Assembly: GCF_017355955.1 (NCBI RefSeq)
Contig: NZ_JAFFID010000005.1
Coordinates: forward strand, 186,001 to 250,000
DNA: 64,000 nucleotides
Direction: 5' to 3'
From: Sabulibacter ruber
Lineage (GTDB): Bacteria; Bacteroidota; Bacteroidia; Cytophagales; Hymenobacteraceae
In this document: positions 1 to 64,000 of the stretch, in pieces
Layout of the letters: every line of letters begins with the position of its first letter
How positions within the stretch are numbered: position 1 is the stretch's first letter
The notes under the pieces: generated by a model
What the model was told of the DNA's origin: nothing
Database searches by the model: none
Seen by the model: the letters and a program-made list of their open reading frames with translations, nothing else
Program-made: the position numbers and the translations under genes

Positions 1-1
1 C

Positions 2-1057
2 ACGGCCTATGAAGGCTTGCTGCCCAAAGACTGCTTCCCGTTTTATGTCTTGTTTCTGGAAATCGCGCCGGAAACGATAGACATCAACGTGCACCCCACC
101 AAGACCGAGATCAAGTTTGAGGACGAGAAAACCGTGTATGCCATTGTGCGGGCGGCCGTGAAACAGAGCCTGGGTTTGCACAACATCGCGCCGTCTTTAG
201 ATTTTGGGGCCGATGTGAACTACATTCCGCTGCAACCCATGAAACTTCCGGCGTCCATGGACTTTGAAGCGGCTCCGGCGCAGGCACCCAGAACACCGAC
301 TAAAGAACCCCACACCACTACCTTCCCCAGCCGGGCCTCAGGCTCGGAGCGGAGCGGTCGGTACGCCGAGGTCTTCAAAGAGCACCGGGGTTATTTCCCG
401 GTAACGGAAGAAACCAACGATCCTTCCACGGAAAGCAGTCTTTTCCCAGAGGAGGAATCCATTGCCGCCGCGGCCACCAGCGCCACTGGTGGTTCCAAAG
501 CGTTGCAGGTGCACCAGAAATACCTGATGGTACAGGTGAAATCTGGGTTGATGGTGGTAGATCAGCAAGCAGCCCAGGAAAGGATTCTGTACGAGAAATA
601 CAGCCAGGCTTTGGGAAAACGCACCGGGGCCTCGCAGCAGTTGCTCTTCCCGCAGGCCCTGCAGCTTTCGCCCGCCGATTTCTCGTTGGTGATGGAGCTG
701 GCCGAAGAGTTCAGCGCGCTGGGCTTTGTGTTCAATGATTTCGGGAACAACACCTTGGTAGTGAACGGGATTCCCGCGGAGATTCCGCTGCGCGATGAAC
801 GGGAACTGATAGAGGGGCTGCTGGAGCAATATAAAAACAACCTCTCGTCGTTAAAGGTAGACCGGCAGGAGAACCTGGCCCGCGCCATGGCCAGGCGGGT
901 GGCCTCGCGCCTCACCGGCCGCCTGAGCGACCAGGAGATGAATGCCCTGGTAGACCGGTTATTTGCCTGCCAGGTGCCAAATTATACGCCCGGCGGACAG
1001 AAAACCCTGGTGATTCTGCAAACCGAGCAATTACAGGATCTGTTTCTGAGAAATTAA
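2..1057 (+). CDS. mutL: DNA mismatch repair protein MutL, C-terminal part
   Basis: About 351 residues of MutL; the N-terminal ATPase half lies left of the window. The first visible residues run through AYEGLLPKD and the hallmark INVHPTKTEIKF, which ends the conserved N-terminal region. A variable Ser/Thr/Pro-rich linker follows, then the C-terminal dimerisation domain. MutL couples MutS mismatch recognition to strand nicking or unwinding. In the C-terminal domain the metal-binding endonuclease motif normally written DQHAxxExxxxE reads DQQAAQERILYE, with Gln for His. The later zinc motif CPHGRP is absent; its place holds ACQVPNYTPGG. Nuclease activity is therefore uncertain. The gene ends in TAA. 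Confidence 0.95.
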   Translation, partial: TAYEGLLPKDCFPFYVLFLEIAPETIDINVHPTKTEIKFEDEKTVYAIVRAAVKQSLGLHNIAPSLDFGADVNYIPLQPMKLPASMDFEAAPAQAPRTPTKEPHTTTFPSRASGSERSGRYAEVFKEHRGYFPVTEETNDPSTESSLFPEEESIAAAATSATGGSKALQVHQKYLMVQVKSGLMVVDQQAAQERILYEKYSQALGKRTGASQQLLFPQALQLSPADFSLVMELAEEFSALGFVFNDFGNNTLVVNGIPAEIPLRDERELIEGLLEQYKNNLSSLKVDRQENLARAMARRVASRLTGRLSDQEMNALVDRLFACQVPNYTPGGQKTLVILQTEQLQDLFLRN

Positions 1058-1260
1058 GGAGGTTGGCTTAAGAAAAGCGCTGGAAAACTACGGTAGACAG
1101 GCAAATTAATGGGAGAAGGGTACCAATTGTAGGCTTTCCTCCGTACAGTTTGGAGCAGAACCTTTACATTCACGGCCTGTTTGGGAGAGGAAGCGATTGG
1201 GTGCGTCAGCAACGCCCGGTTGCTTTGGTCTCTTAACTCGTATATACATAACGCTATTCT

Positions 1261-2037
1261 ATGCCACCCATCACGCCCATGGTGCGGAACCTGATTATCC
1301 TCAACGTAGTCATGTACTTCTTGAGCGATAGGCTGTTCCCCACTGAGCTTTTTGCCCTGCATGATGTCCGGTCAGACCTGTTTCGGCCGCATCAGTTTGT
1401 CACCCACATGTTTATGCACGGGAGCGTTATGCACCTGTTCAGTAACATGTTCAGTTTGTTTATCTTTGGTCCGCTGCTGGAGCGGTACTGGGGAGAGAAG
1501 CGCTTCCTCATTTTTTACCTGATCACCGGCTTTGGCGCCAGTTTGCTGTATCTGGGGGTACGCTCTTATGAGATTACCCAGATGCAGGAGTTGGTGGCTG
1601 CCTATATGCAGAACCCAGATCCGTTTGTGTTCAGGGATATTCTGGAGGTGCACGGCTCCGCAGCCAACAATACGGCGTTTCTGCGGCAGTTTCAGTTGAA
1701 CCCAGACAATCCGGCCATTATTGCCGAGACCAAGGCGTATGCCCAGGAGTTGAACCAACGGGTACTCAACGGGGCTATGTTGGGGGCCTCCGGCGCAGTG
1801 TTCGGGATTCTGATGGCGTTTGGGATGCTTTTCCCTAACACCGAGCTTATGCTGCTGTTTTTCCCAATCCCCATCAAGGCCAAGTACTTTGTATTTATGT
1901 ACGGCGCGTTTGAATTGTACTCAGGACTGAACCGGGCGCCGGGAGACAACGTAGCCCATTTTGCGCATTTGGGCGGGATGCTTTTTGCGTATATCTTGCT
2001 GAGATTATGGGAGCGCCAACGCAACAACTTTTACTAA
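1261..2037 (+). CDS. Rhomboid family intramembrane serine protease (first of tandem pair)
   Basis: A 258-residue polytopic membrane protein. The catalytic dyad is visible as Ser177 in GASGAVFG and His236 in HFAHLGGM. The early HxxxN-type segment MHGSVMHLFSNMF supports the family. Rhomboids cleave transmembrane helices inside the membrane. A soluble insertion of about 60 residues (roughly 110-170), longer than in minimal rhomboids, sits between early helices and the catalytic serine helix. The start ATG follows 203 bp of non-coding DNA after mutL. The second rhomboid starts 3 bp after the stop, so the two are almost certainly co-transcribed. The substrate is unknown. Confidence 0.93.
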   Translation: MPPITPMVRNLIILNVVMYFLSDRLFPTELFALHDVRSDLFRPHQFVTHMFMHGSVMHLFSNMFSLFIFGPLLERYWGEKRFLIFYLITGFGASLLYLGVRSYEITQMQELVAAYMQNPDPFVFRDILEVHGSAANNTAFLRQFQLNPDNPAIIAETKAYAQELNQRVLNGAMLGASGAVFGILMAFGMLFPNTELMLLFFPIPIKAKYFVFMYGAFELYSGLNRAPGDNVAHFAHLGGMLFAYILLRLWERQRNNFY

Positions 2038-2040
2038 ACC

Positions 2041-2958
2041 ATGACTAGTATTTTTGACGATATCCGTTCAGCGTTCAGCAGAGGAAACAATGCCCTGCAC
2101 CAGCTCATTTTCATCAATGTGGTGGTGTTTGCGGTTCTGATCATCCTTAGAACCATTATGACCCTGAGCGGCTCAGGCGGTATGTTCTCGTACCTGATGA
2201 CGTTCCTGAGTCTTCCCTCTAACCTGGATCTTTTCATCTTCCGGCCCTGGACCCTCATCACCTACTTCTTCACGCACCTGGAGTTCTTCCATATCCTGTT
2301 CAACATGCTCAACCTGTACTGGTTTGGGATGCTGATTAGGGAGTACCTGGGCGATAAACGTTTAGTGAACCTGTATATTCTGGGTGGTCTGGCCGGTGGC
2401 CTGGTGTACCTGGTAAGCTTCAACACGATCCCGTACCTGCAGCTAAGAGCCGAGGGGTCTTTTATGATGGGCGCCTCTGGTAGTGTGATTGCCATTATGG
2501 TAGCCGCTGCCACCTTGTTGCCCAATTACACCTTCAACCTGATTCTGATTGGCCCGGTAAAGATCAAGTACATTGCCCTGGTGATGGTGCTGCTCTCTAT
2601 TTCCGGGGCAACCGGCGGAAACGCGGGCGGAAACATTGCCCATTTAGGCGGGGCTATCCTGGGTTTTTTCTATATCCGTCAGTTGCAGCGCGGCTCAGAC
2701 TGGGGAAGACCGGTGCAAGCGGTACTAGGGCTTTTTAGAGGCATGTTCCAGCGCCGCTCCAGACTGAAAGTGGCGTATAAAAACCCGAACCGGCCGTTCT
2801 CCGGCGGCTCTTCTGCGCCTATGAGCGGAGTGTCTTCTACCGGCAGTACTCCTTCTCAGCTGGAGATAGATGCCATTCTGGATAAAATATCGGTGTCTGG
2901 GTATGAAAGCCTGACCAAAGAAGAGAAGCAGAAACTCTTTAAAGCGAGCCAGAAGTAG
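2041..2958 (+). CDS. Rhomboid family intramembrane serine protease with C-terminal DUF6576-like tail
   Basis: A 305-residue membrane protein with Ser146 in GASGSV and His201 in NIAHLGG as the catalytic dyad, and HxxxN-type HILFNMLNLYWFG in an early helix. After the last helix (about residue 215) comes a cytosolic tail ending in IDAILDKISVSGYESL and KEEKQKLF. Such a terminal segment is common on Bacteroidota rhomboids (DUF6576-like). It follows the first rhomboid with a 3-bp gap. The two proteins are divergent in sequence, so if this is a duplication it is old. The tail might bind a partner; that is inference. Confidence 0.93.
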   Translation: MTSIFDDIRSAFSRGNNALHQLIFINVVVFAVLIILRTIMTLSGSGGMFSYLMTFLSLPSNLDLFIFRPWTLITYFFTHLEFFHILFNMLNLYWFGMLIREYLGDKRLVNLYILGGLAGGLVYLVSFNTIPYLQLRAEGSFMMGASGSVIAIMVAAATLLPNYTFNLILIGPVKIKYIALVMVLLSISGATGGNAGGNIAHLGGAILGFFYIRQLQRGSDWGRPVQAVLGLFRGMFQRRSRLKVAYKNPNRPFSGGSSAPMSGVSSTGSTPSQLEIDAILDKISVSGYESLTKEEKQKLFKASQK

Positions 2959-2992
2959 AGGTTAGGTGGTAGTTGCTGGTTTTTAATAATTT

Positions 2993-3030
2993 GTTTTTGG
3001 GGTGTTTTCCTGAAACGGGGCCTAAAACAG
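2993..3030. repeat. IR38 palindromic element, copy 1
   Basis: Begins 35 bp after the rhomboid stop. The left arm GTTTTTGGGG and right arm GGCCTAAAACAG enclose the core TGTTTTCCTGAAAC. It matches the dispersed IR38 family of this window. Confidence 0.7.
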
Positions 3031-3190
3031 GTAGCTTGATTTTACAGGGAATGCATTAGATGGTTCCTGCTGACGCTTAAACAAATGGAGCTATGCATTC
3101 TGTCTCCCTTGGAAGGGGGTAGAAGGATGATTACTCTTTCTGATCATTCCATTTCCAGTCGTTCGTAGGCTAATCCCTTGTAGATACCTG

Positions 3191-3261
3191 CTATGGCGCG
3201 GAAGTTACTTCCGTGACTTTTAAATTGACTGTAAGTCACGGAAGTAACTTCCGCGCCATAG
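3191..3261. repeat. R1 hairpin repeat, copy a
   Basis: Perfect 29-bp inverted arms (3191-3219 and 3233-3261) around a 13-nt loop. Each arm contains GCGCGGAAGTTACTTCCGTG, itself nearly palindromic. Related copies occur at 25774-25838 and 27969-28026. It lies in the 491-bp non-coding interval between the rhomboid and SPFH genes, which otherwise holds only an IR38 copy and a terminator. Confidence 0.85.
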
Positions 3262-3392
3262 TATCTGTTTAATAACACAGAAAACGGTTTTTAAAACAGC
3301 CTTGTCATCTCTCTACCCCCTTCCAAGAGGAACCGAATGCATGAACTGGATTTCCCTTCTGAGAGCTTGTATCAACGTTGAAGATTTAATCT

Positions 3393-3435
3393 AAAAAAGA
3401 ACGCCTCGCAGACGATTGCTGCGAGGCGTTCTTTT
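3393..3435. terminator. Rho-independent terminator (SPFH operon)
   Basis: A stem built from GAACGCCTCGCAG and its complement, flanked by A-runs and T-runs. It lies 15 bp beyond the minus-strand SPFH stop and could work in both directions. Confidence 0.85.
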
Positions 3436-3449
3436 TATGTGCTTTCTTT

Positions 3450-4397
3450 TTAGGAAACCTTGTCTCCGTTTTGGGCGGGTTTTCTGGAAATCAGCCCAGA
3501 ATCAACTTTGTCTCGGCTATTCTTGAGCATATCGCCAATGGCGCCTATGTTTCCTAAGGTTTCCACCGCCGAAGTAGGCAGGAAGATCTTGTTGGCGGGG
3601 CCCATGGCTATTTGCTGCAGCGCCTCGAAGGATTTGTAGGTGAGCACCCGCTCGTCCAGGCCGGCTTCAATGAGCAAACGGATACGGGCTTTCTCGGCCT
3701 CGGCAATCTCGGTGATGGCTTTGGCCTGGCCCAGGGCTTCCAGCTCGCGGGCGGCGCGTTCCCCTTCAGCCCGGAGGATCTTGCTGGTTTTATCGCCTTC
3801 AGAGCGCAGAATCATGTCCTGTTTGGCGGCTTCGGCTTCCAGGATAGTAGCCCTACGGTTCCGCTCGGCTTTCATTTGCTTGTCCATGGCTTCCTGGATA
3901 TCCACCGGTGGTTTGATATCGATGACTTCCACCCGTTCAATGCGCACGCCCCACTTCTCGGTGGCTTCGTCCAGCGCAGTTCTGATCTCGGCGGAGATCC
4001 GCTCGCGCCCCGAGAGGGTTTCGTCCAGCTCCAGGTTGCCTATGATCTGGCGCATGGTGGCCGTGGTGATGTTGCGCACCCCCAGCACGTAGTCTGAGAT
4101 GCCGTAGGTGGCCTGCTCTGGCCCCACCACCTGGTAGAACACAATGGTGTCAATGAGCACCTGCACGTTGTCGCGCGTGATCACGCTCTGCGGCGGCACG
4201 CTGGTCTGCTGGATGCGCAGGTCATGGTAGGTGCGCACCCGGTCCACAATAGGAATGAACAGGTTCAGCCCGGGATGCATGAGGCGTTGGAATTTACCCA
4301 GACGCTCTACCACGCCCACCCGCTGCTGCGGAATAATGCGGATGGATAGCGCCATGAGCACAACAACGGCGGCCAGAATAATGAGAGAGGTAGTCAT
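3450..4397 (-). CDS. SPFH/Band 7 (stomatin/QmcA-like) membrane protein
   Basis: A 315-residue protein with one N-terminal membrane segment (about residues 3-22), then an SPFH domain starting VGVVERLGKFQRLMHPG. A long charged helical region follows, rich in Ala/Glu/Arg (about 170-250), typical of prohibitin/stomatin coiled coils. Such proteins form large oligomers that organise membrane microdomains and often act with NfeD proteins and membrane proteases. Here nfeD lies two genes upstream on the same strand, with a secreted protein in between. The stop is followed by a strong hairpin, so this is the last gene of the operon. Confidence 0.92.
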   Translation of the reverse strand: MTTSLIILAAVVVLMALSIRIIPQQRVGVVERLGKFQRLMHPGLNLFIPIVDRVRTYHDLRIQQTSVPPQSVITRDNVQVLIDTIVFYQVVGPEQATYGISDYVLGVRNITTATMRQIIGNLELDETLSGRERISAEIRTALDEATEKWGVRIERVEVIDIKPPVDIQEAMDKQMKAERNRRATILEAEAAKQDMILRSEGDKTSKILRAEGERAARELEALGQAKAITEIAEAEKARIRLLIEAGLDERVLTYKSFEALQQIAMGPANKIFLPTSAVETLGNIGAIGDMLKNSRDKVDSGLISRKPAQNGDKVS

Positions 4398-4416
4398 AGG
4401 TGTAGGTTATATAGAG

Positions 4417-5283
4417 TTAGTTTGTTTCTGGAGGACTTAATAGTTTCTCCTGGTTGCTCATCTTTTCCCAGGCTTCCTTGGACATGGTGACAAGCTTGCT
4501 TGCGCTGCAATCCCAGATAGAGACGTTGTTGGGGGTAAGGACAAGGTGCTGTTTCCAGGTGGTGAATTTCTGGTACAAGAGCAGGGTGCAGATATCTGTG
4601 GCGGTGATATGGTCACCAGACTCAGGCAGATGCGAGTGCATGGTGGTGACAATTTGTTTCCCAAGCTCTTTGCTGTCTGCCGCAGACTGGACTGGAATGA
4701 GGTTCTGGTGAAGTTTCTTCACCGAACGTATCTTGTTATCCTTGTCAAAGGTGAGCAGGTAATCGTTCCCGAAAAGGACAACGCCGTGTATCTTAGGTCC
4801 GGTAAGTACATAGACTTTCTTGCTGCTTTTATCTATAAGAGGTACAAGGTTCAGGCTGGCGTTATTGTAGTTCCTGAATAGCGTATCTGCGTTGATTCTA
4901 GCCAGGGCCGTTTGCCTGATGGTTATCAGATCCTCCTCCAGGCTGGTCAAAGGGCGCTGTTGATCTTCTATTTGGACTTTCTGCAAGTTGAACGTGCTGT
5001 CAAACGTAATTACGACCAAGGCCGAAGGTTTTTGATCTTTGGTGAAGAAGACGCATTTCATTTGGTTGCCCTCCTGGTAAGAAAGGTAGCCGCCCAGCAA
5101 AGGGGCTTTGTCTTGGAGCCGTTCCATGAAAAGATCGGTGCCGTACCAGGAGGTAAGTTCTGACCGGTATAGCCGAAGCCCTTCCTGCAAGACTTCATCA
5201 TCTTTTTTTCCAATGGCTTTACTCTGGCCAAACAAAGTGTGACCTAACAACAGGAGGGCAATGAAAGGGAATAAATGCTTCAT
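4417..5283 (-). CDS. Exported protein of unknown function between nfeD and SPFH genes
   Basis: A 288-residue protein with a clear signal peptide (MKHLFPFIALLLLGHTLFG, cleavage near Gln20) and no later membrane segment. I do not recognise a domain. The mature part is of mixed character with conserved-looking stretches such as SWYGTDLFMERL near the start. It lies 10 bp after nfeD and 19 bp before the SPFH gene, so the three are probably one transcript. NfeD/SPFH pairs are usually adjacent; a periplasmic protein between them suggests a linked role, which is inference only. Confidence 0.75.
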   Translation of the reverse strand: MKHLFPFIALLLLGHTLFGQSKAIGKKDDEVLQEGLRLYRSELTSWYGTDLFMERLQDKAPLLGGYLSYQEGNQMKCVFFTKDQKPSALVVITFDSTFNLQKVQIEDQQRPLTSLEEDLITIRQTALARINADTLFRNYNNASLNLVPLIDKSSKKVYVLTGPKIHGVVLFGNDYLLTFDKDNKIRSVKKLHQNLIPVQSAADSKELGKQIVTTMHSHLPESGDHITATDICTLLLYQKFTTWKQHLVLTPNNVSIWDCSASKLVTMSKEAWEKMSNQEKLLSPPETN

Positions 5284-5293
5284 GTATGGGGGA

Positions 5294-5725
5294 TTATTTA
5301 ATTGGCACTACTTGCAGTACCGTGCTGCTCTGATTGATGACCAACACCCGTTGTCCCGGGGCCAGGTCTTCCTGGGCACTCGCCGACCATACCTCGGTAC
5401 CCACGCGCACAATGCCCAGCCGGGTAGAAGAGATGGGTTCCAGTACCTCGCCTTGTTTGTTCGTGAGTTGTAGGACCGGGTCGGTGTACCCTTTCACCTG
5501 GCGGGCGCGGGCAGCCAACGGTTTGGTCAGAAGAATCAACAGAAAGCCCGAGATGCTGGCGGCCAGCGGCGGCAACCAGTAGTTGTCGGGGAAGAAGTAC
5601 GCAAGCGAGGCCGCTACCATAGCCGAGATGCCCAGCCAGAGCAGGTAAAACGTGCCCGTCACCATCTCTGCCACCAGTAACAGAATGCCTGCTATAAGCC
5701 AAAACCACCAGAATGCCAGCTCCAT
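5294..5725 (-). CDS. NfeD family membrane protein
   Basis: A 143-residue protein with three or four hydrophobic segments in the first 75 residues (starting MELAFWWFWLIAGILLLVAE). A small beta-rich C-terminal domain follows, containing GEVLEPISSTRLGIVRVG and LAPGQRVLVI, the OB-fold NfeD pattern. NfeD proteins partner with SPFH proteins. It is first in a minus-strand operon with an exported protein and an SPFH gene. The start ATG is followed directly by the hydrophobic helix, and no better start is visible upstream. Confidence 0.88.
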   Translation of the reverse strand: MELAFWWFWLIAGILLLVAEMVTGTFYLLWLGISAMVAASLAYFFPDNYWLPPLAASISGFLLILLTKPLAARARQVKGYTDPVLQLTNKQGEVLEPISSTRLGIVRVGTEVWSASAQEDLAPGQRVLVINQSSTVLQVVPIK

Positions 5726-5824
5726 AATTCTTTTGATTACTGGATTAATATACTCATTTTAAGAGAAATTTGCTCTTTATTGCATTAGTCGTTTGCACTG
5801 GGAAAATATAACAGGAAGACCGAA

Positions 5825-5864
5825 CTGTTTTACAGGTATTTACCGGAAATAGGCCCGAAAACAG
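5825..5864. repeat. IR38 palindromic element, copy 2
   Basis: CTGTTTTACAGG on the left and GGCCCGAAAACAG on the right, with the core TATTTACCGGAAATA. It lies between the divergent nfeD and amidohydrolase genes, so it is not at a gene 3' end. Confidence 0.7.
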
Positions 5865-5965
5865 GTGCCTTGAAACTCTCTGAAGCACGCTGGTTTTTTC
5901 TGTCCGCATCCTCCGGAATTTCGCTATTTTGGACATCCGAAAACTCCAGACATAATCCACCCTTT

Positions 5966-7255
5966 ATGAAGAAACACCTTTACGCAGCAGCGGCGGTGAC
6001 GCTGATGGCTCTCTCTAGCTTTCAGGCAGCGGCGCAAAGAACCTACCTGCATTGCGGCAGGTTGATTGACGGCCTCCGGAACCAGCCCCAGACCGAGATG
6101 ACGGTAGTGGTGGAAGGAAACCAGATTGTAGGCGTAGAGAAAGGCTATACTGCGCCCGCGGCCGGTGCCAGGGTCATTGATCTGAAAAACCAAACCGTGC
6201 TGCCCGGCTTCATGGACATGCATGTGCATTTTGAAAGCGAGACCAGCCCCAACCAGTATGCCGAGGAGATTTCCTTAAACCAGGGCACAGTAGCGTTCCG
6301 GTCGGTGAACTACGCGGAGCGCACTTTGATGGCCGGCTTCACCACCGTGCGTGATCTGGGCGGCAGCGGTATCAATGTGCAGTTGCGCAACGCCATTAAC
6401 CAGGGCCTGGTGAAAGGACCCCGCATGTTTGTGGTAGGCAAGGCCATCTCGGCCACCGGTGGCCACATGGACCCCACCAATGGCTACCGGGAAGATCTGC
6501 AGGGTGACCCAGGGCCGGCGCAAGGTGTAGCCAATGGCCCCGATGAGTGCCGGAAAGCCGTTCGGCACCAATATAAAAACGGAGCAGATTTAATCAAGAT
6601 CGCTTCCACCGGCGGCGTACTGAGCGTGGCCAAAGACGGATCTGCCCCGCAGTTTACCGAGGAAGAAATCAGGGCCATTGTGCAGACGGCCAAAGATCTG
6701 GGCATGAAGGTGGCGGTGCACGCACACGGCGCCGAGGGCATGAAGCGGGCAGTGAGGGCCGGTGTAACCTCCATTGAGCACGGCACGCTCATGGATGAGG
6801 AAACCATGGCCCTGATAAAGAAGAACGGAACCTGGTACGTGCCTACCATTACCGCCGGTAAATCTGTGGCAGACTCCGCTAAGATTGCAGGTTACTATCC
6901 TCCATTAGTGACTCCCAAAGCATTGGCCATTGGGCCGCAGTTGCAGGGTACTTTTGGCAAAGCCTACAAAAAAGGGGTGAAAATCGCCTTCGGAACCGAT
7001 GCCGGCGTGTTCATGCACGGCAAGAACGCCAAGGAATTTGAGTATATGGTAGAAGCCGGTATGCCCGCCATGGAAGCCATCAAAGCCGCCACCGTTTACG
7101 CCGCTGATTTGCTGGGCATGACCGAGAAACTAGGTACCGTAGAAAAAGGCAAGTTTGCTGATCTGGTGGCGGTTAGCGGAGATCCATTACAGGACATCAA
7201 ACTGTTGCAAAATGTGTCTTTCGTGATGAAAGACGGGAAGGTGTACAAGCAGTAG
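5966..7255 (+). CDS. Exported metal-dependent amidohydrolase (imidazolonepropionase/prolidase-like)
   Basis: A 429-residue enzyme of the amidohydrolase superfamily. It has a signal peptide (about residues 1-22, ending QAAAQ), then the metal motif DMHVHF. The later conserved pieces are DLIKIASTGGV (probable carboxylated Lys site), VAVHAHG, SIEHGT, FGTDAG and the terminal LGTVEKGKFADLVAV. These proteins hydrolyse C-N bonds, often in dipeptides or cyclic amides; the substrate cannot be read from sequence. I chose the ATG at 5966 because it places the signal peptide at the N-terminus; the frame is open another 96 bp upstream. It is monocistronic, followed by a repeat island. Confidence 0.9.
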   Translation: MKKHLYAAAAVTLMALSSFQAAAQRTYLHCGRLIDGLRNQPQTEMTVVVEGNQIVGVEKGYTAPAAGARVIDLKNQTVLPGFMDMHVHFESETSPNQYAEEISLNQGTVAFRSVNYAERTLMAGFTTVRDLGGSGINVQLRNAINQGLVKGPRMFVVGKAISATGGHMDPTNGYREDLQGDPGPAQGVANGPDECRKAVRHQYKNGADLIKIASTGGVLSVAKDGSAPQFTEEEIRAIVQTAKDLGMKVAVHAHGAEGMKRAVRAGVTSIEHGTLMDEETMALIKKNGTWYVPTITAGKSVADSAKIAGYYPPLVTPKALAIGPQLQGTFGKAYKKGVKIAFGTDAGVFMHGKNAKEFEYMVEAGMPAMEAIKAATVYAADLLGMTEKLGTVEKGKFADLVAVSGDPLQDIKLLQNVSFVMKDGKVYKQ

Positions 7256-7270
7256 CCCTGGTAATTCCAC

Positions 7271-7390
7271 GCTCGCCTCCGGCGAGTGTGCGGTTTCTCG
7301 CGGCCTGTGGTCACTGTGCGGATGTGATGCGCAGTTGATAAGCAAAGCGGCGAGACGCCGCCTGATTACTCACACTCGCCAGAGGCGAGC
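7271..7390. repeat. R2 inverted-repeat element, copy a
   Basis: Arms of 20 bp (7271-7290 and 7371-7390) of type GCTCGCCTCCGGCGAGTGTG, 19 of 20 matching. Inside lies a small hairpin GCGGCG-aga-CGCCGC. No coding potential. A related but longer copy is at 7665-7892. Confidence 0.75.
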
Positions 7391-7441
7391 GAGAGAGTTG
7401 TGTTAGGCGGTAATACTTTCGCTATAATGTCTTTCTCGTTA

Positions 7442-7466
7442 GCCCGCAAGATCTTTCTAGGATGAC
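7442..7466. repeat. R3 repeat half-copy
   Basis: Contains CAAGATCTTTCTAGGATGAC, matching the right half of the paired R3 repeat at 25883-25974. No partner arm is seen nearby. Confidence 0.5.
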
Positions 7467-7564
7467 AATAAGGGTAAGGATAGAGTCTAATAGTGAGTCT
7501 TTAGACTTTATGCGCACTGTATGGCCCGGAATTACCTCCATGTCTAAAGGGGGGCGATAAAGGG

Positions 7565-7601
7565 CGTTTTGTCTTTTTATTGTGAAACGAGCCCTAAACA
7601 A
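7565..7601. repeat. IR38 palindromic element, copy 3
   Basis: CGTTTTGTC on the left and GAGCCCTAAACAA on the right around TTTTATTGTGAAAC. It lies in the long amidohydrolase-mdh intergenic region. Confidence 0.55.
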
Positions 7602-7664
7602 CTAACATGGGCCGTCATGCCAACTGTCTTTCGCCTTTCAGCGGGTTCTGACTTTCTCACTTTT

Positions 7665-7892
7665 CCCTCGCTCGCCTCCGGCGAGTGTGAGGTATGGGGC
7701 GGCGTCCCGCCGCTATGGGTGATATTCGGAACCACTATGTACCGGTAACTAACCCGATCTTCGGCATTGCGCGATTTTTAGTTGCTTGGTAATAATGCTT
7801 AAAGAAGCTGCGGCAGTATGTCCTAGAAAATTATAACTGCAAAGCGGCGGGACGCCGCCCGATACCTCACACTCGCCGGAGGCGAGCGAGGG
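7665..7892. repeat. R2 inverted-repeat element, copy b (MITE-like)
   Basis: A 228-bp unit with 49-bp terminal inverted arms (7665-7713 and 7844-7892) that match at 48 of 49 positions. The ends start CCCTCGCTCGCCTCCGGCGA. The 130-bp interior has no open frame of note. I see no clear target-site duplication. The shape is that of a non-autonomous mobile or REP-like element. Confidence 0.8.
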
Positions 7893-7926
7893 AAATCATT
7901 CCCTTATTTAGGAAATTGGGTTAAAA

Positions 7927-7962
7927 ACAAAGAAGCCCGGTCAATTGGCCGGGCTTCTTTGT
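7927..7962. terminator. Rho-independent terminator of mdh
   Basis: Stem ACAAAGAAGCCCGG with its complement and a short loop, 20 bp beyond the minus-strand mdh stop. T-runs are present on both strands. Confidence 0.85.
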
Positions 7963-7982
7963 CAAACAATGGAAGTAACAGC

Positions 7983-8921
7983 TTACGCTTCGGTAGGCAT
8001 GTTGTCCAGCACGTCCATCACCTCACGGACGGCTTTTTCAGAGGCTCTCAACAAAGCCATCTCGTCTTCGTTCAGTTGCAGTTCAATCACTTTCTCAATG
8101 CCGTTTTTGCCCAGCACTACCGGAACGCCCAGGTACGTACCATCAATGCCGTACTCGCCTTCCAGTTTAATACAAACCGGGAACACGCGTTTCTGGTCAC
8201 GCACAATGGCTTCCACCATTTGCGCCGCGGCGGAGCCTGGGGCATACCAGGCCGAAGTGCCCATCAGTTTCACCAGCTCGCCGCCACCGTTTTTGGTGCG
8301 GTCTACAATGGCGTCTAGTTTGGCAGGGTCAATCAGTTCGGTTACCGGAATACCGCCTACGGTGGTGTAGCGCGGAAGCGGCACCATGGTGTCGCCGTGG
8401 CCGCCCATGAGCACTGCCTGGATATCTTTTGGAGAAACGTTGAGCTCTTCGGCCAGGAACGCGCGGTAGCGGGCGGTATCCAGAATACCGGCCATGCCCA
8501 TCACCTTGGTGCGGGGCAGTTTAGAGGTGAGGTGCGCCTGGTAAGTCATCACGTCCAGCGGGTTGGAAACCACAATGATGATGGCCTCGGGCGAGTGCTT
8601 GATCACGTTCTCGGTTACGGAACGAACAATACCGGCGTTGGTGCTGATCAGGTCGTCGCGCGTCATGCCGGGTTTGCGGGGCAAGCCTGAAGTAATCACC
8701 ACCACGTCTGAATTGGCGGTACGCGTGTAATCATTGGTGACGCCCACGGTGCGGGTGTCATATAAATTGATAGGCGATTTCTGCCAGATATCCAATGCCT
8801 TGCCTTCGGCGAAGCCTTCTTTGATATCTACTAACACTACTTCATTGGCGATTTCGCGGTACGCTAAAACGTCGGCACACGTGGCGCCTACATTACCGGC
8901 TCCAACTACGGTTACTTTCAT
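7983..8921 (-). CDS. mdh: Malate dehydrogenase (LDH-like type)
   Basis: A 312-residue NAD-dependent enzyme interconverting malate and oxaloacetate in the TCA cycle. Visible are the Rossmann motif GAGNVG at residues 7-12, the NAD-selecting Asp in LVDIKEG, the substrate-loop Arg pair in SGLPRKPGMTRDDL, the active-site Asp/Arg in LDTARYRAFLA, and catalytic His in GGHGDTMVPL. The LDH-like form is usual in Bacteroidota. Length is typical and the start ATG is followed at once by the nucleotide-binding strand. It is monocistronic with its own terminator. Confidence 0.97.
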   Translation of the reverse strand: MKVTVVGAGNVGATCADVLAYREIANEVVLVDIKEGFAEGKALDIWQKSPINLYDTRTVGVTNDYTRTANSDVVVITSGLPRKPGMTRDDLISTNAGIVRSVTENVIKHSPEAIIIVVSNPLDVMTYQAHLTSKLPRTKVMGMAGILDTARYRAFLAEELNVSPKDIQAVLMGGHGDTMVPLPRYTTVGGIPVTELIDPAKLDAIVDRTKNGGGELVKLMGTSAWYAPGSAAAQMVEAIVRDQKRVFPVCIKLEGEYGIDGTYLGVPVVLGKNGIEKVIELQLNEDEMALLRASEKAVREVMDVLDNMPTEA

Positions 8922-9012
8922 TCTTTTTAGGTTTGGTTAGACGGATATACTACTAGACTACGTGGTGAAATTAGAAAAAAGGGCGTCACCTGAAAATTAT
9001 TTCCTCATTATC

Positions 9013-9121
9013 TGATTAATTGTTGATTTCCAAGGACTAATTGTTCATTGCTGATTGTCGATGGTTCATTGTTGATTGCTCATTGATGATTGCTCATTGA
9101 TGATTGCTGATTGCTGATTGT
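9013..9121. repeat. Degenerate ATTG-rich tandem repeat
   Basis: Reiterations of CATTGATGATTG and TGCTGATTG, with related inverted copies at 9214-9237 running into the tilS stop codon. The interval 8922-9234 otherwise holds only IR38 copy 4. No ORF is visible. Confidence 0.7.
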
Positions 9122-9160
9122 TGTTTCAGGCCTGTTTTCCTGAAAACAGCGGTAAAACAG
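9122..9160. repeat. IR38 palindromic element, copy 4
   Basis: TGTTTCAGG then CTGTTTTCCTGAAAACAG, then GGTAAAACAG; a near-consensus inner palindrome. It lies 75 bp beyond the minus-strand tilS stop. Confidence 0.75.
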
Positions 9161-9234
9161 CTTTTCTCCAAAATCTCCCCGAAGCCGCTTAACTTGAAGA
9201 CCCTAACTGATTAACAACAATCATCAATCATCAA

Positions 9235-10563
9235 TCACGCCCTGGTTACGGTGATCTCCACTACTTCCTGCGTATTCTCGGTTACCTTGAAGCGGTTGTC
9301 CAATTGCTGCCCAATGACCCAGGTAAGCGAAGCATCTGACACCAGCACCCAAACGTCGGGCTTCAGGTTGGCGGGTACCTTTTTGTCAATGAGCAGGTCG
9401 CTCACTTTTTTCTTGCCGTTCATGCCCAGCGGGATAAACCAGTCGCCTTCCTTCCAGGGTCTTAATTTAAGCGGAAGCTTGAGCAGGGCGGCATCCAGGG
9501 CGGCGGTGTCTTTGGAGCGGGGCACTTTGTAGCCCTCGGCGGGTTTCCGGGCTATTTTCGCCAGATAAGGCCCAAATCGGATTTCGGTGGCGTCTTCTGG
9601 TACCAGCACACTGCCAAATTTCTCCAATGGCTTAGGCGTGATGACCAGGTCCTCGCGGTCTTTCACCAGCAGGTGGGTAGGGGAGGCGAACGTCTTACCC
9701 GGGATGCCCTCCCAGGCGGCGGCAATTTCCTGCGCCTGCACATAGGAGAAATGGAACGGTTTTAGCAGTTCGTGAAGCAAAACCACCGGGGCGGGGCTGG
9801 CCTGCAGCGGAGCAATAGAAAGGTGCGTGGCGCCGTTCTCCTCACGTTGCGTTTTGGCCTTCAGTTCCTGAAAAGAGGCCAGAAACACGGCCTCGGCGCC
9901 TTGCAGGCGTTCCAGGGTCTGGGTGAAGGTCTCTTCCAGGTTGGGGTTGAGCTGCTTGAGCACCGGAATTACCTCGTGGCGTACCAGGTTGCGGTTGTAT
10001 TTGCGGCTCTCGTTGCTGGAATCTTCCCGCCACGCCAGGCGTTTAGCTACTAGCCAGTCGTACAGGTCATCTTTGGTGAGGCTGAGGAGCGGGCGGATGA
10101 GGTTTCCGTTTTTGGGCAGAATTCCGTGAAGTCCGGCCAAACCGGTGCCGCGCACCAGGTTCAGGAGCACGGTTTCCAGCGCATCGGACTGATGATGAGC
10201 CGTGGCGATGACGTCGTAGCCCAGTTGCTGGCGCATCTGCTCAAACCACTGGTAGCGCAGGGTGCGGGCCGCCATCTGGATGGAAATGCCTTCCTGCTCG
10301 GCGAAGGCCTGGGTCTGGAACTGCTCACTGTAGAACGGGGCATCATACTGCTTGGCCAGTTTGCGCACAAAGAGCTCATCGGCATCAGATTCCTCGCCGC
10401 GCAGCCCAAAGTTGCAGTGCAGTACCGCAAATGGCAGTTTGAGGCGGTGCAGGACATCGGCCAACACTACAGAGTCAAGGCCTCCGCTTACGGCGGCCAG
10501 GATTCTGGTGTCAGAGGTGGCTAACTGGTGGGCATTTATATATTGTAAAACTTTCTGGAGCAT
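9235..10563 (-). CDS. tilS: tRNA(Ile)-lysidine synthetase TilS
   Basis: A 442-residue ATP-dependent enzyme that turns C34 of the tRNA-Ile CAU anticodon into lysidine so that it reads AUA. The PP-loop motif SGGLDS is at residues 26-31. The conserved pieces LHCNFGLRGEESDADE, ATAHHQSDALET and RPLL follow. The C-terminal TilS domain is recognisable near RPWKEGDWFIPLGMNGKKKVSDLL. The frame is open upstream to about 10827, but the ATG at 10563 gives the canonical N-terminus; the longer form would overlap the divergent lptA-like gene. The TGA stop sits inside an ATTG-type microrepeat. Confidence 0.95.
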   Translation of the reverse strand: MLQKVLQYINAHQLATSDTRILAAVSGGLDSVVLADVLHRLKLPFAVLHCNFGLRGEESDADELFVRKLAKQYDAPFYSEQFQTQAFAEQEGISIQMAARTLRYQWFEQMRQQLGYDVIATAHHQSDALETVLLNLVRGTGLAGLHGILPKNGNLIRPLLSLTKDDLYDWLVAKRLAWREDSSNESRKYNRNLVRHEVIPVLKQLNPNLEETFTQTLERLQGAEAVFLASFQELKAKTQREENGATHLSIAPLQASPAPVVLLHELLKPFHFSYVQAQEIAAAWEGIPGKTFASPTHLLVKDREDLVITPKPLEKFGSVLVPEDATEIRFGPYLAKIARKPAEGYKVPRSKDTAALDAALLKLPLKLRPWKEGDWFIPLGMNGKKKVSDLLIDKKVPANLKPDVWVLVSDASLTWVIGQQLDNRFKVTENTQEVVEITVTRA

Positions 10564-10612
10564 CGGTGAAGGAAGGGTATTTTTAGTATTTTCGCAGCTA
10601 TTGCAATTATTG

Positions 10613-12307
10613 ATGAAGTTCACAAAGATAGTTTTAGTATCTCTTTTCTCCCTGTTTTCTGTGGTGTTGGCTTTTGGCCAGGGAACACAGCCGCAGTTAC
10701 AGCCGCAAGGAGGCGGGCAGCCGGTGGATGTGTCGGCGAATACGCTCCAATCTGGCCGGTACAACGGGGAAGAGGTAAGGCGCTTGCTGGGTAACGTGGT
10801 CATGCGCCAGGGTGCTACCACGCTCACCGCAGATTCTGCTTACCAGTACGCCAGCGACCGCAACCGGTTAGAGGTTTTTGGGAACGTGCACATCACCCAG
10901 CCGGGCATGGACGCCACCAGCGCCACCGCCAGTTATGACGGTACCCGCCGCATTGCCAACATGCGGGGCGGCGTAACCCTGCGCGATGAGCAGATGACCC
11001 TCACCACACCCTCATTGGATTACGACCTCAACGCCAAGAAAGCGTTCTATACCACTACCGGTAACATTGTAGGACCAGACTACACCATTCAGAGCCAGTT
11101 GGGTACCTACACCTCAGATGATAAAGTCCTTACGTTCAAAAAGAACATCAAATACGTGGGCCAGAACGCCGAGGTGCTGTCAGATACCATGGCTTATAAC
11201 ACGGTGACCAAGGTGGTGGAGTTCTTTGGGCCTACTACCATCAAGTCGCCAGACGGTACACTGTTTGCCAACCGCGGCACCTACAACACGGTCACCCGTG
11301 AGTCTAATTTCAGGGGCAACGCCAGCATCAAAACCCCGGATTACCTGATCAAAGGCGAAATACTGACCTACGACAAAACCAAGGAGTATTATACCGCTTC
11401 CCGTAATGTGTCTATGACGTCTATCAAAGACACCACCATTATTACGGGGCAAACGGCTTTGTACTGGCGGGCGAGGGGAAGGGCCAAGGTCTTTGGCTCA
11501 CCGGTGATGCGCACCATAGAAAAGCGGGATACCATGTACCTCTCCGCGGATACGCTGGTTTCGGTGGAGAACGTGAAAGACAAGACTAAAAAGGGCAAGC
11601 TGTACGCCTACAATGACGTGCGTATCTTCAAGTCAGATTTGCAGGGCCTCTGTGATTCGCTCACCTATGACCAGCAGGACTCCACCATCTACATGAACTT
11701 GAACCCGCGTTTGTGGGCGAACAAAAACCAGATGACGGCTGATAGTGTAGTCATCAAAATCCGGAACAATACCGTGGACCAGATGCGGATGTTCGGGAAT
11801 TCCTTTGCAATCTCAGTGGATACGCTGGATAACTACAACCAGGTGAAAGGCCGAACAATGGTGGCCTTTTTTGCTGATGGCAAGATCAGGCGTATTGACG
11901 TGAACGGAAACGGCGAGAGCCTCTATTTCGCCTTGCAGGGCGACACGTCTACCATAGGCATGAACCGGGCCGTGTGCAGTGACATGCGCATGATTTTCCA
12001 GGACGGGCAGGTACAATATATCACGTTCATGGAAAACCCAGACGCCAAACTGATTCCGCCACATGAGTTGCAGGAGCCTGATAAACGGCTGAAAGGCTTT
12101 GTCTGGAGAAGCGATGAGAAACCTACCCGGGCTATGGTACTGGCCAAACGGACCCCAGCCAAGAAGAAAACAACGCCTGCCAAAGGCAGTGGCACCCAGG
12201 CCAAAAACGCAAAGCAACCGGCTAAGCCAGACAAGAAAGCCAAAACCACCGCGGCCCAAGACAAAGGAGCCAAGAAACGGGCACCTAAAGTGACCAGCGC
12301 CCGGTAA
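10613..12307 (+). CDS. OstA/LptA-like LPS transport protein
   Basis: A 564-residue exported protein. The signal peptide is residues 1-22 (MKFTKIVLVSLFSLFSVVLA). A long beta-jellyroll OstA domain begins NTLQSGRYNGEEVRRLLGNV and contains repeated phrases like TLTADSAYQY and LTTPSLDY. LptA-type proteins bridge the periplasm for lipopolysaccharide transport. The last 55 residues are a Lys/Ala/Pro-rich basic tail (KRTPAKKKTT), which is unusual for a periplasmic protein and may bind acidic polymers. The start ATG is only 49 bp from the divergent tilS start. It heads the lptA-bamD-rpoZ-coaBC block; 75 bp separate it from bamD. Confidence 0.88.
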   Translation: MKFTKIVLVSLFSLFSVVLAFGQGTQPQLQPQGGGQPVDVSANTLQSGRYNGEEVRRLLGNVVMRQGATTLTADSAYQYASDRNRLEVFGNVHITQPGMDATSATASYDGTRRIANMRGGVTLRDEQMTLTTPSLDYDLNAKKAFYTTTGNIVGPDYTIQSQLGTYTSDDKVLTFKKNIKYVGQNAEVLSDTMAYNTVTKVVEFFGPTTIKSPDGTLFANRGTYNTVTRESNFRGNASIKTPDYLIKGEILTYDKTKEYYTASRNVSMTSIKDTTIITGQTALYWRARGRAKVFGSPVMRTIEKRDTMYLSADTLVSVENVKDKTKKGKLYAYNDVRIFKSDLQGLCDSLTYDQQDSTIYMNLNPRLWANKNQMTADSVVIKIRNNTVDQMRMFGNSFAISVDTLDNYNQVKGRTMVAFFADGKIRRIDVNGNGESLYFALQGDTSTIGMNRAVCSDMRMIFQDGQVQYITFMENPDAKLIPPHELQEPDKRLKGFVWRSDEKPTRAMVLAKRTPAKKKTTPAKGSGTQAKNAKQPAKPDKKAKTTAAQDKGAKKRAPKVTSAR

Positions 12308-12342
12308 AAACCAGGCGCTATACTGAATGGAAAGGCCCAACG

Positions 12343-12375
12343 TTCTGTTACATATAAAAAAAATCGTTATTTTTG
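12343..12375 (+). promoter_or_regulatory. Candidate Bacteroidota-type promoter of bamD
   Basis: A -7 box TATTTTTG (12368-12375) fits TAnnTTTG. A weak -33 candidate TTCTG lies about 20 nt upstream. Transcription would start close to the ATG at 12383. Confidence 0.4.
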
Positions 12376-12382
12376 CGCGCTT

Positions 12383-13237
12383 ATGACTAAACGCATTCTT
12401 TCCTATTTGCCCATCATGCTCATGGTAGTAGTACTGGGCGCTTGTGGGAAATACAATAAAATCCTGAAAAGCGACGACGTAGACAAGAAATACGCCGCGG
12501 CTCTTTCTTATTATGAGAAAGAAGATTATGACAAAGCCGGTGCTTTACTGGAAGACCTGATGCCTCTGTTAAAAGGACGCAGCGAGTACGAGCGAGCTAA
12601 CTTCCTGTACGCCTATACCAAATACCACCAGGGCCTGTACCTGGAAAGCTCTTTCCACTTCACTTCCTTTGGGCAGACTTTCCCGCGGAGCCAGTACGCT
12701 GAAGAGGCAGCATTCATGAATGCCAAATCACTGACCAACGAGTCTCCAGATCAGAACCTGGACCAGCAGAGCACTTCGCAAGCCATGACTGCCCTGCAGG
12801 AGTTCATGCGCCGGTATCCGCAGAGCAAGTACATGCAGGAAGCCAACACCATTTATGATGAGCTTTCCCGTAAGATTGAACTGAAGGCTTTTGACAACGC
12901 CAGACAATACTACAAGCTTACCAACTACGATCCTCAGTACTACAAGGCAGCGGTTGTGGCCCTGGAGAACTTCCGGAAAAACTTCCCTTCTTCCACGTAC
13001 AATGAAGAAGCTGCTTACCTTCGCTTAGATGCCCAGTTCAACTACGCCAAGGAAAGTATTGAGACCAAGCAACGCGACCGCTACCTGGAAGCCGTTGCCA
13101 TGTACCAGGCGTTTGTAGATGCATATCCGCAGAGCAAGTTTTTGCGTAACGCCGAAGAGCGCTACGATGCCAGCCGTCAGGCCCTGGAGAGACTGAGCAA
13201 GAGTCAGCCAGCCGCCGCCACGGCAACCAACCAATAA
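12383..13237 (+). CDS. bamD: Outer membrane assembly lipoprotein BamD
   Basis: A 284-residue lipoprotein: the signal peptide ends in the lipobox LGAC, with Cys about residue 21. Tetratricopeptide-type helical pairs follow (ALSYYEKEDYDKAGALLEDL, FPRSQYAEEAAFMNAKS, RYPQSKYMQEANTIYDEL, FVDAYPQSKFLRNAEERY). BamD is a periplasmic-face component of the BAM complex that inserts beta-barrel proteins into the outer membrane. It precedes rpoZ by 32 bp, which is the usual Bacteroidota order. Confidence 0.95.
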   Translation: MTKRILSYLPIMLMVVVLGACGKYNKILKSDDVDKKYAAALSYYEKEDYDKAGALLEDLMPLLKGRSEYERANFLYAYTKYHQGLYLESSFHFTSFGQTFPRSQYAEEAAFMNAKSLTNESPDQNLDQQSTSQAMTALQEFMRRYPQSKYMQEANTIYDELSRKIELKAFDNARQYYKLTNYDPQYYKAAVVALENFRKNFPSSTYNEEAAYLRLDAQFNYAKESIETKQRDRYLEAVAMYQAFVDAYPQSKFLRNAEERYDASRQALERLSKSQPAAATATNQ

Positions 13238-13269
13238 TTTTTCATTTGTAAACCCAATTCACTAGCTAT

Positions 13270-13599
13270 ATGGCCCAAGTACCAGCATCCATTGTAACGC
13301 GTAATATCTCTGACCTGGCCACTGAAACCGGTAACGTATACGAGTCTATCTCTATCATCTCTAAGCGTGCCAACCAGATTGCCGTAAAGGTGAAAGAGGA
13401 GTTGAACTCTAAACTAGCCGAGTTTGCTACTACCGTAGATAACCTGGAAGAGGTGTTCGAGAACCGCGAGCAGATTGAGATCTCTAAATACTATGAGCGT
13501 CTTCCTAAGCCTACCAACATGGCTATTGAAGAGTTCATTGAAGGCAAAGTGTATTTCCGCAAAGCCGACGACGAAGCGCAAACTTCATCTGCGCTTTAA
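13270..13599 (+). CDS. rpoZ: DNA-directed RNA polymerase omega subunit, Bacteroidota form
   Basis: A 109-residue protein starting MAQVPASIVTRNISDLATET. It contains VYESISIISKRANQIAVKVK, which corresponds to the omega helix that clamps the beta-prime subunit. The acidic tail KADDEAQ is typical. Omega helps RNA polymerase assembly. The gene lies between bamD and coaBC as in relatives; coaBC starts 15 bp downstream. Confidence 0.92.
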   Translation: MAQVPASIVTRNISDLATETGNVYESISIISKRANQIAVKVKEELNSKLAEFATTVDNLEEVFENREQIEISKYYERLPKPTNMAIEEFIEGKVYFRKADDEAQTSSAL

Positions 13600-13613
13600 T
13601 CCACCGTTTCTGA

Positions 13614-14174
13614 ATGCTTCGGCATAAGAAAATACTCCTGGGGGTTTGCGGTAGCATAGCAGCATACAAAGCGGCTTTGCTGGTGCGGCTCCTCATCAAA
13701 GCAGAAGCAGAAGTGCAGGTAATCCTGACCACTTCTGCTTCTGCTTTTATAACCCCTGTAACGTTAGCCACCTTATCCAAAAGACCGGTCTTAACCGAGT
13801 TCGTGCGTGATGACAACTCCGGTCTGTGGCACAACCACGTGGAACTGGGCCTTTGGGCCGATGTCATGCTGGTGGCACCCGCCAGCGCCAATACGGTGGC
13901 CAAGTTTGCCCGGGGTTTGTGCGACAATCTTCTATCGGCTACGTATCTCTCGGCCCGGTGCCCGGTGTTTGTGGCGCCCGCCATGGACCTGGACATGTAC
14001 CAGCACCCGGCCGTGCAGGAGAATTTCCGGTTGCTGCGCTCCTACGGAAACCACATCATTGAAGCCGGTCACGGAGAGTTGGCCAGCGGCCTGGTAGGGC
14101 AGGGACGCCTGGCGGAGCCCGAGGAGATTGTTCAGGTTTTACAACAGCATTTTATTTCTCATAACATTGTTTAG
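13614..14174 (+). CDS. coaBC: CoaBC, phosphopantothenoylcysteine decarboxylase half (reading frame breaks at its end)
   Basis: A 186-residue flavoprotein half of the CoA enzyme. It removes CO2 from phosphopantothenoylcysteine using FMN. Visible are GVCGSIAAYKAALLVR at the N-terminus, the active-site His in WHNHVELGLWAD, APASANTVAKFARG with the PASANT motif, and PAMDLDMYQHPA. Normally this half is fused to the synthase half. Here the frame stops with TAG at 14172-14174, and the synthase half continues in another frame with almost no gap. This means a frameshift, a sequencing error, or a true split. An 18-bp perfect inverted repeat lies inside this half (13698-13747). Confidence 0.9.
   Translation: MLRHKKILLGVCGSIAAYKAALLVRLLIKAEAEVQVILTTSASAFITPVTLATLSKRPVLTEFVRDDNSGLWHNHVELGLWADVMLVAPASANTVAKFARGLCDNLLSATYLSARCPVFVAPAMDLDMYQHPAVQENFRLLRSYGNHIIEAGHGELASGLVGQGRLAEPEEIVQVLQQHFISHNIV
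13698..13747. repeat. Strong stem-loop inside the coaBC coding sequence
   Basis: Perfect 18-bp arms (13698-13715 and 13730-13747), the left one AAAGCAGAAGCAGAAGTG, with a 14-nt loop. It codes for the KAEAEVQ to SASAF stretch, about 30-45 codons into the gene. Confidence 0.85.
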
Positions 14175-14829
14175 CGGCAAGAAAGTCCTGATCACCGCCG
14201 GGCCTACCTATGAGCCTTTAGACCCGGTTCGTTTTATTGGCAATCATTCCACCGGCAAAATGGGGTATGCCCTGGCCCGCACCCTGGCCGAGCAAGGAGC
14301 AGAGGTTTTCTTAGTTTCTGGCCCTACCGCCCTGAAAATGGAGCACCCCAACGTGCAGGTAACCCCCGTGATGACCGCCGATGAGATGTACGCCGCCTGC
14401 CAGCAGATAGCTCTCGAGGCAGACCTCTGGATCTTTGCCGCCGCCGTGGCCGACTACAAACCCAGCCAGACGGCTACTTCTAAAATAAAAAAAAGTGACG
14501 CCACGTTTACCATTGAACTGGTGAAGAACGTTGATATAGCGGCTGCCTTAGGTCAACAGAAGCGTACAGATCAGTTTGCGGTAGGCTTCGCCCTGGAAAC
14601 TGATCAGGAACTGGAGAACGCCCGCACCAAACTTCTCAAGAAAAACCTGAACATGGTGGTGCTGAACTCCCTGCGTGATCCCGGGGCTGGTTTCAAGCAC
14701 GACACCAACAAGATCACCATTGTGAAACCCACCACGGTAGAGGAGTTTGCGTTGAAGACCAAAGACGAGGTAGCCTTGGATATTCTGGAATCTATAAAAG
14801 CTGAATGGGCATGTTTGCAAAGAAAATAG
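14167..14829 (+). CDS. coaBC: CoaBC, phosphopantothenate-cysteine ligase half (out of frame with the first half)
   Basis: About 220 residues beginning FSGKKVLITAGPTYEPLDPV, the start of the CTP-dependent ligase domain. Then come RFIGNHSTGKMGYALA, FAAAVADYKP, IELVKNVDIAAALG and FALETD. It joins cysteine to phosphopantothenate. There is no ATG before the conserved GPTYEP motif. Either a TTG at 14167, overlapping the stop of the first half, serves as start, or the two halves are one gene broken by a single-base change near 14150-14170. The join LQQHFIS.../...FSGKKVLITAG is just where a fused protein would have its linker. The end overlaps the next gene by 25 bp. Confidence 0.85.
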   Translation: MFSGKKVLITAGPTYEPLDPVRFIGNHSTGKMGYALARTLAEQGAEVFLVSGPTALKMEHPNVQVTPVMTADEMYAACQQIALEADLWIFAAAVADYKPSQTATSKIKKSDATFTIELVKNVDIAAALGQQKRTDQFAVGFALETDQELENARTKLLKKNLNMVVLNSLRDPGAGFKHDTNKITIVKPTTVEEFALKTKDEVALDILESIKAEWACLQRK

Positions 14830-15719
14830 CCGGGGTGGCGTTGTGGCTCTTGTTGCCATTGTCTGCCTGGGCGCAGGAACTACGGTGCGAAGTGATTGTG
14901 AACAGTGAGCAGGTGCAGGCCACGGATAGGCAGGTGTTCCAGCAGATGCAGAACGCTATTTCCGAAGTTATGAACAACACCCGTTGGACCAGCGATGTGT
15001 ACCAGAACGAGGAGCGCATCCGCTGCAAGATGTTCATCACCTTACGCGCTATGCCGCAGATTGGCGTGTACGAGGCCAATACCCAGATCATCTCCAGTCG
15101 ACCTACTTACGGAACCGGCTACGAGACCACGGTGCTTTCCTTCGTGGACACCAACTTCGGGTTTGAATACAATCCGGCCCAGCCGCTGCAGTACTCTCCC
15201 AATACCTACACCACCAACCTCATGGCCATTCTGTCTTTCTATGCCTACACCATCATCGGGATGGACAATGACAGCTTCTCCCGCTTGGGCGGAGCCAATG
15301 CCTTGGCCGAGGCCAGCAACATCCTGAACCTGGTAACCTCAGCCGGGACAACGGCTGGAGGCTGGAGCGCCACCGCTGATACCCGTAACCGCTATTGGCT
15401 TATCAATAACCTCCAGGATCCGCAGTTTGAGCCGTTCAGAAGCGCCGTGTACCTGTACCACCGTCAGGGATTGGACATGATGGCCCAGGACCCCGAGAAA
15501 GCCCGGCAGAACATTCTGGAAGCGTTGCGCAACATTCAGCAAGTGGCGCGCATCAGACCGGGAGCAGCCGCTTTGCGCTCGTTTTTTGAAGCCAAAGCAG
15601 CAGAATTGAGCAGCGCGTTCGCCTCGGCCACACCGCCCCAGAAGCAGCAAGCCTACGATATCCTCTCGCAGATGGACCCAACCAACCGCGCCCGGTATGA
15701 ATCGTTGCTGAAGCGTTAA
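14805..15719 (+). CDS. DUF4835 family exported protein (PorD-like)
   Basis: A 304-residue protein with a signal peptide (about residues 1-21, ending SAWAQ). The mature start ELRCEVIVNSEQVQATDRQV is the characteristic opening of DUF4835, a Bacteroidota-only family; I recall some databases naming it PorD, with a role in type IX secretion, but this is not certain. The C-terminus ends YDILSQMDPTNRARYESLLKR, also typical. Start ATG at 14805 or 14811, both overlapping the coaBC end, so translation may be coupled. The position between coaBC and recN is conserved in the phylum. Confidence 0.85.
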   Translation: MGMFAKKIAGVALWLLLPLSAWAQELRCEVIVNSEQVQATDRQVFQQMQNAISEVMNNTRWTSDVYQNEERIRCKMFITLRAMPQIGVYEANTQIISSRPTYGTGYETTVLSFVDTNFGFEYNPAQPLQYSPNTYTTNLMAILSFYAYTIIGMDNDSFSRLGGANALAEASNILNLVTSAGTTAGGWSATADTRNRYWLINNLQDPQFEPFRSAVYLYHRQGLDMMAQDPEKARQNILEALRNIQQVARIRPGAAALRSFFEAKAAELSSAFASATPPQKQQAYDILSQMDPTNRARYESLLKR

Positions 15720-15723
15720 GTTG

Positions 15724-15762
15724 CTGTTTCGGGCTCATTTTCCGGAAAATGCCGTTAAAACG
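15724..15762. repeat. IR38 palindromic element, copy 5
   Basis: Starts 4 bp after the PorD-like stop. CTGTTTCGGGCTCATTTTCC on the left, mirrored by GGAAAATGCCGTTAAAACG on the right. Confidence 0.75.
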
Positions 15763-15869
15763 CCAAGCCGAAATCAACTGCTCCAAAACCCGCATGTAGC
15801 AAATATGAGCCTTCAGGTTTTCGCAACTTCTGCTTTCTGGCTTGGTCTCAGATAAAAACATAAGTCAGC

Positions 15870-15907
15870 CGTTTTTAAGCTGATTTCCGGAAAATACCTT
15901 TAAAACC
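15870..15907. repeat. IR38 palindromic element, copy 6
   Basis: CGTTTTTAAGCTGATTTCC then GGAAAATACCTTTAAAACCG. Its right arm runs straight into the following terminator hairpin. Confidence 0.7.
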
Positions 15908-15955
15908 GTGAAGCCCTCAACACTATCAAAATGTGGTGAGGGCTTCGCGGTTTTT
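15905..15955 (+). terminator. Rho-independent terminator after the coaBC/PorD-like genes
   Basis: Long stem CGTGAAGCCCTCA paired with TGAGGGCTTCGCG, followed by GTTTTT. It closes the lptA-to-porD block. Confidence 0.8.
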
Positions 15956-16274
15956 GCTTGTAGGGCAGTTATATTCTCTCTTCAAATGACCAAATCACCG
16001 GAGTTTACCTGTTCTACCCTCCATTTGCCTGATCCTTTAATCCAGCCGATAGGATTGACAAACTCCTGCTTCTTTGTATATTAGGTTTCTGCTATGTGCC
16101 GAGAATCCTGCGGAAGTGAAGGGTGGTTTAATCAGTAGATTGGAGAACTCTGTTCCGTGAGGATTGGTTTACCTTATACCTCCAAAGCACGTAGAGAAAC
16201 AGGTCAGTCCTGAGCTGAGTTTTCAGAGGATGATCAGGAAATCTCAAGAGTAAATTTTTGGCTATATTTATTAG
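15956..16274. other. Intergenic interval without recognised content
   Basis: About 320 bp between the terminator and the recN promoter. I see no ORF of note, repeat or RNA gene here. Confidence 0.5.
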
Positions 16275-16304
16275 TTGTGGAAACTAAATAAATTAGCATC
16301 TTTG
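16275..16304 (+). promoter_or_regulatory. Candidate promoter of recN
   Basis: TTG (16275-16277), 19-nt spacer, then CATCTTTG (16297-16304), close to the Bacteroidota TTTG / TAnnTTTG pattern. Predicted start is about 45 nt before the ATG. Confidence 0.4.
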
Positions 16305-16354
16305 TCTATTGGAGTACATCAACACAACAAACCAGATAGAGGCATTCCTACCTT

Positions 16355-18013
16355 ATGCTCGTAGATCTTAAGATAAAAAATTACGCCTTAATTGAGCAGT
16401 TAGAGCTGCAGCCTTCGCCGTTGCTGAACATCATTACTGGTGAAACGGGAGCCGGTAAATCCATTATGCTGGGCGCCATTGGGTTGCTGCTGGGGAACCG
16501 CGCAGATTCCAAACTGCTGTTCAACCAGAACGAGAAGTGCGTGATTGAGGGCTCCTTTAATATTGCCGAATACAACCTGCAGGGTTTCTTTGAAGAGGAA
16601 GACCTGGACTATGAACCCGTGAGCTTGCTGCGCCGTGAGATTAGCCCGAGCGGGAAATCTCGCGCCTTCGTGAACGATACTCCGGTCACGCTGGAACAGC
16701 TGCGCCGCATTGGCGATCAGCTCATGGACATTCACTCGCAGCACGACACGCTCCTGCTGGGCGATCCGGCGTACCAGTTGAACATCCTGGATTTGTACGC
16801 CCAAAACGAGGAGCTACGGACCCAATACGGCACCGCGTACCGCACCTACCGCAAACTGGAGCGCGAGTACAAAGACCTGGAAAACCAATTGGCCCAGTCA
16901 CAGAAAGAGCTGGACTATAATACCTATTTGCTGAACGAACTTTCTGAGGCCAACCTACAGGCCGAAGAGCAGGAAAGCCACGAGGTAGAACTGAAGCAAC
17001 TGGAGCACGCCGAGGAAATAAAACTGAAGCTGAGCCAGGCGTTGCAATACATCTCTGAGAGCGAGTACAACGCAGCCAGTGCCCTGAAAGACGCCAGCCA
17101 TTTGGTAGGACAGGTAACTGAATACGGTGAAAGTTTCCAGACCCTGAAAGAGCGCCTGGACAGCTGCCTCATTGAACTGAACGACATAGCCGGCGAACTG
17201 GAAGATGCCGAGCGCAAAACCGAAGCCGATCCGCAACGCGCCGAGCAACTGCAGGAGCGCCTGGATCTGATTTACACCCTCCAGCGCAAGCACCAGGTAC
17301 GCACCGTAGAGGAGTTGCTGGCCCTGCAAGCCGAACTAGAGATTAAAGTAGGCAGCGTCCACAACCTGGATGCCGCCATTGAGAAAACCAAGAAAGCCCT
17401 GACGGCCGCTTTGCAGGAAGTGGAAGCCCGCGCCCAGGAACTGTCAGAGAGCCGTACCCGCGTGTTCACTACCTTCCAGGATGAATTGCACAGCCTGCTT
17501 TCTGAACTAGGCATGCCGAACGCTCGCGTGGTGATAGAGCACAAAACCGCTGCACCGGCTCCAACCGGTATTGACGTGGTGAACATCCTGTTCAGCGCAA
17601 ACAAAGGCGCCGCGCCGCAGACCCTGAGCAAAGCTGCTTCGGGTGGTGAGTTCTCCCGCCTCATGCTCTGCGTGAAGTACCTGCTCGCCGACAAAACCGC
17701 TCTGCCCACCATCATCTTCGATGAGATTGACACCGGTATTTCCGGCGAGATTGCCGTGAAAGTGGGTAAAATGATGCAACAGATGTCGCAGAAGCACCAG
17801 TTGATCTGTATCTCGCATTTGCCGCAGATGGCTGCCCAAGGCGATACGCACTACTTTGTGTACAAAGAAGACCGGGTAGATAGAACCATCAGCCGAATCA
17901 GACAACTGAGCCACGAGGAACGGGTGGTAGAGATCGCGCAGATGATTGCCGGGGCCAATCCGTCAGAGAACGCTTTCCAGAGCGCGAAGGAATTGTTGGC
18001 CCTCAGTGCCTGA
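16355..18013 (+). CDS. recN: DNA repair protein RecN
   Basis: A 552-residue SMC-like ATPase acting early in double-strand break repair. Visible are Walker A GETGAGKS near residues 29-36, a Q-loop region with HSQHDTLLLG, long coiled-coil stretches (about 150-370, many Glu/Gln/Leu heptads), the ABC signature SGGEFSRL near 428, and Walker B IIFDEIDTGISG near 453. Length is typical. It has its own promoter candidate and follows the PorD-like gene by 635 bp. Confidence 0.96.
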   Translation: MLVDLKIKNYALIEQLELQPSPLLNIITGETGAGKSIMLGAIGLLLGNRADSKLLFNQNEKCVIEGSFNIAEYNLQGFFEEEDLDYEPVSLLRREISPSGKSRAFVNDTPVTLEQLRRIGDQLMDIHSQHDTLLLGDPAYQLNILDLYAQNEELRTQYGTAYRTYRKLEREYKDLENQLAQSQKELDYNTYLLNELSEANLQAEEQESHEVELKQLEHAEEIKLKLSQALQYISESEYNAASALKDASHLVGQVTEYGESFQTLKERLDSCLIELNDIAGELEDAERKTEADPQRAEQLQERLDLIYTLQRKHQVRTVEELLALQAELEIKVGSVHNLDAAIEKTKKALTAALQEVEARAQELSESRTRVFTTFQDELHSLLSELGMPNARVVIEHKTAAPAPTGIDVVNILFSANKGAAPQTLSKAASGGEFSRLMLCVKYLLADKTALPTIIFDEIDTGISGEIAVKVGKMMQQMSQKHQLICISHLPQMAAQGDTHYFVYKEDRVDRTISRIRQLSHEERVVEIAQMIAGANPSENAFQSAKELLALSA

Positions 18014-18025
18014 TTTGGATAGGAA

Positions 18026-18063
18026 CGTTTAGGGGCTATTTTGTCCAAAGGAGGTCTAAAACG
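18026..18063. repeat. IR38 palindromic element, copy 7
   Basis: CGTTTAGGGGCTATTTTG on the left and GGAGGTCTAAAACG on the right, 12 bp after the recN stop. Confidence 0.7.
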
Positions 18064-18099
18064 ACCTAGCATGAATTACCAAGGATTGCATACCCTGTA

Positions 18100-18121
18100 G
18101 AGACAAGGCCCGCCTTGTCTC
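18100..18121. repeat. Short hairpin GAGACAAGGC / GCCTTGTCTC
   Basis: Perfect 10-bp arms with a 2-nt loop, in the recN-M28 peptidase intergenic region. No T-run follows, so it is not a clear terminator. Confidence 0.6.
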
Positions 18122-18187
18122 ACGGTTTAAGTCTGAGGTAGGTACCATTTCTTGTAGTAGCAAAAGGCGGGTTTAAACGCAATTTTG

Positions 18188-18211
18188 GTTGTTGGTGATA
18201 ACACCAACAAC
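18188..18211. repeat. Short hairpin GTTGTTGGTG / CACCAACAAC
   Basis: Perfect 10-bp arms around an ATAA loop. Function is not evident. With the other hairpins it fills the 374-bp convergent interval 18014-18387. Confidence 0.6.
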
Positions 18212-18277
18212 GGCGGGCTGCTGAAAATCATGGGCTACCTCCATACGGGAAACATCAGTTAGATTCCATGCTCCTAT

Positions 18278-18320
18278 AAAACAAGAAACCCTCTGCAGCT
18301 CTGCAGAGGGTTTCTTGTTT
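18278..18320. terminator. Bidirectional terminator between recN and M28 peptidase
   Basis: Stem AACAAGAAACCCTCTGCAG and its complement, with A- and T-rich flanks. It lies between convergent genes. Confidence 0.85.
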
Positions 18321-18352
18321 ATGCTTCTTTTAAGAAAATAGGGCTAAAACAT
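18316..18352. repeat. IR38 palindromic element, copy 8
   Basis: TGTTTATGCTTCTTTTAAG then AAAATAGGGCTAAAACA. The left arm overlaps the terminator's T-rich flank. It lies 36 bp beyond the minus-strand peptidase stop. Confidence 0.65.
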
Positions 18353-18387
18353 CCTTAATTCAAAACTCTCACCAAGTCTCATCAGCC

Positions 18388-19926
18388 TTACCGCTCCAGT
18401 TTAAAGTTTGGATCAACGGTGGGGCGTTGCGGAGTATTGGAGATGGCCCAACCGGTGGCGTACATCCAGTGGGTCATGCGGGTGAGTTTCCTGTAGTCAA
18501 TTCGGTCGGCTTCGTCTTTGGCGGTGTGGTAATCGGGGTGGAGGAGGGTGGTGAAGAAGATAGCCGGGATACCTGCACGGGCGTAGGGAAGATGGTCGCT
18601 GCGGAAGTACCAACCCTCGGGGTGACGCACGTCGTCCCAGGAGGTGTCAATGCTGAACTTTGAAAAATTTTGGTTTGCCTGTAGGGCCATGTCTACCAAA
18701 GCCTGTGAGTTGCGGTGGGGCAAGGTAGAACCAAGCAGGGCCGCAGAATCGGGGGCGTTACGGCCAATCATGTCTCCGTTGAGCACGGCCACAATGGATT
18801 CCTTTTTTACCGTTGGGTGCTCAGCGTACCAGCGGGAGCCCAGCAAGCCGCGTTCCTCTGCGCCGTGCCACACAAACAAGGCCGAGCGTTGCCCCGGGTT
18901 CTGTTTCCAAGCCCTGCCAATGGCCAGCATGGCCACACTTACGGTGCCATTGTCATCGGCGCCGTTCCAGATAGAATCCCCTTGCACCTGATCGGCTACG
19001 CCGTCGTGGTCATGGTGGCCGCTGAAAAGAACGTATTCATTTTTGAGCGAAGCATCGGCTCCGGGAGCTTTGGCCACCACGTTGATGGAAGGGTATATGA
19101 AACTGTCATACCTCAGATCGGCTTTGATGCTGGCTTTACCCGTGCGCAAAGGAGCCGCTATGGATTGCCGAACCAGGACCACCGGAACCGTTGAGGTTGG
19201 GTGGGCTTGGGCAGAACCTTCCAGACCGTAGGTGCCTTCTTCAAAGCCGTGCCCCACAAATCCTATCTGTTGCTCTGAGGTAGCATCGGTGAGCAAAATC
19301 ACGGCAGTGGCGCCCTGTCGCCGTAAAATGGTACTTGCCTGCCTAACTGCTGACAAGGTGTACCGGTAGCCCCACAAACTCATACCGGGCGCTGGTAAGG
19401 GGTTGGGAGCCTGCAGCGGCATAGCCACTATTTTCCCTTTTAGGCTTTGTTTGGCAGTGTCTGCGTAAGTGGTAAGCCACACCGCAGGGCCATCCAGGTT
19501 GGCTTCTACCGGTGAGGTAACCCAAGCGTCTTTCCAAAGCGGTATGTTATGGCCGTTAATCTGGAAACTGCTGTTGCTGGAGACTTGCACCCGACGGAGC
19601 GGAAAAAACTGAAAATAGGTGCCATCATCTCCGGCAGGTTCCAGGCCTGCCTCACGGGCCCGTTCTGCCACCCAGGCTGCGGCTCGCAACTCTTCAGACT
19701 CACCCGCCCGTCGGCCTCTAAGGCTGTCACTGGCTAAAATGAACAAGTCTCGGCGCAAGTCTTCTTCTTTTATAGAGGAAAGGGCGGGCGGGTTGGTAGG
19801 CGCCGCTGGGGTGCTCTCAGAAACAGTGGCAGGCCGGGTGCAGCTCGCCAATGCCAGCAGGGGCAAGGCGCAGAAGGAAACAAAGTGCCTCCGTTTAAAT
19901 AGGGTAGAAAAATACGAGTGTATCAT
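18388..19926 (-). CDS. M28 family zinc peptidase lipoprotein with PA insert
   Basis: A 512-residue predicted lipoprotein with signal peptide and lipobox LASC near residue 29. The M28 metal sites are visible: HHDHDG near residue 303, NGADDNGTVS, the catalytic Glu pair in HGAEERGLLGSRWY, NGDMIGRN, and terminal SDHLPYARAGIPAIFF. Residues roughly 140-270 fit a protease-associated domain inserted before the catalytic core. M28 enzymes are aminopeptidases or carboxypeptidases. It probably acts at the periplasmic or outer face on peptides. The start ATG directly precedes a basic and hydrophobic signal. Confidence 0.92.
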   Translation of the reverse strand: MIHSYFSTLFKRRHFVSFCALPLLALASCTRPATVSESTPAAPTNPPALSSIKEEDLRRDLFILASDSLRGRRAGESEELRAAAWVAERAREAGLEPAGDDGTYFQFFPLRRVQVSSNSSFQINGHNIPLWKDAWVTSPVEANLDGPAVWLTTYADTAKQSLKGKIVAMPLQAPNPLPAPGMSLWGYRYTLSAVRQASTILRRQGATAVILLTDATSEQQIGFVGHGFEEGTYGLEGSAQAHPTSTVPVVLVRQSIAAPLRTGKASIKADLRYDSFIYPSINVVAKAPGADASLKNEYVLFSGHHDHDGVADQVQGDSIWNGADDNGTVSVAMLAIGRAWKQNPGQRSALFVWHGAEERGLLGSRWYAEHPTVKKESIVAVLNGDMIGRNAPDSAALLGSTLPHRNSQALVDMALQANQNFSKFSIDTSWDDVRHPEGWYFRSDHLPYARAGIPAIFFTTLLHPDYHTAKDEADRIDYRKLTRMTHWMYATGWAISNTPQRPTVDPNFKLER

Positions 19927-20291
19927 GAAGGTAGGTTTGGGAAAGCCAATGAACCAAAAAAATGCTACAACAGAAAATCAGCGGCCATAGATTTAGTGGA
20001 ATTGACTTACTGGTGACATACAGATAGGCTAACCTTTCTTGATGCTACCTGATTTCAAGGTGAATGAACCCATAGGAATCAAACCCTACGAGGGAGGGTA
20101 GTGAGTTGGGGAAGCATTAAAATTTGAAAACTACTGAGAGTAGTTTGATAAGCAGGGAGCTTATTTGAACTGGTGGTAGAAGTTGCGAAACTGGAAGCAA
20201 AGAAATCAACTCTTCCTCTATTGAGCTCTCTAAGCGTATAAAGTCTTCTTCGGGAAGTAGGTCTGTTTTGTATTGCTATGGTTCTTATTGC
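19927..20291. other. Intergenic interval, no recognised content
   Basis: 365 bp between the M28 peptidase start and the GT2 stop. No repeat of the window's families and no terminator hairpin are visible. Composition turns more AT-rich here and stays so to about 23.3 kb. Confidence 0.5.
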
Positions 20292-21284
20292 TCACTCAAC
20301 ATTAGAGTAAGACTGAACAGGCTCAATTCGTTCTAATCGCTTGGCAGGTTGGCCAACACCTTCTATCTCACTCATGGTAAAGAGTGGTCGGCCTTTTACT
20401 TCTTCATAAATTCTGCCAATGTATTCTCCTAGAATACCTACGCTAATCAATTGAACTGCCCCTAAAAAGAATACAGCTATCAGGATGGTAGCAAACCCAG
20501 TAAATTGCGAGCTTGGCTGAAAGAAACGCCAATAAAAGATCAGGCAAGCCATGATTAGTGCCACCGTAGCTGACACCAGCCCCAGAAAAGTGGAGATTCT
20601 AAGGGGAACTTTAGAAAAGGAGAAAATACCATTAAACGCCAAGCCCACTAGTTTACCAAAAGTGTATTTTCTCTCTCCGGCAAACCTGGGGTCTCTCTCA
20701 AAGGGCACCGCCACCTGCTTAAAGCCTACCCAAGTGCGCAAGCCCCTTATATAACGATTTCGCTCGGGCATAGAATTCAACACTTCTACCACCTTATGGT
20801 CCAAGAGGCAGAAGTCACCAGTATCGGCGGGGATATCAATATCTGAGAGCTGCTGCAGTATTCTATAGTAGAGGTATGCGGCAAACCGTTTGTAAAGAAC
20901 TTCTTTATGGCGTATTGTTCTTTGCGCATACACCACCTGATATCCCTGCTTCCATTTTTTTATAAGTTCAGGAATCACTTCCGGTGGGTCTTGCAAATCG
21001 GCATCCATCACAATCACCGCACTGCCTCGTGCATATTGCAAGCCAGCAGTAACAGCAATCTGGTGACCGAAGTTACGGGCCAGGTTGATATAGCCGATTC
21101 TACCGTCTTTCTTTCGCAATTCTCTGATAATCTCAAGGGAATTATCCTTGCTACCGTCATTGATGAAGATTACCTCTGCGGTTTCATCTAAGCTCGCTAA
21201 TAATCCATTAATCCTTTGGTACAAAGTATAAAGGATCTCTGCTTCATTATAAATGGGAATAACTAAGGAGTAGCAAGGTGTCAT
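20292..21284 (-). CDS. Family 2 glycosyltransferase, polyprenyl-phosphate type (GtrB/DPMS-like)
   Basis: A 330-residue enzyme. A GT-A catalytic domain opens SLVIPIYNEAEIL and carries FINDGSKDNS and the metal-binding DADLQDPPEVIP. Two membrane helices follow in the last third (about 230-295), then a short tail. This is the plan of GtrB/CsbB-type transferases, which load a sugar from a nucleotide onto a polyprenyl phosphate carrier. The divergent neighbour looks like a GT-C enzyme that could use such a lipid-linked sugar. The sugar is unknown. Confidence 0.9.
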   Translation of the reverse strand: MTPCYSLVIPIYNEAEILYTLYQRINGLLASLDETAEVIFINDGSKDNSLEIIRELRKKDGRIGYINLARNFGHQIAVTAGLQYARGSAVIVMDADLQDPPEVIPELIKKWKQGYQVVYAQRTIRHKEVLYKRFAAYLYYRILQQLSDIDIPADTGDFCLLDHKVVEVLNSMPERNRYIRGLRTWVGFKQVAVPFERDPRFAGERKYTFGKLVGLAFNGIFSFSKVPLRISTFLGLVSATVALIMACLIFYWRFFQPSSQFTGFATILIAVFFLGAVQLISVGILGEYIGRIYEEVKGRPLFTMSEIEGVGQPAKRLERIEPVQSYSNVE

Positions 21285-21545
21285 ATCAGCAAATAAGAAG
21301 CGGACTATACAAACTTTAAAGCTTCTTGTAGTAGGTTTTGCTTAATGCTCATTCTGGGATTTCACCCTGAATGTCTTTATGGTCGCAAAAAGCTTGCCCA
21401 GTTCTATATGGCTCTACATGCCCTGTACCAAAGAGGCTTTCATTTACTAAATATAAGATTTATTGAAAATAATATCCAAGATTATAATTGAAATATTATA
21501 TTTAAGTAGTTCTTGTAAGTACTTCTATAAAACTAATCCGCTTGT

Positions 21546-23255
21546 ATGCCTACCCTCAAGAATGCTCCAAGTACAACTTGGGCTACTAACTCATTGAGTA
21601 AACCTAAGGATGAGAAAAGAATCATAAAAGACTGCTTCTTTCTGGGAGGGATTGTCCTGATTTTACAAGCATCTATGATTTGGGATTTAGGCATGTATAG
21701 TGATGATTGGGCATTCTTGGCAATCTTTCACCATGCTGATGATCAAAGTATTCAGGGCCTGATACATAGTTTCTTTTCTCAGGATCGGATTGCTCGTATG
21801 CGTCCTGTGCAGATAGTGAATCTGGCTGTCATGTACTGGTTTTTTGGGGAACAACTGTTAGGGTACCATATTACTAATTCTGTTTATATCCTGGCAATAA
21901 TCCTGCTCTTTTACCAGAGCCTCCGGCTGCTCAACTTGCCACGTCTGTTAGTGATTACAATACCCCTGGTTTATGGATTACTTCCGCATTATTCTACTGA
22001 TAGGATCTGGATGGCCACCTTCCAGACAAACATCAGCATCTTAATGCTCTTTCTAAATTTCATCGCTCTTGAAAAATACGCGACTACAGCAGGAGGTAAA
22101 TCTTGGGCTTGGGAAATCACAAGCCTCCTTAGTCTTGCGGTAAGTATCCTTGCTTATGAGATTGCACTGCCGCTGTTTGTGTTTAGTTTTTCTATTTTCA
22201 TGTGGAGGCGGAGAGTTGGGCCTGGCATCTTTTCAATGCTTGCTAGTCACAAAGTAAGAGCCATCCTTTTTGCCAACTTTCTGGTTTTTGGTTTGTGCAT
22301 CGTCTTCAAAGCTTGGATCTCTATCAGAACCGGAGGATTTGAATCAAGCTACTGGAGCCATGTTACCTATGTGTACATCGCAGGCTTCCTTAATGATTTT
22401 ATTATCTATGGGTTACAATCTCCATTGATTGCGTGGCAGATTTTTTCTAACTACTCCAGTGTTCCTTTGCTAGGTATTGGGCTATCCATAGGAGTTCTGA
22501 TTTTCCTTTACCTTAAAGGAGAAGACTTGCCAAACTATAGTTTCTTGGATTGGTGTAAGATAAGCCTGATTGGACTCTTGGTTTACCTGGCTGGTTACGC
22601 CATTTTCCTTACCACGGTACAGTTCATGGTTCACCCCACTGGATTAGCAAACAGAGTAACCATGGCAGCTTGTATTGGGGTAGCCATTTGTTTTGTAGCG
22701 GCTATTTGTATTGCGTCCTCATTGATCTCCTCTGTGAGACTCAAGAGATACTTTATGGCTATATCAATTGCTCTGGTAGGAACATTCGGATTCATCACTA
22801 ATTATACCATAGCTACCTTTTTCCACAAAGCATATCAGACCCAATTAGATGTTATCAGCGATATACAAAAGAACATCCCAGACCTGAAAGATAATTCTGT
22901 ACTAATAATTGATGGTTTTTGCCCTTTTAATGGACCAGCACCAGTGTTTGAATCTTACTGGGACGTTACCGGTGCTCTAAGAATCACTTATAATCTTGAG
23001 AAGGTAAGAGGAGATTTCCGTGGTGAGGGTTTCAGGTTTGATGAGAAAGGGGTGACCTCCATTGTCTATGGAGAGGAAAAGTTTTACGCCTTCAATAAAG
23101 ACCTAATCATCTACAACCTTTATAACAAGCAAAAAGTGGTTCTAGATAGTTTTGAAGCCGCAAAGGGGTATTTTGGAAAGGAGCAATCTTCCATCGCAAA
23201 TGCGTGTCCTGAGGGGGAGCCAGGGAATGGGGTTAATATCTTCTATACATATTGA
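21546..23255 (+). CDS. Polytopic membrane protein, probable GT-C glycosyltransferase
   Basis: A 569-residue protein with about ten or eleven hydrophobic segments. The first extracytoplasmic loop contains GMYSDDW with an acidic pair (Asp53-Asp54), then ARMRPVQIVN. This resembles GT-C enzymes that take sugars from polyprenyl-phosphate donors. The last 120 residues are a soluble tail. It is divergent from a GtrB-like gene with 261 bp between them, which fits a two-gene glycan-modification module. Codon use looks more AT-rich than in the neighbours, possibly a sign of transfer. No specific family is recognised, so the function is inference. Confidence 0.7.
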   Translation: MPTLKNAPSTTWATNSLSKPKDEKRIIKDCFFLGGIVLILQASMIWDLGMYSDDWAFLAIFHHADDQSIQGLIHSFFSQDRIARMRPVQIVNLAVMYWFFGEQLLGYHITNSVYILAIILLFYQSLRLLNLPRLLVITIPLVYGLLPHYSTDRIWMATFQTNISILMLFLNFIALEKYATTAGGKSWAWEITSLLSLAVSILAYEIALPLFVFSFSIFMWRRRVGPGIFSMLASHKVRAILFANFLVFGLCIVFKAWISIRTGGFESSYWSHVTYVYIAGFLNDFIIYGLQSPLIAWQIFSNYSSVPLLGIGLSIGVLIFLYLKGEDLPNYSFLDWCKISLIGLLVYLAGYAIFLTTVQFMVHPTGLANRVTMAACIGVAICFVAAICIASSLISSVRLKRYFMAISIALVGTFGFITNYTIATFFHKAYQTQLDVISDIQKNIPDLKDNSVLIIDGFCPFNGPAPVFESYWDVTGALRITYNLEKVRGDFRGEGFRFDEKGVTSIVYGEEKFYAFNKDLIIYNLYNKQKVVLDSFEAAKGYFGKEQSSIANACPEGEPGNGVNIFYTY

Positions 23256-23403
23256 TTGAGTACCTGCTTTAAACAAGGTGAAAATCTTCCCGCTGTCTTG
23301 TTTACCTACTCTCACTATCTGTTTCCTATGAAAAGGAACTTGGAAAGGTCTCTTTCTTGATAACTTCCACTGGAAAAATAGAAAACAAAAACACAAAGGG
23401 TGC

Positions 23404-23441
23404 CTTTTGAGGCTGTTTTTAGGAAAAGAAGGCGAAAACAG
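23404..23441. repeat. IR38 palindromic element, copy 9
   Basis: CCTTTTGAGGCTGTTTTTAG and GGCGAAAACAG arms, lying directly against the hairpin at 23442-23471. Confidence 0.65.
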
Positions 23442-23471
23442 CAAAGCCACTGCAAAGTAGAAGTGGCTTTG
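23442..23471. terminator. Hairpin between convergent GT-C and cupin genes
   Basis: CAAAGCCACT pairs with AGTGGCTTTG. A-rich sequence flanks the left side, favouring termination of the minus-strand cupin transcript. Confidence 0.65.
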
Positions 23472-23494
23472 AACAAATATCTTTTTGGGTAAGC

Positions 23495-23869
23495 TTATTC
23501 CTCGTCTTCGCGGTTCACCGTGTTGATATCAAAAGCCGGTACGCACACAGACCAGTATTCGCATTCCTCGTCAAAGGGATTGGAGTACCGCACGCGGGCC
23601 CCGGCTTTCACGTGAAAAGTCTGGCCGGCCAAAATGGTGACCGGTTCCCCATCCACCTCAATCTGTTTCCTGCCCCGCAGCACAATAGTGACTTCATCAA
23701 ACTCAGGGGTTTGGTGCGGTTCACCCCAACCAGGAGGAGCAATCATGTGCGCCACGCTGAACGCCTCTGTACGAGTGCTGGCCAGGCCAAAATGCTCCTC
23801 AATGAGTTTGCCATCTGTGGTGGGCACCCGGTAAGGGGCTGTTTGCAGGTAATATTTTTTCTCGCTCAT
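23495..23869 (-). CDS. Small cupin-domain protein
   Basis: A 124-residue single-domain beta-barrel protein. The cupin signature is visible in PGWGEPHQTPEFDEVTIVL, with His and Glu ligands, and in the second motif around FHVKAGARVRYSNP. It ends in an acidic tail (NREDEE). No signal peptide, so it is probably cytosolic. Cupins of this type bind metals and serve as isomerases, dioxygenases or sensors; no substrate can be assigned. It lies 6 bp after the Kazal lipoprotein gene and is probably co-transcribed. Confidence 0.82.
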   Translation of the reverse strand: MSEKKYYLQTAPYRVPTTDGKLIEEHFGLASTRTEAFSVAHMIAPPGWGEPHQTPEFDEVTIVLRGRKQIEVDGEPVTILAGQTFHVKAGARVRYSNPFDEECEYWSVCVPAFDINTVNREDEE

Positions 23870-23875
23870 AGATGA

Positions 23876-24124
23876 TTAGTTGTTGGTGCCTTTGGCGGCA
23901 CATTCTCCTTTGGTATAAGAGGTAACACCAGCGCTCTCAGCCATGCAAGCATTGCCGTACGTTTTGCCATCGCAGCCGCACACCGGGTCATACTGCATGG
24001 TGCAGGCGCGTTCTTTATCAATTCTGGAGGGATCAATACAAGCAGAAGCGGTTTGCTGGGTGCTCTTACAACTGAAGGCGCACAGGCCCAAAAGAAGAGC
24101 AGATGCAAATAGGTGTTTTTTCAT
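23876..24124 (-). CDS. Kazal-type protease inhibitor lipoprotein
   Basis: An 82-residue protein with a lipobox (CAFSC, Cys19). A single Kazal-like domain follows with the signature [19 protein letters not shown], and Cys spacing that fits three disulfides. Kazal domains inhibit serine proteases. Bacterial lipoprotein forms are thought to guard the envelope against host or own proteases, though many are untested. It is the first gene of a two-gene unit with a cupin. The upstream 257 bp holds an IR38 copy and AT-rich palindromic tracts. Confidence 0.88.
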
Positions 24125-24190
24125 AGTGGTTGTTGCTTGGTGAAATATACGTAAATAGGACGTTACAATCTATGCCTCCCCTTTACCAAG

Positions 24191-24229
24191 CGGTTTTGGG
24201 CATAAATTTCAGGAAATAGGGGTAAACCG
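24191..24229. repeat. IR38 palindromic element, copy 10
   Basis: CGGTTTTGGGCATAAATTTC on the left and GGGGTAAACCG on the right. It sits in the divergent region between the Kazal and first YtxH genes. Confidence 0.6.
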
Positions 24230-24381
24230 GTTAACCCCTGTCAGTATATATGCGTACACCGTATATATATGTTATAATATATAGTTAATGTTTAGCATAT
24301 TGCCTTAGCAACAATCATCGTTCTACAGATGGTCTGCTGCGAAGACCTTACCATTACATCAACCCTTATTTTTTAATTACT

Positions 24382-24675
24382 ATGAAAACTGACAATTCTA
24401 AAATCTTGATTGCTGCTGCCGCTGGTGCTGCCGCTGGTGTAGTTGCTGGTATCTTAATGGCCCCGGGCAACGGCAAAGAGTCACGCGAAAACCTGTTGAG
24501 AGCTGCTGGCCAGCTAGCCGATAGCGTGAACGGACAGATTGCTCCTTATCTTGAAAAACTGAATGGTTTGACCAGCTTGTTGGGGAACTCAGATAACAAA
24601 AACGGAGGCGATGCCGCTGCCGGTACAGACAATACCACCGGTACTGCCGTAGGCGGATCAGGCGCAGGCATCTAA
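24382..24675 (+). CDS. YtxH domain protein (first)
   Basis: A 97-residue protein starting MKTDNSKILIAAAAGAAAGVVAGILMAP, the YtxH glycine-zipper membrane segment, then a short charged helix and a Gly/Asp/Thr-rich tail. YtxH proteins are small membrane-associated proteins often linked to stress, with no defined activity. A second YtxH gene follows 126 bp downstream on the same strand with a similar N-terminus, so the two look like a duplication. Confidence 0.85.
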   Translation: MKTDNSKILIAAAAGAAAGVVAGILMAPGNGKESRENLLRAAGQLADSVNGQIAPYLEKLNGLTSLLGNSDNKNGGDAAAGTDNTTGTAVGGSGAGI

Positions 24676-24801
24676 ACGCAGACACGTCCCCGCAAAAGAC
24701 AAAGCTTTACCGGGATAACCAAATGGTTTTGCTCTCGTTAAGTAACAGAAAACAACTGTTCTTAGAACAAACTGAGGCACGTATTCCTAATTACAAAAGC
24801 T

Positions 24802-25347
24802 ATGAAAGAAGATAACGGAAAAATAATTCTGGCAATGCTCGCTGGAGCCAGTGCCGGTTTGGTGGCTGGTATCCTGATGGCTCCCGAAAGCGGAGAAGCT
24901 ACCCGTGATAGTCTGAAAAGATCGGCTTCTAAACTGGGTTCTGGTTTAGGCTCAAAGCTGCAAGCGGTGGGTTCCAGCGCCGGAGCGTTGCTGGGCCGTA
25001 AGTCTGGAGGCGGGGACCCTTCTGTCGTAAACACTGGTTCTAATACCACCCCCACTTCTCACCTGGATAACAACCCCACCGGTGGCAATGTGGAATTAAT
25101 GACCGGCGATGATCCCCGCGACACGGCCACCGGTACCGGTGTGTCAGACGTGGGAGCCGGGATTGATGCCGGTGCGCTTGGAACCGATGCCGGTACGCTG
25201 GGCGCTGATACAGATTTGAACGCTACCACAACCCCGGCTGGTACTACCACCGGCGGTACTACCAAGCCTAAGCGGGCCAGTAGAGCCAAAGGAGCGTCTA
25301 AATCTGGTAGCACCGGTACCGGAGCCGATACTTCTCCCACAACTTAA
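24802..25347 (+). CDS. YtxH domain protein (second) with long low-complexity tail
   Basis: A 181-residue protein. Residues 1-35 (MKEDNGKIILAMLAGASAGL, VAGILMAPESGEATRD) match the YtxH opening of the upstream gene. Residues about 75-181 are low complexity, rich in Gly, Thr, Asp and Ala (GTDAGTLGADTDLNATTTP), ending in a basic Lys/Arg/Ser patch. The tail is probably disordered. The DNA of the tail is full of ACCGGTAC-type repeats, and its length may vary between strains. Confidence 0.85.
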   Translation: MKEDNGKIILAMLAGASAGLVAGILMAPESGEATRDSLKRSASKLGSGLGSKLQAVGSSAGALLGRKSGGGDPSVVNTGSNTTPTSHLDNNPTGGNVELMTGDDPRDTATGTGVSDVGAGIDAGALGTDAGTLGADTDLNATTTPAGTTTGGTTKPKRASRAKGASKSGSTGTGADTSPTT

Positions 25348-25582
25348 TTCCTAAAATTTACCTTTAACTGTAACCTTGCATTGGCAGATTCGTTAAAGAA
25401 AGTAAGATTGGTTAAATAAGAAATCGCAAAACAGATAAGTTAAGGCAAAGCTGTTTGATGACGTTGAAACTCAAATAAAATTGACCGAATGGTTAAGCTT
25501 TTTGGGGGATACTAGAATAGTTTTGTGAAACAGACGAAAGTCAAATCATGGAGTAGCGAGTAGAAGTTATTTAACCAATATA

Positions 25583-25620
25583 AGAAAGCCTTTCCAGACG
25601 GGGAAGGCTTTCTGCTTTTA
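25583..25620 (+). terminator. Rho-independent terminator after the YtxH genes
   Basis: Stem AGAAAGCCTTTCC with GGAAGGCTTTCT, then a T-rich tail. The 235 bp between the YtxH stop and this hairpin shows nothing else. Confidence 0.8.
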
Positions 25621-25628
25621 TAGGCTTT

Positions 25629-25667
25629 CCGTTTCAGAGCCGTTTTCTTAAAAAGAGGCTATAAACC
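25629..25667. repeat. IR38 palindromic element, copy 11
   Basis: CCGTTTCAGAGCCGTTTTC and AGAGGCTATAAACC, 8 bp beyond the YtxH terminator. Confidence 0.6.
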
Positions 25668-25773
25668 CTCCGCTGTTTTTACATTCGCTCCCCCGCTGGC
25701 GCGAGCGTCCCGCTCGTGTCCGCACGCATTGCTGGTACTTTCTGTGGTTCAGAAAGCAGTTACCCTGCACCTG

Positions 25774-25838
25774 TATGGCGCGGAAGTAACTTCCGTGCCT
25801 TTTATTCACAAGTCAGGGAAGTAACTTCCGCGCCATAG
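25774..25838. repeat. R1 hairpin repeat, copy b
   Basis: TATGGCGCGGAAGTAACTTC opposite GGAAGTAACTTCCGCGCCATA; the same family as 3191-3261. Confidence 0.8.
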
Positions 25839-25882
25839 TAAGAGTAGCTTTGGGTTATTCTTACAAATCAGTAACCTCTATT

Positions 25883-25974
25883 TTGTCATCCTGAAAGGAT
25901 CTTGTGTGCAAACGGTAGTAGCGCTTGAGCAAATGCCTTTCTAGTTCGCCCACAAGACCTTTCCAAGATGACAG
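25883..25974. repeat. R3 inverted pair
   Basis: GTCATCCTGAAAGGATCTTG on the left, and CAAGACCTTTCCAAGATGAC on the right as its imperfect complement, about 40 bp apart. Confidence 0.7.
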
Positions 25975-26103
25975 AAGGAGAAAAGACGTGATAGAATATG
26001 CGTTAATCTCTTTGTGAAGCGAAGTATGAACAATCTGGAATGCGTGCGGACACGAGCCGGAGGCTCGCGCCAGCGAGGCTAGAACAGACTTATCCCTGAT
26101 CAG

Positions 26104-26142
26104 CGTTTTAAGCCTTGAATTTCAAAAAAGGGCCATAAACAG
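26104..26142. repeat. IR38 palindromic element, copy 12
   Basis: CGTTTTAAGCCTTGAATTTC and GGGCCATAAACAG. The right arm overlaps the start of the lysS terminator. Confidence 0.65.
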
Positions 26143-26176
26143 AAAAGCCGCTCTTACCGGAGCGGCTTTTCTGTTT
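26137..26176. terminator. Terminator of lysS
   Basis: AAACAGAAAAGCCGCT with its complement, 41 bp beyond the minus-strand lysS stop. Confidence 0.85.
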
Positions 26177-26217
26177 ATGAATGCTGGTGCTCATCAGCAC
26201 ATTATCTGATTAGCACA

Positions 26218-27747
26218 TTAACTATCCTGACGGTGCTCTGGCTTCATCTGCGGGAAGAACAACACATCCTGGATAGAGTGGGAGTTGGTCATGATCATGC
26301 TTAGGCGGTCGATGCCAATACCCAGACCGGCGGTTGGTGGCATGCCGTACTCCAGGGCGCGCAGGAAGTCCTCGTCCAGTACCATGGCCTCGGTGTCGCC
26401 GCGTTTGCCCAATTCCAACTGCTCCTCAAAGCGGGCGCGCTGGTCAATCGGGTCATTCAGCTCAGAGAAAGAGTTACAGATCTCTTTTCCGTTACAGATA
26501 GCTTCAAAGCGCTCTACCAAGCCTTCTTTGCTGCGGTGCTTTTTGGCCAGTGGGCTCATTTCCACCGGATAGTCGGTGATGAAGGTTGGCTGGATCAACT
26601 GGCCTTCGCATTTCTCCCCGAAGATCTCGTCAATGATCTTGCCTTTCCCGATGTTCGGGTCAAGTTTAATGCCTAAACCAGTGGCAGTTTCACGCAGTTG
26701 CGCCTCGTCCATCTCCGAGATGTCAATACCGGTAAAGTGCTGGATAGCTTCAAACATGGTGAAACGCTTCCAGGGACGGGCGAAGTTGATTACGTTTTCG
26801 CCTACTTGCACCTCTGTGGTGCCGTGCAAGGCAATGGCCACGCGCTCTACCATTTCCTCCACCAGGTCCATCATCCAGTAGTAGTCTTTGTAGGCCACGT
26901 ACAACTCTACCTGGGTGAACTCTGGGTTGTGGAAACGGCTCATGCCTTCGTTCCGGAAGTCTTTGGAGAACTCGTACACGCCGTCAAAACCACCCACAAT
27001 CAGACGCTTCAGGTACAGCTCATTGGCGATACGCAGGTACAAGGTCATGTCCAGAGTGTTGTGGTGCGTCTTGAACGGACGGGCGGCGGCGCCTCCGTAC
27101 AGCGGCTGCAGAATAGGCGTTTCCACCTCCAGGTAACCACGCTCGTTCAGGTACTCACGCATGGTGTTCACCAGCTTGGTCCGCTTGATGAAGGTATCGC
27201 GCACGTCTGGGTTTACCACCAGGTCTACGTAGCGCTGACGGTACCGCAGTTCTGGGTCAGAGAAGGCATCGTACACGTGCTCCACGCCGTTCTCGTCTAC
27301 CTCGCGCTTCACAATAGGCAGCGGTTTTAATGACTTGGCCAGCAATTTAAGCTCCGTTACGTGCACCGAGGTTTCGCCCACCTGGGTTTTGAATACGTAG
27401 CCTTTTACCCCGATGAAGTCCCCGATGTCCAGCATCTTTTTGAACACCGTGTTGTACAGGTCCTTGTTTTCGCCCGGGGCGATGTCATCACGGGAAACAT
27501 AAATCTGGATGCGGCCCGAACTGTCCATGAGCTCGGCAAACGAGGCCTTGCCCATGATGCGGCGGCTCATGAGACGGCCGGCCAGGCTTACCTCCTGGTA
27601 GTTGTTCTGCTCTGGATCGAAGTTATCTTTTATTTCCTTAGCCGTGGCGGTCACATCAAAAAGTTCGGAAGGGTAGGGGTTGATGCCCATCTTCTGGAGC
27701 TCTTCGCGCTCATGGCGCCGGCGTAGTTCCTGTTCGCTTAATTGCAT
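26218..27747 (-). CDS. lysS: Lysyl-tRNA synthetase, class II
   Basis: A 509-residue enzyme charging tRNA-Lys. An OB-fold anticodon-binding domain occupies residues about 55-160 ([20 protein letters not shown]). The class II catalytic core follows: motif 1 around [23 protein letters not shown], motif 2 [18 protein letters not shown], and motif 3 [12 protein letters not shown] near the C-terminus. Length is standard. The start ATG at 27747 gives the usual N-terminus with [11 protein letters not shown]. It is monocistronic. Confidence 0.97.
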
Positions 27748-27896
27748 GGAAACGTTCTTTCAGTGTATTCTATAGGTCAAACCGCAAATTTCGGAAATTA
27801 TTCCCATACATAGAGAAGTTGCCGGCTGAAATAGAGGGAATTGCCGGAGGGCGTTTCTATAGCGGGAATCACAAGCTAGGGAAGCCATTAAAAAAG

Positions 27897-27934
27897 CGTT
27901 TTGGGGCTGTTTTCCTGAAAACCGCACCGAAACG
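27897..27934. repeat. IR38 palindromic element, copy 13
   Basis: CGTTTTGGGGCTGTTTTCC then TGAAAACCGCACCGAAACG, close to the family consensus. The complementarity extends outward (AAAG / CTTT). Confidence 0.8.
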
Positions 27935-27968
27935 CTTTAAGTAAGCTTTGGGTCTAAGCGTAGGTTTG

Positions 27969-28026
27969 GTGCGGATTTACTTCCGTGGCTCGCTGAAACA
28001 GTAAGCCACGAAAGTAATCCGCGCTA
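27969..28026. repeat. R1 hairpin repeat, copy c (diverged)
   Basis: GTGCGGATTTACTTCCGTGG opposite CCACGAAAGTAATCCGCGC, an eroded copy of the R1 family. Confidence 0.65.
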
Positions 28027-28054
28027 GGGAAAATTGCGGTTTCCGGCGGGTCTG

Positions 28055-28100
28055 GAGACTAGCGCCATCCTAAGTCACGAGGCTAGTGTCTCGTGCCAGC
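28055..28100. repeat. R2-related inverted repeat
   Basis: GAGACTAGC and GCTAGTGTCTC arms followed by CGTGCCAGCG, similar to R2 ends. It abuts IR38 copy 14. Confidence 0.45.
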
Positions 28101-28138
28101 GTTTTTGAGTTGTTTTTTGTTAAACAGCCCGAAAACAA
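28100..28138. repeat. IR38 palindromic element, copy 14
   Basis: CGTTTTTGAGTTGTTTTTTG and CAGCCCGAAAACAA. It lies 33 bp beyond the minus-strand aldo/keto reductase stop; an AATTAACAATTAATTA-like microrepeat follows. Confidence 0.65.
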
Positions 28139-28170
28139 CCAACAATCAGCAACCAGCAATTAACAATTAA

Positions 28171-29166
28171 TTACTTAGGCAGGTCCAGTTTGTTCAGTTC
28201 CTCGGTGATGAAGAAGAGTTCGTCCTGGGTGAGCTGCACGTCCATGGCTTTGGCGTTCTGGATAGTTTGCTCGGCGTTGCGGGCGCCTACCAGCGCAATG
28301 GTGATGCCCGGCTGCGCGATGGTCCAGCGGAGCACCAGTTGGCCCAAAGTGGCGTTTTTATCATCGGCCAGAGGCTTGATTTTGTTCAGGAACTCGTTCA
28401 CTTTTACCAGGTTCTCGGGCTGGTAAACGGGTAGTCCCGCGCGGTGATCTCCTTCGTTGAAGTGGTGGCCGGGCTTGATTTTCCCGGTGAGCAACCCACG
28501 TTCCAGCGGGCTGTAGGCCAGAATAGCTTTGTTGTTCTCCAGGCAGTAAGGCACCACATCGGCCTCAATGCCGCGGTTCACCATGCTGTACGGCACCTGG
28601 TTAGAGGCCAGTGTCACGTACTTTTCGGCTTCCTGCATCTGGGCCACGTTGTAGTTGCTCACGCCCGCCTGCCGGATTTTCCCTTCCTTGATCAGTTGAG
28701 CCACCGTTTCCATGGTTTCCTCAATGGGCGTGGTGGTGTCTGGCCAGTGGATCTGGTACAGGTCAATGTAATCGGTGCCCAGACGGCGTAGGCTGTCTTC
28801 GCATTCTTTGATGATGCTCTCGCGGCCGGCGTATTTGTAGATATCTATTTTGTTGCCCTGGTTGTCTTCGCTCTTCATGGCGAAATCGCCTTTGGCCAGG
28901 TCCCAGCGCATGCCGTATTTGGTGAGAATCTGCACTTTGTCGCGCGGAATGCCTTTGATGGCTTCGCCTACAATCTCTTCGCTCAGGCCCTGCCCGTAAA
29001 TAGGGGCGGTATCAATGGATGTCATGCCGTGGTCATACGCGGCTTTGATGGCGTCTACGGCTTCCTGGCGCTCGGTTCCGCCCCACATCCAGCCGCCCGC
29101 GGCCCAGGCCCCGAACGTAAGCACCGATACTTCCAGGTCAGATGCTCCTAATTTTCTAAACTCCAT
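28171..29166 (-). CDS. Aldo/keto reductase
   Basis: A 331-residue NADPH-dependent oxidoreductase of the (beta/alpha)8 fold. The catalytic tetrad is visible: Asp in SIDTAPIYG, Tyr in that same motif, Lys in ILTKYG, and His in YQIHWPD. The cofactor end is in SPLERGLLTGK and ALVGARN. Such enzymes reduce aldehydes and ketones; the substrate is unknown. It is monocistronic. The start ATG opens with MEFRKLGASDLEVS, the standard family beginning. Confidence 0.93.
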   Translation of the reverse strand: MEFRKLGASDLEVSVLTFGAWAAGGWMWGGTERQEAVDAIKAAYDHGMTSIDTAPIYGQGLSEEIVGEAIKGIPRDKVQILTKYGMRWDLAKGDFAMKSEDNQGNKIDIYKYAGRESIIKECEDSLRRLGTDYIDLYQIHWPDTTTPIEETMETVAQLIKEGKIRQAGVSNYNVAQMQEAEKYVTLASNQVPYSMVNRGIEADVVPYCLENNKAILAYSPLERGLLTGKIKPGHHFNEGDHRAGLPVYQPENLVKVNEFLNKIKPLADDKNATLGQLVLRWTIAQPGITIALVGARNAEQTIQNAKAMDVQLTQDELFFITEELNKLDLPK

Positions 29167-29422
29167 GTGTCAATTGTTAAAGAATAAACATTGATGAAAG
29201 CTTCTCCTGCAGAGATGCTTTGTTTCTCTTACGAGGGTCAAAGAAAAGGATTCAATATTTCTTTCTGTCCTTGGGCCCGGTAGTCTTGGGTATACCATGC
29301 TGAACTGCCGAAAGTTAACCTCTTAGGAAGGATGGGCGAACTCCATCATTGGGCAATTACTTGCGTAGAAGTAGGAAGGAGAAAGGAGCGGTTGGAAAAC
29401 GTTCACCTTAAAACCTACCCAC

Positions 29423-30406
29423 ATGGAACAAGAACAAAGCAAATCTTTGGCTGATAAGGTGGTGGTCATTACCGGAGCCTCCAGCGGAATTGGCAGAGCC
29501 ACCGCCGTGGCGTTCGCCCGGGAAGGAGCCTCGCTGGTATTAGCCGCCCGCAGAACCGAAATCCTGGAGCAGGTAGTCGCTGATTGTACACAATGGGGCG
29601 GCAAGGCGGTGGCCATCACCACCGATGTCGCCCAAACCCACAGCATGCAGGCGCTGGCGGAGGCGGCTTTGGCTTTCGGGGGCAAAATAGATATCTGGAT
29701 TAATAACGCAGGAGCCGGTGCGCTGGGTGCGTACGATGAAACCCCGATGGCTGCGCACGAGCAGGTGGTTCAGATCAATCTTTTGGGGCACATGCGGGGA
29801 GCGCACGCGGTACTGCCCATCTTTAAGCTGCAGGAGCATGGGCACCTGATCAACACCATTTCCATTGGAGCCTTTGCACCTATGCCGTATGCGGTAGCGT
29901 ATGCAGCCAGCAAGTACGGACTCAGAGGGTTTTCAGAAGCATTGCGGGCAGAGCTCTCCAAGTTCCCACACATTCAGATCAGCGATGTGTTTCCGGCCTT
30001 TATTGACACTCCGGGCTTTCAGCACGCCGGGAATTACATCGGGAAAAAGATTAAGCCCGCTCCCCCGGTCTATGAACCCCAGTTAGTAGCCGAGGCCATT
30101 GTTTCTTTGGCTCGCAAGCCAAAACCAAGTGTGATGGTAGGTGGTTTTGGGTATGTTGCCCGGTTGTATTATGCTCTTTTCCCTAAGCTTACCAGAACAG
30201 GCACCGCCCGGTTTATGGAACGGTACTTTGAAAGGGCAGAGTCTGTGCCTATCACTGACGGAAGCTTGTTCCAGCCCTCCAACGTTGGGGCAGATATCTC
30301 CGGTGGCTGGCGAAAACCCAAATCTGGAGTGGGTAGCGTGGCCGTAGCTTCTCTGTTGGCGGGAGGTATAGCCACCTCCCTCTTTTATCTAGCCAAGAAA
30401 AGGTAA
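29423..30406 (+). CDS. Short-chain dehydrogenase/reductase with C-terminal membrane anchor
   Basis: A 327-residue SDR. The NAD(P) motif TGASSGIG is at residues 17-24, followed by NNAG, a catalytic Ser in the TISIG segment, and YAASK with Tyr160 and Lys164. It is about 70 residues longer than classical SDRs. The extension ends in a hydrophobic helix (VAVASLLAGGIATSLFYLA) and KKR, suggesting membrane anchoring. The substrate is unknown. It stands alone; 256 bp upstream shows no repeat of the window's families. Confidence 0.9.
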   Translation: MEQEQSKSLADKVVVITGASSGIGRATAVAFAREGASLVLAARRTEILEQVVADCTQWGGKAVAITTDVAQTHSMQALAEAALAFGGKIDIWINNAGAGALGAYDETPMAAHEQVVQINLLGHMRGAHAVLPIFKLQEHGHLINTISIGAFAPMPYAVAYAASKYGLRGFSEALRAELSKFPHIQISDVFPAFIDTPGFQHAGNYIGKKIKPAPPVYEPQLVAEAIVSLARKPKPSVMVGGFGYVARLYYALFPKLTRTGTARFMERYFERAESVPITDGSLFQPSNVGADISGGWRKPKSGVGSVAVASLLAGGIATSLFYLAKKR

Positions 30407-30529
30407 GCAGTTGTTATTAGAAGCAAGCACTTGACGCGTAAGTAGAATTAATTGAAGGGAACACAATGGGGCAGGGGATTAAATCCTTCAGAAGCTTTCG
30501 CCGTTAAAGTCAAGAACAAACCCCAATCT

Positions 30530-30997
30530 ATGAAATGTGAATTAAGCCTGGTTTTTGAGGAAAACGACGGAACCCTCCGTTGGATTTTCAATATCCTGAT
30601 TTATGCCCATCAGATCAGTGATCCGCATGTGCGTAAGATGTTGCAGCCTACTTTAAAGGAGTTCCTGCACAAACGCAGTTATCAGGAGGTGATAAGACTG
30701 GCCGAAACAGACATTGATGAGGGCGATTTCGTGCGCGATTACCTGAAGCAGAACCTTATTAAATTCAACGCGAGCCAGGTACGGGTGAAAGGCGAGAAGG
30801 TAAAAGCCATGTGCTTCACCATTGAGCAGGCCGGCCACATGCAAGCCGCCGCTGAGCCGGGTACGGTAGACCCAGAGGTGCTGGCCCTGTTTGAAGGCCA
30901 TGAACTAAAGTTGCACCAGATTAAGCATTGCGCCATTGAGGCGTTGAAGGAAGCCGGGGCCAAGGGCGTACAGATTGAAAGATTCAGCCATGAATAG
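30530..30997 (+). CDS. Protein of unknown function
   Basis: A 155-residue soluble protein starting MKCELSLVFEENDGTLRWIF. I do not recognise a family. It is Glu/Lys/His-rich with predicted helices, no signal peptide and no membrane segment. The open frame runs upstream to 30452, but the extra 26 residues look non-conserved and basic, so the ATG at 30530 is preferred. It is flanked by an SDR gene and followed within 14 bp by an IR38 copy and a terminator. Confidence 0.65.
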   Translation: MKCELSLVFEENDGTLRWIFNILIYAHQISDPHVRKMLQPTLKEFLHKRSYQEVIRLAETDIDEGDFVRDYLKQNLIKFNASQVRVKGEKVKAMCFTIEQAGHMQAAAEPGTVDPEVLALFEGHELKLHQIKHCAIEALKEAGAKGVQIERFSHE

Positions 30998-31010
30998 AGG
31001 CTAGAAAAAT

Positions 31011-31052
31011 CCTGTTTTAAGGCTGATTTCTTGAAATAAGGCTTGAAACAGG
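31011..31052. repeat. IR38 palindromic element, copy 15
   Basis: CCTGTTTTAAGGCTGATTTC opposite GAAATAAGGCTTGAAACAGG. The flanks add AAT / ATT pairs, giving a long stem. It starts 14 bp after a stop codon. Confidence 0.85.
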
Positions 31053-31061
31053 ATTACCCAT

Positions 31062-31106
31062 AAAAAAAAAGCGGCATCGTTTTAACCGGTGCCGCTTTGT
31101 TGTTTT
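31062..31106. terminator. Terminator between convergent unknown genes
   Basis: AAAGCGGCA pairs with TGCCGCTTT, with a nine-base A-run on one side and a T-rich run on the other. Confidence 0.8.
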
Positions 31107-31126
31107 AAGTAGAAATCTATACCATG

Positions 31127-32161
31127 TTATGCCGCTGCTGAAAGTTGCATGGTTGGTCCTTCGGTGAACAGCGGTTCTACCTGTTGGTGCAAGCGTTCTT
31201 TTACAAAGCCGTTGCTCAGGTGCTCCGGAAGCTCCGCCACTAGTTTGCGGTATTTCTCAATACCCAAGGCTTGGGCCACATAACTCTCATGCAGACCGTT
31301 CAGGTAACTCACAATAGCCAGAAGGCTCTCGTGGAACAGCTTGAAGTCAATCTGGGCTTCCACAAACCGGTCAATCTCTTTCTGTGACGAGGAGATGCGG
31401 AGTCTGCTTAGCAAATCAAACAGTGTGGTATACCCCATCCGCCAGGTGATCTGCTGCCAATGCTGCGCCGACCATTTGTCTAGAATCTGACCAGTCTTGC
31501 TGCTTCTGATGGCCGTAGCCGGGTTATTCTGTACCTGCTGCCGAATAGCATTCGCCGTCAGTTTTCTGGTGGTACGCAGGAACTGGCCAATCTGGGCCTG
31601 CGCTTCAATTTCTTTCCCAGCTATCTGCAACCCAGGTTTGTAGCCCGCCAAAGGCAACCGATGGATGCTGAAGTCATTGTAAGCCCCCGCCGCGTAGAAG
31701 CCTACTGCCCTGGGGTATGCATTCTTCACCACCAATCTACCGGCTTCTCTTCTGATTGCGGCCTCATTGTTCGTCTTGATGCCCAGCGTGTACAGAAAAG
31801 CCTGCAACCCCGCGAAAACTGAGTAATAGGCCTGCGGAAACGTCCAGTGCAGGGCATTGCGCAGATACGTTTCATCGCCTAACTCAGCAGTGGCACGCAA
31901 AGCGTATTCTGTGCTCCAGCAGTTGTGCAGAATTCTGGTAAGCGCCTGTAAATCCTGTTCTGAAAGGTCCGCCTTATGCTGACGAAAGAACACGTGATTT
32001 CGCAAGCCAGATTCTTCTGCACTGTGGTTGATGTGGTAGTTGATGGCAAAAAAATAGTTCAGGAACACCTGCGCCGGAATTGATTTTCGCCAGGCAGAAT
32101 CCTGTGGTTTTTGCTCTTCCTGAAAGAGCGGAATCACATTTTCTTCTAATACCTTCTTCAT
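31127..32161 (-). CDS. Protein of unknown function, mostly helical
   Basis: A 344-residue protein with no signal peptide. Many predicted helices, with aromatic patches such as HWTFPQAYYSVFAGLQAFLY near residue 105 that faintly recall HEPN-type helical bundles (a YYAxFxA pattern). The RX4-6H catalytic motif of HEPN nucleases is not seen. It ends in a short Ala-rich tail. It stands alone with 505 bp of non-coding DNA upstream. Function cannot be assigned. Confidence 0.7.
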   Translation of the reverse strand: MKKVLEENVIPLFQEEQKPQDSAWRKSIPAQVFLNYFFAINYHINHSAEESGLRNHVFFRQHKADLSEQDLQALTRILHNCWSTEYALRATAELGDETYLRNALHWTFPQAYYSVFAGLQAFLYTLGIKTNNEAAIRREAGRLVVKNAYPRAVGFYAAGAYNDFSIHRLPLAGYKPGLQIAGKEIEAQAQIGQFLRTTRKLTANAIRQQVQNNPATAIRSSKTGQILDKWSAQHWQQITWRMGYTTLFDLLSRLRISSSQKEIDRFVEAQIDFKLFHESLLAIVSYLNGLHESYVAQALGIEKYRKLVAELPEHLSNGFVKERLHQQVEPLFTEGPTMQLSAAA

Positions 32162-32330
32162 ATTTTATGAACACGTTTTCAGAAGGTTAGGTTGCATTTA
32201 AATGGCTTTTTATCAATGTGTAATCTGCTGTTTATCAATATGTTGTAAAATATTTTTAGCCTCTACTGAATGCTTGAAAACAAGTAAAAATCAAGGCTTG
32301 ATTCCTCTTGGTTAGAAGTCGTAAATGAAG

Positions 32331-32368
32331 CGTTTTAAGGGTGTTTTTCTCAAAAGGGAATTTAAGCA
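32331..32368. repeat. IR38 palindromic element, copy 16 (diverged)
   Basis: CGTTTTAAGGGTGTTTTTC on the left and GGGAATTTAAGC on the right; the outer right arm is eroded. Confidence 0.5.
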
Positions 32369-32452
32369 TATTTGTTAATGACTCATGTAGCAACCCCAGC
32401 GGCAGTGGTAGACATGGGTGTGGTCTGAAGGGTCGTACAGGCAAGAATAAGA

Positions 32453-32492
32453 TTGATTTAGGTCTATTTTTCTCTAAATAGGTCAAAAACAA
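32453..32492. repeat. IR38 palindromic element, copy 17
   Basis: TTGATTTAGGTCTATTTTTC opposite AAATAGGTCAAAAACAA; covarying arms TTG / CAA. It lies in the divergent interval upstream of the T9SS nuclease. Confidence 0.65.
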
Positions 32493-32586
32493 CTTGAAGT
32501 TGATTGTTGGAATAATCACATTTAAAGTAGGTCTATTACCACGTAAATGTTAACTTAATTTTAACAAGTTATAGTAGGGGTTTGTG

Positions 32587-32594
32587 TACTTTTG
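32587..32594 (+). promoter_or_regulatory. Candidate -7 box of the T9SS nuclease gene
   Basis: TACTTTTG matches TAnnTTTG exactly, 72 bp before the ATG. No good -33 TTTG is visible, so the assignment is weak. Confidence 0.35.
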
Positions 32595-32666
32595 AGGAAA
32601 AATTCAATCACAGGGAAAGCTTTTGCCTGAGGCTTCTCTGCCGTCTTTTACCTCAATATCAGCTCA

Positions 32667-35600
32667 ATGAGAAAACATTTACCCACATGTAGCCTGCTTC
32701 TTGCTGCACTGCTATGGTTCAACAGCAACAAAGCGTCAGCACAAATCAGCTTATCAGGAGGAAATCACCAGGAAAACTTTGATGGGATGGGAGCTACTGG
32801 TACCAGCCTTCCTGCAGGTTGGGCAGCCATCCGCTTATCTGGCTCCAAACCTTCAGGCGAAATCCTGAATCCTCAGGTGACTGATGGCTCCTCAAATAGT
32901 GGTGCAGTGTACAATGTAGGCACTTTAGATGCTTCTGACAGAGCCATTGGTACATTGGCTTCAGAATCAACAGTGCCGGCCTTTGGGGTAAGTTTGACTA
33001 ACGCCTCAGGATCAGATATCACCAAATTGGAGCTTTCAGGGGTGATGGAACAATGGAGATCTGGTTCGCGGGCCGATCGTTTAGAAACCGTTGTTTTTGA
33101 GTACAGCACCGATGCTGCCAACTTGAATTCCGGTACCTGGACCTCCGTTGCCTCCCTTGATTTGGTGGAGAAGTTGGTAAATACTACAGTAGCCGAAAAA
33201 GTGGACGGAAACGATCCTGCCAACAGAACCGAGATTTCCGGAGTAATCACCCTAAGGTTGCCAGCCGGCGGAACCATCTGGTTACGATGGAAAGATGCAG
33301 ATGCAACCGGGAGCGACGGCCTCTACGCACTTGATGACTTCCTGGTAAAGCCCACCTACTCCGCCGTAGATAATGCCGCTCCCACCTTGGTGTCAGGAAA
33401 TCCCGCTCATGGGGCAACTAACGTTCCTACTAGGTTAGATTTAGTTCTCACGTTCAATGAGCCTGTTACGGCAGGGACCGGTCAGCTGTCTTTTGTCTCC
33501 AGCAATGAAACCGTTTCCTTGGGTGTAACAGACGCTGATATTCAATTCAACGGGAACGAGGTAACGGTGCGTAATATCCTGCTGAAGCCAGCCCAGACCT
33601 ACTCCTTAACCATTGACAATGCTGCTTTTAAAGACGCATCCGGTAATTTCTACGCCGGAATAGCCTCGGGTTCCTACACCTTCACCACGTCGGCCTCGGG
33701 AACTCCTGTACTGTCGGCCAGTGTAGGGTCTTTTGATTTTCCGCTCACGCAAATAGGCATTACTTCCGCTGTAAAAGAGTACGATCTTTCTGCGCAATAC
33801 TTGCAGGAAGGTGTGACTGTTTCGGTAAGCGGTCCTTTTGAGATCTCCAAGAGTTTGGAATCCAATGTTTTCACCTCCACTTCTTTGACGTTTTCAACGG
33901 CAGAGTTGGCTACCTCCAAAAAAGTGTATGTCCGGTTCAAGCCATCGGCTGTTGCGGGTAACACTGGTGCCATTACGCACAGTACCGCTGGCGGGCAAAC
34001 CATAACCGTTTCCCTAACCGGAACCGCTTTCAACCCCAATGTCCAGAATTTTGAAGCCTGCGGTACAGAACTGCCCGGTGGCTGGAAACAGTACAGCGTT
34101 GCCGGTGCCCAAACCTGGGGATGTACCACCTACGGACGCACCGGCAACGCCGTGCAGGTAAGTGGGTATAGCTCCGGAAATCAGGAAAACGAAGACTGGT
34201 TGATTTCCCCGGCCATAGACTTGACCACGGGATATCAGTTTCCGCTGCTCTCTTACTGGACCAGAACCAATTACAATGGGGCAACCTTACGCCTGATGGT
34301 GTCTGCCAATTACAGCGGCAGCGGTGCTCCCAACGCAAACGGCGTAACCTGGACCGAACTCAAGGGGCGTTTCCCGGAGGCCAATTCCGATGCCTGGACC
34401 GAAACCAAGGACATTGACCTCTCACAGTTCAAGGGAAGCAACGTGTACATCGCCTATGTGTACACCTCCACCACCAGTGCCGCCGCCAGATGGACCCTGG
34501 ATGATTTTGAGGTGAAAAACTCTGTCGTGGCTCCGCCCGCCGTGCTTACCTCCAGCCTAAATGTGCTGGCGAACGCTGATTTTGGAATCGTGAGCCCCGG
34601 CACCACCGTGGAGAAGACCTTTACTTTCTCCCTGGAGAATGTGACCTCTGGTGTCGCCCTGGAAGTAGCCGCTCCTTTCAGCCTCTCTAAAAACGGAGCC
34701 GATTTCACCCAGTCTATTTCTTTTACTCAGGCAGAAATCGCTTCCAACTCCTTTACAGTGCGGTTCACGGCCCCTGTTGCCGTCAGCAAAGCATGGTCCG
34801 GCAGAGTAACTTTCTGGGCCGATAACCTGAATCAGCAGGTCGGTTACCTTACCGGTGCGGTGCTGAACAAAGACAACACCTTTGATGTGGTTACCTGGAA
34901 CATTGAATGGTTTGGCTCAACTGGCAACGGCCCCAGCGACGAGGACCTGCAAAAAGCCAATGTGAAGAAAGTAATTGAGGCGCTGGATGCTGATGTGTAT
35001 GCCTTCCAGGAAATCTCTAACGCTGATGCCTTCAATAGCCTGAAAACTTTGTTGCCAGCGTACGAAGGGTTCATGTCTGAATATGCTTCCAATACCCAGG
35101 AAGTGGCTTTCTTCTACAAAAAGGCCACCGTAACTGAAGTAAAACGCAAATACCTGTTAAAGGGTGGGACCGGCGTGAGCAACTTTTGGGCTAGCGGACG
35201 TTACCCGTATCTGCTGGAAGTGGATGCCACCGTCAACGGCGTTATCAAAAGGCTTCACCTGATTAACATCCACGCCAAAGCCAACGAAAGCGATACCCCA
35301 GAAGCAGCTTTAACGGCCTATAACCGCCGCAAAGACGATGTGCGTATCCTCAAAGATTCACTAGACGCGTACTATCCAAATGCCAGCATCATCATGGTAG
35401 GCGATTATAATGATGACATAGACTTCACGGTAGCAGATCTTACCGGCACCACAGAGTCAACCTACAAAGCCTTTGCCGAGGATGCAGCCCGTTACACCTT
35501 TGCCACTATGCCGCTGAGCCTGGCAGGCTTGCGTTCTTATGTTAGCCGGGAAAACGTGATTGACCACGTCCTGTACTCCAATGAGCTGGCTGATTTCTAC

Positions 35601-36002
35601 ATTGCGAACTCCGCCCGAATCGTGATTCCGTTTGAAGCCGTGGGCACTACCACCGCAGAAGCATACGCCAATACCACCTCAGACCATTTGCCCACCATCG
35701 CTCGGTTTAACCTGGCTGGTCCGTTGGGTGTGGAAGAAGAAAGCTGGGCTGCGGGTTTCCGGGTGTATCCTAATCCTACAAAAGGTACAGTAGCCCTTAA
35801 GTTACCGGCTGAGGCTGCGGCTAAACGAGTAGAGTTAACCCTGTACTCGGTACGGGGCGAGGTTCTGTTGAAAACTTCGGGCACCCAGCAAAACATCACG
35901 GAGCAGCTTTCCCGGAAACTAGGCGCCTCCGCTGCCGGAATGTACCTGGTGAAAGTACAGGCGGGGAGCCAGACGTATCAAACCAGAATCATCAGGAACT
36001 AA
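32667..36002 (+). CDS. T9SS-secreted multidomain endonuclease/exonuclease/phosphatase protein
   Basis: A 1111-residue secreted protein. The signal peptide is residues 1-25 (ending NKASA). A beta-sandwich region follows to about 230, then a Big_5-type Ig domain (about 235-345, PAHGATNVPTRLDLVLTF), an Ig-like stretch (350-455), a choice-of-anchor/cleaved-adhesin domain (about 460-620) and another Ig-like unit. The endonuclease/exonuclease/phosphatase domain (about 739-1025) carries WNIEWFG, the metal Glu in FQEIS, GDYNDD, and terminal SDHLP with catalytic His. The end, from about 1030, is a type A T9SS sorting domain (FRVYPNPTKGTVALKLP ... GMYLVKV). It probably degrades extracellular nucleic acid or a phosphoester. 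It is monocistronic with a terminator. Confidence 0.93.
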   Translation: MRKHLPTCSLLLAALLWFNSNKASAQISLSGGNHQENFDGMGATGTSLPAGWAAIRLSGSKPSGEILNPQVTDGSSNSGAVYNVGTLDASDRAIGTLASESTVPAFGVSLTNASGSDITKLELSGVMEQWRSGSRADRLETVVFEYSTDAANLNSGTWTSVASLDLVEKLVNTTVAEKVDGNDPANRTEISGVITLRLPAGGTIWLRWKDADATGSDGLYALDDFLVKPTYSAVDNAAPTLVSGNPAHGATNVPTRLDLVLTFNEPVTAGTGQLSFVSSNETVSLGVTDADIQFNGNEVTVRNILLKPAQTYSLTIDNAAFKDASGNFYAGIASGSYTFTTSASGTPVLSASVGSFDFPLTQIGITSAVKEYDLSAQYLQEGVTVSVSGPFEISKSLESNVFTSTSLTFSTAELATSKKVYVRFKPSAVAGNTGAITHSTAGGQTITVSLTGTAFNPNVQNFEACGTELPGGWKQYSVAGAQTWGCTTYGRTGNAVQVSGYSSGNQENEDWLISPAIDLTTGYQFPLLSYWTRTNYNGATLRLMVSANYSGSGAPNANGVTWTELKGRFPEANSDAWTETKDIDLSQFKGSNVYIAYVYTSTTSAAARWTLDDFEVKNSVVAPPAVLTSSLNVLANADFGIVSPGTTVEKTFTFSLENVTSGVALEVAAPFSLSKNGADFTQSISFTQAEIASNSFTVRFTAPVAVSKAWSGRVTFWADNLNQQVGYLTGAVLNKDNTFDVVTWNIEWFGSTGNGPSDEDLQKANVKKVIEALDADVYAFQEISNADAFNSLKTLLPAYEGFMSEYASNTQEVAFFYKKATVTEVKRKYLLKGGTGVSNFWASGRYPYLLEVDATVNGVIKRLHLINIHAKANESDTPEAALTAYNRRKDDVRILKDSLDAYYPNASIIMVGDYNDDIDFTVADLTGTTESTYKAFAEDAARYTFATMPLSLAGLRSYVSRENVIDHVLYSNELADFYIANSARIVIPFEAVGTTTAEAYANTTSDHLPTIARFNLAGPLGVEEESWAAGFRVYPNPTKGTVALKLPAEAAAKRVELTLYSVRGEVLLKTSGTQQNITEQLSRKLGASAAGMYLVKVQAGSQTYQTRIIRN

Positions 36003-36020
36003 GAACATAGTAGCCTTCAG

Positions 36021-36054
36021 AAAGCCTGCCGCACCAACCCGGCAGGCTTTTTTT
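36021..36054 (+). terminator. Terminator of the T9SS nuclease gene
   Basis: AAAGCCTGCCG pairs with CGGCAGGCTTT, then a T-run. It starts 19 bp after the stop. Confidence 0.9.
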
Positions 36055-36091
36055 ATGCCCTTAAATTTCCTTACTTACAGGCTGGTTTACT

Positions 36092-36126
36092 CCGTTTCTA
36101 AGCTGTTTTTACTAAATCTGCCTCAA
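36092..36126. repeat. IR38 palindromic element, copy 18
   Basis: CCGTTTCTAAGCTGTTTTTA and AATCTGCCTCAAAC. It ends about 9 bp before the ggt start codon, so it would lie in that gene's 5' leader. Confidence 0.55.
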
Positions 36127-36134
36127 ACCACGCC

Positions 36135-37850
36135 ATGAAAAAGATTTCCCTTTTCCCACTTCTGTATGTTCTGCTTTTCTGCCAGTACATGGGTTGCAAA
36201 CCCGCTGACAAACCCAGTGCTTCCCGTAGCAAGGAGCAAGGCATCACCGGCAGGAAAGGAATGGTGGTGAGTGCCCATCCCGAGGCCTCGCGTATAGGAT
36301 TGGAGATTCTGAAGAAGGGCGGTAACGCGTATGATGCCGCTGTAGCTACCGGATTAGCGTTGGCGGTGGCCTATCCGGTGGCTGGGAACATTGGCGGCGG
36401 TGGATTCCTGGTGTACCGCAAGCACGATGGAGAAACCGGAGCCTTGGATTACCGAGAAAAGGCGCCCAAAGCGGCTACGCGTGATATGTACCTGGATGCC
36501 CAGGGCAATGTGATTGCCAATGCCAGTATCCTGGGGCATTTGGCCGTGGGAGTGCCCGGAGCGGTGGACGGAATGGTCAAAATGCACCAGAAACTGGGAA
36601 GTCTGCCTTGGGCGCAGGTAGTGCAACCGGCCATTGACCTGGCCCGCAACGGGGTAGTCTTAACTGAACGCGAGGCCCGCTTACTTAACGGTGCCAAAGA
36701 AGAATTCCTGAAAGTCAATAAATTCAAACCCAATGTAGTAAGAGATACGCCCTGGCAAAAGGGAGACGTGCTGCACTTGCCTGAACTGGCCAAAACCCTG
36801 GAGCGCATTCGGGATAAAGGGCGGGCAGGGTTCTATGAAGGAGAAACCGCTGACTTGCTGGTGAAGGAAATGAAGCGAGGCAGAGGCATCATCAGTCACC
36901 AGGACCTGGAAGAGTACCAGGCGGTTTGGCGACCTGCAGTTTCAGGCACTTACCGGGGCTATAAAGTGATTTCCATGTCGCCGCCCTCCAGCGGAGGCAT
37001 TGCCCTTCTGCAGTTGCTCCAGATGGTGGAACCGTACGAACTGCGGGAATGGGGCTGGCAGCAACCCAATACCGTGCATGTGATGGTAGAGGCGCAAAGA
37101 AGGGTGTATGCAGACAGGGCGGCTTACCTGGGAGACCCAGATTTCTATAAGGTACCGGTAGCCTCGCTGCTTAACTCAGCTTACCTGAAAAAGCGGATGT
37201 CTACTTTTGATATGGACCGGGCCACGCCTTCCACCCAAATACAGGAAGGGCAACTGCTAGCGCACGAAAGCGACCAAACCACCCATTATTCCATTGTGGA
37301 CCAGTGGGGAAACGCCGCTTCTGTCACTACCACCCTGAACGGGAATTTTGGATCGGCGGTAATGGTAGAAGGCGCTGGTTTCATCCTGAACAATGAAATG
37401 GATGATTTCAGCGTGAAACCGGGCGTGCCTAACATGTTTGGTCTGATTGGCGGAGAGGCTAACGCCATTGTGCCGGGCAAACGCATGCTCAGCTCCATGA
37501 CTCCTACCATTCTGGAAAAAGACGGCAAACTTTTCATGGTAGTAGGTACGCCGGGCGGTTCTACCATTATCACCTCTGTGTTCCAGGCTATTCTGAATGT
37601 AATTGACCATGGCATGGGCATGCAGCAGGCGGTGGCTGCTCCAAGGTTCCACCATCAATGGCTGCCAGACCAAATCCAGTCTGAAGCAACGGCACTTTCG
37701 CCTTCGGTACGGGAAGCGCTGCAGAACAAGGGGCATAAACTGCAGAACAGAGGAAATTACGGCGCGGTAGACGGAATCCTGAAACTCCCAAATGGTCTTT
37801 GGGAAGGAGGCGCGGACCCCAGGGGCGATGATACGGCCATGGGGTACTAA
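36135..37850 (+). CDS. ggt: Gamma-glutamyltransferase lipoprotein
   Basis: A 571-residue N-terminal-nucleophile hydrolase that cleaves gamma-glutamyl bonds, chiefly in glutathione, and is made as a self-cleaving precursor. The signal peptide ends in the lipobox YMGC (Cys21). The family pieces are GGNAYDAAVATGLALAV, NIGGGGFLVYR and PPSSGGIALLQLL. The autocleavage Thr is residue 382 in TTHYS. Next comes GNAASVTTTLN, and near the C-terminus SSMTPTI and GTPGGSTI. Membrane anchoring would place the activity at the cell envelope. The gene follows an IR38 copy by 8 bp. Confidence 0.96.
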   Translation: MKKISLFPLLYVLLFCQYMGCKPADKPSASRSKEQGITGRKGMVVSAHPEASRIGLEILKKGGNAYDAAVATGLALAVAYPVAGNIGGGGFLVYRKHDGETGALDYREKAPKAATRDMYLDAQGNVIANASILGHLAVGVPGAVDGMVKMHQKLGSLPWAQVVQPAIDLARNGVVLTEREARLLNGAKEEFLKVNKFKPNVVRDTPWQKGDVLHLPELAKTLERIRDKGRAGFYEGETADLLVKEMKRGRGIISHQDLEEYQAVWRPAVSGTYRGYKVISMSPPSSGGIALLQLLQMVEPYELREWGWQQPNTVHVMVEAQRRVYADRAAYLGDPDFYKVPVASLLNSAYLKKRMSTFDMDRATPSTQIQEGQLLAHESDQTTHYSIVDQWGNAASVTTTLNGNFGSAVMVEGAGFILNNEMDDFSVKPGVPNMFGLIGGEANAIVPGKRMLSSMTPTILEKDGKLFMVVGTPGGSTIITSVFQAILNVIDHGMGMQQAVAAPRFHHQWLPDQIQSEATALSPSVREALQNKGHKLQNRGNYGAVDGILKLPNGLWEGGADPRGDDTAMGY

Positions 37851-37955
37851 TCTTTTAAAAGTCACAAATTTCAGGCAGCTTTCCTGCAGTACCCCCTAAA
37901 CGGCATGGGGGTACGATGATACTTTCTTGTCTTTTTATTTAGCAATCCCTGTGTT

Positions 37956-37992
37956 CGTTTTGGGCTTTATTTTATAAAAAAGTTCAAAAATG
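37956..37992. repeat. IR38 palindromic element, copy 19 (diverged)
   Basis: CGTTTTGGGCTTTATTTTA is a good left half; the right half AAAAAGTTCAAAAATG is weak. A further inverted pair, AGTTCAAAAATGTAAC (from 37981) and GTTACATTTTTG (from 38067), surrounds the rest of this 355-bp interval before the porP-like gene. Confidence 0.45.
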
Positions 37993-38205
37993 TAACTTCT
38001 TTGTAGTATGTAATTCTATTGTTAATCAATAATTTACATAAGTCTGCTTGCAGATGTGAAGATAAGGTTACATTTTTGATGAACTTTAGTGGGAGGTGAA
38101 TAGTTGTTTCAACATTAATTGCACCTACAATAACTTTAAAAGTATAGCTTATCTTCTATTTCTAGCACAACTAATTAAAATCCCTTTATTAACACGTTAC
38201 GCATA

Positions 38206-39111
38206 ATGAATCTGAAGCACATTGTTGCTGTTGGCTTGCTATTGCTTGTTGCCAGCATTTCCAAGGCCCAAGTGACACCTCAGCGAATGGTGATCCCACG
38301 TTTATACCAGCAGAACTACTTTTACCTGAACCCGGCATTTGCCGGCGCAGAAGGCAGAAGAGAGGTTGGCTTGAACGGACACCTTAACTCCATTACTGGT
38401 AACTCCTCATCGGCTCCTTTGTCTGTCATAGCGCATTATCAGGGGTATGTAAGCAAAGAAAACCCCAACGGAATTGGCGTTGTAGCCATGTATGATCAGT
38501 TTGGTCCATATTGGTTAGGAAAAATCGGGTTTTCTTATGCCAAGCGTTTCCGGTTAGGGGAGCAAAGCAGCCTTTCTTTTGGTGCCCAGTTGGCAGCAGA
38601 GTACTTCAACGTAGACTTAGCTGAGTTGACCCGTGGCGAAGAGAAGAAAATGGTAGGCCATGACAATGACCTGAGACCAGACGTAGACGCCGGTTTTTGG
38701 CTGAAGATCCGTAACTTCTATGCGGGTGGTTCCGTGGCCAGCATTCTGCAGCCTACCTATAACCTGGTAGGCGTTGCCGAGCACGAAGGTGTACGGGAAA
38801 TGATTCTGACTGCCGGTTACAAGTTCTCCTTCGCCCCTGAGTTTAGCCTGACACCATCGGTGTTAATGAACAAGCCATTGAAAGGCGGAGAGCAGGAATA
38901 CCATTTTGGGGCTGTGGCTAACGCCAAGTTCCTGACCGGTGGGGTTATCTACAGAGGCCAGTTTGATGAAGTAGCCCCCTGGACGGTATCTGCTGGTGTG
39001 AACATCAAAGACAACGTACAGCTGACTACTTCTTATGACATTACCAAAGAGACTGCCGGGGTGGCCAAACCAGATGCCCAGGTAGAAGCCAACCTACGCA
39101 TTAGGTTTTAA
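38206..39111 (+). CDS. PorP/SprF family type IX secretion protein
   Basis: A 301-residue outer-membrane protein with signal peptide (about 1-22, ending SKAQ). The mature start LYQQNYFYLNPAFAGAEG is the family hallmark, followed by alternating beta-strands ending in LRIRF, a typical barrel C-terminus. PorP/SprF proteins act in type IX secretion and gliding, often attaching a specific adhesin or C-terminal domain class. No other T9SS core gene lies beside it, so it is an orphan member; a T9SS cargo lies 2.2 kb upstream. Confidence 0.92.
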   Translation: MNLKHIVAVGLLLLVASISKAQVTPQRMVIPRLYQQNYFYLNPAFAGAEGRREVGLNGHLNSITGNSSSAPLSVIAHYQGYVSKENPNGIGVVAMYDQFGPYWLGKIGFSYAKRFRLGEQSSLSFGAQLAAEYFNVDLAELTRGEEKKMVGHDNDLRPDVDAGFWLKIRNFYAGGSVASILQPTYNLVGVAEHEGVREMILTAGYKFSFAPEFSLTPSVLMNKPLKGGEQEYHFGAVANAKFLTGGVIYRGQFDEVAPWTVSAGVNIKDNVQLTTSYDITKETAGVAKPDAQVEANLRIRF

Positions 39112-39131
39112 GTAAGCAGTACATACAGAAT

Positions 39132-39170
39132 AAAAGAGCGGGCTTGCCTTATGGCAAGCCCGCTCTTTTT
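39132..39170 (+). terminator. Terminator of the porP-like gene
   Basis: AAAAGAGCGGGCTTGCC with its complement, then a T-run. Very strong stem. Confidence 0.9.
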
Positions 39171-39252
39171 GCATTATAGGCAACGTTAGGTAACTTACCA
39201 ATACAACAATGGCAGAAGGGGAGGGTAGAAGGGGAACACAAAACCTATTGTC

Positions 39253-40425
39253 ATGGAGCTCTCATACATCCTGAACGAACTAGCCGAGGACCGGACCGCG
39301 TACTTTAATGCCGTGGCGCCTCCCATCATGCAGACCAGCAATTTTGCGAGCCGTACGGTGGCCGAGATGCGCCATAAACTGCAGAATGAAACCGAATCTG
39401 ATTTCTATACTCGCGGCAATAACCCTACGGTGCGGATGCTGGAGCAGAAAATTGCAGCCTTGGAGGGAACCGAGGAGGCGATAGCCTTTGGCAGTGGTAT
39501 GGGAGCTGTTTCCGCGGCGGTTTTGTCTCAGGTGAAAGCCGGTGATCATGTGGTCTGCGTGAAAAGGCCTTATACCGGGGCCAATAAATTGATGCGCCAC
39601 TTGCTGCCTCGGTTTGGGGTGGAAGTCACCATGGTAGACGGAAGAGAGATCCAGAACTTCTTCCAGGCTGCCAAGGAGAATACCACCCTTTTTTATCTGG
39701 AAAGCCCCAGCTCTTTTACGTTTGAATTACAGGATATTGAAGCCATCACCGCCTTTGCACGGGAAAGAGGTATTAGCACAGTGATTGACAACAGCTTTGC
39801 CTCACCCTTGTTCCAGAGCCCCGCCGCCATGGGGGTAGATCTGGTGGTACATTCGGCAACCAAATACATTAGTGGGCACGGAGATGTGCTGGGAGGCATT
39901 GTGTGCGGCAGCCGCGAACGTATTAACCGGATATTCCTGTCTGAATACATGACCCTGGGCGCAGTGCTATCACCGCATGATGCCTGGCTCCTGGTCCGGG
40001 GACTCAGAACCTTGCCCATCAGGATGGAGCGGGTAGCTCAAACAACCCGGCAGGTGGTGGCTTTCCTGCAGCAGCGAAAAGAAGTGGCTGAGGTTATCTG
40101 GCCTTTTCTGCCAAACCATCCGCAGTACCAGCTGGCCAGAAAGCAGATGCGGAACAACACCGGGCAATTCTCCATCCGGTTGCAGGCTGATACCCTTGAG
40201 CAGGTAGAAACGTTCTGCGATAGCCTGCAGCACTTCACCATGGCAGCTTCCTGGGGCGGGTATGAATCCCTGATCTTCCCCGTTGCCGCGTCTTACACTT
40301 CCGGAGGGTTCAAGCCTTCTCTGCCGTTCACCTTCATCCGGTTCTACATAGGCCTGGAAGATGCGGAATACCTGATGAGGGATTTGGAACAGGCTTTTCA
40401 GAAAATGAATCAACAGCCGTTTTAG
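39253..40425 (+). CDS. Cys/Met metabolism PLP-dependent enzyme (cystathionine gamma-synthase/lyase-like)
   Basis: A 390-residue enzyme of the Cys/Met trans-sulfuration fold. Visible are YTRGNNPTVRMLEQKIAALE with the cofactor-phosphate Tyr/Arg, GSGMGAVSAAVL, the Asp of VIDNSFASP, and the PLP lysine 204 in HSATKYISGHGDV. The C-terminal part carries the Arg binding the substrate carboxylate near FIRFYIGLED. The members (synthase, beta-lyase, gamma-lyase, O-acetylhomoserine sulfhydrylase) cannot be told apart from sequence alone. The last codons CAG-CCG-TTT-TAG lie inside IR38 copy 20, so that element supplies the stop codon. Confidence 0.9.
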   Translation: MELSYILNELAEDRTAYFNAVAPPIMQTSNFASRTVAEMRHKLQNETESDFYTRGNNPTVRMLEQKIAALEGTEEAIAFGSGMGAVSAAVLSQVKAGDHVVCVKRPYTGANKLMRHLLPRFGVEVTMVDGREIQNFFQAAKENTTLFYLESPSSFTFELQDIEAITAFARERGISTVIDNSFASPLFQSPAAMGVDLVVHSATKYISGHGDVLGGIVCGSRERINRIFLSEYMTLGAVLSPHDAWLLVRGLRTLPIRMERVAQTTRQVVAFLQQRKEVAEVIWPFLPNHPQYQLARKQMRNNTGQFSIRLQADTLEQVETFCDSLQHFTMAASWGGYESLIFPVAASYTSGGFKPSLPFTFIRFYIGLEDAEYLMRDLEQAFQKMNQQPF

Positions 40426-40455
40426 AGCTATTTTCCAGAAAAGGCAATAAAAAAG
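40417..40455. repeat. IR38 palindromic element, copy 20 (overlaps a stop codon)
   Basis: CCGTTTTAGAGCTATTTTCC and AGAAAAGGCAATAAAAAA. The TAG stop of the PLP-enzyme gene is part of the left arm. It runs directly into the terminator. Confidence 0.7.
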
Positions 40456-40485
40456 ACCACTACTTATGGGTAGTGGCCTTTTTTG
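40451..40485. terminator. Bidirectional terminator between PLP enzyme and Prc
   Basis: CCACTAC pairs with GTAGTGG, with A- and T-runs. It lies between convergent genes. Confidence 0.85.
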
Positions 40486-40498
40486 TTTATGGGCAGAA

Positions 40499-42607
40499 TT
40501 ACATACCGCTTCTCAGGATAGAAACTGCTTCCTGGATGTACAGGTCCTTCTTGGCGTTGCGGGTGAAGGCCTGGAATCTGGCTGAGGCAGCGGTGTCGCT
40601 GGCCAACTTAGCCATGTCTGGCTTAAGGGTGGCAACGTCTAACTGCGGAATGTTTTTCCGGAGGTTTTCCAGTTTCTTAGACTCCTCTTGCGCGCGGCGC
40701 TCCTCCGCCAGGTAAGTGGTCAGTTTAAGGGAGCGAGTAGAAGTCTCGGTTCTCTCTTTCAGACGAAGCGCGTTGTCGTTGATCAGCTTGAACGTTGGGC
40801 TGGCCTCAATTTTAGATTTAGCAGTAACTTTCAGCTTATCAATCGGGAAATTCTGGCTGTTCCAGGCGTTGAATCTGGCTGGCTGAATCTCATCGAACGG
40901 AAGCGCATATTCCTGCTCTTTCTCGCCGTATTTCAGGTACGTATAGGTATCTGGCAGCACTACATCTGGGGTTACCCCGCGCAACTGCACGGTTTTCCCG
41001 CTGATGCGGTAGTACTTCTGGGTAGTCAGTTTCAGGTGACCCAGTGGTTTCACGGCATCAAAAGAAGCCGGCAACACCTGGTCCAGGTCAAAGAACTGCT
41101 GCACGGTACCTTTACCGTAAGTAGAGCTACCCACAATAAGACCGCGTTTGTAGTCCTGGATAGCGGCGGCCATGATCTCAGACGCCGAGGCGCTGTTCTC
41201 GTTCACCAGCACCACCAACGGACCACCAAACTGTACCTGGGCATCTCTGTCTTCCAGCACCGCAGCAGGGCCATTCGCCGATTTTACCTGCACTACCGGG
41301 CCAGACTTGATGAACAAGCCTACCATGTCTACCACGTCTTGCAAAGAACCACCGCCGTTGTTCCGCAGGTCAAGGATAATGCCCTGGGCGTTCTCGGCTT
41401 TCAGTTTTTCCACCTCCGCGGCTACGTCTTTCCCGCTGTTGCGTCCGCCCTGGTTTTTGAAGTCAGCGTAGAATGCAGGCAAATGGATGTACCCGATTGG
41501 TTTCTGGCCTTTGATGAGCAGTGATTTGGCGTAGCCTTCTTCCCTAACCACCACGTCACGGATGATAGGAATCACTTTCATGGTGCCGTCTACTTTTTTC
41601 ACGTGCAGGCGAACCTCGGTGCCTTTTTTACCTCTGATGAGGGAAACGGCTTTGTCAATGCGCATGCCCGAGATGTCTACCGGCTGCTGGTTGCCCTGGG
41701 CTACTTTCAGGATCACGTCGCCGGGTTTCAACTCACCTTGCAGGTAAGACGGGCTACCCGGGGTAATTTCAGAAACTTTGATCACCCCGTCTTTTTCCTG
41801 CAACAGGGCACCAATACCCTCTAAACGTCCGGAGAACTCGTAGTCAAAGTCCTCTTTCTCTTTAGGCGCGTAGTACTCAGTGTGCGGATCGTAGATGTTG
41901 GCGAAGGAGTTCAGGTAAGAAGAACGCCAGTCTTCGTTCTCCAGCTGGCCCATGCGCTTGAACAGGTCATCGTAGTTTTCTTTGAGCTTTTTGCGGGCAT
42001 CGGCCTCAATCTCCTGCTGGGTTTTCTTAGGCTCTTTGGAGGCGGCAGAATCAGCTTTCTGCTGGCTGTCAATGGCATCGGCCACTCTGATGAGGGCCTG
42101 GTATTTGAGGTATTTTCGCCATTCTTCCTTCAAAGCAGCAGGAGAGGTGGCAAACTTCAGTTTCTCTGGCTTCACCTCAATGGTTTCCTCGGTGGTGAAA
42201 TCAAAAGGTTTTTCCAGGATCTCTTTGTAGTAGCCCTCGGCCTCTTTCAGGCGTTTCTGGAAGATGGTCATGGACAAGTCAAAGAACTTGAAAGATCCGT
42301 TCTTGAACTCATCGTCCAGCTGGGTCTGGTAGGCTCTCAGTTGGTCCACGTCTGACTGCAGCAGGAATTTCTTGTTGTAGTCCAGGCGCTCCAGGTAGAG
42401 GTCAAACGCTTTTTTGGAAAAATTATCATCTAAGCGCTCCGGCGAGTAGTGAGCAGAGCTCAATCCTTGCACGAGCACTTTCGTCAGCACTTCGTTTTTC
42501 TGGTCCTTTAGAGCACCATCCGTCTCCAGCAGCTTATAGGAGGCAATGCCAAATACCACAGAGGCGGCAGTACCGTAAGCGACCAGTTTTGTCTTGAATG
42601 AAAACAT
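40499..42607 (-). CDS. prc: Tail-specific (carboxy-terminal processing) protease, S41
   Basis: A 702-residue periplasmic protease of the Prc/Tsp type. There is one N-terminal membrane or signal segment (VAYGTAASVVFGIASYKLL) and a helical N-domain to about 230. A PDZ domain follows (about 250-335, IGALLQEKDGVIKVSEITPGSPSYL region). The S41 core has its nucleophile in ENSASASEIMA and Lys in GSSTYGKGTVQ. A C-terminal DUF3340-like helical domain ends the protein. It cuts proteins at non-polar C-termini. The start ATG fits a lone -7 box just upstream on the minus strand. Confidence 0.95.
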   Translation of the reverse strand: MFSFKTKLVAYGTAASVVFGIASYKLLETDGALKDQKNEVLTKVLVQGLSSAHYSPERLDDNFSKKAFDLYLERLDYNKKFLLQSDVDQLRAYQTQLDDEFKNGSFKFFDLSMTIFQKRLKEAEGYYKEILEKPFDFTTEETIEVKPEKLKFATSPAALKEEWRKYLKYQALIRVADAIDSQQKADSAASKEPKKTQQEIEADARKKLKENYDDLFKRMGQLENEDWRSSYLNSFANIYDPHTEYYAPKEKEDFDYEFSGRLEGIGALLQEKDGVIKVSEITPGSPSYLQGELKPGDVILKVAQGNQQPVDISGMRIDKAVSLIRGKKGTEVRLHVKKVDGTMKVIPIIRDVVVREEGYAKSLLIKGQKPIGYIHLPAFYADFKNQGGRNSGKDVAAEVEKLKAENAQGIILDLRNNGGGSLQDVVDMVGLFIKSGPVVQVKSANGPAAVLEDRDAQVQFGGPLVVLVNENSASASEIMAAAIQDYKRGLIVGSSTYGKGTVQQFFDLDQVLPASFDAVKPLGHLKLTTQKYYRISGKTVQLRGVTPDVVLPDTYTYLKYGEKEQEYALPFDEIQPARFNAWNSQNFPIDKLKVTAKSKIEASPTFKLINDNALRLKERTETSTRSLKLTTYLAEERRAQEESKKLENLRKNIPQLDVATLKPDMAKLASDTAASARFQAFTRNAKKDLYIQEAVSILRSGM

Positions 42608-42641
42608 ATTAAGTCTGTAGTAATGTCAGTTAGTGTATATA

Positions 42642-42649
42642 CAAAAGTA
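42642..42649 (-). promoter_or_regulatory. Candidate -7 box of prc
   Basis: On the minus strand TACTTTTG fits TAnnTTTG, about 35 bp before the start codon. No clear -33 box. Apart from this box the 334-bp divergent interval 42608-42941 shows no repeat or ORF. Confidence 0.4.
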
Positions 42650-42941
42650 GTGCCTGATTTGTAGGAGCATTACTCACTTAAACGTACACCCTACACAGAA
42701 AGGTGTACCTCTCAGGGGATAATTTATAAAAGAATTGCAAGTAAGCAGAACCTGGCAGTTCTGATACTTTTTGCCCCTCTTTTTTTTAACAACCGACAGG
42801 TGGTATTTGTTTCTCTTTGAGCATCAAGAGCCTGAAAACAAAAGGTCAGATGCAGACAATTTTGGGAAAGGTGATGTGGAATTTTTCTGGTAATGGCATC
42901 ATGGGGGAAAGGACACAATCTTATACCCAAACGCAAGCACC

Positions 42942-43784
42942 ATGGAAACCAACACAACCCACCCCGCCACCCTAGATGACATGATTTTTGAAGGCCGCAA
43001 CAAAGCCTACGGGGCCTACGTGCTCCGCAAGCTGTATAACCGGCATATCACCCAGGCTTCTTTGTATGCCATTACTATCTCGCTCATCGGGTTTTCCATT
43101 CCCACGGTGGCCAACATGCTGTCAGAAAAGGCACCTGTGATAGCCGCCAAAACAGATTCAGGCATCATTAAGATTACCCCAGTGGAGTTGCCATTGGTAG
43201 AAGAAGCGAAACAGGTGAAGCCTGAGCCACCTGCGGCCCCAGCCAAACCCTCGGCCCCAACAGTGAAGAATACCACCATCAAAGTAGTAGAAGATTCTAA
43301 GCCCGTGGTTGATGAAGTGCCCAGCCAGGATCAGCTTAAAGAAGCCAACTCAGGATTGGAAACTACTCCCGGTGACGGCAGCGGGAACCTGAACAACCCA
43401 GAACCCACCGGAGGAACCGGCACCGGCACCGGTGATGGAACCGGCTCTACTTCTGGTGCCGCCGAGACAACGGTCTTTGTAAGCGTGGAGCATATGCCCG
43501 AGTTTGACGGCGGCTTATCTAAACTGATGGAGTATGTAGGCAAAAATCTGCGCTACCCCAGAGCGGCTCAGGCCCACGGAGTGGAGGGAACGGTAGTGGT
43601 GAGTTTTGTAGTCTCCACCACCGGCGACATTACCGATATTCAGGTGCTCAAAGGGCTGGGCTACGGCACCGAGGATGAAGCCATCAGGGTCATGAAGAAA
43701 CTGCCCCGCTGGAAACCCGGTTACCAGAACGGAAGATCGGTTCCGGTGAGAATGACCTTGCCCATCCGGCTGGAACTGAAATAA
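42942..43784 (+). CDS. TonB family energy transducer
   Basis: A 280-residue inner-membrane-anchored protein. The cytosolic N-terminus has the Bacteroidota phrase DDMIFEGRNKAYGAYVLRKLY. One membrane segment lies near 42-62. A long Pro/Lys/Gly/Thr-rich spacer crosses the periplasm, with GTGTGTGDGTGSTSG repeats. The C-terminal TonB domain (about 190-280) runs from MPEFDGGLSKLMEYVGKNL to WKPGYQNGRSVPVRMTLPI. It transfers proton-motive force to outer-membrane receptors. No ExbB/ExbD lies next to it. Confidence 0.93.
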   Translation: METNTTHPATLDDMIFEGRNKAYGAYVLRKLYNRHITQASLYAITISLIGFSIPTVANMLSEKAPVIAAKTDSGIIKITPVELPLVEEAKQVKPEPPAAPAKPSAPTVKNTTIKVVEDSKPVVDEVPSQDQLKEANSGLETTPGDGSGNLNNPEPTGGTGTGTGDGTGSTSGAAETTVFVSVEHMPEFDGGLSKLMEYVGKNLRYPRAAQAHGVEGTVVVSFVVSTTGDITDIQVLKGLGYGTEDEAIRVMKKLPRWKPGYQNGRSVPVRMTLPIRLELK

Positions 43785-43810
43785 GATCGCTTAATCGGTT
43801 CTTTGTATAA

Positions 43811-43866
43811 CCAGTGTCCTGTTTTTGCTCCGTATTTCCTAAAACGGGCTGAAAACAGGACACTGG
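43811..43866. repeat. IR38 palindromic element, copy 21, with long outer stem
   Basis: Core copy at 43818-43859, extended by perfect 15-bp outer arms CCAGTGTCCTGTTTT and AAAACAGGACACTGG. Located 27 bp after the tonB stop. Confidence 0.9.
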
Positions 43867-43891
43867 CCCTTCTCAGGAGAAGTATAAAAAC

Positions 43892-43929
43892 AGAAAAGCC
43901 CCATCTCAAACCAGAGGCGGGGCTTTTCC
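43892..43929. terminator. Terminator of the YflT-like gene
   Basis: AAAAGCCCC pairs with GGGGCTTTT across about 16 nt, 19 bp beyond the minus-strand stop. Confidence 0.75.
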
Positions 43930-43947
43930 AGGAGGAGTGTCTAACGA

Positions 43948-44490
43948 TTAACGGTAGATGTGCTCACCACGGTTGGTGCGCCACTCATTCTCAAAGTATT
44001 CGGCATCTTCATGTGAGCGAGGAGTTACGCCCATCACAATATTTCCTTCTTTGATGCCAGACTCATACACTTTGGCTCTGTCTTCAGGAATTCCAGAACC
44101 TACCAGGGCGCCCAGCAAACCACCTGTAAGCCCACCAGCTCCGGCACCTGCCAAACCAGCTGCCAATGGACCGGCAATTACTAATCCCAGACCAGGCAGG
44201 GCAACAGAAGTACCAATAGCGGCAATGGCGCCTACAATGGCTCCTAAGGTACCACCAATGGCAGAACCTGCCCCGGCACCTTCCAGGGCTTTGCTGCCCA
44301 GTTCAGTGTCATTGTCACGGTTGTCTGCGAAGTGGCGCTTGCGGGCGTCATCGCTCATGATTACGTTGATATCATCTCTGCTGTATCCGCGGCTGTGTAG
44401 GGCGTTATACGCGCGCTCTGCGCTGTCTCTGTCTCTGAACATTCCCGTCATCATGCGGGAGTTGTGGGTGTTTCCAGTGTGATTTTCCAT
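43948..44490 (-). CDS. YflT-like general stress protein with glycine-zipper core
   Basis: A 180-residue protein. The N-terminal domain (about 14-55, MMTGMFRDRDSAERAYNALH, GYSRDDINVIM) fits the general stress protein 17M/YflT domain. A long Gly/Ala-rich hydrophobic stretch (about 70-130) with glycine-zipper pattern probably forms membrane-inserted helices. The end returns to a hydrophilic alpha/beta segment. These proteins appear in stress regulons; the biochemical activity is unknown. I chose the ATG at 44490; the frame continues 33 bp upstream without support. Confidence 0.85.
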   Translation of the reverse strand: MENHTGNTHNSRMMTGMFRDRDSAERAYNALHSRGYSRDDINVIMSDDARKRHFADNRDNDTELGSKALEGAGAGSAIGGTLGAIVGAIAAIGTSVALPGLGLVIAGPLAAGLAGAGAGGLTGGLLGALVGSGIPEDRAKVYESGIKEGNIVMGVTPRSHEDAEYFENEWRTNRGEHIYR

Positions 44491-44633
44491 AGTTCGATTT
44501 TTTCTACTTAGCAGGTGTAACATAGTGGTAATTGCTAGGGCCAGTCGCTAAACCGGCAACTGGCAATTAGACTATGATAAACGCATTTAATACGTATTAG
44601 TTACATGTACCCGCACTGTAGAAAACAGAAATA

Positions 44634-44650
44634 CCCGTGTTGGGCACGGG
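44634..44650. terminator. Short hairpin beyond the trypsin-like protease gene
   Basis: CCCGTG pairs with CACGGG. It sits just past IR38 copy 22 on the minus strand, with a few Ts following; a weak terminator candidate. Confidence 0.45.
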
Positions 44651-44688
44651 CGTTTCAATTGTATTTTTACCGAAAGAGCTTGAAAACG
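44651..44688. repeat. IR38 palindromic element, copy 22
   Basis: CGTTTCAATTGTATTTTTAC and CGAAAGAGCTTGAAAACG. It lies 13 bp beyond the minus-strand protease stop. Confidence 0.65.
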
Positions 44689-44701
44689 GGCCAGTTGAAT
44701 T

Positions 44702-45817
44702 TTAGTTATACACCTTTACCATGTACACAAAATCCTGCAATTTCTTCAATTGTTGCGGACGGCTGGTACCCGCCAGGTTGTTCACTTTAGGCAGGGAAAT
44801 AGGCTTAGGCAAACGGTGTTCTGGTAACTGCTCCAGCAGGGTGAGCAGGTAAGCCGATTTCACCGCGAAGGCGGCACCGTCTACCCCCAGCATTTTACCG
44901 CTGATCACCCCAATCATGTTGCCACGGTCATCCAGCAAAGGGCCGCCGCTGTTACCCGGGTTCAACGGAACCGAGATCTGGTAAGAAGCGGTATCGCCGT
45001 ACACACCGGAACGGGAGCTCAGCGTACCCTCACCAAACACGATGTCCTCTCTTGGGTAACCCAAGGTAAAGACGCGCTCACCCAGATCGCTTTCCTTTTG
45101 TTTGAACGAGTAAGGCAGCTTACCAAAACCGGTGAACGCAGTATCGGTCACGCGCAGCAGGGCCAGGTCACGCACTTGGTCTGAGTAGATTTCCTCTACT
45201 TTGTATTTGGTACCGCTCTTGTTCTCAATCATCAGCGAATCGGCGCCTTCAATCACGTGGTAGCTGGTCACGAAATAACCATCCGAGGTCAGCACGAAAC
45301 CGGTACCCGAGAACTGCCCCGGATTAACCGACGCGTTTTTAGGCGTGGTGGTACTGGAGCTCAGGATAGCGTTCTGCTTGCGTTTAAGGTCTTCCACCTC
45401 GCGGCGCAGTTCCACGTAGCGGGCGGTTTGCTGCTGGGTGGCTGAGCGCCACATTTCCATGCCCAGCAAACTGCTGAACACCGTGACAATAGCCACCGTA
45501 GCTGCCACCGCCATGGTAGCCGAGTACCGGCGCATGAAGATCTGGATGGGCGTTCTACGCCGCAACACCGGAGCCGCCGCAGGGGCTGCTTTCTGGTTTT
45601 CCTGTTGCCACGCCTGATGGTGTTGGTTCAGGCGGTCCCGGAGAGACTTCTGCTGGCCGTGGTTCTGCAGCGCGGCCGTGAACAGCTCCGCCTCCCGTAC
45701 GCGCTGGGCAAACACGGGGTCAGCAGCCATGCGCTCCTGCAGCTCTCTTTTCTCTGCCGAGGTCACCTGGTGCTGGTGGAAGCGTTCCAGTAATTCTAAT
45801 AGTTCTCTGTCACTCAT
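44702..45817 (-). CDS. Membrane-anchored trypsin-like serine protease with anti-sigma-like N-terminus
   Basis: A 371-residue protein. Residues 1-60 (MSDRELLELLERF, SAEKRELQERMAADPVF) resemble the cytosolic start of anti-sigma factors. A membrane segment lies near 97-120 (TMAVAATVAIVTVFSSLLG), then a short coiled coil and an S1-type protease domain in the periplasm. The catalytic triad is His187 (SYHVIEG), Asp217 (RDLALLRV) and Ser290 (GNSGGPL). No PDZ domain follows, unlike DegP. It lies 47 bp after an ECF-type sigma factor gene on the same strand. That suggests a sigma/anti-sigma pair in which the anti-sigma carries its own protease. The ATG at 45817 is preferred over upstream codons. Confidence 0.88.
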   Translation of the reverse strand: MSDRELLELLERFHQHQVTSAEKRELQERMAADPVFAQRVREAELFTAALQNHGQQKSLRDRLNQHHQAWQQENQKAAPAAAPVLRRRTPIQIFMRRYSATMAVAATVAIVTVFSSLLGMEMWRSATQQQTARYVELRREVEDLKRKQNAILSSSTTTPKNASVNPGQFSGTGFVLTSDGYFVTSYHVIEGADSLMIENKSGTKYKVEEIYSDQVRDLALLRVTDTAFTGFGKLPYSFKQKESDLGERVFTLGYPREDIVFGEGTLSSRSGVYGDTASYQISVPLNPGNSGGPLLDDRGNMIGVISGKMLGVDGAAFAVKSAYLLTLLEQLPEHRLPKPISLPKVNNLAGTSRPQQLKKLQDFVYMVKVYN

Positions 45818-45864
45818 ATATAGGTAGCATCCGCTTGCAGATGTCTTTTTATTTGTTGCCTTTC

Positions 45865-46446
45865 TCAAGAGGGCACCTGGTAGTCCAGGAAGAACAGTTT
45901 CTTAAGGCGCATGAGGCACTTGTACTTCTGGTTCTTGGCCGAGTCTACGTTGTTGTAGCCAAACTTCTCGGTGATCTCGGGCATGCCCATGCTTCTGAGG
46001 TAGAAATCTTCCAGCAGGGTTTTGCAGGGTTCCCCCAACTGACCCAGGGCATTGGCCATGGCCTCAAACTTCAGCTCATTCTGCTCAGCGCGTTCCACGT
46101 CATCTTCTACCTGCGGGGCCAACTCAGACTCGGTGTCTTCCACCATACCATGGCTAAAGCGGCTGCTTCTGGACAGCCGTTTCAGCCATAATCTCCTGCA
46201 GATGGAATACAGGTAGGTTTTGATCTGGCAGTTAAGTTCCAACTGGCCGGCCTTGATCTTCTCGTAGAATACAATCACCGCCTCCTGGAAAATATCTTTG
46301 GCATCATCCTCCGTCCCGCTGTTGCTCTGCACAAAGAACAACACCATGGGAAAATGGAGTTTGTATAACCTGCTCAGTGCCATGTCATCGTCCTGTAGAA
46401 TTCCTTCTATGATGGCCGCATCGGTCACTAGTGCCTTATGAATCAT
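45865..46446 (-). CDS. ECF-type RNA polymerase sigma factor
   Basis: A 193-residue sigma-70 family protein of ECF size. Region 2 includes LYKLHFPMVLFFV and the polymerase-binding stretch DAKDIFQEAVIVFYEKI. Region 4 is around LLEDFYLRSMGMPEITEKFG with a helix-turn-helix and SAKNQKYKCLMRLKKL. It would direct RNA polymerase to a small regulon. It starts at the ATG at 46446; a TTG 9 bp upstream is less likely. It is followed by the protease-type anti-sigma candidate, the usual gene order for ECF pairs. Confidence 0.9.
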   Translation of the reverse strand: MIHKALVTDAAIIEGILQDDDMALSRLYKLHFPMVLFFVQSNSGTEDDAKDIFQEAVIVFYEKIKAGQLELNCQIKTYLYSICRRLWLKRLSRSSRFSHGMVEDTESELAPQVEDDVERAEQNELKFEAMANALGQLGEPCKTLLEDFYLRSMGMPEITEKFGYNNVDSAKNQKYKCLMRLKKLFFLDYQVPS

Positions 46447-46585
46447 GCTTGTCAATTAATACAGTTTCAGCCATTTAGTAACCCACAGAAAAAAAATAAA
46501 AATTTTTTCAAAACCATGGGTTACCTCTGGTGGGGTAGTGGTATAAAGGTTCAAATTAACGCTAAAACCCTTAAAAAAAATTACA

Positions 46586-46825
46586 ATGAAAAAGGTATTT
46601 TCTCTTGCCCTGGTAGCTGGTATGTTCGCTTTCGCTTCTTGCGAGTCTAAGCCTGCTGAAGGAACTGAAGGAGCTGCTGGAACTGAAGCTACTTCTACTG
46701 AAGGTGCTACTGGTACTGAAGGTGCTGCTACTACTGACACTACTGGAACTGCAACTGGTACTGACACCACTGCTACTACTACTGACTCTACTGCCGCTAC
46801 TACCGGTACTACTACTGCTCAGTAA
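46586..46825 (+). CDS. Small Thr/Ala/Gly-rich lipoprotein
   Basis: A 79-residue protein with a good lipoprotein signal (MKKVFSLALVAGMFAFASC, Cys19). The remaining 60 residues are low complexity, made of Thr, Ala, Gly, Glu, then Asp and Thr (GTEGAAGTEATSTEGATG). No domain is recognised. The DNA is built of ACTGGTACT-like repeats with T-ending codons, unlike the GC-richer neighbours. It is divergent from the sigma factor, 139 bp away, so it might belong to that regulon (speculation). The signal peptide and the following terminator support a real gene. Confidence 0.8.
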   Translation: MKKVFSLALVAGMFAFASCESKPAEGTEGAAGTEATSTEGATGTEGAATTDTTGTATGTDTTATTTDSTAATTGTTTAQ

Positions 46826-46862
46826 TTTGTCGTGTGCGAGAGCACACTTCCAAGTACAAGAT

Positions 46863-46900
46863 AAAACGTCTCTTACATTTGTGAGAGACGTTTTCTTTTT
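46863..46900 (+). terminator. Terminator of the small lipoprotein gene
   Basis: AAAACGTCTCT pairs with AGAGACGTTTT around TACATTTGTG, then T-rich sequence. Confidence 0.9.
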
Positions 46901-46906
46901 CAGGGG

Positions 46907-46952
46907 AGTCCGTTTTAGACCTGTTTTCTGTAAACCAGGCCTAAAACGGACT
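46907..46952. repeat. IR38 palindromic element, copy 23, with extended stem
   Basis: AGTCCGTTTTAGACCTG opposite CAGGCCTAAAACGGACT, around TTTTCTGTAAAC: a stem of about 17 bp with one mismatch. It lies 14 bp beyond the minus-strand proline dehydrogenase stop. Confidence 0.9.
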
Positions 46953-46965
46953 TTTTAGGTTTAGT

Positions 46966-48147
46966 TTATCTTTTTCTGCGGCGTTCCAGTTCCCGTTTCA
47001 CCAAGGTGAACTCGCGGCTGCTCTGGCCGGCAATGGCGGTATTCTCATCGGCGCGGCGCAACAGGTAAGGCATTACAGCCTCAACCGGACCATAAGGTAC
47101 ATATTTTGCCACGTTATAGCCAGCGTGCGCCAGGTTATATGATAAGTTGTCGCTCATGCCTAGTAGCTGGGCGAAGTACACGCGCTCATCGTTGGGCTGA
47201 ATGCCGTGTTTCTCCATCAGGTCCATGAGCACGTAGCAGCTGCGCTCGTTGTGGGTACCGGCACAGATGGCAATGCGGTCAATGCGTTCAATGCAGTAGA
47301 GGAGGGCCTCATCGTACAGGGAATCTGTGGCTTCTTTGCTGGGGTTGATGGGGTTTTGATACCCGTTCTGCTGCGCCACCCGGCCTTCTTTCTCCATGTA
47401 GGCACCGCGCACCAGTTTGCCGCCCAGGTAATAGCCGTGTTTCCTGGCCCGCTCGTAGTCGCGTTGGATTACCTCCAGGCGGTCGTGGCGGTAGAGTTGG
47501 TAGGTGTTGTACACAATGGGGCGCTCCTGGTTGTAGAGCTCCATCATGTCTATGCAGAGTTGGTCAATGGTTTCCTGCAGCCAGCTTTCCTCGGCGTCAA
47601 TGAACACGCGCACGCCATGCTCAAAGGCGCGTTGGCAGATGGCTTTCACGCGGGCCCGTACCCGGCCAAAGGCGGCTTTCTCCGCTGAGGTCAGCTCCTG
47701 ATCGGTCTGGGCTTTGGCCAGTAAGCCAGAATCGGCTACGCCGGTTACCTTAAACACGCTGAAGGGAATGTGGTTGGAGGTGGCGGCCATCTCAATGGTG
47801 GCGATGATCTCCTGCACGGTATGGTCAAAGCTGGCCTCGTTGCTTTCGCCTTCCACGGAGTAGTCCAGGATGGTCCCGATGCCCGATCTGCCCAGCTTTT
47901 CAATGGTGGGCCGGCATTCCTGGATGGTCTCGCCGCCGCAAAACTGTTCAAAAATGGTTTTCTTGATCAAGCCTTTCACCGGCAGGTTCCAGCCCAGGGC
48001 TTTCTTCATCATGCCGCCTCCCATTTTCACCAGGGAGTTGTTGTTCATGGCCGCGAAAAGGAGGTAGGTCTTGTAAAGTTCTGAATCTGATTTATCAGCA
48101 AACGCAATAGCGGTATCTTCAAAGGAAACTTTTGGTGCAGGATTCAT
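46966..48147 (-). CDS. Proline dehydrogenase
   Basis: A 393-residue flavoenzyme oxidising proline to pyrroline-5-carboxylate and passing electrons to the respiratory chain. The (beta/alpha)8 fold pieces are GTILDYSVEGE, VFKVTGVA, RVFIDAEESW, the FAD site KLVRGAYMEKE, CAGTHNERS, and the substrate-binding YLLRRADENTA with its Arg pair. It is a stand-alone enzyme, not fused to P5C dehydrogenase. It is divergent from the DAHP synthase gene with 116 bp between them. Confidence 0.95.
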   Translation of the reverse strand: MNPAPKVSFEDTAIAFADKSDSELYKTYLLFAAMNNNSLVKMGGGMMKKALGWNLPVKGLIKKTIFEQFCGGETIQECRPTIEKLGRSGIGTILDYSVEGESNEASFDHTVQEIIATIEMAATSNHIPFSVFKVTGVADSGLLAKAQTDQELTSAEKAAFGRVRARVKAICQRAFEHGVRVFIDAEESWLQETIDQLCIDMMELYNQERPIVYNTYQLYRHDRLEVIQRDYERARKHGYYLGGKLVRGAYMEKEGRVAQQNGYQNPINPSKEATDSLYDEALLYCIERIDRIAICAGTHNERSCYVLMDLMEKHGIQPNDERVYFAQLLGMSDNLSYNLAHAGYNVAKYVPYGPVEAVMPYLLRRADENTAIAGQSSREFTLVKRELERRRKR

Positions 48148-48199
48148 ATATTAGGTGCTACAATTAAGCGCTGCAAAGATAACGTAAAAACGGTTGTTA

Positions 48200-48240
48200 G
48201 TTGTTTCTTGGCCGGTTTTCAAAAAAAGCCTTTAAAACAG
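48200..48240. repeat. IR38 palindromic element, copy 24
   Basis: TTGTTTCTTGGCCGGTTTTC and AAGCCTTTAAAACAG. It lies in the divergent promoter region, 24 bp before the DAHP synthase ATG. Confidence 0.65.
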
Positions 48241-48263
48241 CTAATCGCCTCAAACGCAAAGCC

Positions 48264-49346
48264 ATGGAACGGAAAAAGGAACGCAATTATTTTCACCAGC
48301 TGAGTAAGCTGCGCCGCAGACCATTGGCCATTGCCGGGCCTTGCAGCGCCGAAACCCTGGAGCAGGTCTTGGAGACCGCCCGCCAATTGAAAGACCTGCA
48401 GGTAGACATTTTCAGGGCCGGAGTCTGGAAGCCGCGGTCCAAGCCGGGCAATTTTGAAGGCGTGGGTACCGAGGGCATGAAGTGGCTGCACGAGGTTAGG
48501 CAGCAGTACGGCATGCCGGTAGCCACCGAGGTAGCCAAACCGCACCACGTGGAAATAGCCCTGCGGCACAACATTGACGTGCTCTGGATTGGCGCCCGCA
48601 CCACCGTGAACCCCTTTGATGTGCAGGAACTGGCCGAAGCCCTGCGCGGAACCCATGTGCCCGTGATGGTGAAGAACCCCGTTAACCCAGACCTTTCGCT
48701 TTGGGCCGGGGCCATTGAGCGGCTGTGGGCCGTGGGCGTGCAGGATGTGGCGGCCATCCATCGCGGCTTCTCTACGTATGAGCCCACCCAGTACCGCAAC
48801 GTGCCGCTCTGGCAAATTCCCATCCAGCTCAAAGGTCTGTACCCAAGTTTGCCGGTGGTGGTGGATCCCAGCCACATCGGGGGAAACCCAGAGTTGATTT
48901 TGCCTCTTTCCCAAAAAGGCCTGGATCTGGACTTTGAAGGAGTCATGATTGAAACGCACCCAAGCCCCACCGAGGCGCTGTCTGACAGCGAGCAGCAAAT
49001 CACGCCCTCGGTTTTAGGCGAGATCCTGGAGAAACTGCAGGTGCGTAGCCTGCCTGATGCCGCTTTCATCAGCCGTACCGAAGAACTGCGCCAGAAAATT
49101 GACCGCGCCGACCGAGAAATCATTGAAGCCCTGGCCCGCCGCATGCGCCTGGTGGAGAAGATTGGCGAAGACAAAAAGGAAAACAACATTGCCGTGCTGC
49201 AACCCGACCGCTGGAAAAGCATTTTTGAGACCCGCAAAGAATGGGCGCGGCAAATGAACGTGAACCCTCAGTTTGCGGCTGAGCTTTATGAGCTGATCCA
49301 TCTGGAGTCCATCAGGCTGCAGACCGAGATTGTGGAAGGCGAGTAG
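48264..49346 (+). CDS. Bifunctional DAHP synthase / chorismate mutase
   Basis: A 360-residue fusion. Residues about 1-265 are a type I-beta (KDO8P-like) 3-deoxy-7-phosphoheptulonate synthase: AGPCSAE, RAGVWKPRSKPGNFEGVG, KNPVNPDLSLWAGAIERL, DPSHIGG. Residues about 268-360 are a type II (AroQ) chorismate mutase: ELRQKIDRADREIIEALARR. DAHP synthase is the first step of the shikimate pathway; chorismate mutase leads to Phe and Tyr, and the fused domain often serves as a feedback sensor. The ATG at 48264 is preferred over a frame extension back to 48201, which would run through IR38 copy 24. It is followed by aroB and aroA on the same strand. Confidence 0.94.
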   Translation: MERKKERNYFHQLSKLRRRPLAIAGPCSAETLEQVLETARQLKDLQVDIFRAGVWKPRSKPGNFEGVGTEGMKWLHEVRQQYGMPVATEVAKPHHVEIALRHNIDVLWIGARTTVNPFDVQELAEALRGTHVPVMVKNPVNPDLSLWAGAIERLWAVGVQDVAAIHRGFSTYEPTQYRNVPLWQIPIQLKGLYPSLPVVVDPSHIGGNPELILPLSQKGLDLDFEGVMIETHPSPTEALSDSEQQITPSVLGEILEKLQVRSLPDAAFISRTEELRQKIDRADREIIEALARRMRLVEKIGEDKKENNIAVLQPDRWKSIFETRKEWARQMNVNPQFAAELYELIHLESIRLQTEIVEGE

Positions 49347-49497
49347 GCTTTGGAAGAGAAATGAAAGCTTTTGCCATCTAATTACAATGTTGAGAGTATC
49401 TTGCGGTATTCTTTTGCAGAATGTCGGCCGTAGGGGGAACATTTCTGAAGTTTTTCCTTTGAACTGGCCCAGACATTCCCTTCTTTAGAGCATCAAC

Positions 49498-49537
49498 CTG
49501 TTTTGGGGCTGTTTTCAAGAAATCGGCCGCAAAACAG
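49498..49537. repeat. IR38 palindromic element, copy 25
   Basis: CTGTTTTGGGGCTGTTTTC then GAAATCGGCCGCAAAACAG: matched outer arms CTGTTTT / AAAACAG. It sits between the DAHP synthase and aroB, 17 bp before the aroB start. Confidence 0.85.
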
Positions 49538-49554
49538 CTTTAACTGAAAGTACA

Positions 49555-50595
49555 TTGACCGAAGAAATATTCATTGGGCAGGAAGCCGTAAGCCAGCTGC
49601 AGGAGTTGCTGCAGAACCGGGCTTTCAAGAAGACGGTGGTGCTGGTAGACGAGAACACGCACCGGCACTGCTATCCGCTGCTGAAACCGTATCTGCCCCA
49701 GAACCATCATGTGGTCCAGATCCAGAGCGGCGAGGAAAACAAGAACCTGGCTACCTGTGAACACGTTTGGCGTGAACTCACCGAGCAGGGCCTGGATCGC
49801 TGGAGCTTGCTGGTGAACCTGGGCGGCGGCGTTCTCACAGATTTAGGCGGTTTCTGCGCTAGTCTCTATAAACGCGGCATCAAGTTCGTGAACGTGCCCA
49901 CCACGCTCTTGTCGCAGGTAGATGCCAGCGTGGGCGGTAAAACCGGCGTGGACTTCATGGGTTTTAAAAACCACATCGGGGTGTTCCAGGAGCCGCTGGC
50001 GGTGCTGGTGAATCCTGAGTTTCTGAAAACCTTGGACCTGCGTCAGATGAAATCCGGCTACGCCGAAGTGATCAAGCACTGGCTCATCATGGATGCCGAC
50101 AAGTTCTTTGAGCAGCGCTACATAGGCTTGTTCACCGAGGACTGGACTGACCTCATCCGCCATTCCATTGACATCAAAAGCCGGGTGGTGACTGCTGACC
50201 CATTGGAGAACGGCCTTCGCAAAATCCTGAACTTCGGGCACACCATCGGCCACGCGGTGGAGAGCTTCTACCTGGAGAAACCGGGCCAGATGCTGTTACA
50301 CGGCGAGGCCATTGCCGTAGGTATGATCTGTGAGGCCTGGCTTTCGGTGCAGCACCAGTTGTTGTCACCGGAGGAACTGAGCCAAATTGAGACGTTCATT
50401 ACGTCCATTTACGAGAAAGTAAAACTGCCCGAGGCAGACGTGCAGGCTATCAGCCAACTGTGCCTGCATGATAAAAAGAACAGCGGCGCCACCATCAACT
50501 GCACGCTGTTGCAGAAGATAGGGGAGGCCGTGTATGACAGACCTATCACTTTAAGCGAGGTGCAGAGTGCCTTGCGCTATTACCAGTTACTATGA
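49555..50595 (+). CDS. aroB: 3-dehydroquinate synthase
   Basis: A 346-residue NAD- and metal-dependent enzyme converting DAHP to 3-dehydroquinate. Visible are the NAD site in NLGGGVLTDLGGF, then VPTTLLSQVDASVGGKTGVD, and the metal ligands Glu in SGYAEVIKHW, His in FGHTIGHAVE and His in HGEAIAVGM. The likely start is TTG at 49555: no ATG precedes the conserved EEIFIGQEA region. The stop overlaps the aroA start as ATGA, so translation is coupled. An IR38 copy lies just upstream in the leader. Confidence 0.93.
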   Translation: MTEEIFIGQEAVSQLQELLQNRAFKKTVVLVDENTHRHCYPLLKPYLPQNHHVVQIQSGEENKNLATCEHVWRELTEQGLDRWSLLVNLGGGVLTDLGGFCASLYKRGIKFVNVPTTLLSQVDASVGGKTGVDFMGFKNHIGVFQEPLAVLVNPEFLKTLDLRQMKSGYAEVIKHWLIMDADKFFEQRYIGLFTEDWTDLIRHSIDIKSRVVTADPLENGLRKILNFGHTIGHAVESFYLEKPGQMLLHGEAIAVGMICEAWLSVQHQLLSPEELSQIETFITSIYEKVKLPEADVQAISQLCLHDKKNSGATINCTLLQKIGEAVYDRPITLSEVQSALRYYQLL

Positions 50596-51830
50596 TTTCA
50601 GCTGCTGCCGTGCGCGTGTCGCACCCAACGGGCGTGGTGCGCGGGCGCGTGACCTTGCCTGCCTCCAAAAGCGAAGCCAACCGGGCCCTTATCATCCGGG
50701 CTTTATCGGGGAAAGATTTCCCTATTCATAACCTGTCAGATGCCAATGACACCCAGCTCCTGAACCGGCTGCTTTCCACGCCCGCCGGCGAAGAAGTAAG
50801 CGCCGAGGATGCGGGTACCGTCATGCGTTTCCTGACCGCCTACTATGCCGCCACGGGCCAGAAACTGGTGCTCACCGGTACCCCTCGCATGTGCCAGCGC
50901 CCCATCGGGGTTTTGGTAGATGCCCTACGTCAGTTAGGCGCCCAGATTGAATACCTAGGTCAGGAAGGCTATCCGCCCATGAGAATGAACGGCTTTGAAC
51001 CCAGTGGCACCAATCAATTGACCGTCCGTTCCGACATCAGCAGCCAGTACATCTCGGCCTTGCTTATGATTGGCCCGTTGTTGCCGGACGGGTTGGAACT
51101 GACCCTGGAAGGAAAAATCAGCTCAGAGCCCTATATAAGGATGACTCTGGCTCAGATGGCGCATTTTGGCGTGCAGGCCACCTTTGAAGGGCAGAAGATC
51201 TCCGTGCCTAAGCAGGAATACCAGGCCAAAGAATACACCGTGGAGTCTGACTGGTCAGCGGCCAGTTACTGGTACAGCATCGCGGCCTTGGCCAGGGAAG
51301 CAGACTTGTTTTTGCCTGCCCTCCGGAACGATTCTCTGCAAGGCGATAGCGTGTTGCCTACGCTCATGGCTCCGTTTGGCGTGCAGACACAGTTCACCCC
51401 CGAGGGCGTGCAACTGACCAAGCAGCCGGTGCAGGAACAGTTGGAGCGCATTGATTTCTTTGCCTGTCCAGACCTGGCCCAGACCGTTGCTGCGCTGGCC
51501 GCTGGCTTGAAAGTAGAAGTAGAGATGACCGGCCTGGAAAGCCTCCGCATAAAAGAAACCGACCGTATTGCTGCCCTTCAGGCAGAACTGGTGAAAGTAG
51601 GAGCCGAGTTAAAGGAAACAGAGCCCGACGTTTTCAAGGTCTTTTTAACAAATCAGCCCGAAAACGAGGCTTCCATCCACACCTATGAAGACCACCGCAT
51701 GGCCATGGCTTTCGCACCCTTGGCCTTGAAACAGCCGTTGGTGATTGAAGAACCCAAGGTAGTTCGTAAATCCTACCCCAGGTATTGGGATGAACTCCAA
51801 AAGGCAGATTTTAAGGTAGAGGAATTGTAG
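50592..51830 (+). CDS. aroA: 3-phosphoshikimate 1-carboxyvinyltransferase (EPSP synthase)
   Basis: A 412-residue enzyme joining PEP to shikimate-3-phosphate. Visible are LPASKSEANRALI at residues about 23-35, the AEDAGTVMRFL and TGTPRMCQRPIGVLVDAL motifs, SDISSQYISALLM, ESDWSAASYW, and ESLRIKETDRI. Near the C-terminus YEDHRMAMAFAPLAL and the terminal VVRKSYPRYWDEL complete the fold. Start ATG overlaps the aroB stop. Residues about 347-358 (VFKVFLTNQPEN) are encoded by a sequence that matches the IR38 repeat, in a loop before the EDHRMA motif. Confidence 0.96.
   Translation: MISAAAVRVSHPTGVVRGRVTLPASKSEANRALIIRALSGKDFPIHNLSDANDTQLLNRLLSTPAGEEVSAEDAGTVMRFLTAYYAATGQKLVLTGTPRMCQRPIGVLVDALRQLGAQIEYLGQEGYPPMRMNGFEPSGTNQLTVRSDISSQYISALLMIGPLLPDGLELTLEGKISSEPYIRMTLAQMAHFGVQATFEGQKISVPKQEYQAKEYTVESDWSAASYWYSIAALAREADLFLPALRNDSLQGDSVLPTLMAPFGVQTQFTPEGVQLTKQPVQEQLERIDFFACPDLAQTVAALAAGLKVEVEMTGLESLRIKETDRIAALQAELVKVGAELKETEPDVFKVFLTNQPENEASIHTYEDHRMAMAFAPLALKQPLVIEEPKVVRKSYPRYWDELQKADFKVEEL
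51629..51666. repeat. IR38-like element inside aroA, copy 26
   Basis: CGTTTTCAAGGTCTTTTTAAC and AATCAGCCCGAAAACG: 7-bp perfect outer arms and an inner right half like the intergenic copies. It is wholly in frame within the coding sequence. Confidence 0.6.
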
Positions 51831-51840
51831 TTTTTTCCGC

Positions 51841-51886
51841 CAAAAAGCAGAAGGTCCCACATTTGTTTGGGGCCTTCTGCTTTTTG
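51841..51886 (+). terminator. Terminator of the aro genes
   Basis: CAAAAAGCAGAAGG pairs with CCTTCTGCTTTTTG, 10 bp after the aroA stop. Bidirectional. Confidence 0.9.
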
Positions 51887-52072
51887 ACTTGAAATGTCTC
51901 TTTAAAGAAAGCAGACCTGCATTTATAGCTACTTACTTGTAAGTAGAACATGACTTTTTTTATTCAGATTTCAAGTATTATATTGTACTGCGGGTTTGAA
52001 TATGAACTTTTCTAATAGTGGGTTCGTTTTATTGTTAGATGATCATTCATCAACGCAACTAAAACTACAACT

Positions 52073-52615
52073 ATGAAAAAGGTAAATAAGTGGATGCTGG
52101 CTTCTTCTTTCTTTATGAGTAGCCTGGCAATGTTTTCTTGTTCTAAAGTAGACAAGGAAGCTTCCGCAGCCGAAAAAGTAAAAGTTCAGGAGTTCTTGCA
52201 GCAAGCTGCTTCCACAGATAACTTCCAGTTGATGGCCGGTATGATGGCCGGAGACCAAGGCAGGAAAGCAGATGTGGGCGCTCTGGGACAAAAGATATAC
52301 CACGTTCACTCCAGAACAAACCCCGTTCTGGCCGAAATAGCCAAGAAAAAGGACATCCAGCTTCCGGCCGAGATGGGAACTGAGAAGAAGGCCATGGTAG
52401 ACAGCTTGGAAGCTAAAAAAGGCGAGGATTTTGACCAGGCCTTTGCCGACGCAGAAATAGCCGCCCATAAAGAGGCTATCGCCCTGTATGAAAAAGCCGA
52501 TAAGGAAGTGAATGACCAGGATGTACAGTCTTTCATTGACCAGGTGCTGCCGGTATTGAAAGAGCACCTGACCGAGGCGCAGGAATTGAAAACTGAGTTG
52601 AGCAGCCCTAAATAA
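52073..52615 (+). CDS. DUF4142 ferritin-like lipoprotein
   Basis: A 180-residue predicted lipoprotein (MFSC lipobox, Cys about 23). The mature part is all-helical with pieces such as EFLQQAASTDNFQLMAGMMA, DQAFADAEIAAHKEAIALYEKA and QVLPVLKEHLTEAQEL. The pattern of an Asp/His-containing helical bundle is that of DUF4142, related in fold to ferritin-like proteins. Function unknown; possible envelope stress role. It is monocistronic with its own terminator. Confidence 0.82.
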   Translation: MKKVNKWMLASSFFMSSLAMFSCSKVDKEASAAEKVKVQEFLQQAASTDNFQLMAGMMAGDQGRKADVGALGQKIYHVHSRTNPVLAEIAKKKDIQLPAEMGTEKKAMVDSLEAKKGEDFDQAFADAEIAAHKEAIALYEKADKEVNDQDVQSFIDQVLPVLKEHLTEAQELKTELSSPK

Positions 52616-52636
52616 TTTATCTTTTTATATAAAAGT

Positions 52637-52680
52637 ACAGCAAGGCCCTTCCAAACAGGTTTGGAAGGGCCTTGCTGTTT
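52637..52680. terminator. Bidirectional terminator
   Basis: ACAGCAAGGCCCTTCCAAAC and its complement, very strong. It lies between the convergent DUF4142 and BtuF-like genes. Confidence 0.9.
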
Positions 52681-52705
52681 CTGCTATAGGGGTAAGCTTA
52701 TTCTG

Positions 52706-53518
52706 CTAACCAAGCAAAAGTGACTCTCTAAAGGAAGAAGAGACTTCCTCAATCAACCGGTTTAGATAGGGCACACTGTACAACAGGCGGCTGCCGTACC
52801 AACTGAAAAGCTCTCCGTCCACTACTTTCACCAACGCCTGCGGGCAGATAGCCTGGAACTCAGCAATATGTTTTTCCTTGAAAGGGTAGGGCTCTGAGGA
52901 AAGTAAAATCAGCTTGGGGTTAGCTAACCGTAATTGTTCAGCAGTGACCTCGGGGTACCTTGAAAGGTGTCCCAGCACATTCTGAAAACCGCATCTAGAA
53001 AGCATATGGTCAATGAAGTTGTTGGAGCCCACGCCCATATAAGGTTTTCTCCAGATAAAGTAAGCAGTGGGTACAGGCGGCATGGCGGGCTGCAAAGAGG
53101 CAAACTGTTGCGCAAGCACTGAGACCAATTCTTTCGCCTTCTCCTGGGTACCGGTTAGTTGCCCAATGCCTTCCATCATGGCAAGGGAATCTTCCAGCGT
53201 GAAGATGTCGCTCATCCAGACCGGGTACTGCTGCGCTAGTTGCTCAATACCATCCTGGTAATTCTCTTCCTTGTTCCCGATGATCAGATCAGGTTGAAGT
53301 TGCTGAATTGCCTCAAAGTTGAAGTTCTTGGTGCCGCCTACTTTTGTTTTTCCGGTAGTCTGCTCTTTAGGGTGAATGCAGAATTTAGTCACGCCAACTA
53401 TCCTGTCACCTAAACCGAGGTGAAAAAGTAACTCGGTTTGGGAAGGCACCAGAGACACAATCCGCTGGGGAAGACTAGGCAGCCAGATCTGCCGGTTCAT
53501 TTGGTCAGTAAAAAGCAA
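52706..53518 (-). CDS. BtuF-like (cobalamin/iron-chelate binding) protein without signal peptide
   Basis: A 270-residue protein of the class III substrate-binding fold: QRIVSLVPSQTELLFHLGLGD, VGGTKNFNFEAIQQLQPDLII, then a long helix and ANPKLILLSSEPYPF. These proteins normally bind cobalamin or siderophores in the periplasm. This one has no signal peptide, which is common among its Bacteroidota homologues and means its location is uncertain. The start is probably TTG at 53518 (FTDQMNR precedes the conserved core); the ATG at 53500 is an alternative. No ABC permease lies beside it. Confidence 0.85.
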   Translation of the reverse strand: MLFTDQMNRQIWLPSLPQRIVSLVPSQTELLFHLGLGDRIVGVTKFCIHPKEQTTGKTKVGGTKNFNFEAIQQLQPDLIIGNKEENYQDGIEQLAQQYPVWMSDIFTLEDSLAMMEGIGQLTGTQEKAKELVSVLAQQFASLQPAMPPVPTAYFIWRKPYMGVGSNNFIDHMLSRCGFQNVLGHLSRYPEVTAEQLRLANPKLILLSSEPYPFKEKHIAEFQAICPQALVKVVDGELFSWYGSRLLYSVPYLNRLIEEVSSSFRESLLLG

Positions 53519-53580
53519 ATCTGATTTGAAAACTTAGGTTGTACTTTGGTTGAAACGGGGTATGTGGCTACAGGAAAAGC

Positions 53581-53627
53581 AATCCGTTTTTCGCTTGATT
53601 CTCAGAAATCAGCCTAAAGAAACGGTT
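53581..53627. repeat. IR38 palindromic element, copy 27
   Basis: AATCCGTTTTTCGCTTGATT and AAATCAGCC then AAAGAAACGGTT; matched outer arms CCGTTT / AAACGG. It lies 12 bp beyond the minus-strand GNAT stop. Confidence 0.75.
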
Positions 53628-53639
53628 GACTAAGAGCGT

Positions 53640-54197
53640 TCACCTGGCAGCCTCTGCGACTATTTTTTGCCGCCACTCCCAGTCCAGGATGGCGTAGATG
53701 TAAGAATCGCACCATTCGCCTTTGATGAAGATGTTCTCTTTGAAATGAGCCTCGCGGCGCATGCCCAGTTTTTCCATGATGCGGTAAGAACCGATGTTCC
53801 TGGGGTCGCAGTCGGCCCAGATGCGGTGGAGTTTCAGTTCCTCAAACCCGAATCTCATCAGGGCGGCGGCGGCTTCTGAAGTGTATCCTTTGTTCCAGTA
53901 GGTTTTGTTGAGAATGTACCAGAGAACTGCCTCCTCGGCGTCATAATCTACTTTCATGCCTACTCTGCCAATGAGCATGCTGGTGGTTTGCAGCACAATG
54001 GCCAGGTCAAATAAGGTGCGGGGAACATCTTTGGCTTCTTCCAGACACCTCTGGATGTACTCCCGGCTTTCTTTGCTGGTACGCACCTCGCTGGTCTGAT
54101 AGCGCATGACCTCCTCGTTAGACTCATAGAGATGAGTAAAGTGCCAATCGTCTTCCTGGAACTCGCGCAGGAGCAGACGGGGGGTAAGCAGTTGCAT
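53640..54197 (-). CDS. GNAT family N-acetyltransferase (RimJ/RimL-like)
   Basis: A 185-residue acetyltransferase. It opens TPRLLLREFQEDDW, the RimJ-like start, then EAVLWYILNKTYWNKGYTSEAAAALM with the acetyl-CoA loop, RIWADCDPRNIGSYRIMEKLGMRRE, and a final beta segment. The acceptor is unknown (protein N-terminus, antibiotic or small molecule). I chose ATG at 54197; the frame continues to 54263 without conserved sequence. Confidence 0.92.
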   Translation of the reverse strand: MQLLTPRLLLREFQEDDWHFTHLYESNEEVMRYQTSEVRTSKESREYIQRCLEEAKDVPRTLFDLAIVLQTTSMLIGRVGMKVDYDAEEAVLWYILNKTYWNKGYTSEAAAALMRFGFEELKLHRIWADCDPRNIGSYRIMEKLGMRREAHFKENIFIKGEWCDSYIYAILDWEWRQKIVAEAAR

Positions 54198-54277
54198 GCA
54201 TCTTGGCTTAGGTTCACTTAAAAGTAAACGGTAGAAGTATAAATACCTAGTGTTTCCTTGCAAGCAGGTAGGCCAGA

Positions 54278-54320
54278 AACAAAGACGCCTCAGCGGGAGC
54301 GTTCCCTGCTGAGGCGTTTC
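54278..54320. terminator. Terminator of the M42 peptidase gene
   Basis: GACGCCTCAGC(A/G) pairs with GCTGAGGCGTTTC, 47 bp beyond the minus-strand stop. Confidence 0.8.
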
Positions 54321-54326
54321 AATGTT

Positions 54327-54365
54327 CTGTTTTAAGCTTCTTTTCTGCTAAACAGGTCCAAAAAG
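54327..54365. repeat. IR38 palindromic element, copy 28
   Basis: CTGTTTTAAGCTTCTTTTC and TAAACAGGTCCAAAAAG, directly against the M42 stop and ahead of its terminator. Confidence 0.65.
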
Positions 54366-54366
54366 G

Positions 54367-55437
54367 CTATTTCAGATAACGGAAATCATGGCCGCTTTCC
54401 AGCTGCGTCAGGAAGTGGTAGAAGAGCTGAATAATGCTTTCCACGTCGTCTCTGTGCACGGTTTCCACGGTTGTGTGCATGTATTTCAGCGGAAGGGAGA
54501 TCAAGGCAGACGCAACCCCTTCAGAAGAGTAGGCAAAAGCATCGGTGTCAGTACCGGTAGCCCGGGTAGCAGCCGCGCGTTGGAACGGAATCTCGTTTTT
54601 CTGAGCTACGTCAATGAGCATGTTGAGCACGTTGTTCTGTACCGCCGGACCATAGGTAAGTACCGGACCTTTACCGCAGTGCAGGTCGCCGTTGGTTTTT
54701 TTCTCGTAGCCCTGTGATTGGGTGTCATGGGTTACGTCTGTGATGATGGCCAGGTCTGGCTTAATGCGGTGCGCAATCATCTCGGCACCACGCAGGCCAA
54801 TCTCTTCCTGTACCGCATTCACAATGTATAGCCCGAAGGGTAGCTTCTTGTCGTTCTCTTTCAGCATGCGGGCCACCTCGGCGATCATGAAGCCCCCGAT
54901 GCGGTTGTCCAATGCGCGGCCTACGTAGAACTTCTCGTTCATTACCCAGAACTCGTCATCAAAAGTAACTACGCACCCTACGTGGATGCCCATGTCTTCT
55001 ACTTCCTGCTTGTTGGCCGCGCCGCAGTCCAGGAAAATGGTTTCAACGGTTGGGGCTTTGTCCTGGTCTGGTTTGCGCACGTGAATGGCAGGGTACCCAA
55101 ACACCGCTTTCACCGGACCGTTTTTAGTATGGATGTTCACTCTCTTGGAAGGCGCAATCACGGCATCGGAACCGCCGTTGCGGCGCACGTAGATATAGCC
55201 TTCTGGGGTGATATAGTTTACAAACCAGGAAATCTCATCGGCGTGAGCCTCAATCACCACTTTATAGGTGGCCTCAGGGTTGATGACGCCCACCACGGTG
55301 CCGTAGGTATCCACGAAGTACTCGTCAATGTACGGTCTGATGTAGTCTAACCACAGTTTCTGGCCCGGTGACTCAAAGCCGGTTGGGGCGGCATTGTTGA
55401 GGTAGGTCTGCAAAAATTCAAAGCTTTCTTCTCTCAT
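54367..55437 (-). CDS. M42 family glutamyl aminopeptidase (TET-type)
   Basis: A 356-residue zinc peptidase. Metal ligands and catalytic residues appear in IEAHADEISWFV (His, Asp), GRALDNRIGGFM (bridging Asp), VQEEIGLRGAE (catalytic Glu and ligand Glu), TDVTHDTQ (Asp) and MHTTVETVHRDDVE (His). M42 enzymes often form large tetrahedral shells that trim peptides from the proteasome/Clp. It is cytosolic, with no signal. Length is typical. Confidence 0.94.
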   Translation of the reverse strand: MREESFEFLQTYLNNAAPTGFESPGQKLWLDYIRPYIDEYFVDTYGTVVGVINPEATYKVVIEAHADEISWFVNYITPEGYIYVRRNGGSDAVIAPSKRVNIHTKNGPVKAVFGYPAIHVRKPDQDKAPTVETIFLDCGAANKQEVEDMGIHVGCVVTFDDEFWVMNEKFYVGRALDNRIGGFMIAEVARMLKENDKKLPFGLYIVNAVQEEIGLRGAEMIAHRIKPDLAIITDVTHDTQSQGYEKKTNGDLHCGKGPVLTYGPAVQNNVLNMLIDVAQKNEIPFQRAAATRATGTDTDAFAYSSEGVASALISLPLKYMHTTVETVHRDDVESIIQLFYHFLTQLESGHDFRYLK

Positions 55438-55634
55438 AGCTTTCTGTTTAGTCGGAGCAAAGCACTCTCCGGATGTTGTTTGTCAGTTGAAGTAGTTTTG
55501 GCTGGGGTGCTTTGAGGTCACCAACCAATAGGTAATTGAATATTGAATAAGAGATGTTAGACGGTAGATAACAGAAATTAGATTTTTCAATTTAATACCA
55601 TGACCTAAAATCTATTATCTAAATACCAACGTCT

Positions 55635-57197
55635 TTATAGGGGAATATTTCCGTGCTTTTTCTTAGGTAATTGGTCTACTTTGTTTTCCAGCATCTTGAA
55701 TGCTTTGATGAGCTTGGCCCGGGTCTGTGACGGGTAGATCACTTCATCTACGAAACCACGGTGCGCAGCGCGGTACGGCGTAGCAAATTTCTCCTGATAC
55801 TCGGCAACTTTCTCGGCTAGTTTGGCCTCGGGGTCTTCGGACGCGGCAATCTCGCGTTTGAAGATGATCTCCGCGGCCCCTTTGGCACCCATTACGGCAA
55901 TCTCGGCGGTTGGCCAGGCGTAATTCAGGTCGGCGCCAATGTGCTTGGAGTTCATCACGTCGTACGCCCCGCCGTAGGCCTTGCGGGTAATCACGGTAAC
56001 ACGGGGCACGGTAGCCTCGCAGAAAGCGTACAGCAGTTTAGCGCCGTTGGTGATAATACCGCGCCATTCCTGGTCAGTACCGGGCAAGAAACCGGGTACG
56101 TCTTCCAGGACCAGCAATGGAATATTGAAAGAGTCACAGAAGCGCACAAACCGGGCGGCTTTGGTGCTGGCGTTGATGTCCAGAACCCCGGCCAGAACCG
56201 CAGGCTGGTTTCCTACAATTCCTATGCTGCGGCCAGCCAAACGGGCAAACCCTACCACAATGTTTTCGCCGAAATTCTTGTGCACCTCCAGGAACGAACC
56301 TGCATCAATGATGCCTTCCACCACTTCCCGAATGTCATACGGCTGATTGGGGTTTTCCGGAACGATGGAGTTCAGCACTTCACGGGTTTCGTCGGCCTGA
56401 GGCTCATACGGCAGGGCAGGAGGGAGTTCCTCGCAGTTCTGCGGCATGTAGCTCAAAAGTTGCTTTATGTTCTGGATACACTCTACCTCGTTGGCGCAGG
56501 AGAAGTGCGTTACCCCACTTTTGGTGCTGTGGGTGCTGGCCCCGCCTAATTCTTCTGAGGTAACAGTCTCATGCGTTACGGTTTTTACCACGTTAGGGCC
56601 CGTCACAAACATGTAAGACGTGTTCTCCACCATCAAAATAAAGTCTGTGATAGCGGGAGAGTACACGGCACCACCGGCACAAGGCCCCATAATAGCCGAT
56701 AGCTGCGGCACCACACCAGAGGCCAGGGTGTTTTTGTAGAAGATATCGGCGTAACCGCCCAGAGAAACCACCCCTTCCTGAATACGGGCTCCGCCGGAAT
56801 CGTTCAGGCCAATCACGGGGGCGCCGTTTTTCATGGCCAGATCCATGATCTTGACAATTTTCTCGGCGTGGGTTTCAGAGAGGGAACCGCCAAAAACAGT
56901 AAAGTCCTGTGAGAAAACATACACCAGGCGGCCGTTCACGGTACCGTATCCGGTCACTACGCCATCGCCCAGGTAATATTCCTTGTCCAACCCAAAGTCT
57001 TTGGAGCGGTGCATCACAAACTTGCCAATCTCCTCAAAGGAACCTTCGTCCATGAGAAGGTCAATGCGCTCGCGGGCGGTAAGTTTTCCTTTTTTATGTT
57101 GGGCATCAATGCGCGCCTGGCCACCACCTAAAAGCGCTTCGGCATTTTTGCGGTCTAATATCTCAAATTTACTGTTCTGGGAGTTCTGGTCTGACAT
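55635..57197 (-). CDS. pccB: Acyl-CoA (propionyl-CoA) carboxylase beta subunit
   Basis: A 520-residue carboxyltransferase subunit. Two ClpP/crotonase-like halves are seen: the acyl-CoA oxyanion motifs GGARIQEGV and the carboxybiotin-side GFLPG in the second half, with [14 protein letters not shown] typical of the family. It transfers CO2 from biotin to propionyl- or methylcrotonyl-type CoA. The ATG at 57197 is preferred; a TTG at 57221 would add 8 residues. No biotin-carrying partner lies nearby. Upstream 464 bp to clpC is intergenic; it holds one good IR38 copy, one weak one and the clpC terminator. Confidence 0.92.
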
Positions 57198-57368
57198 TGA
57201 AGCGGGTCGATGTTGGTACAAGAAATCAAATTTAGAAAAGTTTAGGGCAGTGTGAAATTTTTGTTAAGGATTTCTTGAGGTACAGGTGTGTCATGGCAAA
57301 ATAATATTTCTTTGAAAGACTATGGTGTTAAACAAACGTTAGCTTTAAAAAAGCTAAGGCCATTTTGT

Positions 57369-57408
57369 ATGTTTCAGGCTCCTTTTTGAAATTTCGGTCC
57401 AAAAACAA
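57369..57408. repeat. IR38 palindromic element, copy 29
   Basis: ATGTTTCAGGCTCCTTTTTG and AAATTTCGGTCCAAAAACAAA. A weaker related sequence begins at 57540 (CTGTTTTAGATAC). Confidence 0.55.
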
Positions 57409-57612
57409 AGGCTACCTGCAGCTGGGAGAAAGTAATGTTTCACTGCGTATTGGGGTGAGGGAAAGGCGTACTTAGGCCATTTTAAGTATTTTTCCGCTCT
57501 GTGTGTGTTGGTTTCATCTGCTAGTTCTTTGATTATGAGCTGTTTTAGATACAACTTTGCTAAACTGGCCCAACTTGTTTTTAGGATAATTTTTTAAAAG
57601 TAACCAGAAAAT

Positions 57613-57644
57613 AAAAAAGGCTGACAGAATGTCTGCCAGCCTTT
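57613..57644. terminator. Terminator of clpC
   Basis: AAAGGCTGACAG pairs with CTGCCAGCCTTT, with an A-run on the left that reads as a T-run on the minus strand. 18 bp beyond the clpC stop. Confidence 0.8.
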
Positions 57645-57661
57645 CAATGTTGTCATTAAGT

Positions 57662-60271
57662 TTATTCTTTCGTCTTGTTATCTGTTGGAGAAGTTTCCTC
57701 CTCTGCAGAAGAAGCTGAATCCTCTGGAAGATCATCTGAAGTATCTCTGCTTACACCTTCGCTTTTGCGGTGAGTGAAAGTGAGCTCTTCTTTGCCATCT
57801 TCGTAGTCAATCACAATGGTATCACCGTGGCCTAGTTCGGCTTTCAGGATTTCCTCTGCAATTGGGTCTTCCATGTACTTAGTGATGGCACGGTTCAACG
57901 GACGGGCACCGTACTTAGAGTCATATCCTTTCTCAGCCACAAAGTCTTTGGCTTTGTTAGTGATCTCCACGGTGTAGCCCAGCGTCTTAATACGAGCCAA
58001 CAGCTTGGCAAGAGAGATATCAATGATTTTGTGGATATCTTCTTTGGCAAGTGAGTTGAACACGATCACGTCATCCAAACGGTTCAGGAACTCAGGAGAG
58101 AACGTTTTCTTCAAGGCAGAAGCAATGGTGCCTTTCATGATGTCGTCCATGTTCTCCTGGCGGGTTTTGGTAGCGAAACCAACCCCAGCCCCGAAGTCCT
58201 GCAGGTCACGGGCCCCAATGTTGGAGGTCATGATGATGATGGTGTTTCTGAAGTCAACTTTACGGCCTAAACCATCGGTCAACACACCGTCATCCAGTAC
58301 TTGCAAGAGCAGGTTGTACACGTCTGGGTGCGCTTTCTCAATCTCGTCCAGCAATACCACAGAGTATGGTTTGCGGCGGATTTTCTCCGTTAACTGACCA
58401 CCTTCTTCGTAACCTACGTAGCCCGGAGGCGCTCCCACTAAGCGAGATACGCTGAATTTCTCCATGTACTCACTCATGTCAATACGTACCAGGGCGTCTT
58501 CCTTGTCAAAAAGGTAGGTAGCCAGCACTTTGGCAAGCTCGGTTTTACCAACCCCGGTAGGGCCTAAGAACACGAACGAACCGATCGGGCGTTTTGGATC
58601 TTTCAGACCAACGCGGGTCCGCTGGATGGCTTTCACCAACTGCTGGATCGCTTTGTCCTGGCCAATCACTTTGCCTTTCAGCTCTTCGCCCATCTTGAGC
58701 AGCTTCTGGCTCTCGTTCTGGGCCACGCGGCTTACCGGAATACCCGTCATCATGGCGATTACCTCGGCCACGTTCTCTTCTTTTACAGCGTAACGCTTTT
58801 TCTTGGTTTCTTCTTCCCAAGCTTTCTTGGCAGCGTCTAACTGATCAAGCAGTTTTTTCTCTTTATCACGTAGTTGAGCGGCCTCTTCGTATTTCTGGCT
58901 TTTCACTACGCGGTTTTTCTCATCCTTGATGTTCTCGATCTGCTGCTCGAGTTTCAGGATATCATCTGGCACCACAATGTTGTTGATGTGTACGCGGGCA
59001 CCGGCCTCATCCAGAATGTCAATAGCCTTGTCTGGTAAGAAACGGTCGCTCATGTAGCGGTCGCTCAACTTCACACAGGCCTCAATGGCTTTGTCTGAGT
59101 AGGTTACATGGTGGTGATCCTGATACTTATCTTTGATGTTGTGCAGGATCTCAATGGTTTCCTCTGGCGTGGTTGGGTCTACCATCACAATCTGGAAACG
59201 ACGGGCTAAGGCACCATCTTTCTCAATGTACTGACGGTATTCATCCAGGGTAGTCGCGCCAATGCATTGGATCTCACCGCGCGCCAAAGCAGGTTTGAAC
59301 ATGTTAGAGGCATCCAGAGAACCAGACGCTCCACCAGCACCCACAATAGTGTGCAGCTCGTCAATGAACAGGATCACGTCAGGAGATTTCTCCAGCTCGT
59401 TCATCACGGCTTTCATGCGCTCCTCAAACTGACCGCGGTATTTAGTACCTGCCACCAATGAGGCAAGGTCTAAGGTTACCACGCGCTTGCTGAACAGCAC
59501 ACGGGATACTTTCTTCTGAATGATGCGCAGGGCCAGACCTTCGGCAATCGCCGTTTTACCAACACCTGGTTCACCAATCAAGATTGGGTTATTCTTCTTG
59601 CGGCGGCTCAATACCTGGGCCACGCGCTCAATTTCTTTCTCACGACCAACAATAGGGTCAAGTTTGCCTTCCTCGGCTAACTTAGTCAGATCACGACCGA
59701 AGTTGTCCAGCACCGGGGTGCGGGATTTCTCAGTACCCTTTTTGGCAGCAGAGCCAGCGCCTCCTTTAGAAGAGGAGCCAAAGAGTTTATCGTTATCGTC
59801 GTTATCGTCTGTATCTGAGGAGGCGAGAGGGTTGTTAGCATGATAGTCTAACGAATCCCGGATAGCTTCATAGTTCACGTTGAATTTGGCTAAGGTTTGC
59901 GATGAAATATTATCCTCATCCCGCAAAATAGACAGCAACAGGTGCTCAGTACCTATGATGTCTGACTTGAAGATTTTTGCCTCCAAATACGTAATTTTCA
60001 GGACCTTCTCTGTCTGCTTGGTAAGCGGAATGCTACCAGTAATATTTGTATTAGGGCTGGCGGTATTCTTGGTGGCCTGCTCAAGTGCGTACTTAAGTTC
60101 CTCCATGGGTACCCCCAGTTTTTTAAGCAAGTTAATGGCAGTGCCTTCTCCTTCGCGAATCATACCCAGAAGCAAATGCTCGGTGCCGATGTAGTCGTGC
60201 CCCAAACGGATGGCTTCCTCGCGACTGAGAGAGATCACCTCTTTCACTCTATTTGAGAATTTGGCTTCCAT
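57662..60271 (-). CDS. clpC: ATP-dependent Clp protease ATP-binding subunit ClpC
   Basis: An 869-residue AAA+ unfoldase. Two ClpN repeats lie in residues 1-150 ([31 protein letters not shown]). The first ATPase domain has Walker A GEPGVGKT near 231 and [14 protein letters not shown]-like middle segment follows (about 430-480, [17 protein letters not shown]). The second ATPase domain has [12 protein letters not shown] near 568, and a C-terminal domain. It ends in an acidic Ser/Glu/Thr tail. It unfolds substrates for ClpP and manages stress and damaged proteins. wbqC lies 96 bp upstream on the same strand. Confidence 0.97.
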
Positions 60272-60367
60272 GTAGTCTAGTCTAGTAATTTGTTGTTGTG
60301 CGTCTGCAACTAGTTGTTGCCTAGGCTTCTGCTATATTATTGTAAACAAGCTGAGTGGGGCAAATGT

Positions 60368-60985
60368 TCAACAGAAAGCCGCTGAGTTCTGTAGGTAAAT
60401 AGATGCCTCTGGGCCAAGGTTAAACAACAAGTCCAGTATACTCAGGTTTGATGCAAATTGTTTGCCAAACACTTGCCGGTACGGCCTTAGGTGCAAAATG
60501 TCAGGCTCCTTCTTTGGGTGAAGTTTCCCGCGCCAATCCAACACCGGCTCCTCATAGGTTTTTACATACGTCTGAGTAGCGCTTATGGGTTTGCTTAGCT
60601 TCAGGAATTTAGCGAAAATTTTGAACAATTCCATATTGAGCTCAAAAAGCAGCCCGGGCCTGCGGTCATACACGTCTTTGAGGTAGTCTGCGTAGTACTC
60701 AAAGAAGGGGGCGCTGCCGTAGGCGCTCTGGATGGTACGCCAGTGAATGTCTGTCCACCGTTGCCCGTAATCTATCTCCAGCTCCGTGACCAGAGTCTTG
60801 CTGTTGCCCTTCACTACCGGGATGGAGAGGGGAACCACGCCCTGGGCCGTGAGAATGTGGCAGCGGTTACGGTAGCTCTGTTTCTGGTAATGTTCATGTG
60901 CCTCTACCAGCAGCTCTTCTGCTTCAAAGGCCTTCTGAAAATATAATATACAAGGGTTATACTGTATCTCGGTTAAAAGGTGCAT
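60368..60985 (-). CDS. WbqC family protein
   Basis: A 205-residue protein opening TEIQYNPCILYFQKAF, then YRNRCHILTAQGVVPLSIPV, DIHWRTIQSAYGSAPFFEYYAD and a C-terminal helical part with TYEEPVLDWRGKLHPK. These match the WbqC-like family, seen near polysaccharide or signal peptidase genes but without a settled reaction. No signal peptide. The start ATG at 60985 gives the standard N-terminus. The 360 bp upstream contains IR38 copy 31 and no other recognised content. Confidence 0.88.
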   Translation of the reverse strand: MHLLTEIQYNPCILYFQKAFEAEELLVEAHEHYQKQSYRNRCHILTAQGVVPLSIPVVKGNSKTLVTELEIDYGQRWTDIHWRTIQSAYGSAPFFEYYADYLKDVYDRRPGLLFELNMELFKIFAKFLKLSKPISATQTYVKTYEEPVLDWRGKLHPKKEPDILHLRPYRQVFGKQFASNLSILDLLFNLGPEASIYLQNSAAFC

Positions 60986-61190
60986 GAAAAAGTGCTATTG
61001 AACGGCTGCAAGTAAAGAAGAATTTAAAGACTTGCAATTTCTGAAGAGCCTGACCAGTGGCCCAGTAATATAGAACAAGCAGCTGGGGCCAAATTGTTCC
61101 GCCTGGTTTACCTTAGGTCAGGCAAGTGTTGCTGGTTGCTTCTGACTTGGTAATCAAGGGATAGACGCTTGGATAGAGAACGATGACAAG

Positions 61191-61231
61191 GCTGTTTTGG
61201 TGCCTTTTAAGGGAAAACAGCCCGGAAACAG
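61191..61231. repeat. IR38 palindromic element, copy 31
   Basis: GCTGTTTTGGTGCCTTTTAAG opposite GGAAAACAGCCCGGAAACAG. It lies in the divergent region upstream of the LLM oxidoreductase. Confidence 0.7.
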
Positions 61232-61345
61232 AAAGCAGGTATCCTGGAAGATACGGCCCAAATGAACTCGCGCCGAACTTTAAGCCCTTACTTTGGCCTT
61301 TTAGAAAAACGCTCGTAAGAGTGGTAAATGCAATTCTTAAACATC

Positions 61346-62359
61346 ATGAGTACAAAGAATCTTTCTGATATACACGTTTCTGTGCTGGACCTGGTCCCTA
61401 TTCTGGATGGCAAGACCGCCGCAGACTCCTTCAAAAGCACCGTAGATCTGGCCCAGCACGTGGAAAGACTGGGCTACCGCCGGTACTGGATGGCCGAGCA
61501 CCACAACATGGCCGGTATTGCCAGTTCTGCCACGGTGGTATTGATTGGCCACATGGCGGGTGCCACCTCTAAAATTCGCGTTGGCTCCGGCGGGATCATG
61601 CTGCCCAACCACGCACCGCTGGTTGTGGCTGAGCAGTTCGGGACCTTAGGCACGCTGTACCCCGGCCGGATAGACCTGGGGCTGGGCCGCGCACCCGGCA
61701 CTGACCAAATGACCGCCCAGGCCCTGCGCCGCGACCTGAGAGGCTCCGTAGACGATTTCCCGCAGAACGTGGTTGAGCTGAAAAGCTACCTGGGGCCCGT
61801 AGACCCAACTGCCAAGGTAAGAGCCGTGCCCGGCGAGGGAGTGTACATTCCCATCTGGATTCTGGGGTCCAGCACGTTTGGCGCCCAGTTGGCCGGAATC
61901 CTGGGGATGCCGTACGCCTTCGCCAGCCATTTTGCCCCATCGCACTTGCACGCTGCCCTGCAGGTGTACCGCGACAGTTTCCAGCCCATTGGTGAACTGA
62001 AAGAGCCGTATGCCATGGCCTGCGTGAACGTGATCGCCGCGGACACCGATGAAGAAGCCATTCATTTGTCAACCTCGCTGTACCAGTCATTCCTGAACGT
62101 GGTGCGGGGCACAGCCAAACCCATGCAGCCACCCGTGAAAAGCATGGACGGACTTTGGGATGCCTCTGAGCGCTACGCCGTGCAGCAAATGCTGCGCTAC
62201 TCCTTCATTGGCGGACCTAAGACGATAGAGGAGGAGCTGAAAGCCTTTGTAGACCAAACCGGCGTGGACGAGATCATGGTAGGTTCCAACATCTATGACC
62301 ACGCGGCCCGGTTGCGTTCTTACGAGATTGTTTCCCAGTTCTTCAAGAAGTCACTGTAA
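61346..62359 (+). CDS. LLM-class flavin-dependent oxidoreductase
   Basis: A 337-residue luciferase-like monooxygenase of the small F420/FMN type. It opens [14 protein letters not shown], then [53 protein letters not shown] and [13 protein letters not shown]. It is a single-subunit enzyme with unknown substrate; relatives include YhbW-type proteins. I chose ATG at 61346 since the SVLDL segment normally follows about 12 residues of lead; the ATG at 61328 is possible. Confidence 0.92.
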
Positions 62360-62378
62360 CTCCGCTTAAAAGTATTCA

Positions 62379-62431
62379 AGAGAAGTCGCCCGGGATTGAT
62401 GACATGCAATCCTGGGCGACTTCTCTGTTTT
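62379..62431 (+). terminator. Terminator of the LLM oxidoreductase gene
   Basis: AGAGAAGTCGCCCGGGATTG pairs with CAATCCTGGGCGACTTCTCT, then a T-rich tail. Very strong stem. Confidence 0.9.
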
Positions 62432-62531
62432 ACTCCTGGCTGAAGCCAGGGAGTTGATTGCTGTCACAAAGAAAAGGAGCAGGGGAATTTCTAATTGCGT
62501 GTTACCTTTGTAGGCGCAGAGAATGGCTTGC

Positions 62532-62558
62532 CCGTTTTCGGCCTGTTTTCCTGAAAAT
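62532..62558. repeat. IR38-like half element at the lpxL-like start, copy 32
   Basis: CCGTTTTCGGCCTGTTTTCC then TGAAAATG, where the ATG of the following gene falls in the right side. Only the left half and core are preserved. Confidence 0.55.
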
Positions 62559-63504
62559 GCATCATAAAGAATCAACCAACCCTTTTTCGCGTCCTGAGTT
62601 TACGCCCGGTCAACTGCCTTTGTGGTGGCTGCTGAAGGGGATCTCGTTGTTGCCCTTTCCGGTGCTGTATGCTTTTTCCACGTTTTTGTACGTAATCATG
62701 TACCACGTGGTGGGCTACCGGAAAAAGGTGGTGCGGCAGAACCTGGAGCGCTCTTTCCCGCATAAAAGTGCAGCGGAGCTAAAGAGGATTGAAAAACAGT
62801 TCTTCCTGAACTTAACTGATCTGATTGTAGAATGCCTGAAACTAGTTTCTCTTTCGCCTTCAGATTTGCGAAAGAGAGTGACCTCAACCGGAAGTGAGAA
62901 GGTAATTCAGACGCTTTCCAGCGGAAGTCCGGTCCTGATTTTAGGGGCGCATTTGGGCAATTGGGAATATATGTCTGCTGCCGGAAACAGCATTTTCTCC
63001 TTTCCTATTGATGGCGTGTACAAACCGCTGGCCAGTTCCTTTTTTGAGGAGTTCATGAAGTTTATGCGTGGCCGGTTCGGGATCAACCTGGTTCGCATGA
63101 AAGACACCTTGCGCCATATCCTTAGGCACAGAGGGGAGCAACGAATCCTGACCCTGCTATCAGACCAGGTTCCGCCCTACGGCGAAATCCAGTACTGGAC
63201 CACTTTCCTGCATCAGGACACTCCCTTTTATGTGGGGGCTGAGAAACTGAGAACGTCCTTCAACTACCCTACTTTTTTCATTGGCATGCGCCACCTCAGG
63301 CGCGGGTATTACCAGATTGAGTTTCAGGAGTTGCTGCCTGCCCCATCAAAGGGAGTTCAGGAAGAGGGGCACCCGGTGACAGATGCCTTTGCCCGTAGAC
63401 TGGAGGAATGGATAGAGCAATACCCGTCTGAATACCTGTGGTCGCACAAGCGCTGGAAGCACAAGCGGCCGCAGTCCGAGGCCGTGGCTAGTCCTGAGTC
63501 TTGA
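62557..63504 (+). CDS. Lysophospholipid acyltransferase (LpxL/HtrB-like)
   Basis: A 315-residue membrane-associated acyltransferase. The catalytic motif HLGNWE places His132 and Glu137 in the HX4(D/E) spacing of late lipid A acyltransferases. An N-terminal hydrophobic segment (LPLWWLLKGISLLPF) anchors it. Other family signs are VVRQNLERSFPHKS and the C-terminal YLWSHKRWKHK. It adds the secondary acyl chain to lipid A or a similar lipid. I start it at the ATG at 62557; an upstream frame to 62458 has no supporting sequence and overlaps repeat DNA. Its stop TGA lies inside a short GAGTCTTGAG microrepeat. Confidence 0.9.
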   Translation: MHHKESTNPFSRPEFTPGQLPLWWLLKGISLLPFPVLYAFSTFLYVIMYHVVGYRKKVVRQNLERSFPHKSAAELKRIEKQFFLNLTDLIVECLKLVSLSPSDLRKRVTSTGSEKVIQTLSSGSPVLILGAHLGNWEYMSAAGNSIFSFPIDGVYKPLASSFFEEFMKFMRGRFGINLVRMKDTLRHILRHRGEQRILTLLSDQVPPYGEIQYWTTFLHQDTPFYVGAEKLRTSFNYPTFFIGMRHLRRGYYQIEFQELLPAPSKGVQEEGHPVTDAFARRLEEWIEQYPSEYLWSHKRWKHKRPQSEAVASPES

Positions 63505-63543
63505 GTTCTGAGTCCAGAGTTAGGCGAAAATTCAATACCACAT

Positions 63544-63591
63544 AAAAACAAAGCAGCCCTGGCAAGTACTTGCCAGGGCTGCTTTGTTTTT
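63544..63591. terminator. Perfect 48-bp palindromic bidirectional terminator
   Basis: AAAAACAAAGCAGCCCTGGC and the rest of the left 24 bases are exactly mirrored on the right with no loop bases. It lies between convergent acyltransferase and YciO-family genes. Confidence 0.9.
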
Positions 63592-63623
63592 GAGCTCTTC
63601 TTGGAAAATCAGCCTAAAAACAA
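63584..63623. repeat. IR38 palindromic element, copy 33
   Basis: TTGTTTTTGAGCTCTTCTTG and GGAAAATCAGCC then TAAAAACAAC. The left arm is shared with the terminator's T-run. 50 bp beyond the minus-strand gene stop. Confidence 0.7.
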
Positions 63624-63673
63624 CTTAGGCTTCTTCTTGACTCAAGACTCAGAACTCAAGACTCATGACTGAC

Positions 63674-64000
63674 TTACAGGTAATCCTCAATAATGCCTGC
63701 GCCCTGGCGGAGGACCTCAAATTCATCGTTCTCGCAGTTCACTACCGTAGAAGCCACGTTGTTCCCGTAGCCGCCGTCAATGACTAAATCTACCAGGTTG
63801 CGGTATTTCTCATAGATCAATTCGGGATCTGTGGTGTACTCAATCACCTCGTCATCGTCATGGATGGAGGTAGAGATAATGGGGTTGCCCAGCTCCCGCA
63901 CAATGGACAGGGCAATGTTGTTATCCGGGATCCGGATGCCCACGGTTTCCTTCCGCTTGCCGCCAATCTTGGGCACCTTGCTGCTGGCCTCTAGTACAAA
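63674..64000 (-). CDS. YciO/Sua5 family (threonylcarbamoyl-AMP synthase-like) protein, C-terminal part
   Basis: About 108 residues of a protein whose N-terminus lies right of the window. The open frame runs to position 64000 with VLEASSKVPKIGGKRKETVG then IRIPDN, followed by LGNPIISTS and a final VVNCENDEFEVLRQG. This is the YrdC-domain pattern of TsaC/YciO proteins. TsaC makes the threonylcarbamoyl adenylate for t6A tRNA modification; YciO proteins are relatives of lower or uncertain activity. A GTG at 63976 is internal, not the true start. Confidence 0.88.
   Translation of the reverse strand, partial: FVLEASSKVPKIGGKRKETVGIRIPDNNIALSIVRELGNPIISTSIHDDDEVIEYTTDPELIYEKYRNLVDLVIDGGYGNNVASTVVNCENDEFEVLRQGAGIIEDYL

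Follow-up and report, generated by a model that had tools for sequence, protein, structure and literature searches.

A 36-bp dyad-symmetric motif, GTTTTnGGGCTGTTTTCnnGAAAACAGCCCnAAAAC, recurs at high density along the window, the whole 64,000-nucleotide stretch of DNA analyzed here, and on balance is probably a genus-specific recognition site in double-stranded DNA for a putative DNA-binding factor; it is uptake-sequence-like, as a candidate only. The palindrome, the conservation of its tracts, the rarity of half-sites, the species dialects, and the copies that appear in place within genes together indicate a dyad site for such a putative factor, and from them we infer the factor, its nature, and the effect of its binding.

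Copies were scored with a position matrix of 36 columns at a threshold of 15 bits, with the reversed sequence as the control; the training set included 10 loci fetched by pattern, and the window and four further loci (L011 to L014) were unbiased. The window held 38 copies versus 1 in the control, and a 464-kb sample of the same genome gave 254 matches, 252 of them with full flanks, versus 1 control match. The resulting density, 537 copies/Mb, extrapolates to approximately 3,300 copies in the 6.16-Mb genome, with copies spaced 1,612 bp apart on average, and across the genus the extrapolated totals run from approximately 1,600 to 3,800 copies per genome. Within the motif, T/A tracts at approximately positions 2 to 5, 13 to 16, 21 to 24, and 32 to 35 flank G+C-rich spacers. 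The tract centers lie 11, 8, and 11 bp apart in the A+T profile, a spacing which suggests that a bound factor would make its contacts on one face of the helix. Half-sites alone were only mildly in excess, with 78 outside full copies versus 45 in the control at 13 bits, and the half-site was set aside as the unit of the motif on that ground. The full motif carries 28.3 bits in its own genome, versus the approximately 11 bits that by our calculation would place 3,300 sites in 6.16 Mb; this surplus counts against the preferred reading, as a simple protein site requires far less.

Copies occurred on both strands of the window. Those on the plus strand lay at positions 40 to 75 (28.5 bits; coding by home-made gene calls), 2993 to 3028 (41.6 bits), 5827 to 5862 (33.5 bits), 9123 to 9158 (39.1 bits), 9543 to 9578 (27.4 bits; in a tilS-like coding sequence), 18027 to 18062 (33.4 bits), 23404 to 23439 (32.8 bits), 24193 to 24228 (23.6 bits), 25631 to 25666 (37.7 bits), 28101 to 28136 (37.5 bits), 32332 to 32367 (25.6 bits), 32455 to 32490 (31.0 bits), 36094 to 36129 (34.4 bits), 37956 to 37991 (23.0 bits; site A of our orthologue table), 44652 to 44687 (28.3 bits; site D), 49500 to 49535 (42.9 bits; site G), 57371 to 57406 (23.5 bits), 57577 to 57612 (28.2 bits), and 63586 to 63621 (36.2 bits), with weak matches at 7564 to 7599 (15.7 bits) and, in coding sequence, at 10108 to 10143 (16.6 bits). 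On the minus strand, copies were found at 3468 to 3503 (33.2 bits; at the 3′ end of an SPFH/Band 7 gene), 9851 to 9886 (27.7 bits; again in tilS-like coding sequence), 15726 to 15761 (32.7 bits), 15871 to 15906 (39.7 bits), 18315 to 18350 (23.0 bits), 26105 to 26140 (25.3 bits), 27898 to 27933 (38.9 bits), 40419 to 40454 (29.7 bits; site B, which includes the stop codon of the upstream gene), 48203 to 48238 (32.0 bits; site F, between divergent genes), 53586 to 53621 (25.0 bits; site I), 54329 to 54364 (28.7 bits; site J, adjoining a stop codon), 61194 to 61229 (32.9 bits), and 62534 to 62569 (34.0 bits). The aroA copy and three copies with extended stems are described below. Rfam gave no match in the window at gathering thresholds, and the region from 43700 to 44100 had no match among plasmids. 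The 36-base consensus had no match among phages or plasmids and the exact consensus pattern none in viral contigs, searches that degenerate copies would escape.

Other repeats were also present. A second palindromic family of near-identical copies (TATGGCGCGGAAGTTACTTCCGTG), REP/BIME-like and frequently arranged as inverted pairs, occurred at window positions 3193 to 3263 and 25775 to 25840 and in five further loci (L135, L136, L140, L144, and L147); two of its copies (L136, 18842 and 18930) lay within 250 bp of a match to a Y1 transposase (RAYT type) at position 19089 of that locus. A third family, built around CTCGCCTCCGGCGAG, gave 11 matches in 464 kb, several of them as inverted pairs (window positions 7267 to 7893; L128, L132, L135, and L137). 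A minisatellite of 7-base, ATTGCTG-like units at 9040 to 9120 stood just before the motif copy at 9123, and imperfect tandem repeats of 18 to 48 bases (ACTGAAGGTGCT-like) at 46661 to 46803, upstream of the copy at 46907, possibly encode a small repetitive protein on the plus strand.

The genus range was taken from 16 genomes assigned to the genus of the window genome, called Rufibacter here on the strength of a window protein whose best named relatives were those of R. psychrotolerans, Rufibacter sp. SYSU D00344, R. hautae, and R. glacialis. The motif was present in all 16 at 340 to 726 copies/Mb. A strict pattern allowing at most 3 mismatches was found in 15 of the 16 and, outside the genus, in 0 of 104 family genomes sampled from a larger group, and a control pattern gave no match; the sixteenth genus member (G015) carried a degenerate form, with 37 copies in 79 kb versus 1 in the control. 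At 15 bits, Hymenobacter gave 1 match in 900 kb (control, 1), Pontibacter 4 in 371 kb (control, 1), Adhaeribacter 0 in 71 kb (control, 1), and sequence from outside the family 4 in 145 kb (control, 3). Moreover, in samples of up to approximately 300 kb from each sister group, no gapped 5-mer palindrome was as enriched as that of Rufibacter (36 versus 1). We conclude that the motif is restricted to the genus within the samples taken. As a separate observation, Hymenobacter showed some enrichment of gapped 5-mer palindromes of its own, 19 versus 0 at best.

Each species wrote the motif in its own way. Species matrices, symmetric by construction, differed in their consensus, with GTTTTCGGGCTCATTTCC in G014, GTTTTTGGCCTGTTTTC in G012 and G009, and GTTTAGGGGCTGTTTTT in G003, and both arms were changed in single copies, for example at sites C and J of G014 (L118). 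To compare like with like, species matrices trained without the tested loci were applied to 103 copies at shared sites, and these fit the matrix of their own species better than those of others: the own matrix took a mean rank of 4.46 among the 16 and came first for 29 of the 103 copies. The own-minus-others difference was 6.27 bits versus 0.83 with labels permuted within sites, and 0 of 2,000 permutations were as extreme; one best match for the aroA site (L111) was a different nearby copy and was retained in these ranks and in the arm counts given below. We conclude that species dialects exist at shared sites. The total information of the motif ranged from 23.4 to 50.6 bits per species, a twofold variation in which G014, G010, and G009 stood high and G015 and G001 low. 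In species with low information, the factor may be in the course of being lost, a clue by which its gene might be located, and part of the motif may be decaying.

Most copies were intergenic. By home-made gene calls, which are an approximation, 55 of the 252 copies in the window genome fell in coding positions, and among intergenic regions of at least 60 bp, copies occupied 49 of 56 convergent, 92 of 149 tandem, and 18 of 45 divergent regions. In tandem regions, copies tended to sit nearer the stop codon upstream (relative position, 0.41 on average; n = 98). A copy of at least 20 bits was found in 93 of 111 anchored orthologous intergenic regions, with aroA left out, a count that by itself says little, given that copies occur in most convergent and tandem regions anyway.

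Copies inside genes were compared with outgroups for signs of insertion. Three genes were taken from the 55 coding matches as high-scoring copies in recognizable enzymes. In aroA (EPSP synthase), which holds the copy at window positions 51630 to 51665 on the plus strand, the motif was present in 16 of 16 genus members (15.3 to 40.1 bits) and in 0 of 14 outgroup rows (best, 3.4 bits), these being the loci returned from 23 outgroup genomes matched. None of the 14 rows was shorter at the motif position, and two solved AroA sequences differed there by no more than 2 residues, too few for an insertion, which would add 12. Likewise, the N-terminal segment of methylmalonyl-CoA mutase carried the motif in 16 of 16 genus members (15.6 to 40.8 bits) and in 0 of 12 outgroup rows (best, 6.0 bits); 8 of the 12, none scoring above 3.3 bits, aligned from residue 1 or 2 and differed in length by −3 to +1 residues, again versus the 12 that an insertion would need. 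In an Mrp-like (proton-antiporter-type) subunit, the motif was present in 5 of 5 close genus orthologues and not in the single outgroup orthologue. We conclude that the motif is present within these three genes without a matching insertion. The residues that it encodes in methylmalonyl-CoA mutase varied widely among the genus species, and what is held at coding copies appears, from the alignments, to be the DNA rather than the protein. Copies also sit inside conserved coding sequence, in which no role for a hairpin is evident.

To follow substitutions within copies, the closest species pair, G002 and G007 (88% identity), was aligned; 90,980 of 219,990 bases of G002 were mapped, and 48 of its 124 copies aligned without gaps. 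Among the 15 noncoding copies alignable without gaps (2 in each other species pair), conservation was 0.900 in the tracts, 0.744 in the G+C arms, and 0.600 in the center, versus 0.829 in the noncoding flank, such that the tracts were conserved and the arms drifted faster than the flank. Consistent with conservation of the tracts, the middle base of TTT/AAA was kept in 136 of 142 cases in noncoding elements versus 391 of 436 in other noncoding DNA. Absence of the motif was seen in 2 of 75 sampled loci of other species, and both, sampled via copy number and not independently of it, were island-like. One (L231; G001:C10:300001-320000) carried a phage integrase, a HamA defense gene, a DpnII-like nuclease, and a UmuC-type polymerase, and the other (L218; G015:C1:1500001-1520000) a type I restriction subunit, a DDE transposase, and a Cap4-like nuclease gene. 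The poorest locus of the window genome (L133) held 2 copies and a resolvase; among low-copy loci, the two zero-copy loci and, in part, this one were covered. A search for a phage portal in the window genome found none.

A minority of copies carried stems longer than the core. The copy at 43811 to 43866 (core, 43821 to 43856, plus strand; 34.3 bits) had a 10-bp extended stem (CCAGTGTCCT/AGGACACTGG), with CCAGTGTCC/GGACACTGG read directly at 43811 to 43819 and 43858 to 43866. It was of the hairpin type and lay between the stop codon of a tonB-like gene and a separate, bidirectional terminator-like hairpin (AAAAGCCCC...GGGGCTTTT) at 43893 to 43929, the like of which, in other letters, was read at the same place in 14 aligned orthologues. 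The copy at 46907 to 46952 (core, 46912 to 46947, plus strand; 41.8 bits) was extended by AGTCC at 46907 to 46911 and GGACT at 46948 to 46952 and was accompanied by TTTTT, and that at 31008 to 31055 (core, 31014 to 31049, plus strand; 37.1 bits) by AATCCT/AGGATT, including AAT at 31008 to 31010 and ATT at 31053 to 31055. An earlier note on this DNA had reported matched flanks at these three places and taken them for long, copy-specific extensions of the stem, and both observations were borne out: at least 5 perfectly paired flank bases were found in 24 of 252 copies in the 464-kb sample versus approximately 1 expected, and at least 4 in 28 of 252 versus approximately 3 expected.

To determine whether pairing was maintained at individual stems, covariation was measured in the window and 14 anchored orthologues. 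At 46907, 93.2% of cells were paired and 15 of 22 pairs were changed on both sides, with 0 of 500 shuffles as high, in 12 of the 15 sequences (two, L113 and L115, were out for a shifted register and L114 for a score of 19.9 bits). At 43811, also in 12 of 15 sequences (L115 was weak, and L120 and L121 had no copy), 78.0% of cells were paired and covariation was 0.306 versus 0.182, a score attained by 0 of 500 shuffles; pairs changed on both sides were ordinary in number (84 of 500 shuffles). Covariation was thus the stronger at 46907 of the two sites tested. Flanks paired better between arms of the same species than between arms of different species at both sites, 0.90 versus 0.51 at 46907 and 0.71 versus 0.59 at 43811. 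Core arms did so by a margin of 0.02 to 0.10 at 8 of the 10 sites compared, an excess that counts against the preferred reading and for which dialects alone may account in part, and at the aroA site own and cross-species core pairing were equal at 0.66. We conclude that 43811 and 46907 support selection for pairing at these two copies.

Such support did not clearly extend to the family. The earlier note had argued that the arms co-vary across copies and that pairing itself is under selection. That claim was clearly supported only for the extended minority, strongly at 46907 and moderately at 43811 when its proposed check on orthologues was run. In copies of the window genome, the first flank pair was complementary in 42% versus 37% after shuffling, and unextended copies paired about as shuffled ones did. 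Of the 18 core pairs in copies of the window genome, 3 exceeded shuffling by more than 3 standard deviations and 2 by 2.5, and the remaining 13 showed a smaller excess or none. Copies of that genome with fewer than 3 extended pairs had a Watson-Crick pairing of 0.570 versus 0.567 shuffled, or 0.677 versus 0.664 with G-U allowed (z, 2.0), and a folding energy of −6.22 versus −5.16 kcal/mol after column shuffling (z, −4.5). Across the 16 species, the symmetric pairing of unextended copies gave z values of −1.5 to 0.9 for Watson-Crick pairs and −1.3 to 2.0 with G-U. Copies with at least 4 extended pairs, which made up 5 to 35% of copies across species, paired above the shuffled level in 8 of 8 scorable species, by 0.004 to 0.110.

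Direct comparison of G002 with G007 agreed with these counts. When Watson-Crick pairs alone were counted, 99 paired cells lost their pairing, 83 unpaired cells gained it, and 8 were changed on both sides and still paired. With G-U allowed and the four central bases excluded, 84 became unpaired, 71 became paired, and 36 were changed and still paired (29 by a single change and 7 by a double change). In this closest pair, arm substitutions therefore broke pairing at least as often as they kept it, the outcome that the earlier note had itself named as speaking against selection on pairing, and by that standard the family-wide claim is largely refuted. Folding was more favorable to pairing: column shuffling worsened the folding of unextended copies in 14 of 16 species (in 5 of them, z was −3 or beyond) and that of all copies together in 15 of 16. 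The excess is weak evidence of a wider constraint because column shuffling breaks neighboring pairs and mixes good with decayed copies, and pairing may matter slightly beyond the minority. It is also a point against the preferred reading, being due to some pairing constraint or to shared copy quality. In loci L108 to L121 and other genus loci, unextended copies likewise folded slightly better, though their symmetric pairing was not raised. We conclude that only a minority of copies, including 43811 and 46907, is clearly kept as paired stems, and that a few covarying copies can lead a whole family of palindromic DNA sites to be read as RNA structures.

Other explanations account for parts of these data. 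It is improbable that the family as a whole functions by folding as a transcript or cruciform: the covariation at 46907 and 43811, the frequency of long extensions, the folding excess, the better match of own-species core arms, and the near-perfect copies with symmetric changes among strict-pattern matches are what such a function would produce, and the symmetric pairing of unextended copies, the 84 broken versus 36 kept cells, and the equal pairing of own and cross-species arms in aroA are not. Less probable still, and indeed the least probable of the explanations weighed here, is quasi-palindrome correction, in which template switching during replication copies one arm onto the other with no selection on pairing. 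It would explain matched, locus-specific flanks such as those at 43811 without new selection and could contribute to the extended minority, yet it should act on all copies, of which the unextended show little excess pairing, and it explains neither tract conservation nor dialects. Spread by transposition, as a mobile REP/MITE-like repeat moved by a RAYT or other transposase, is very unlikely. Thousands of dispersed palindromic copies would fit it, as would the finding that 15 of 16 genomes have genes of the Y1 transposase family (RAYT or IS200 type), but the three coding genes held no matching insertion, G012 had 490 copies/Mb and no Y1 match, and the Y1 match in L136 was flanked by the separate near-identical REP-like family in inverted pairs, with the nearest motif copy approximately 3 kb away. 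Mobilization by RAYT was set aside on these grounds, with the reservation that 6 of 8 Y1 loci had a motif copy within approximately 0.5 kb of the transposase match, a share roughly like the one that the density of the motif would give.

A further alternative is that the motif marks self DNA and is spread by biased uptake and recombination, a molecular drive like that of uptake sequences in which no site bears a cost or a benefit. We regard this as possible but doubtful. Origin in place, dialects, absence from the two island-like loci, adoption by terminator-like stems, and excess information all agree with it, as do the presence of ComEC in 16 of 16 genomes and a spacing of 1,612 bp close to the approximately 1,500 nt given for meningococcal DUS in the part of PMC2397512 drawn on here. 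The excess information and the likeness to Neisseria DUS favor some drive, biased uptake for example, over selection for binding. On the other hand, the type IV pilus motor ATPase family (PF00437) passed its cut-off in none of the 16 genomes, 8 of which gave weak matches under that level, and passed it in 13 of 14 in the control; this result argues against a classical uptake system. The known uptake sequences have cores of 9 to 12 bases, according to the literature listed and the same part of PMC2397512, and are not 36-bp dyads, and half-sites here were only mildly in excess.

Under the preferred reading, that of a dyad recognition site, a putative trans-acting factor, most likely an abundant, chromosome-bound dimeric protein, would read the motif. 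Base substitution in place would create and maintain sites wherever the sequence tolerates them, chiefly in intergenic DNA near gene ends and sometimes in coding DNA, and a shift in the preference of the factor within a lineage would carry its sites toward a new species dialect. As the motif is almost a palindrome, a minority of gene-end copies would have been taken up as hairpins, many of them probably terminators, in which arms and flanks co-vary. More tentatively, and as a proposal that we think unlikely on present evidence, Rufibacter may mark itself with a 36-bp dyad tag every 1.4 to 3 kb, in a dialect set by a fast-evolving putative factor and with no type IV pilus. If so, the genome would tell acquired DNA from its own through a bias in uptake or recombination or through silencing. 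Thousands of sites that are kept in place, that persist in genes while the encoded residues change, and that have a dialect in each species would imply a trans-acting factor of chromosome-wide reach. We know of no self-marking system of this kind in Bacteroidota, and the comparable systems known to us are the uptake sequences of Neisseriaceae and Pasteurellaceae and the cyanobacterial HIP1. Among the matches listed in the open-access literature (titles and abstract openings; subscription journals lie outside it) on palindromes of Rufibacter and Hymenobacteraceae, intergenic repeats of Bacteroidetes, or uptake sequences, no description of the motif was found. A long palindromic counterpart of these known systems in Bacteroidota, with no type IV pilus ATPase detected, would allow a direct test, in a new phylum, of why bacteria keep highly repeated motifs.

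Compared with known repeats, the motif is like REP/BIME elements with RAYT in being dispersed, palindromic, and mostly intergenic and is unlike them in having no matching insertion in the three coding genes, in being present in G012, which gave no Y1 match, and in sharing its genome with a separate REP-like family. Spread by insertion, the mark of REP elements, was not seen in those genes, and intergenic empty sites aligned but not cleanly. The foot GT[AG]G, given as a rule for REP in the portion of PMC6006769 used here, which adds that some REP classes have no foot, was within 6 nt of the core edge in only 34 of 1,015 copies. Intrinsic (Rho-independent) terminators resemble a minority of copies, those with an extended, covarying stem and a T-run, as at 46907. 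TTTT stood at the stem end in 55 of 111 extended copies, a share that fits terminators for about half of the extended minority, versus 126 of 865 unextended copies, in which it is rare; the T-run thus fits a minority and not the family, some of whose copies lie within coding sequence. HIP1 is an 8-bp sequence, whereas the motif is 36 bp long and degenerate. HIP1 is tied to methyltransferases. Like the motif, HIP1 is a palindrome that is confined to a clade, is repeated many times, and takes alternate forms in certain lineages, as described in the part of PMC4390886 consulted.

The motif also resembles the uptake sequences of Neisseriaceae (DUS) and Pasteurellaceae (USS). The motif differs from these in being a 36-bp palindrome rather than a directional core of 9 to 12 bases and in belonging to a different phylum, and the type IV pilus-type machinery expected of them was not found at the cut-off (PF00437, 0 of 16; ComEC, 16 of 16). 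A dyad-symmetric arrangement of DUS is, however, described for Simonsiella in the section of PMC3630211 used here. Three further features expected of DUS and USS were found, namely, over-representation with clade specificity (16 of 16 genus genomes, and 0 of 104 others by the strict pattern), dialects between related species in both the species matrices and the shared sites, and presence in coding DNA without insertion in three genes. As the parts of PMC3630211, PMC1939737, and PMC2397512 at hand describe them, DUS and USS are, like the motif, numerous at permissive intergenic and coding positions, divided into dialects, and spaced near 1.5 kb; they are also often located in terminators, as a minority of motif copies may be, and absent from acquired genes, as the motif is from the two island-like loci. 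Within those parts, PMC2397512 argues that many recent DUS have come by recombination, and PMC1939737 that uptake sequences originate gradually by point mutation.
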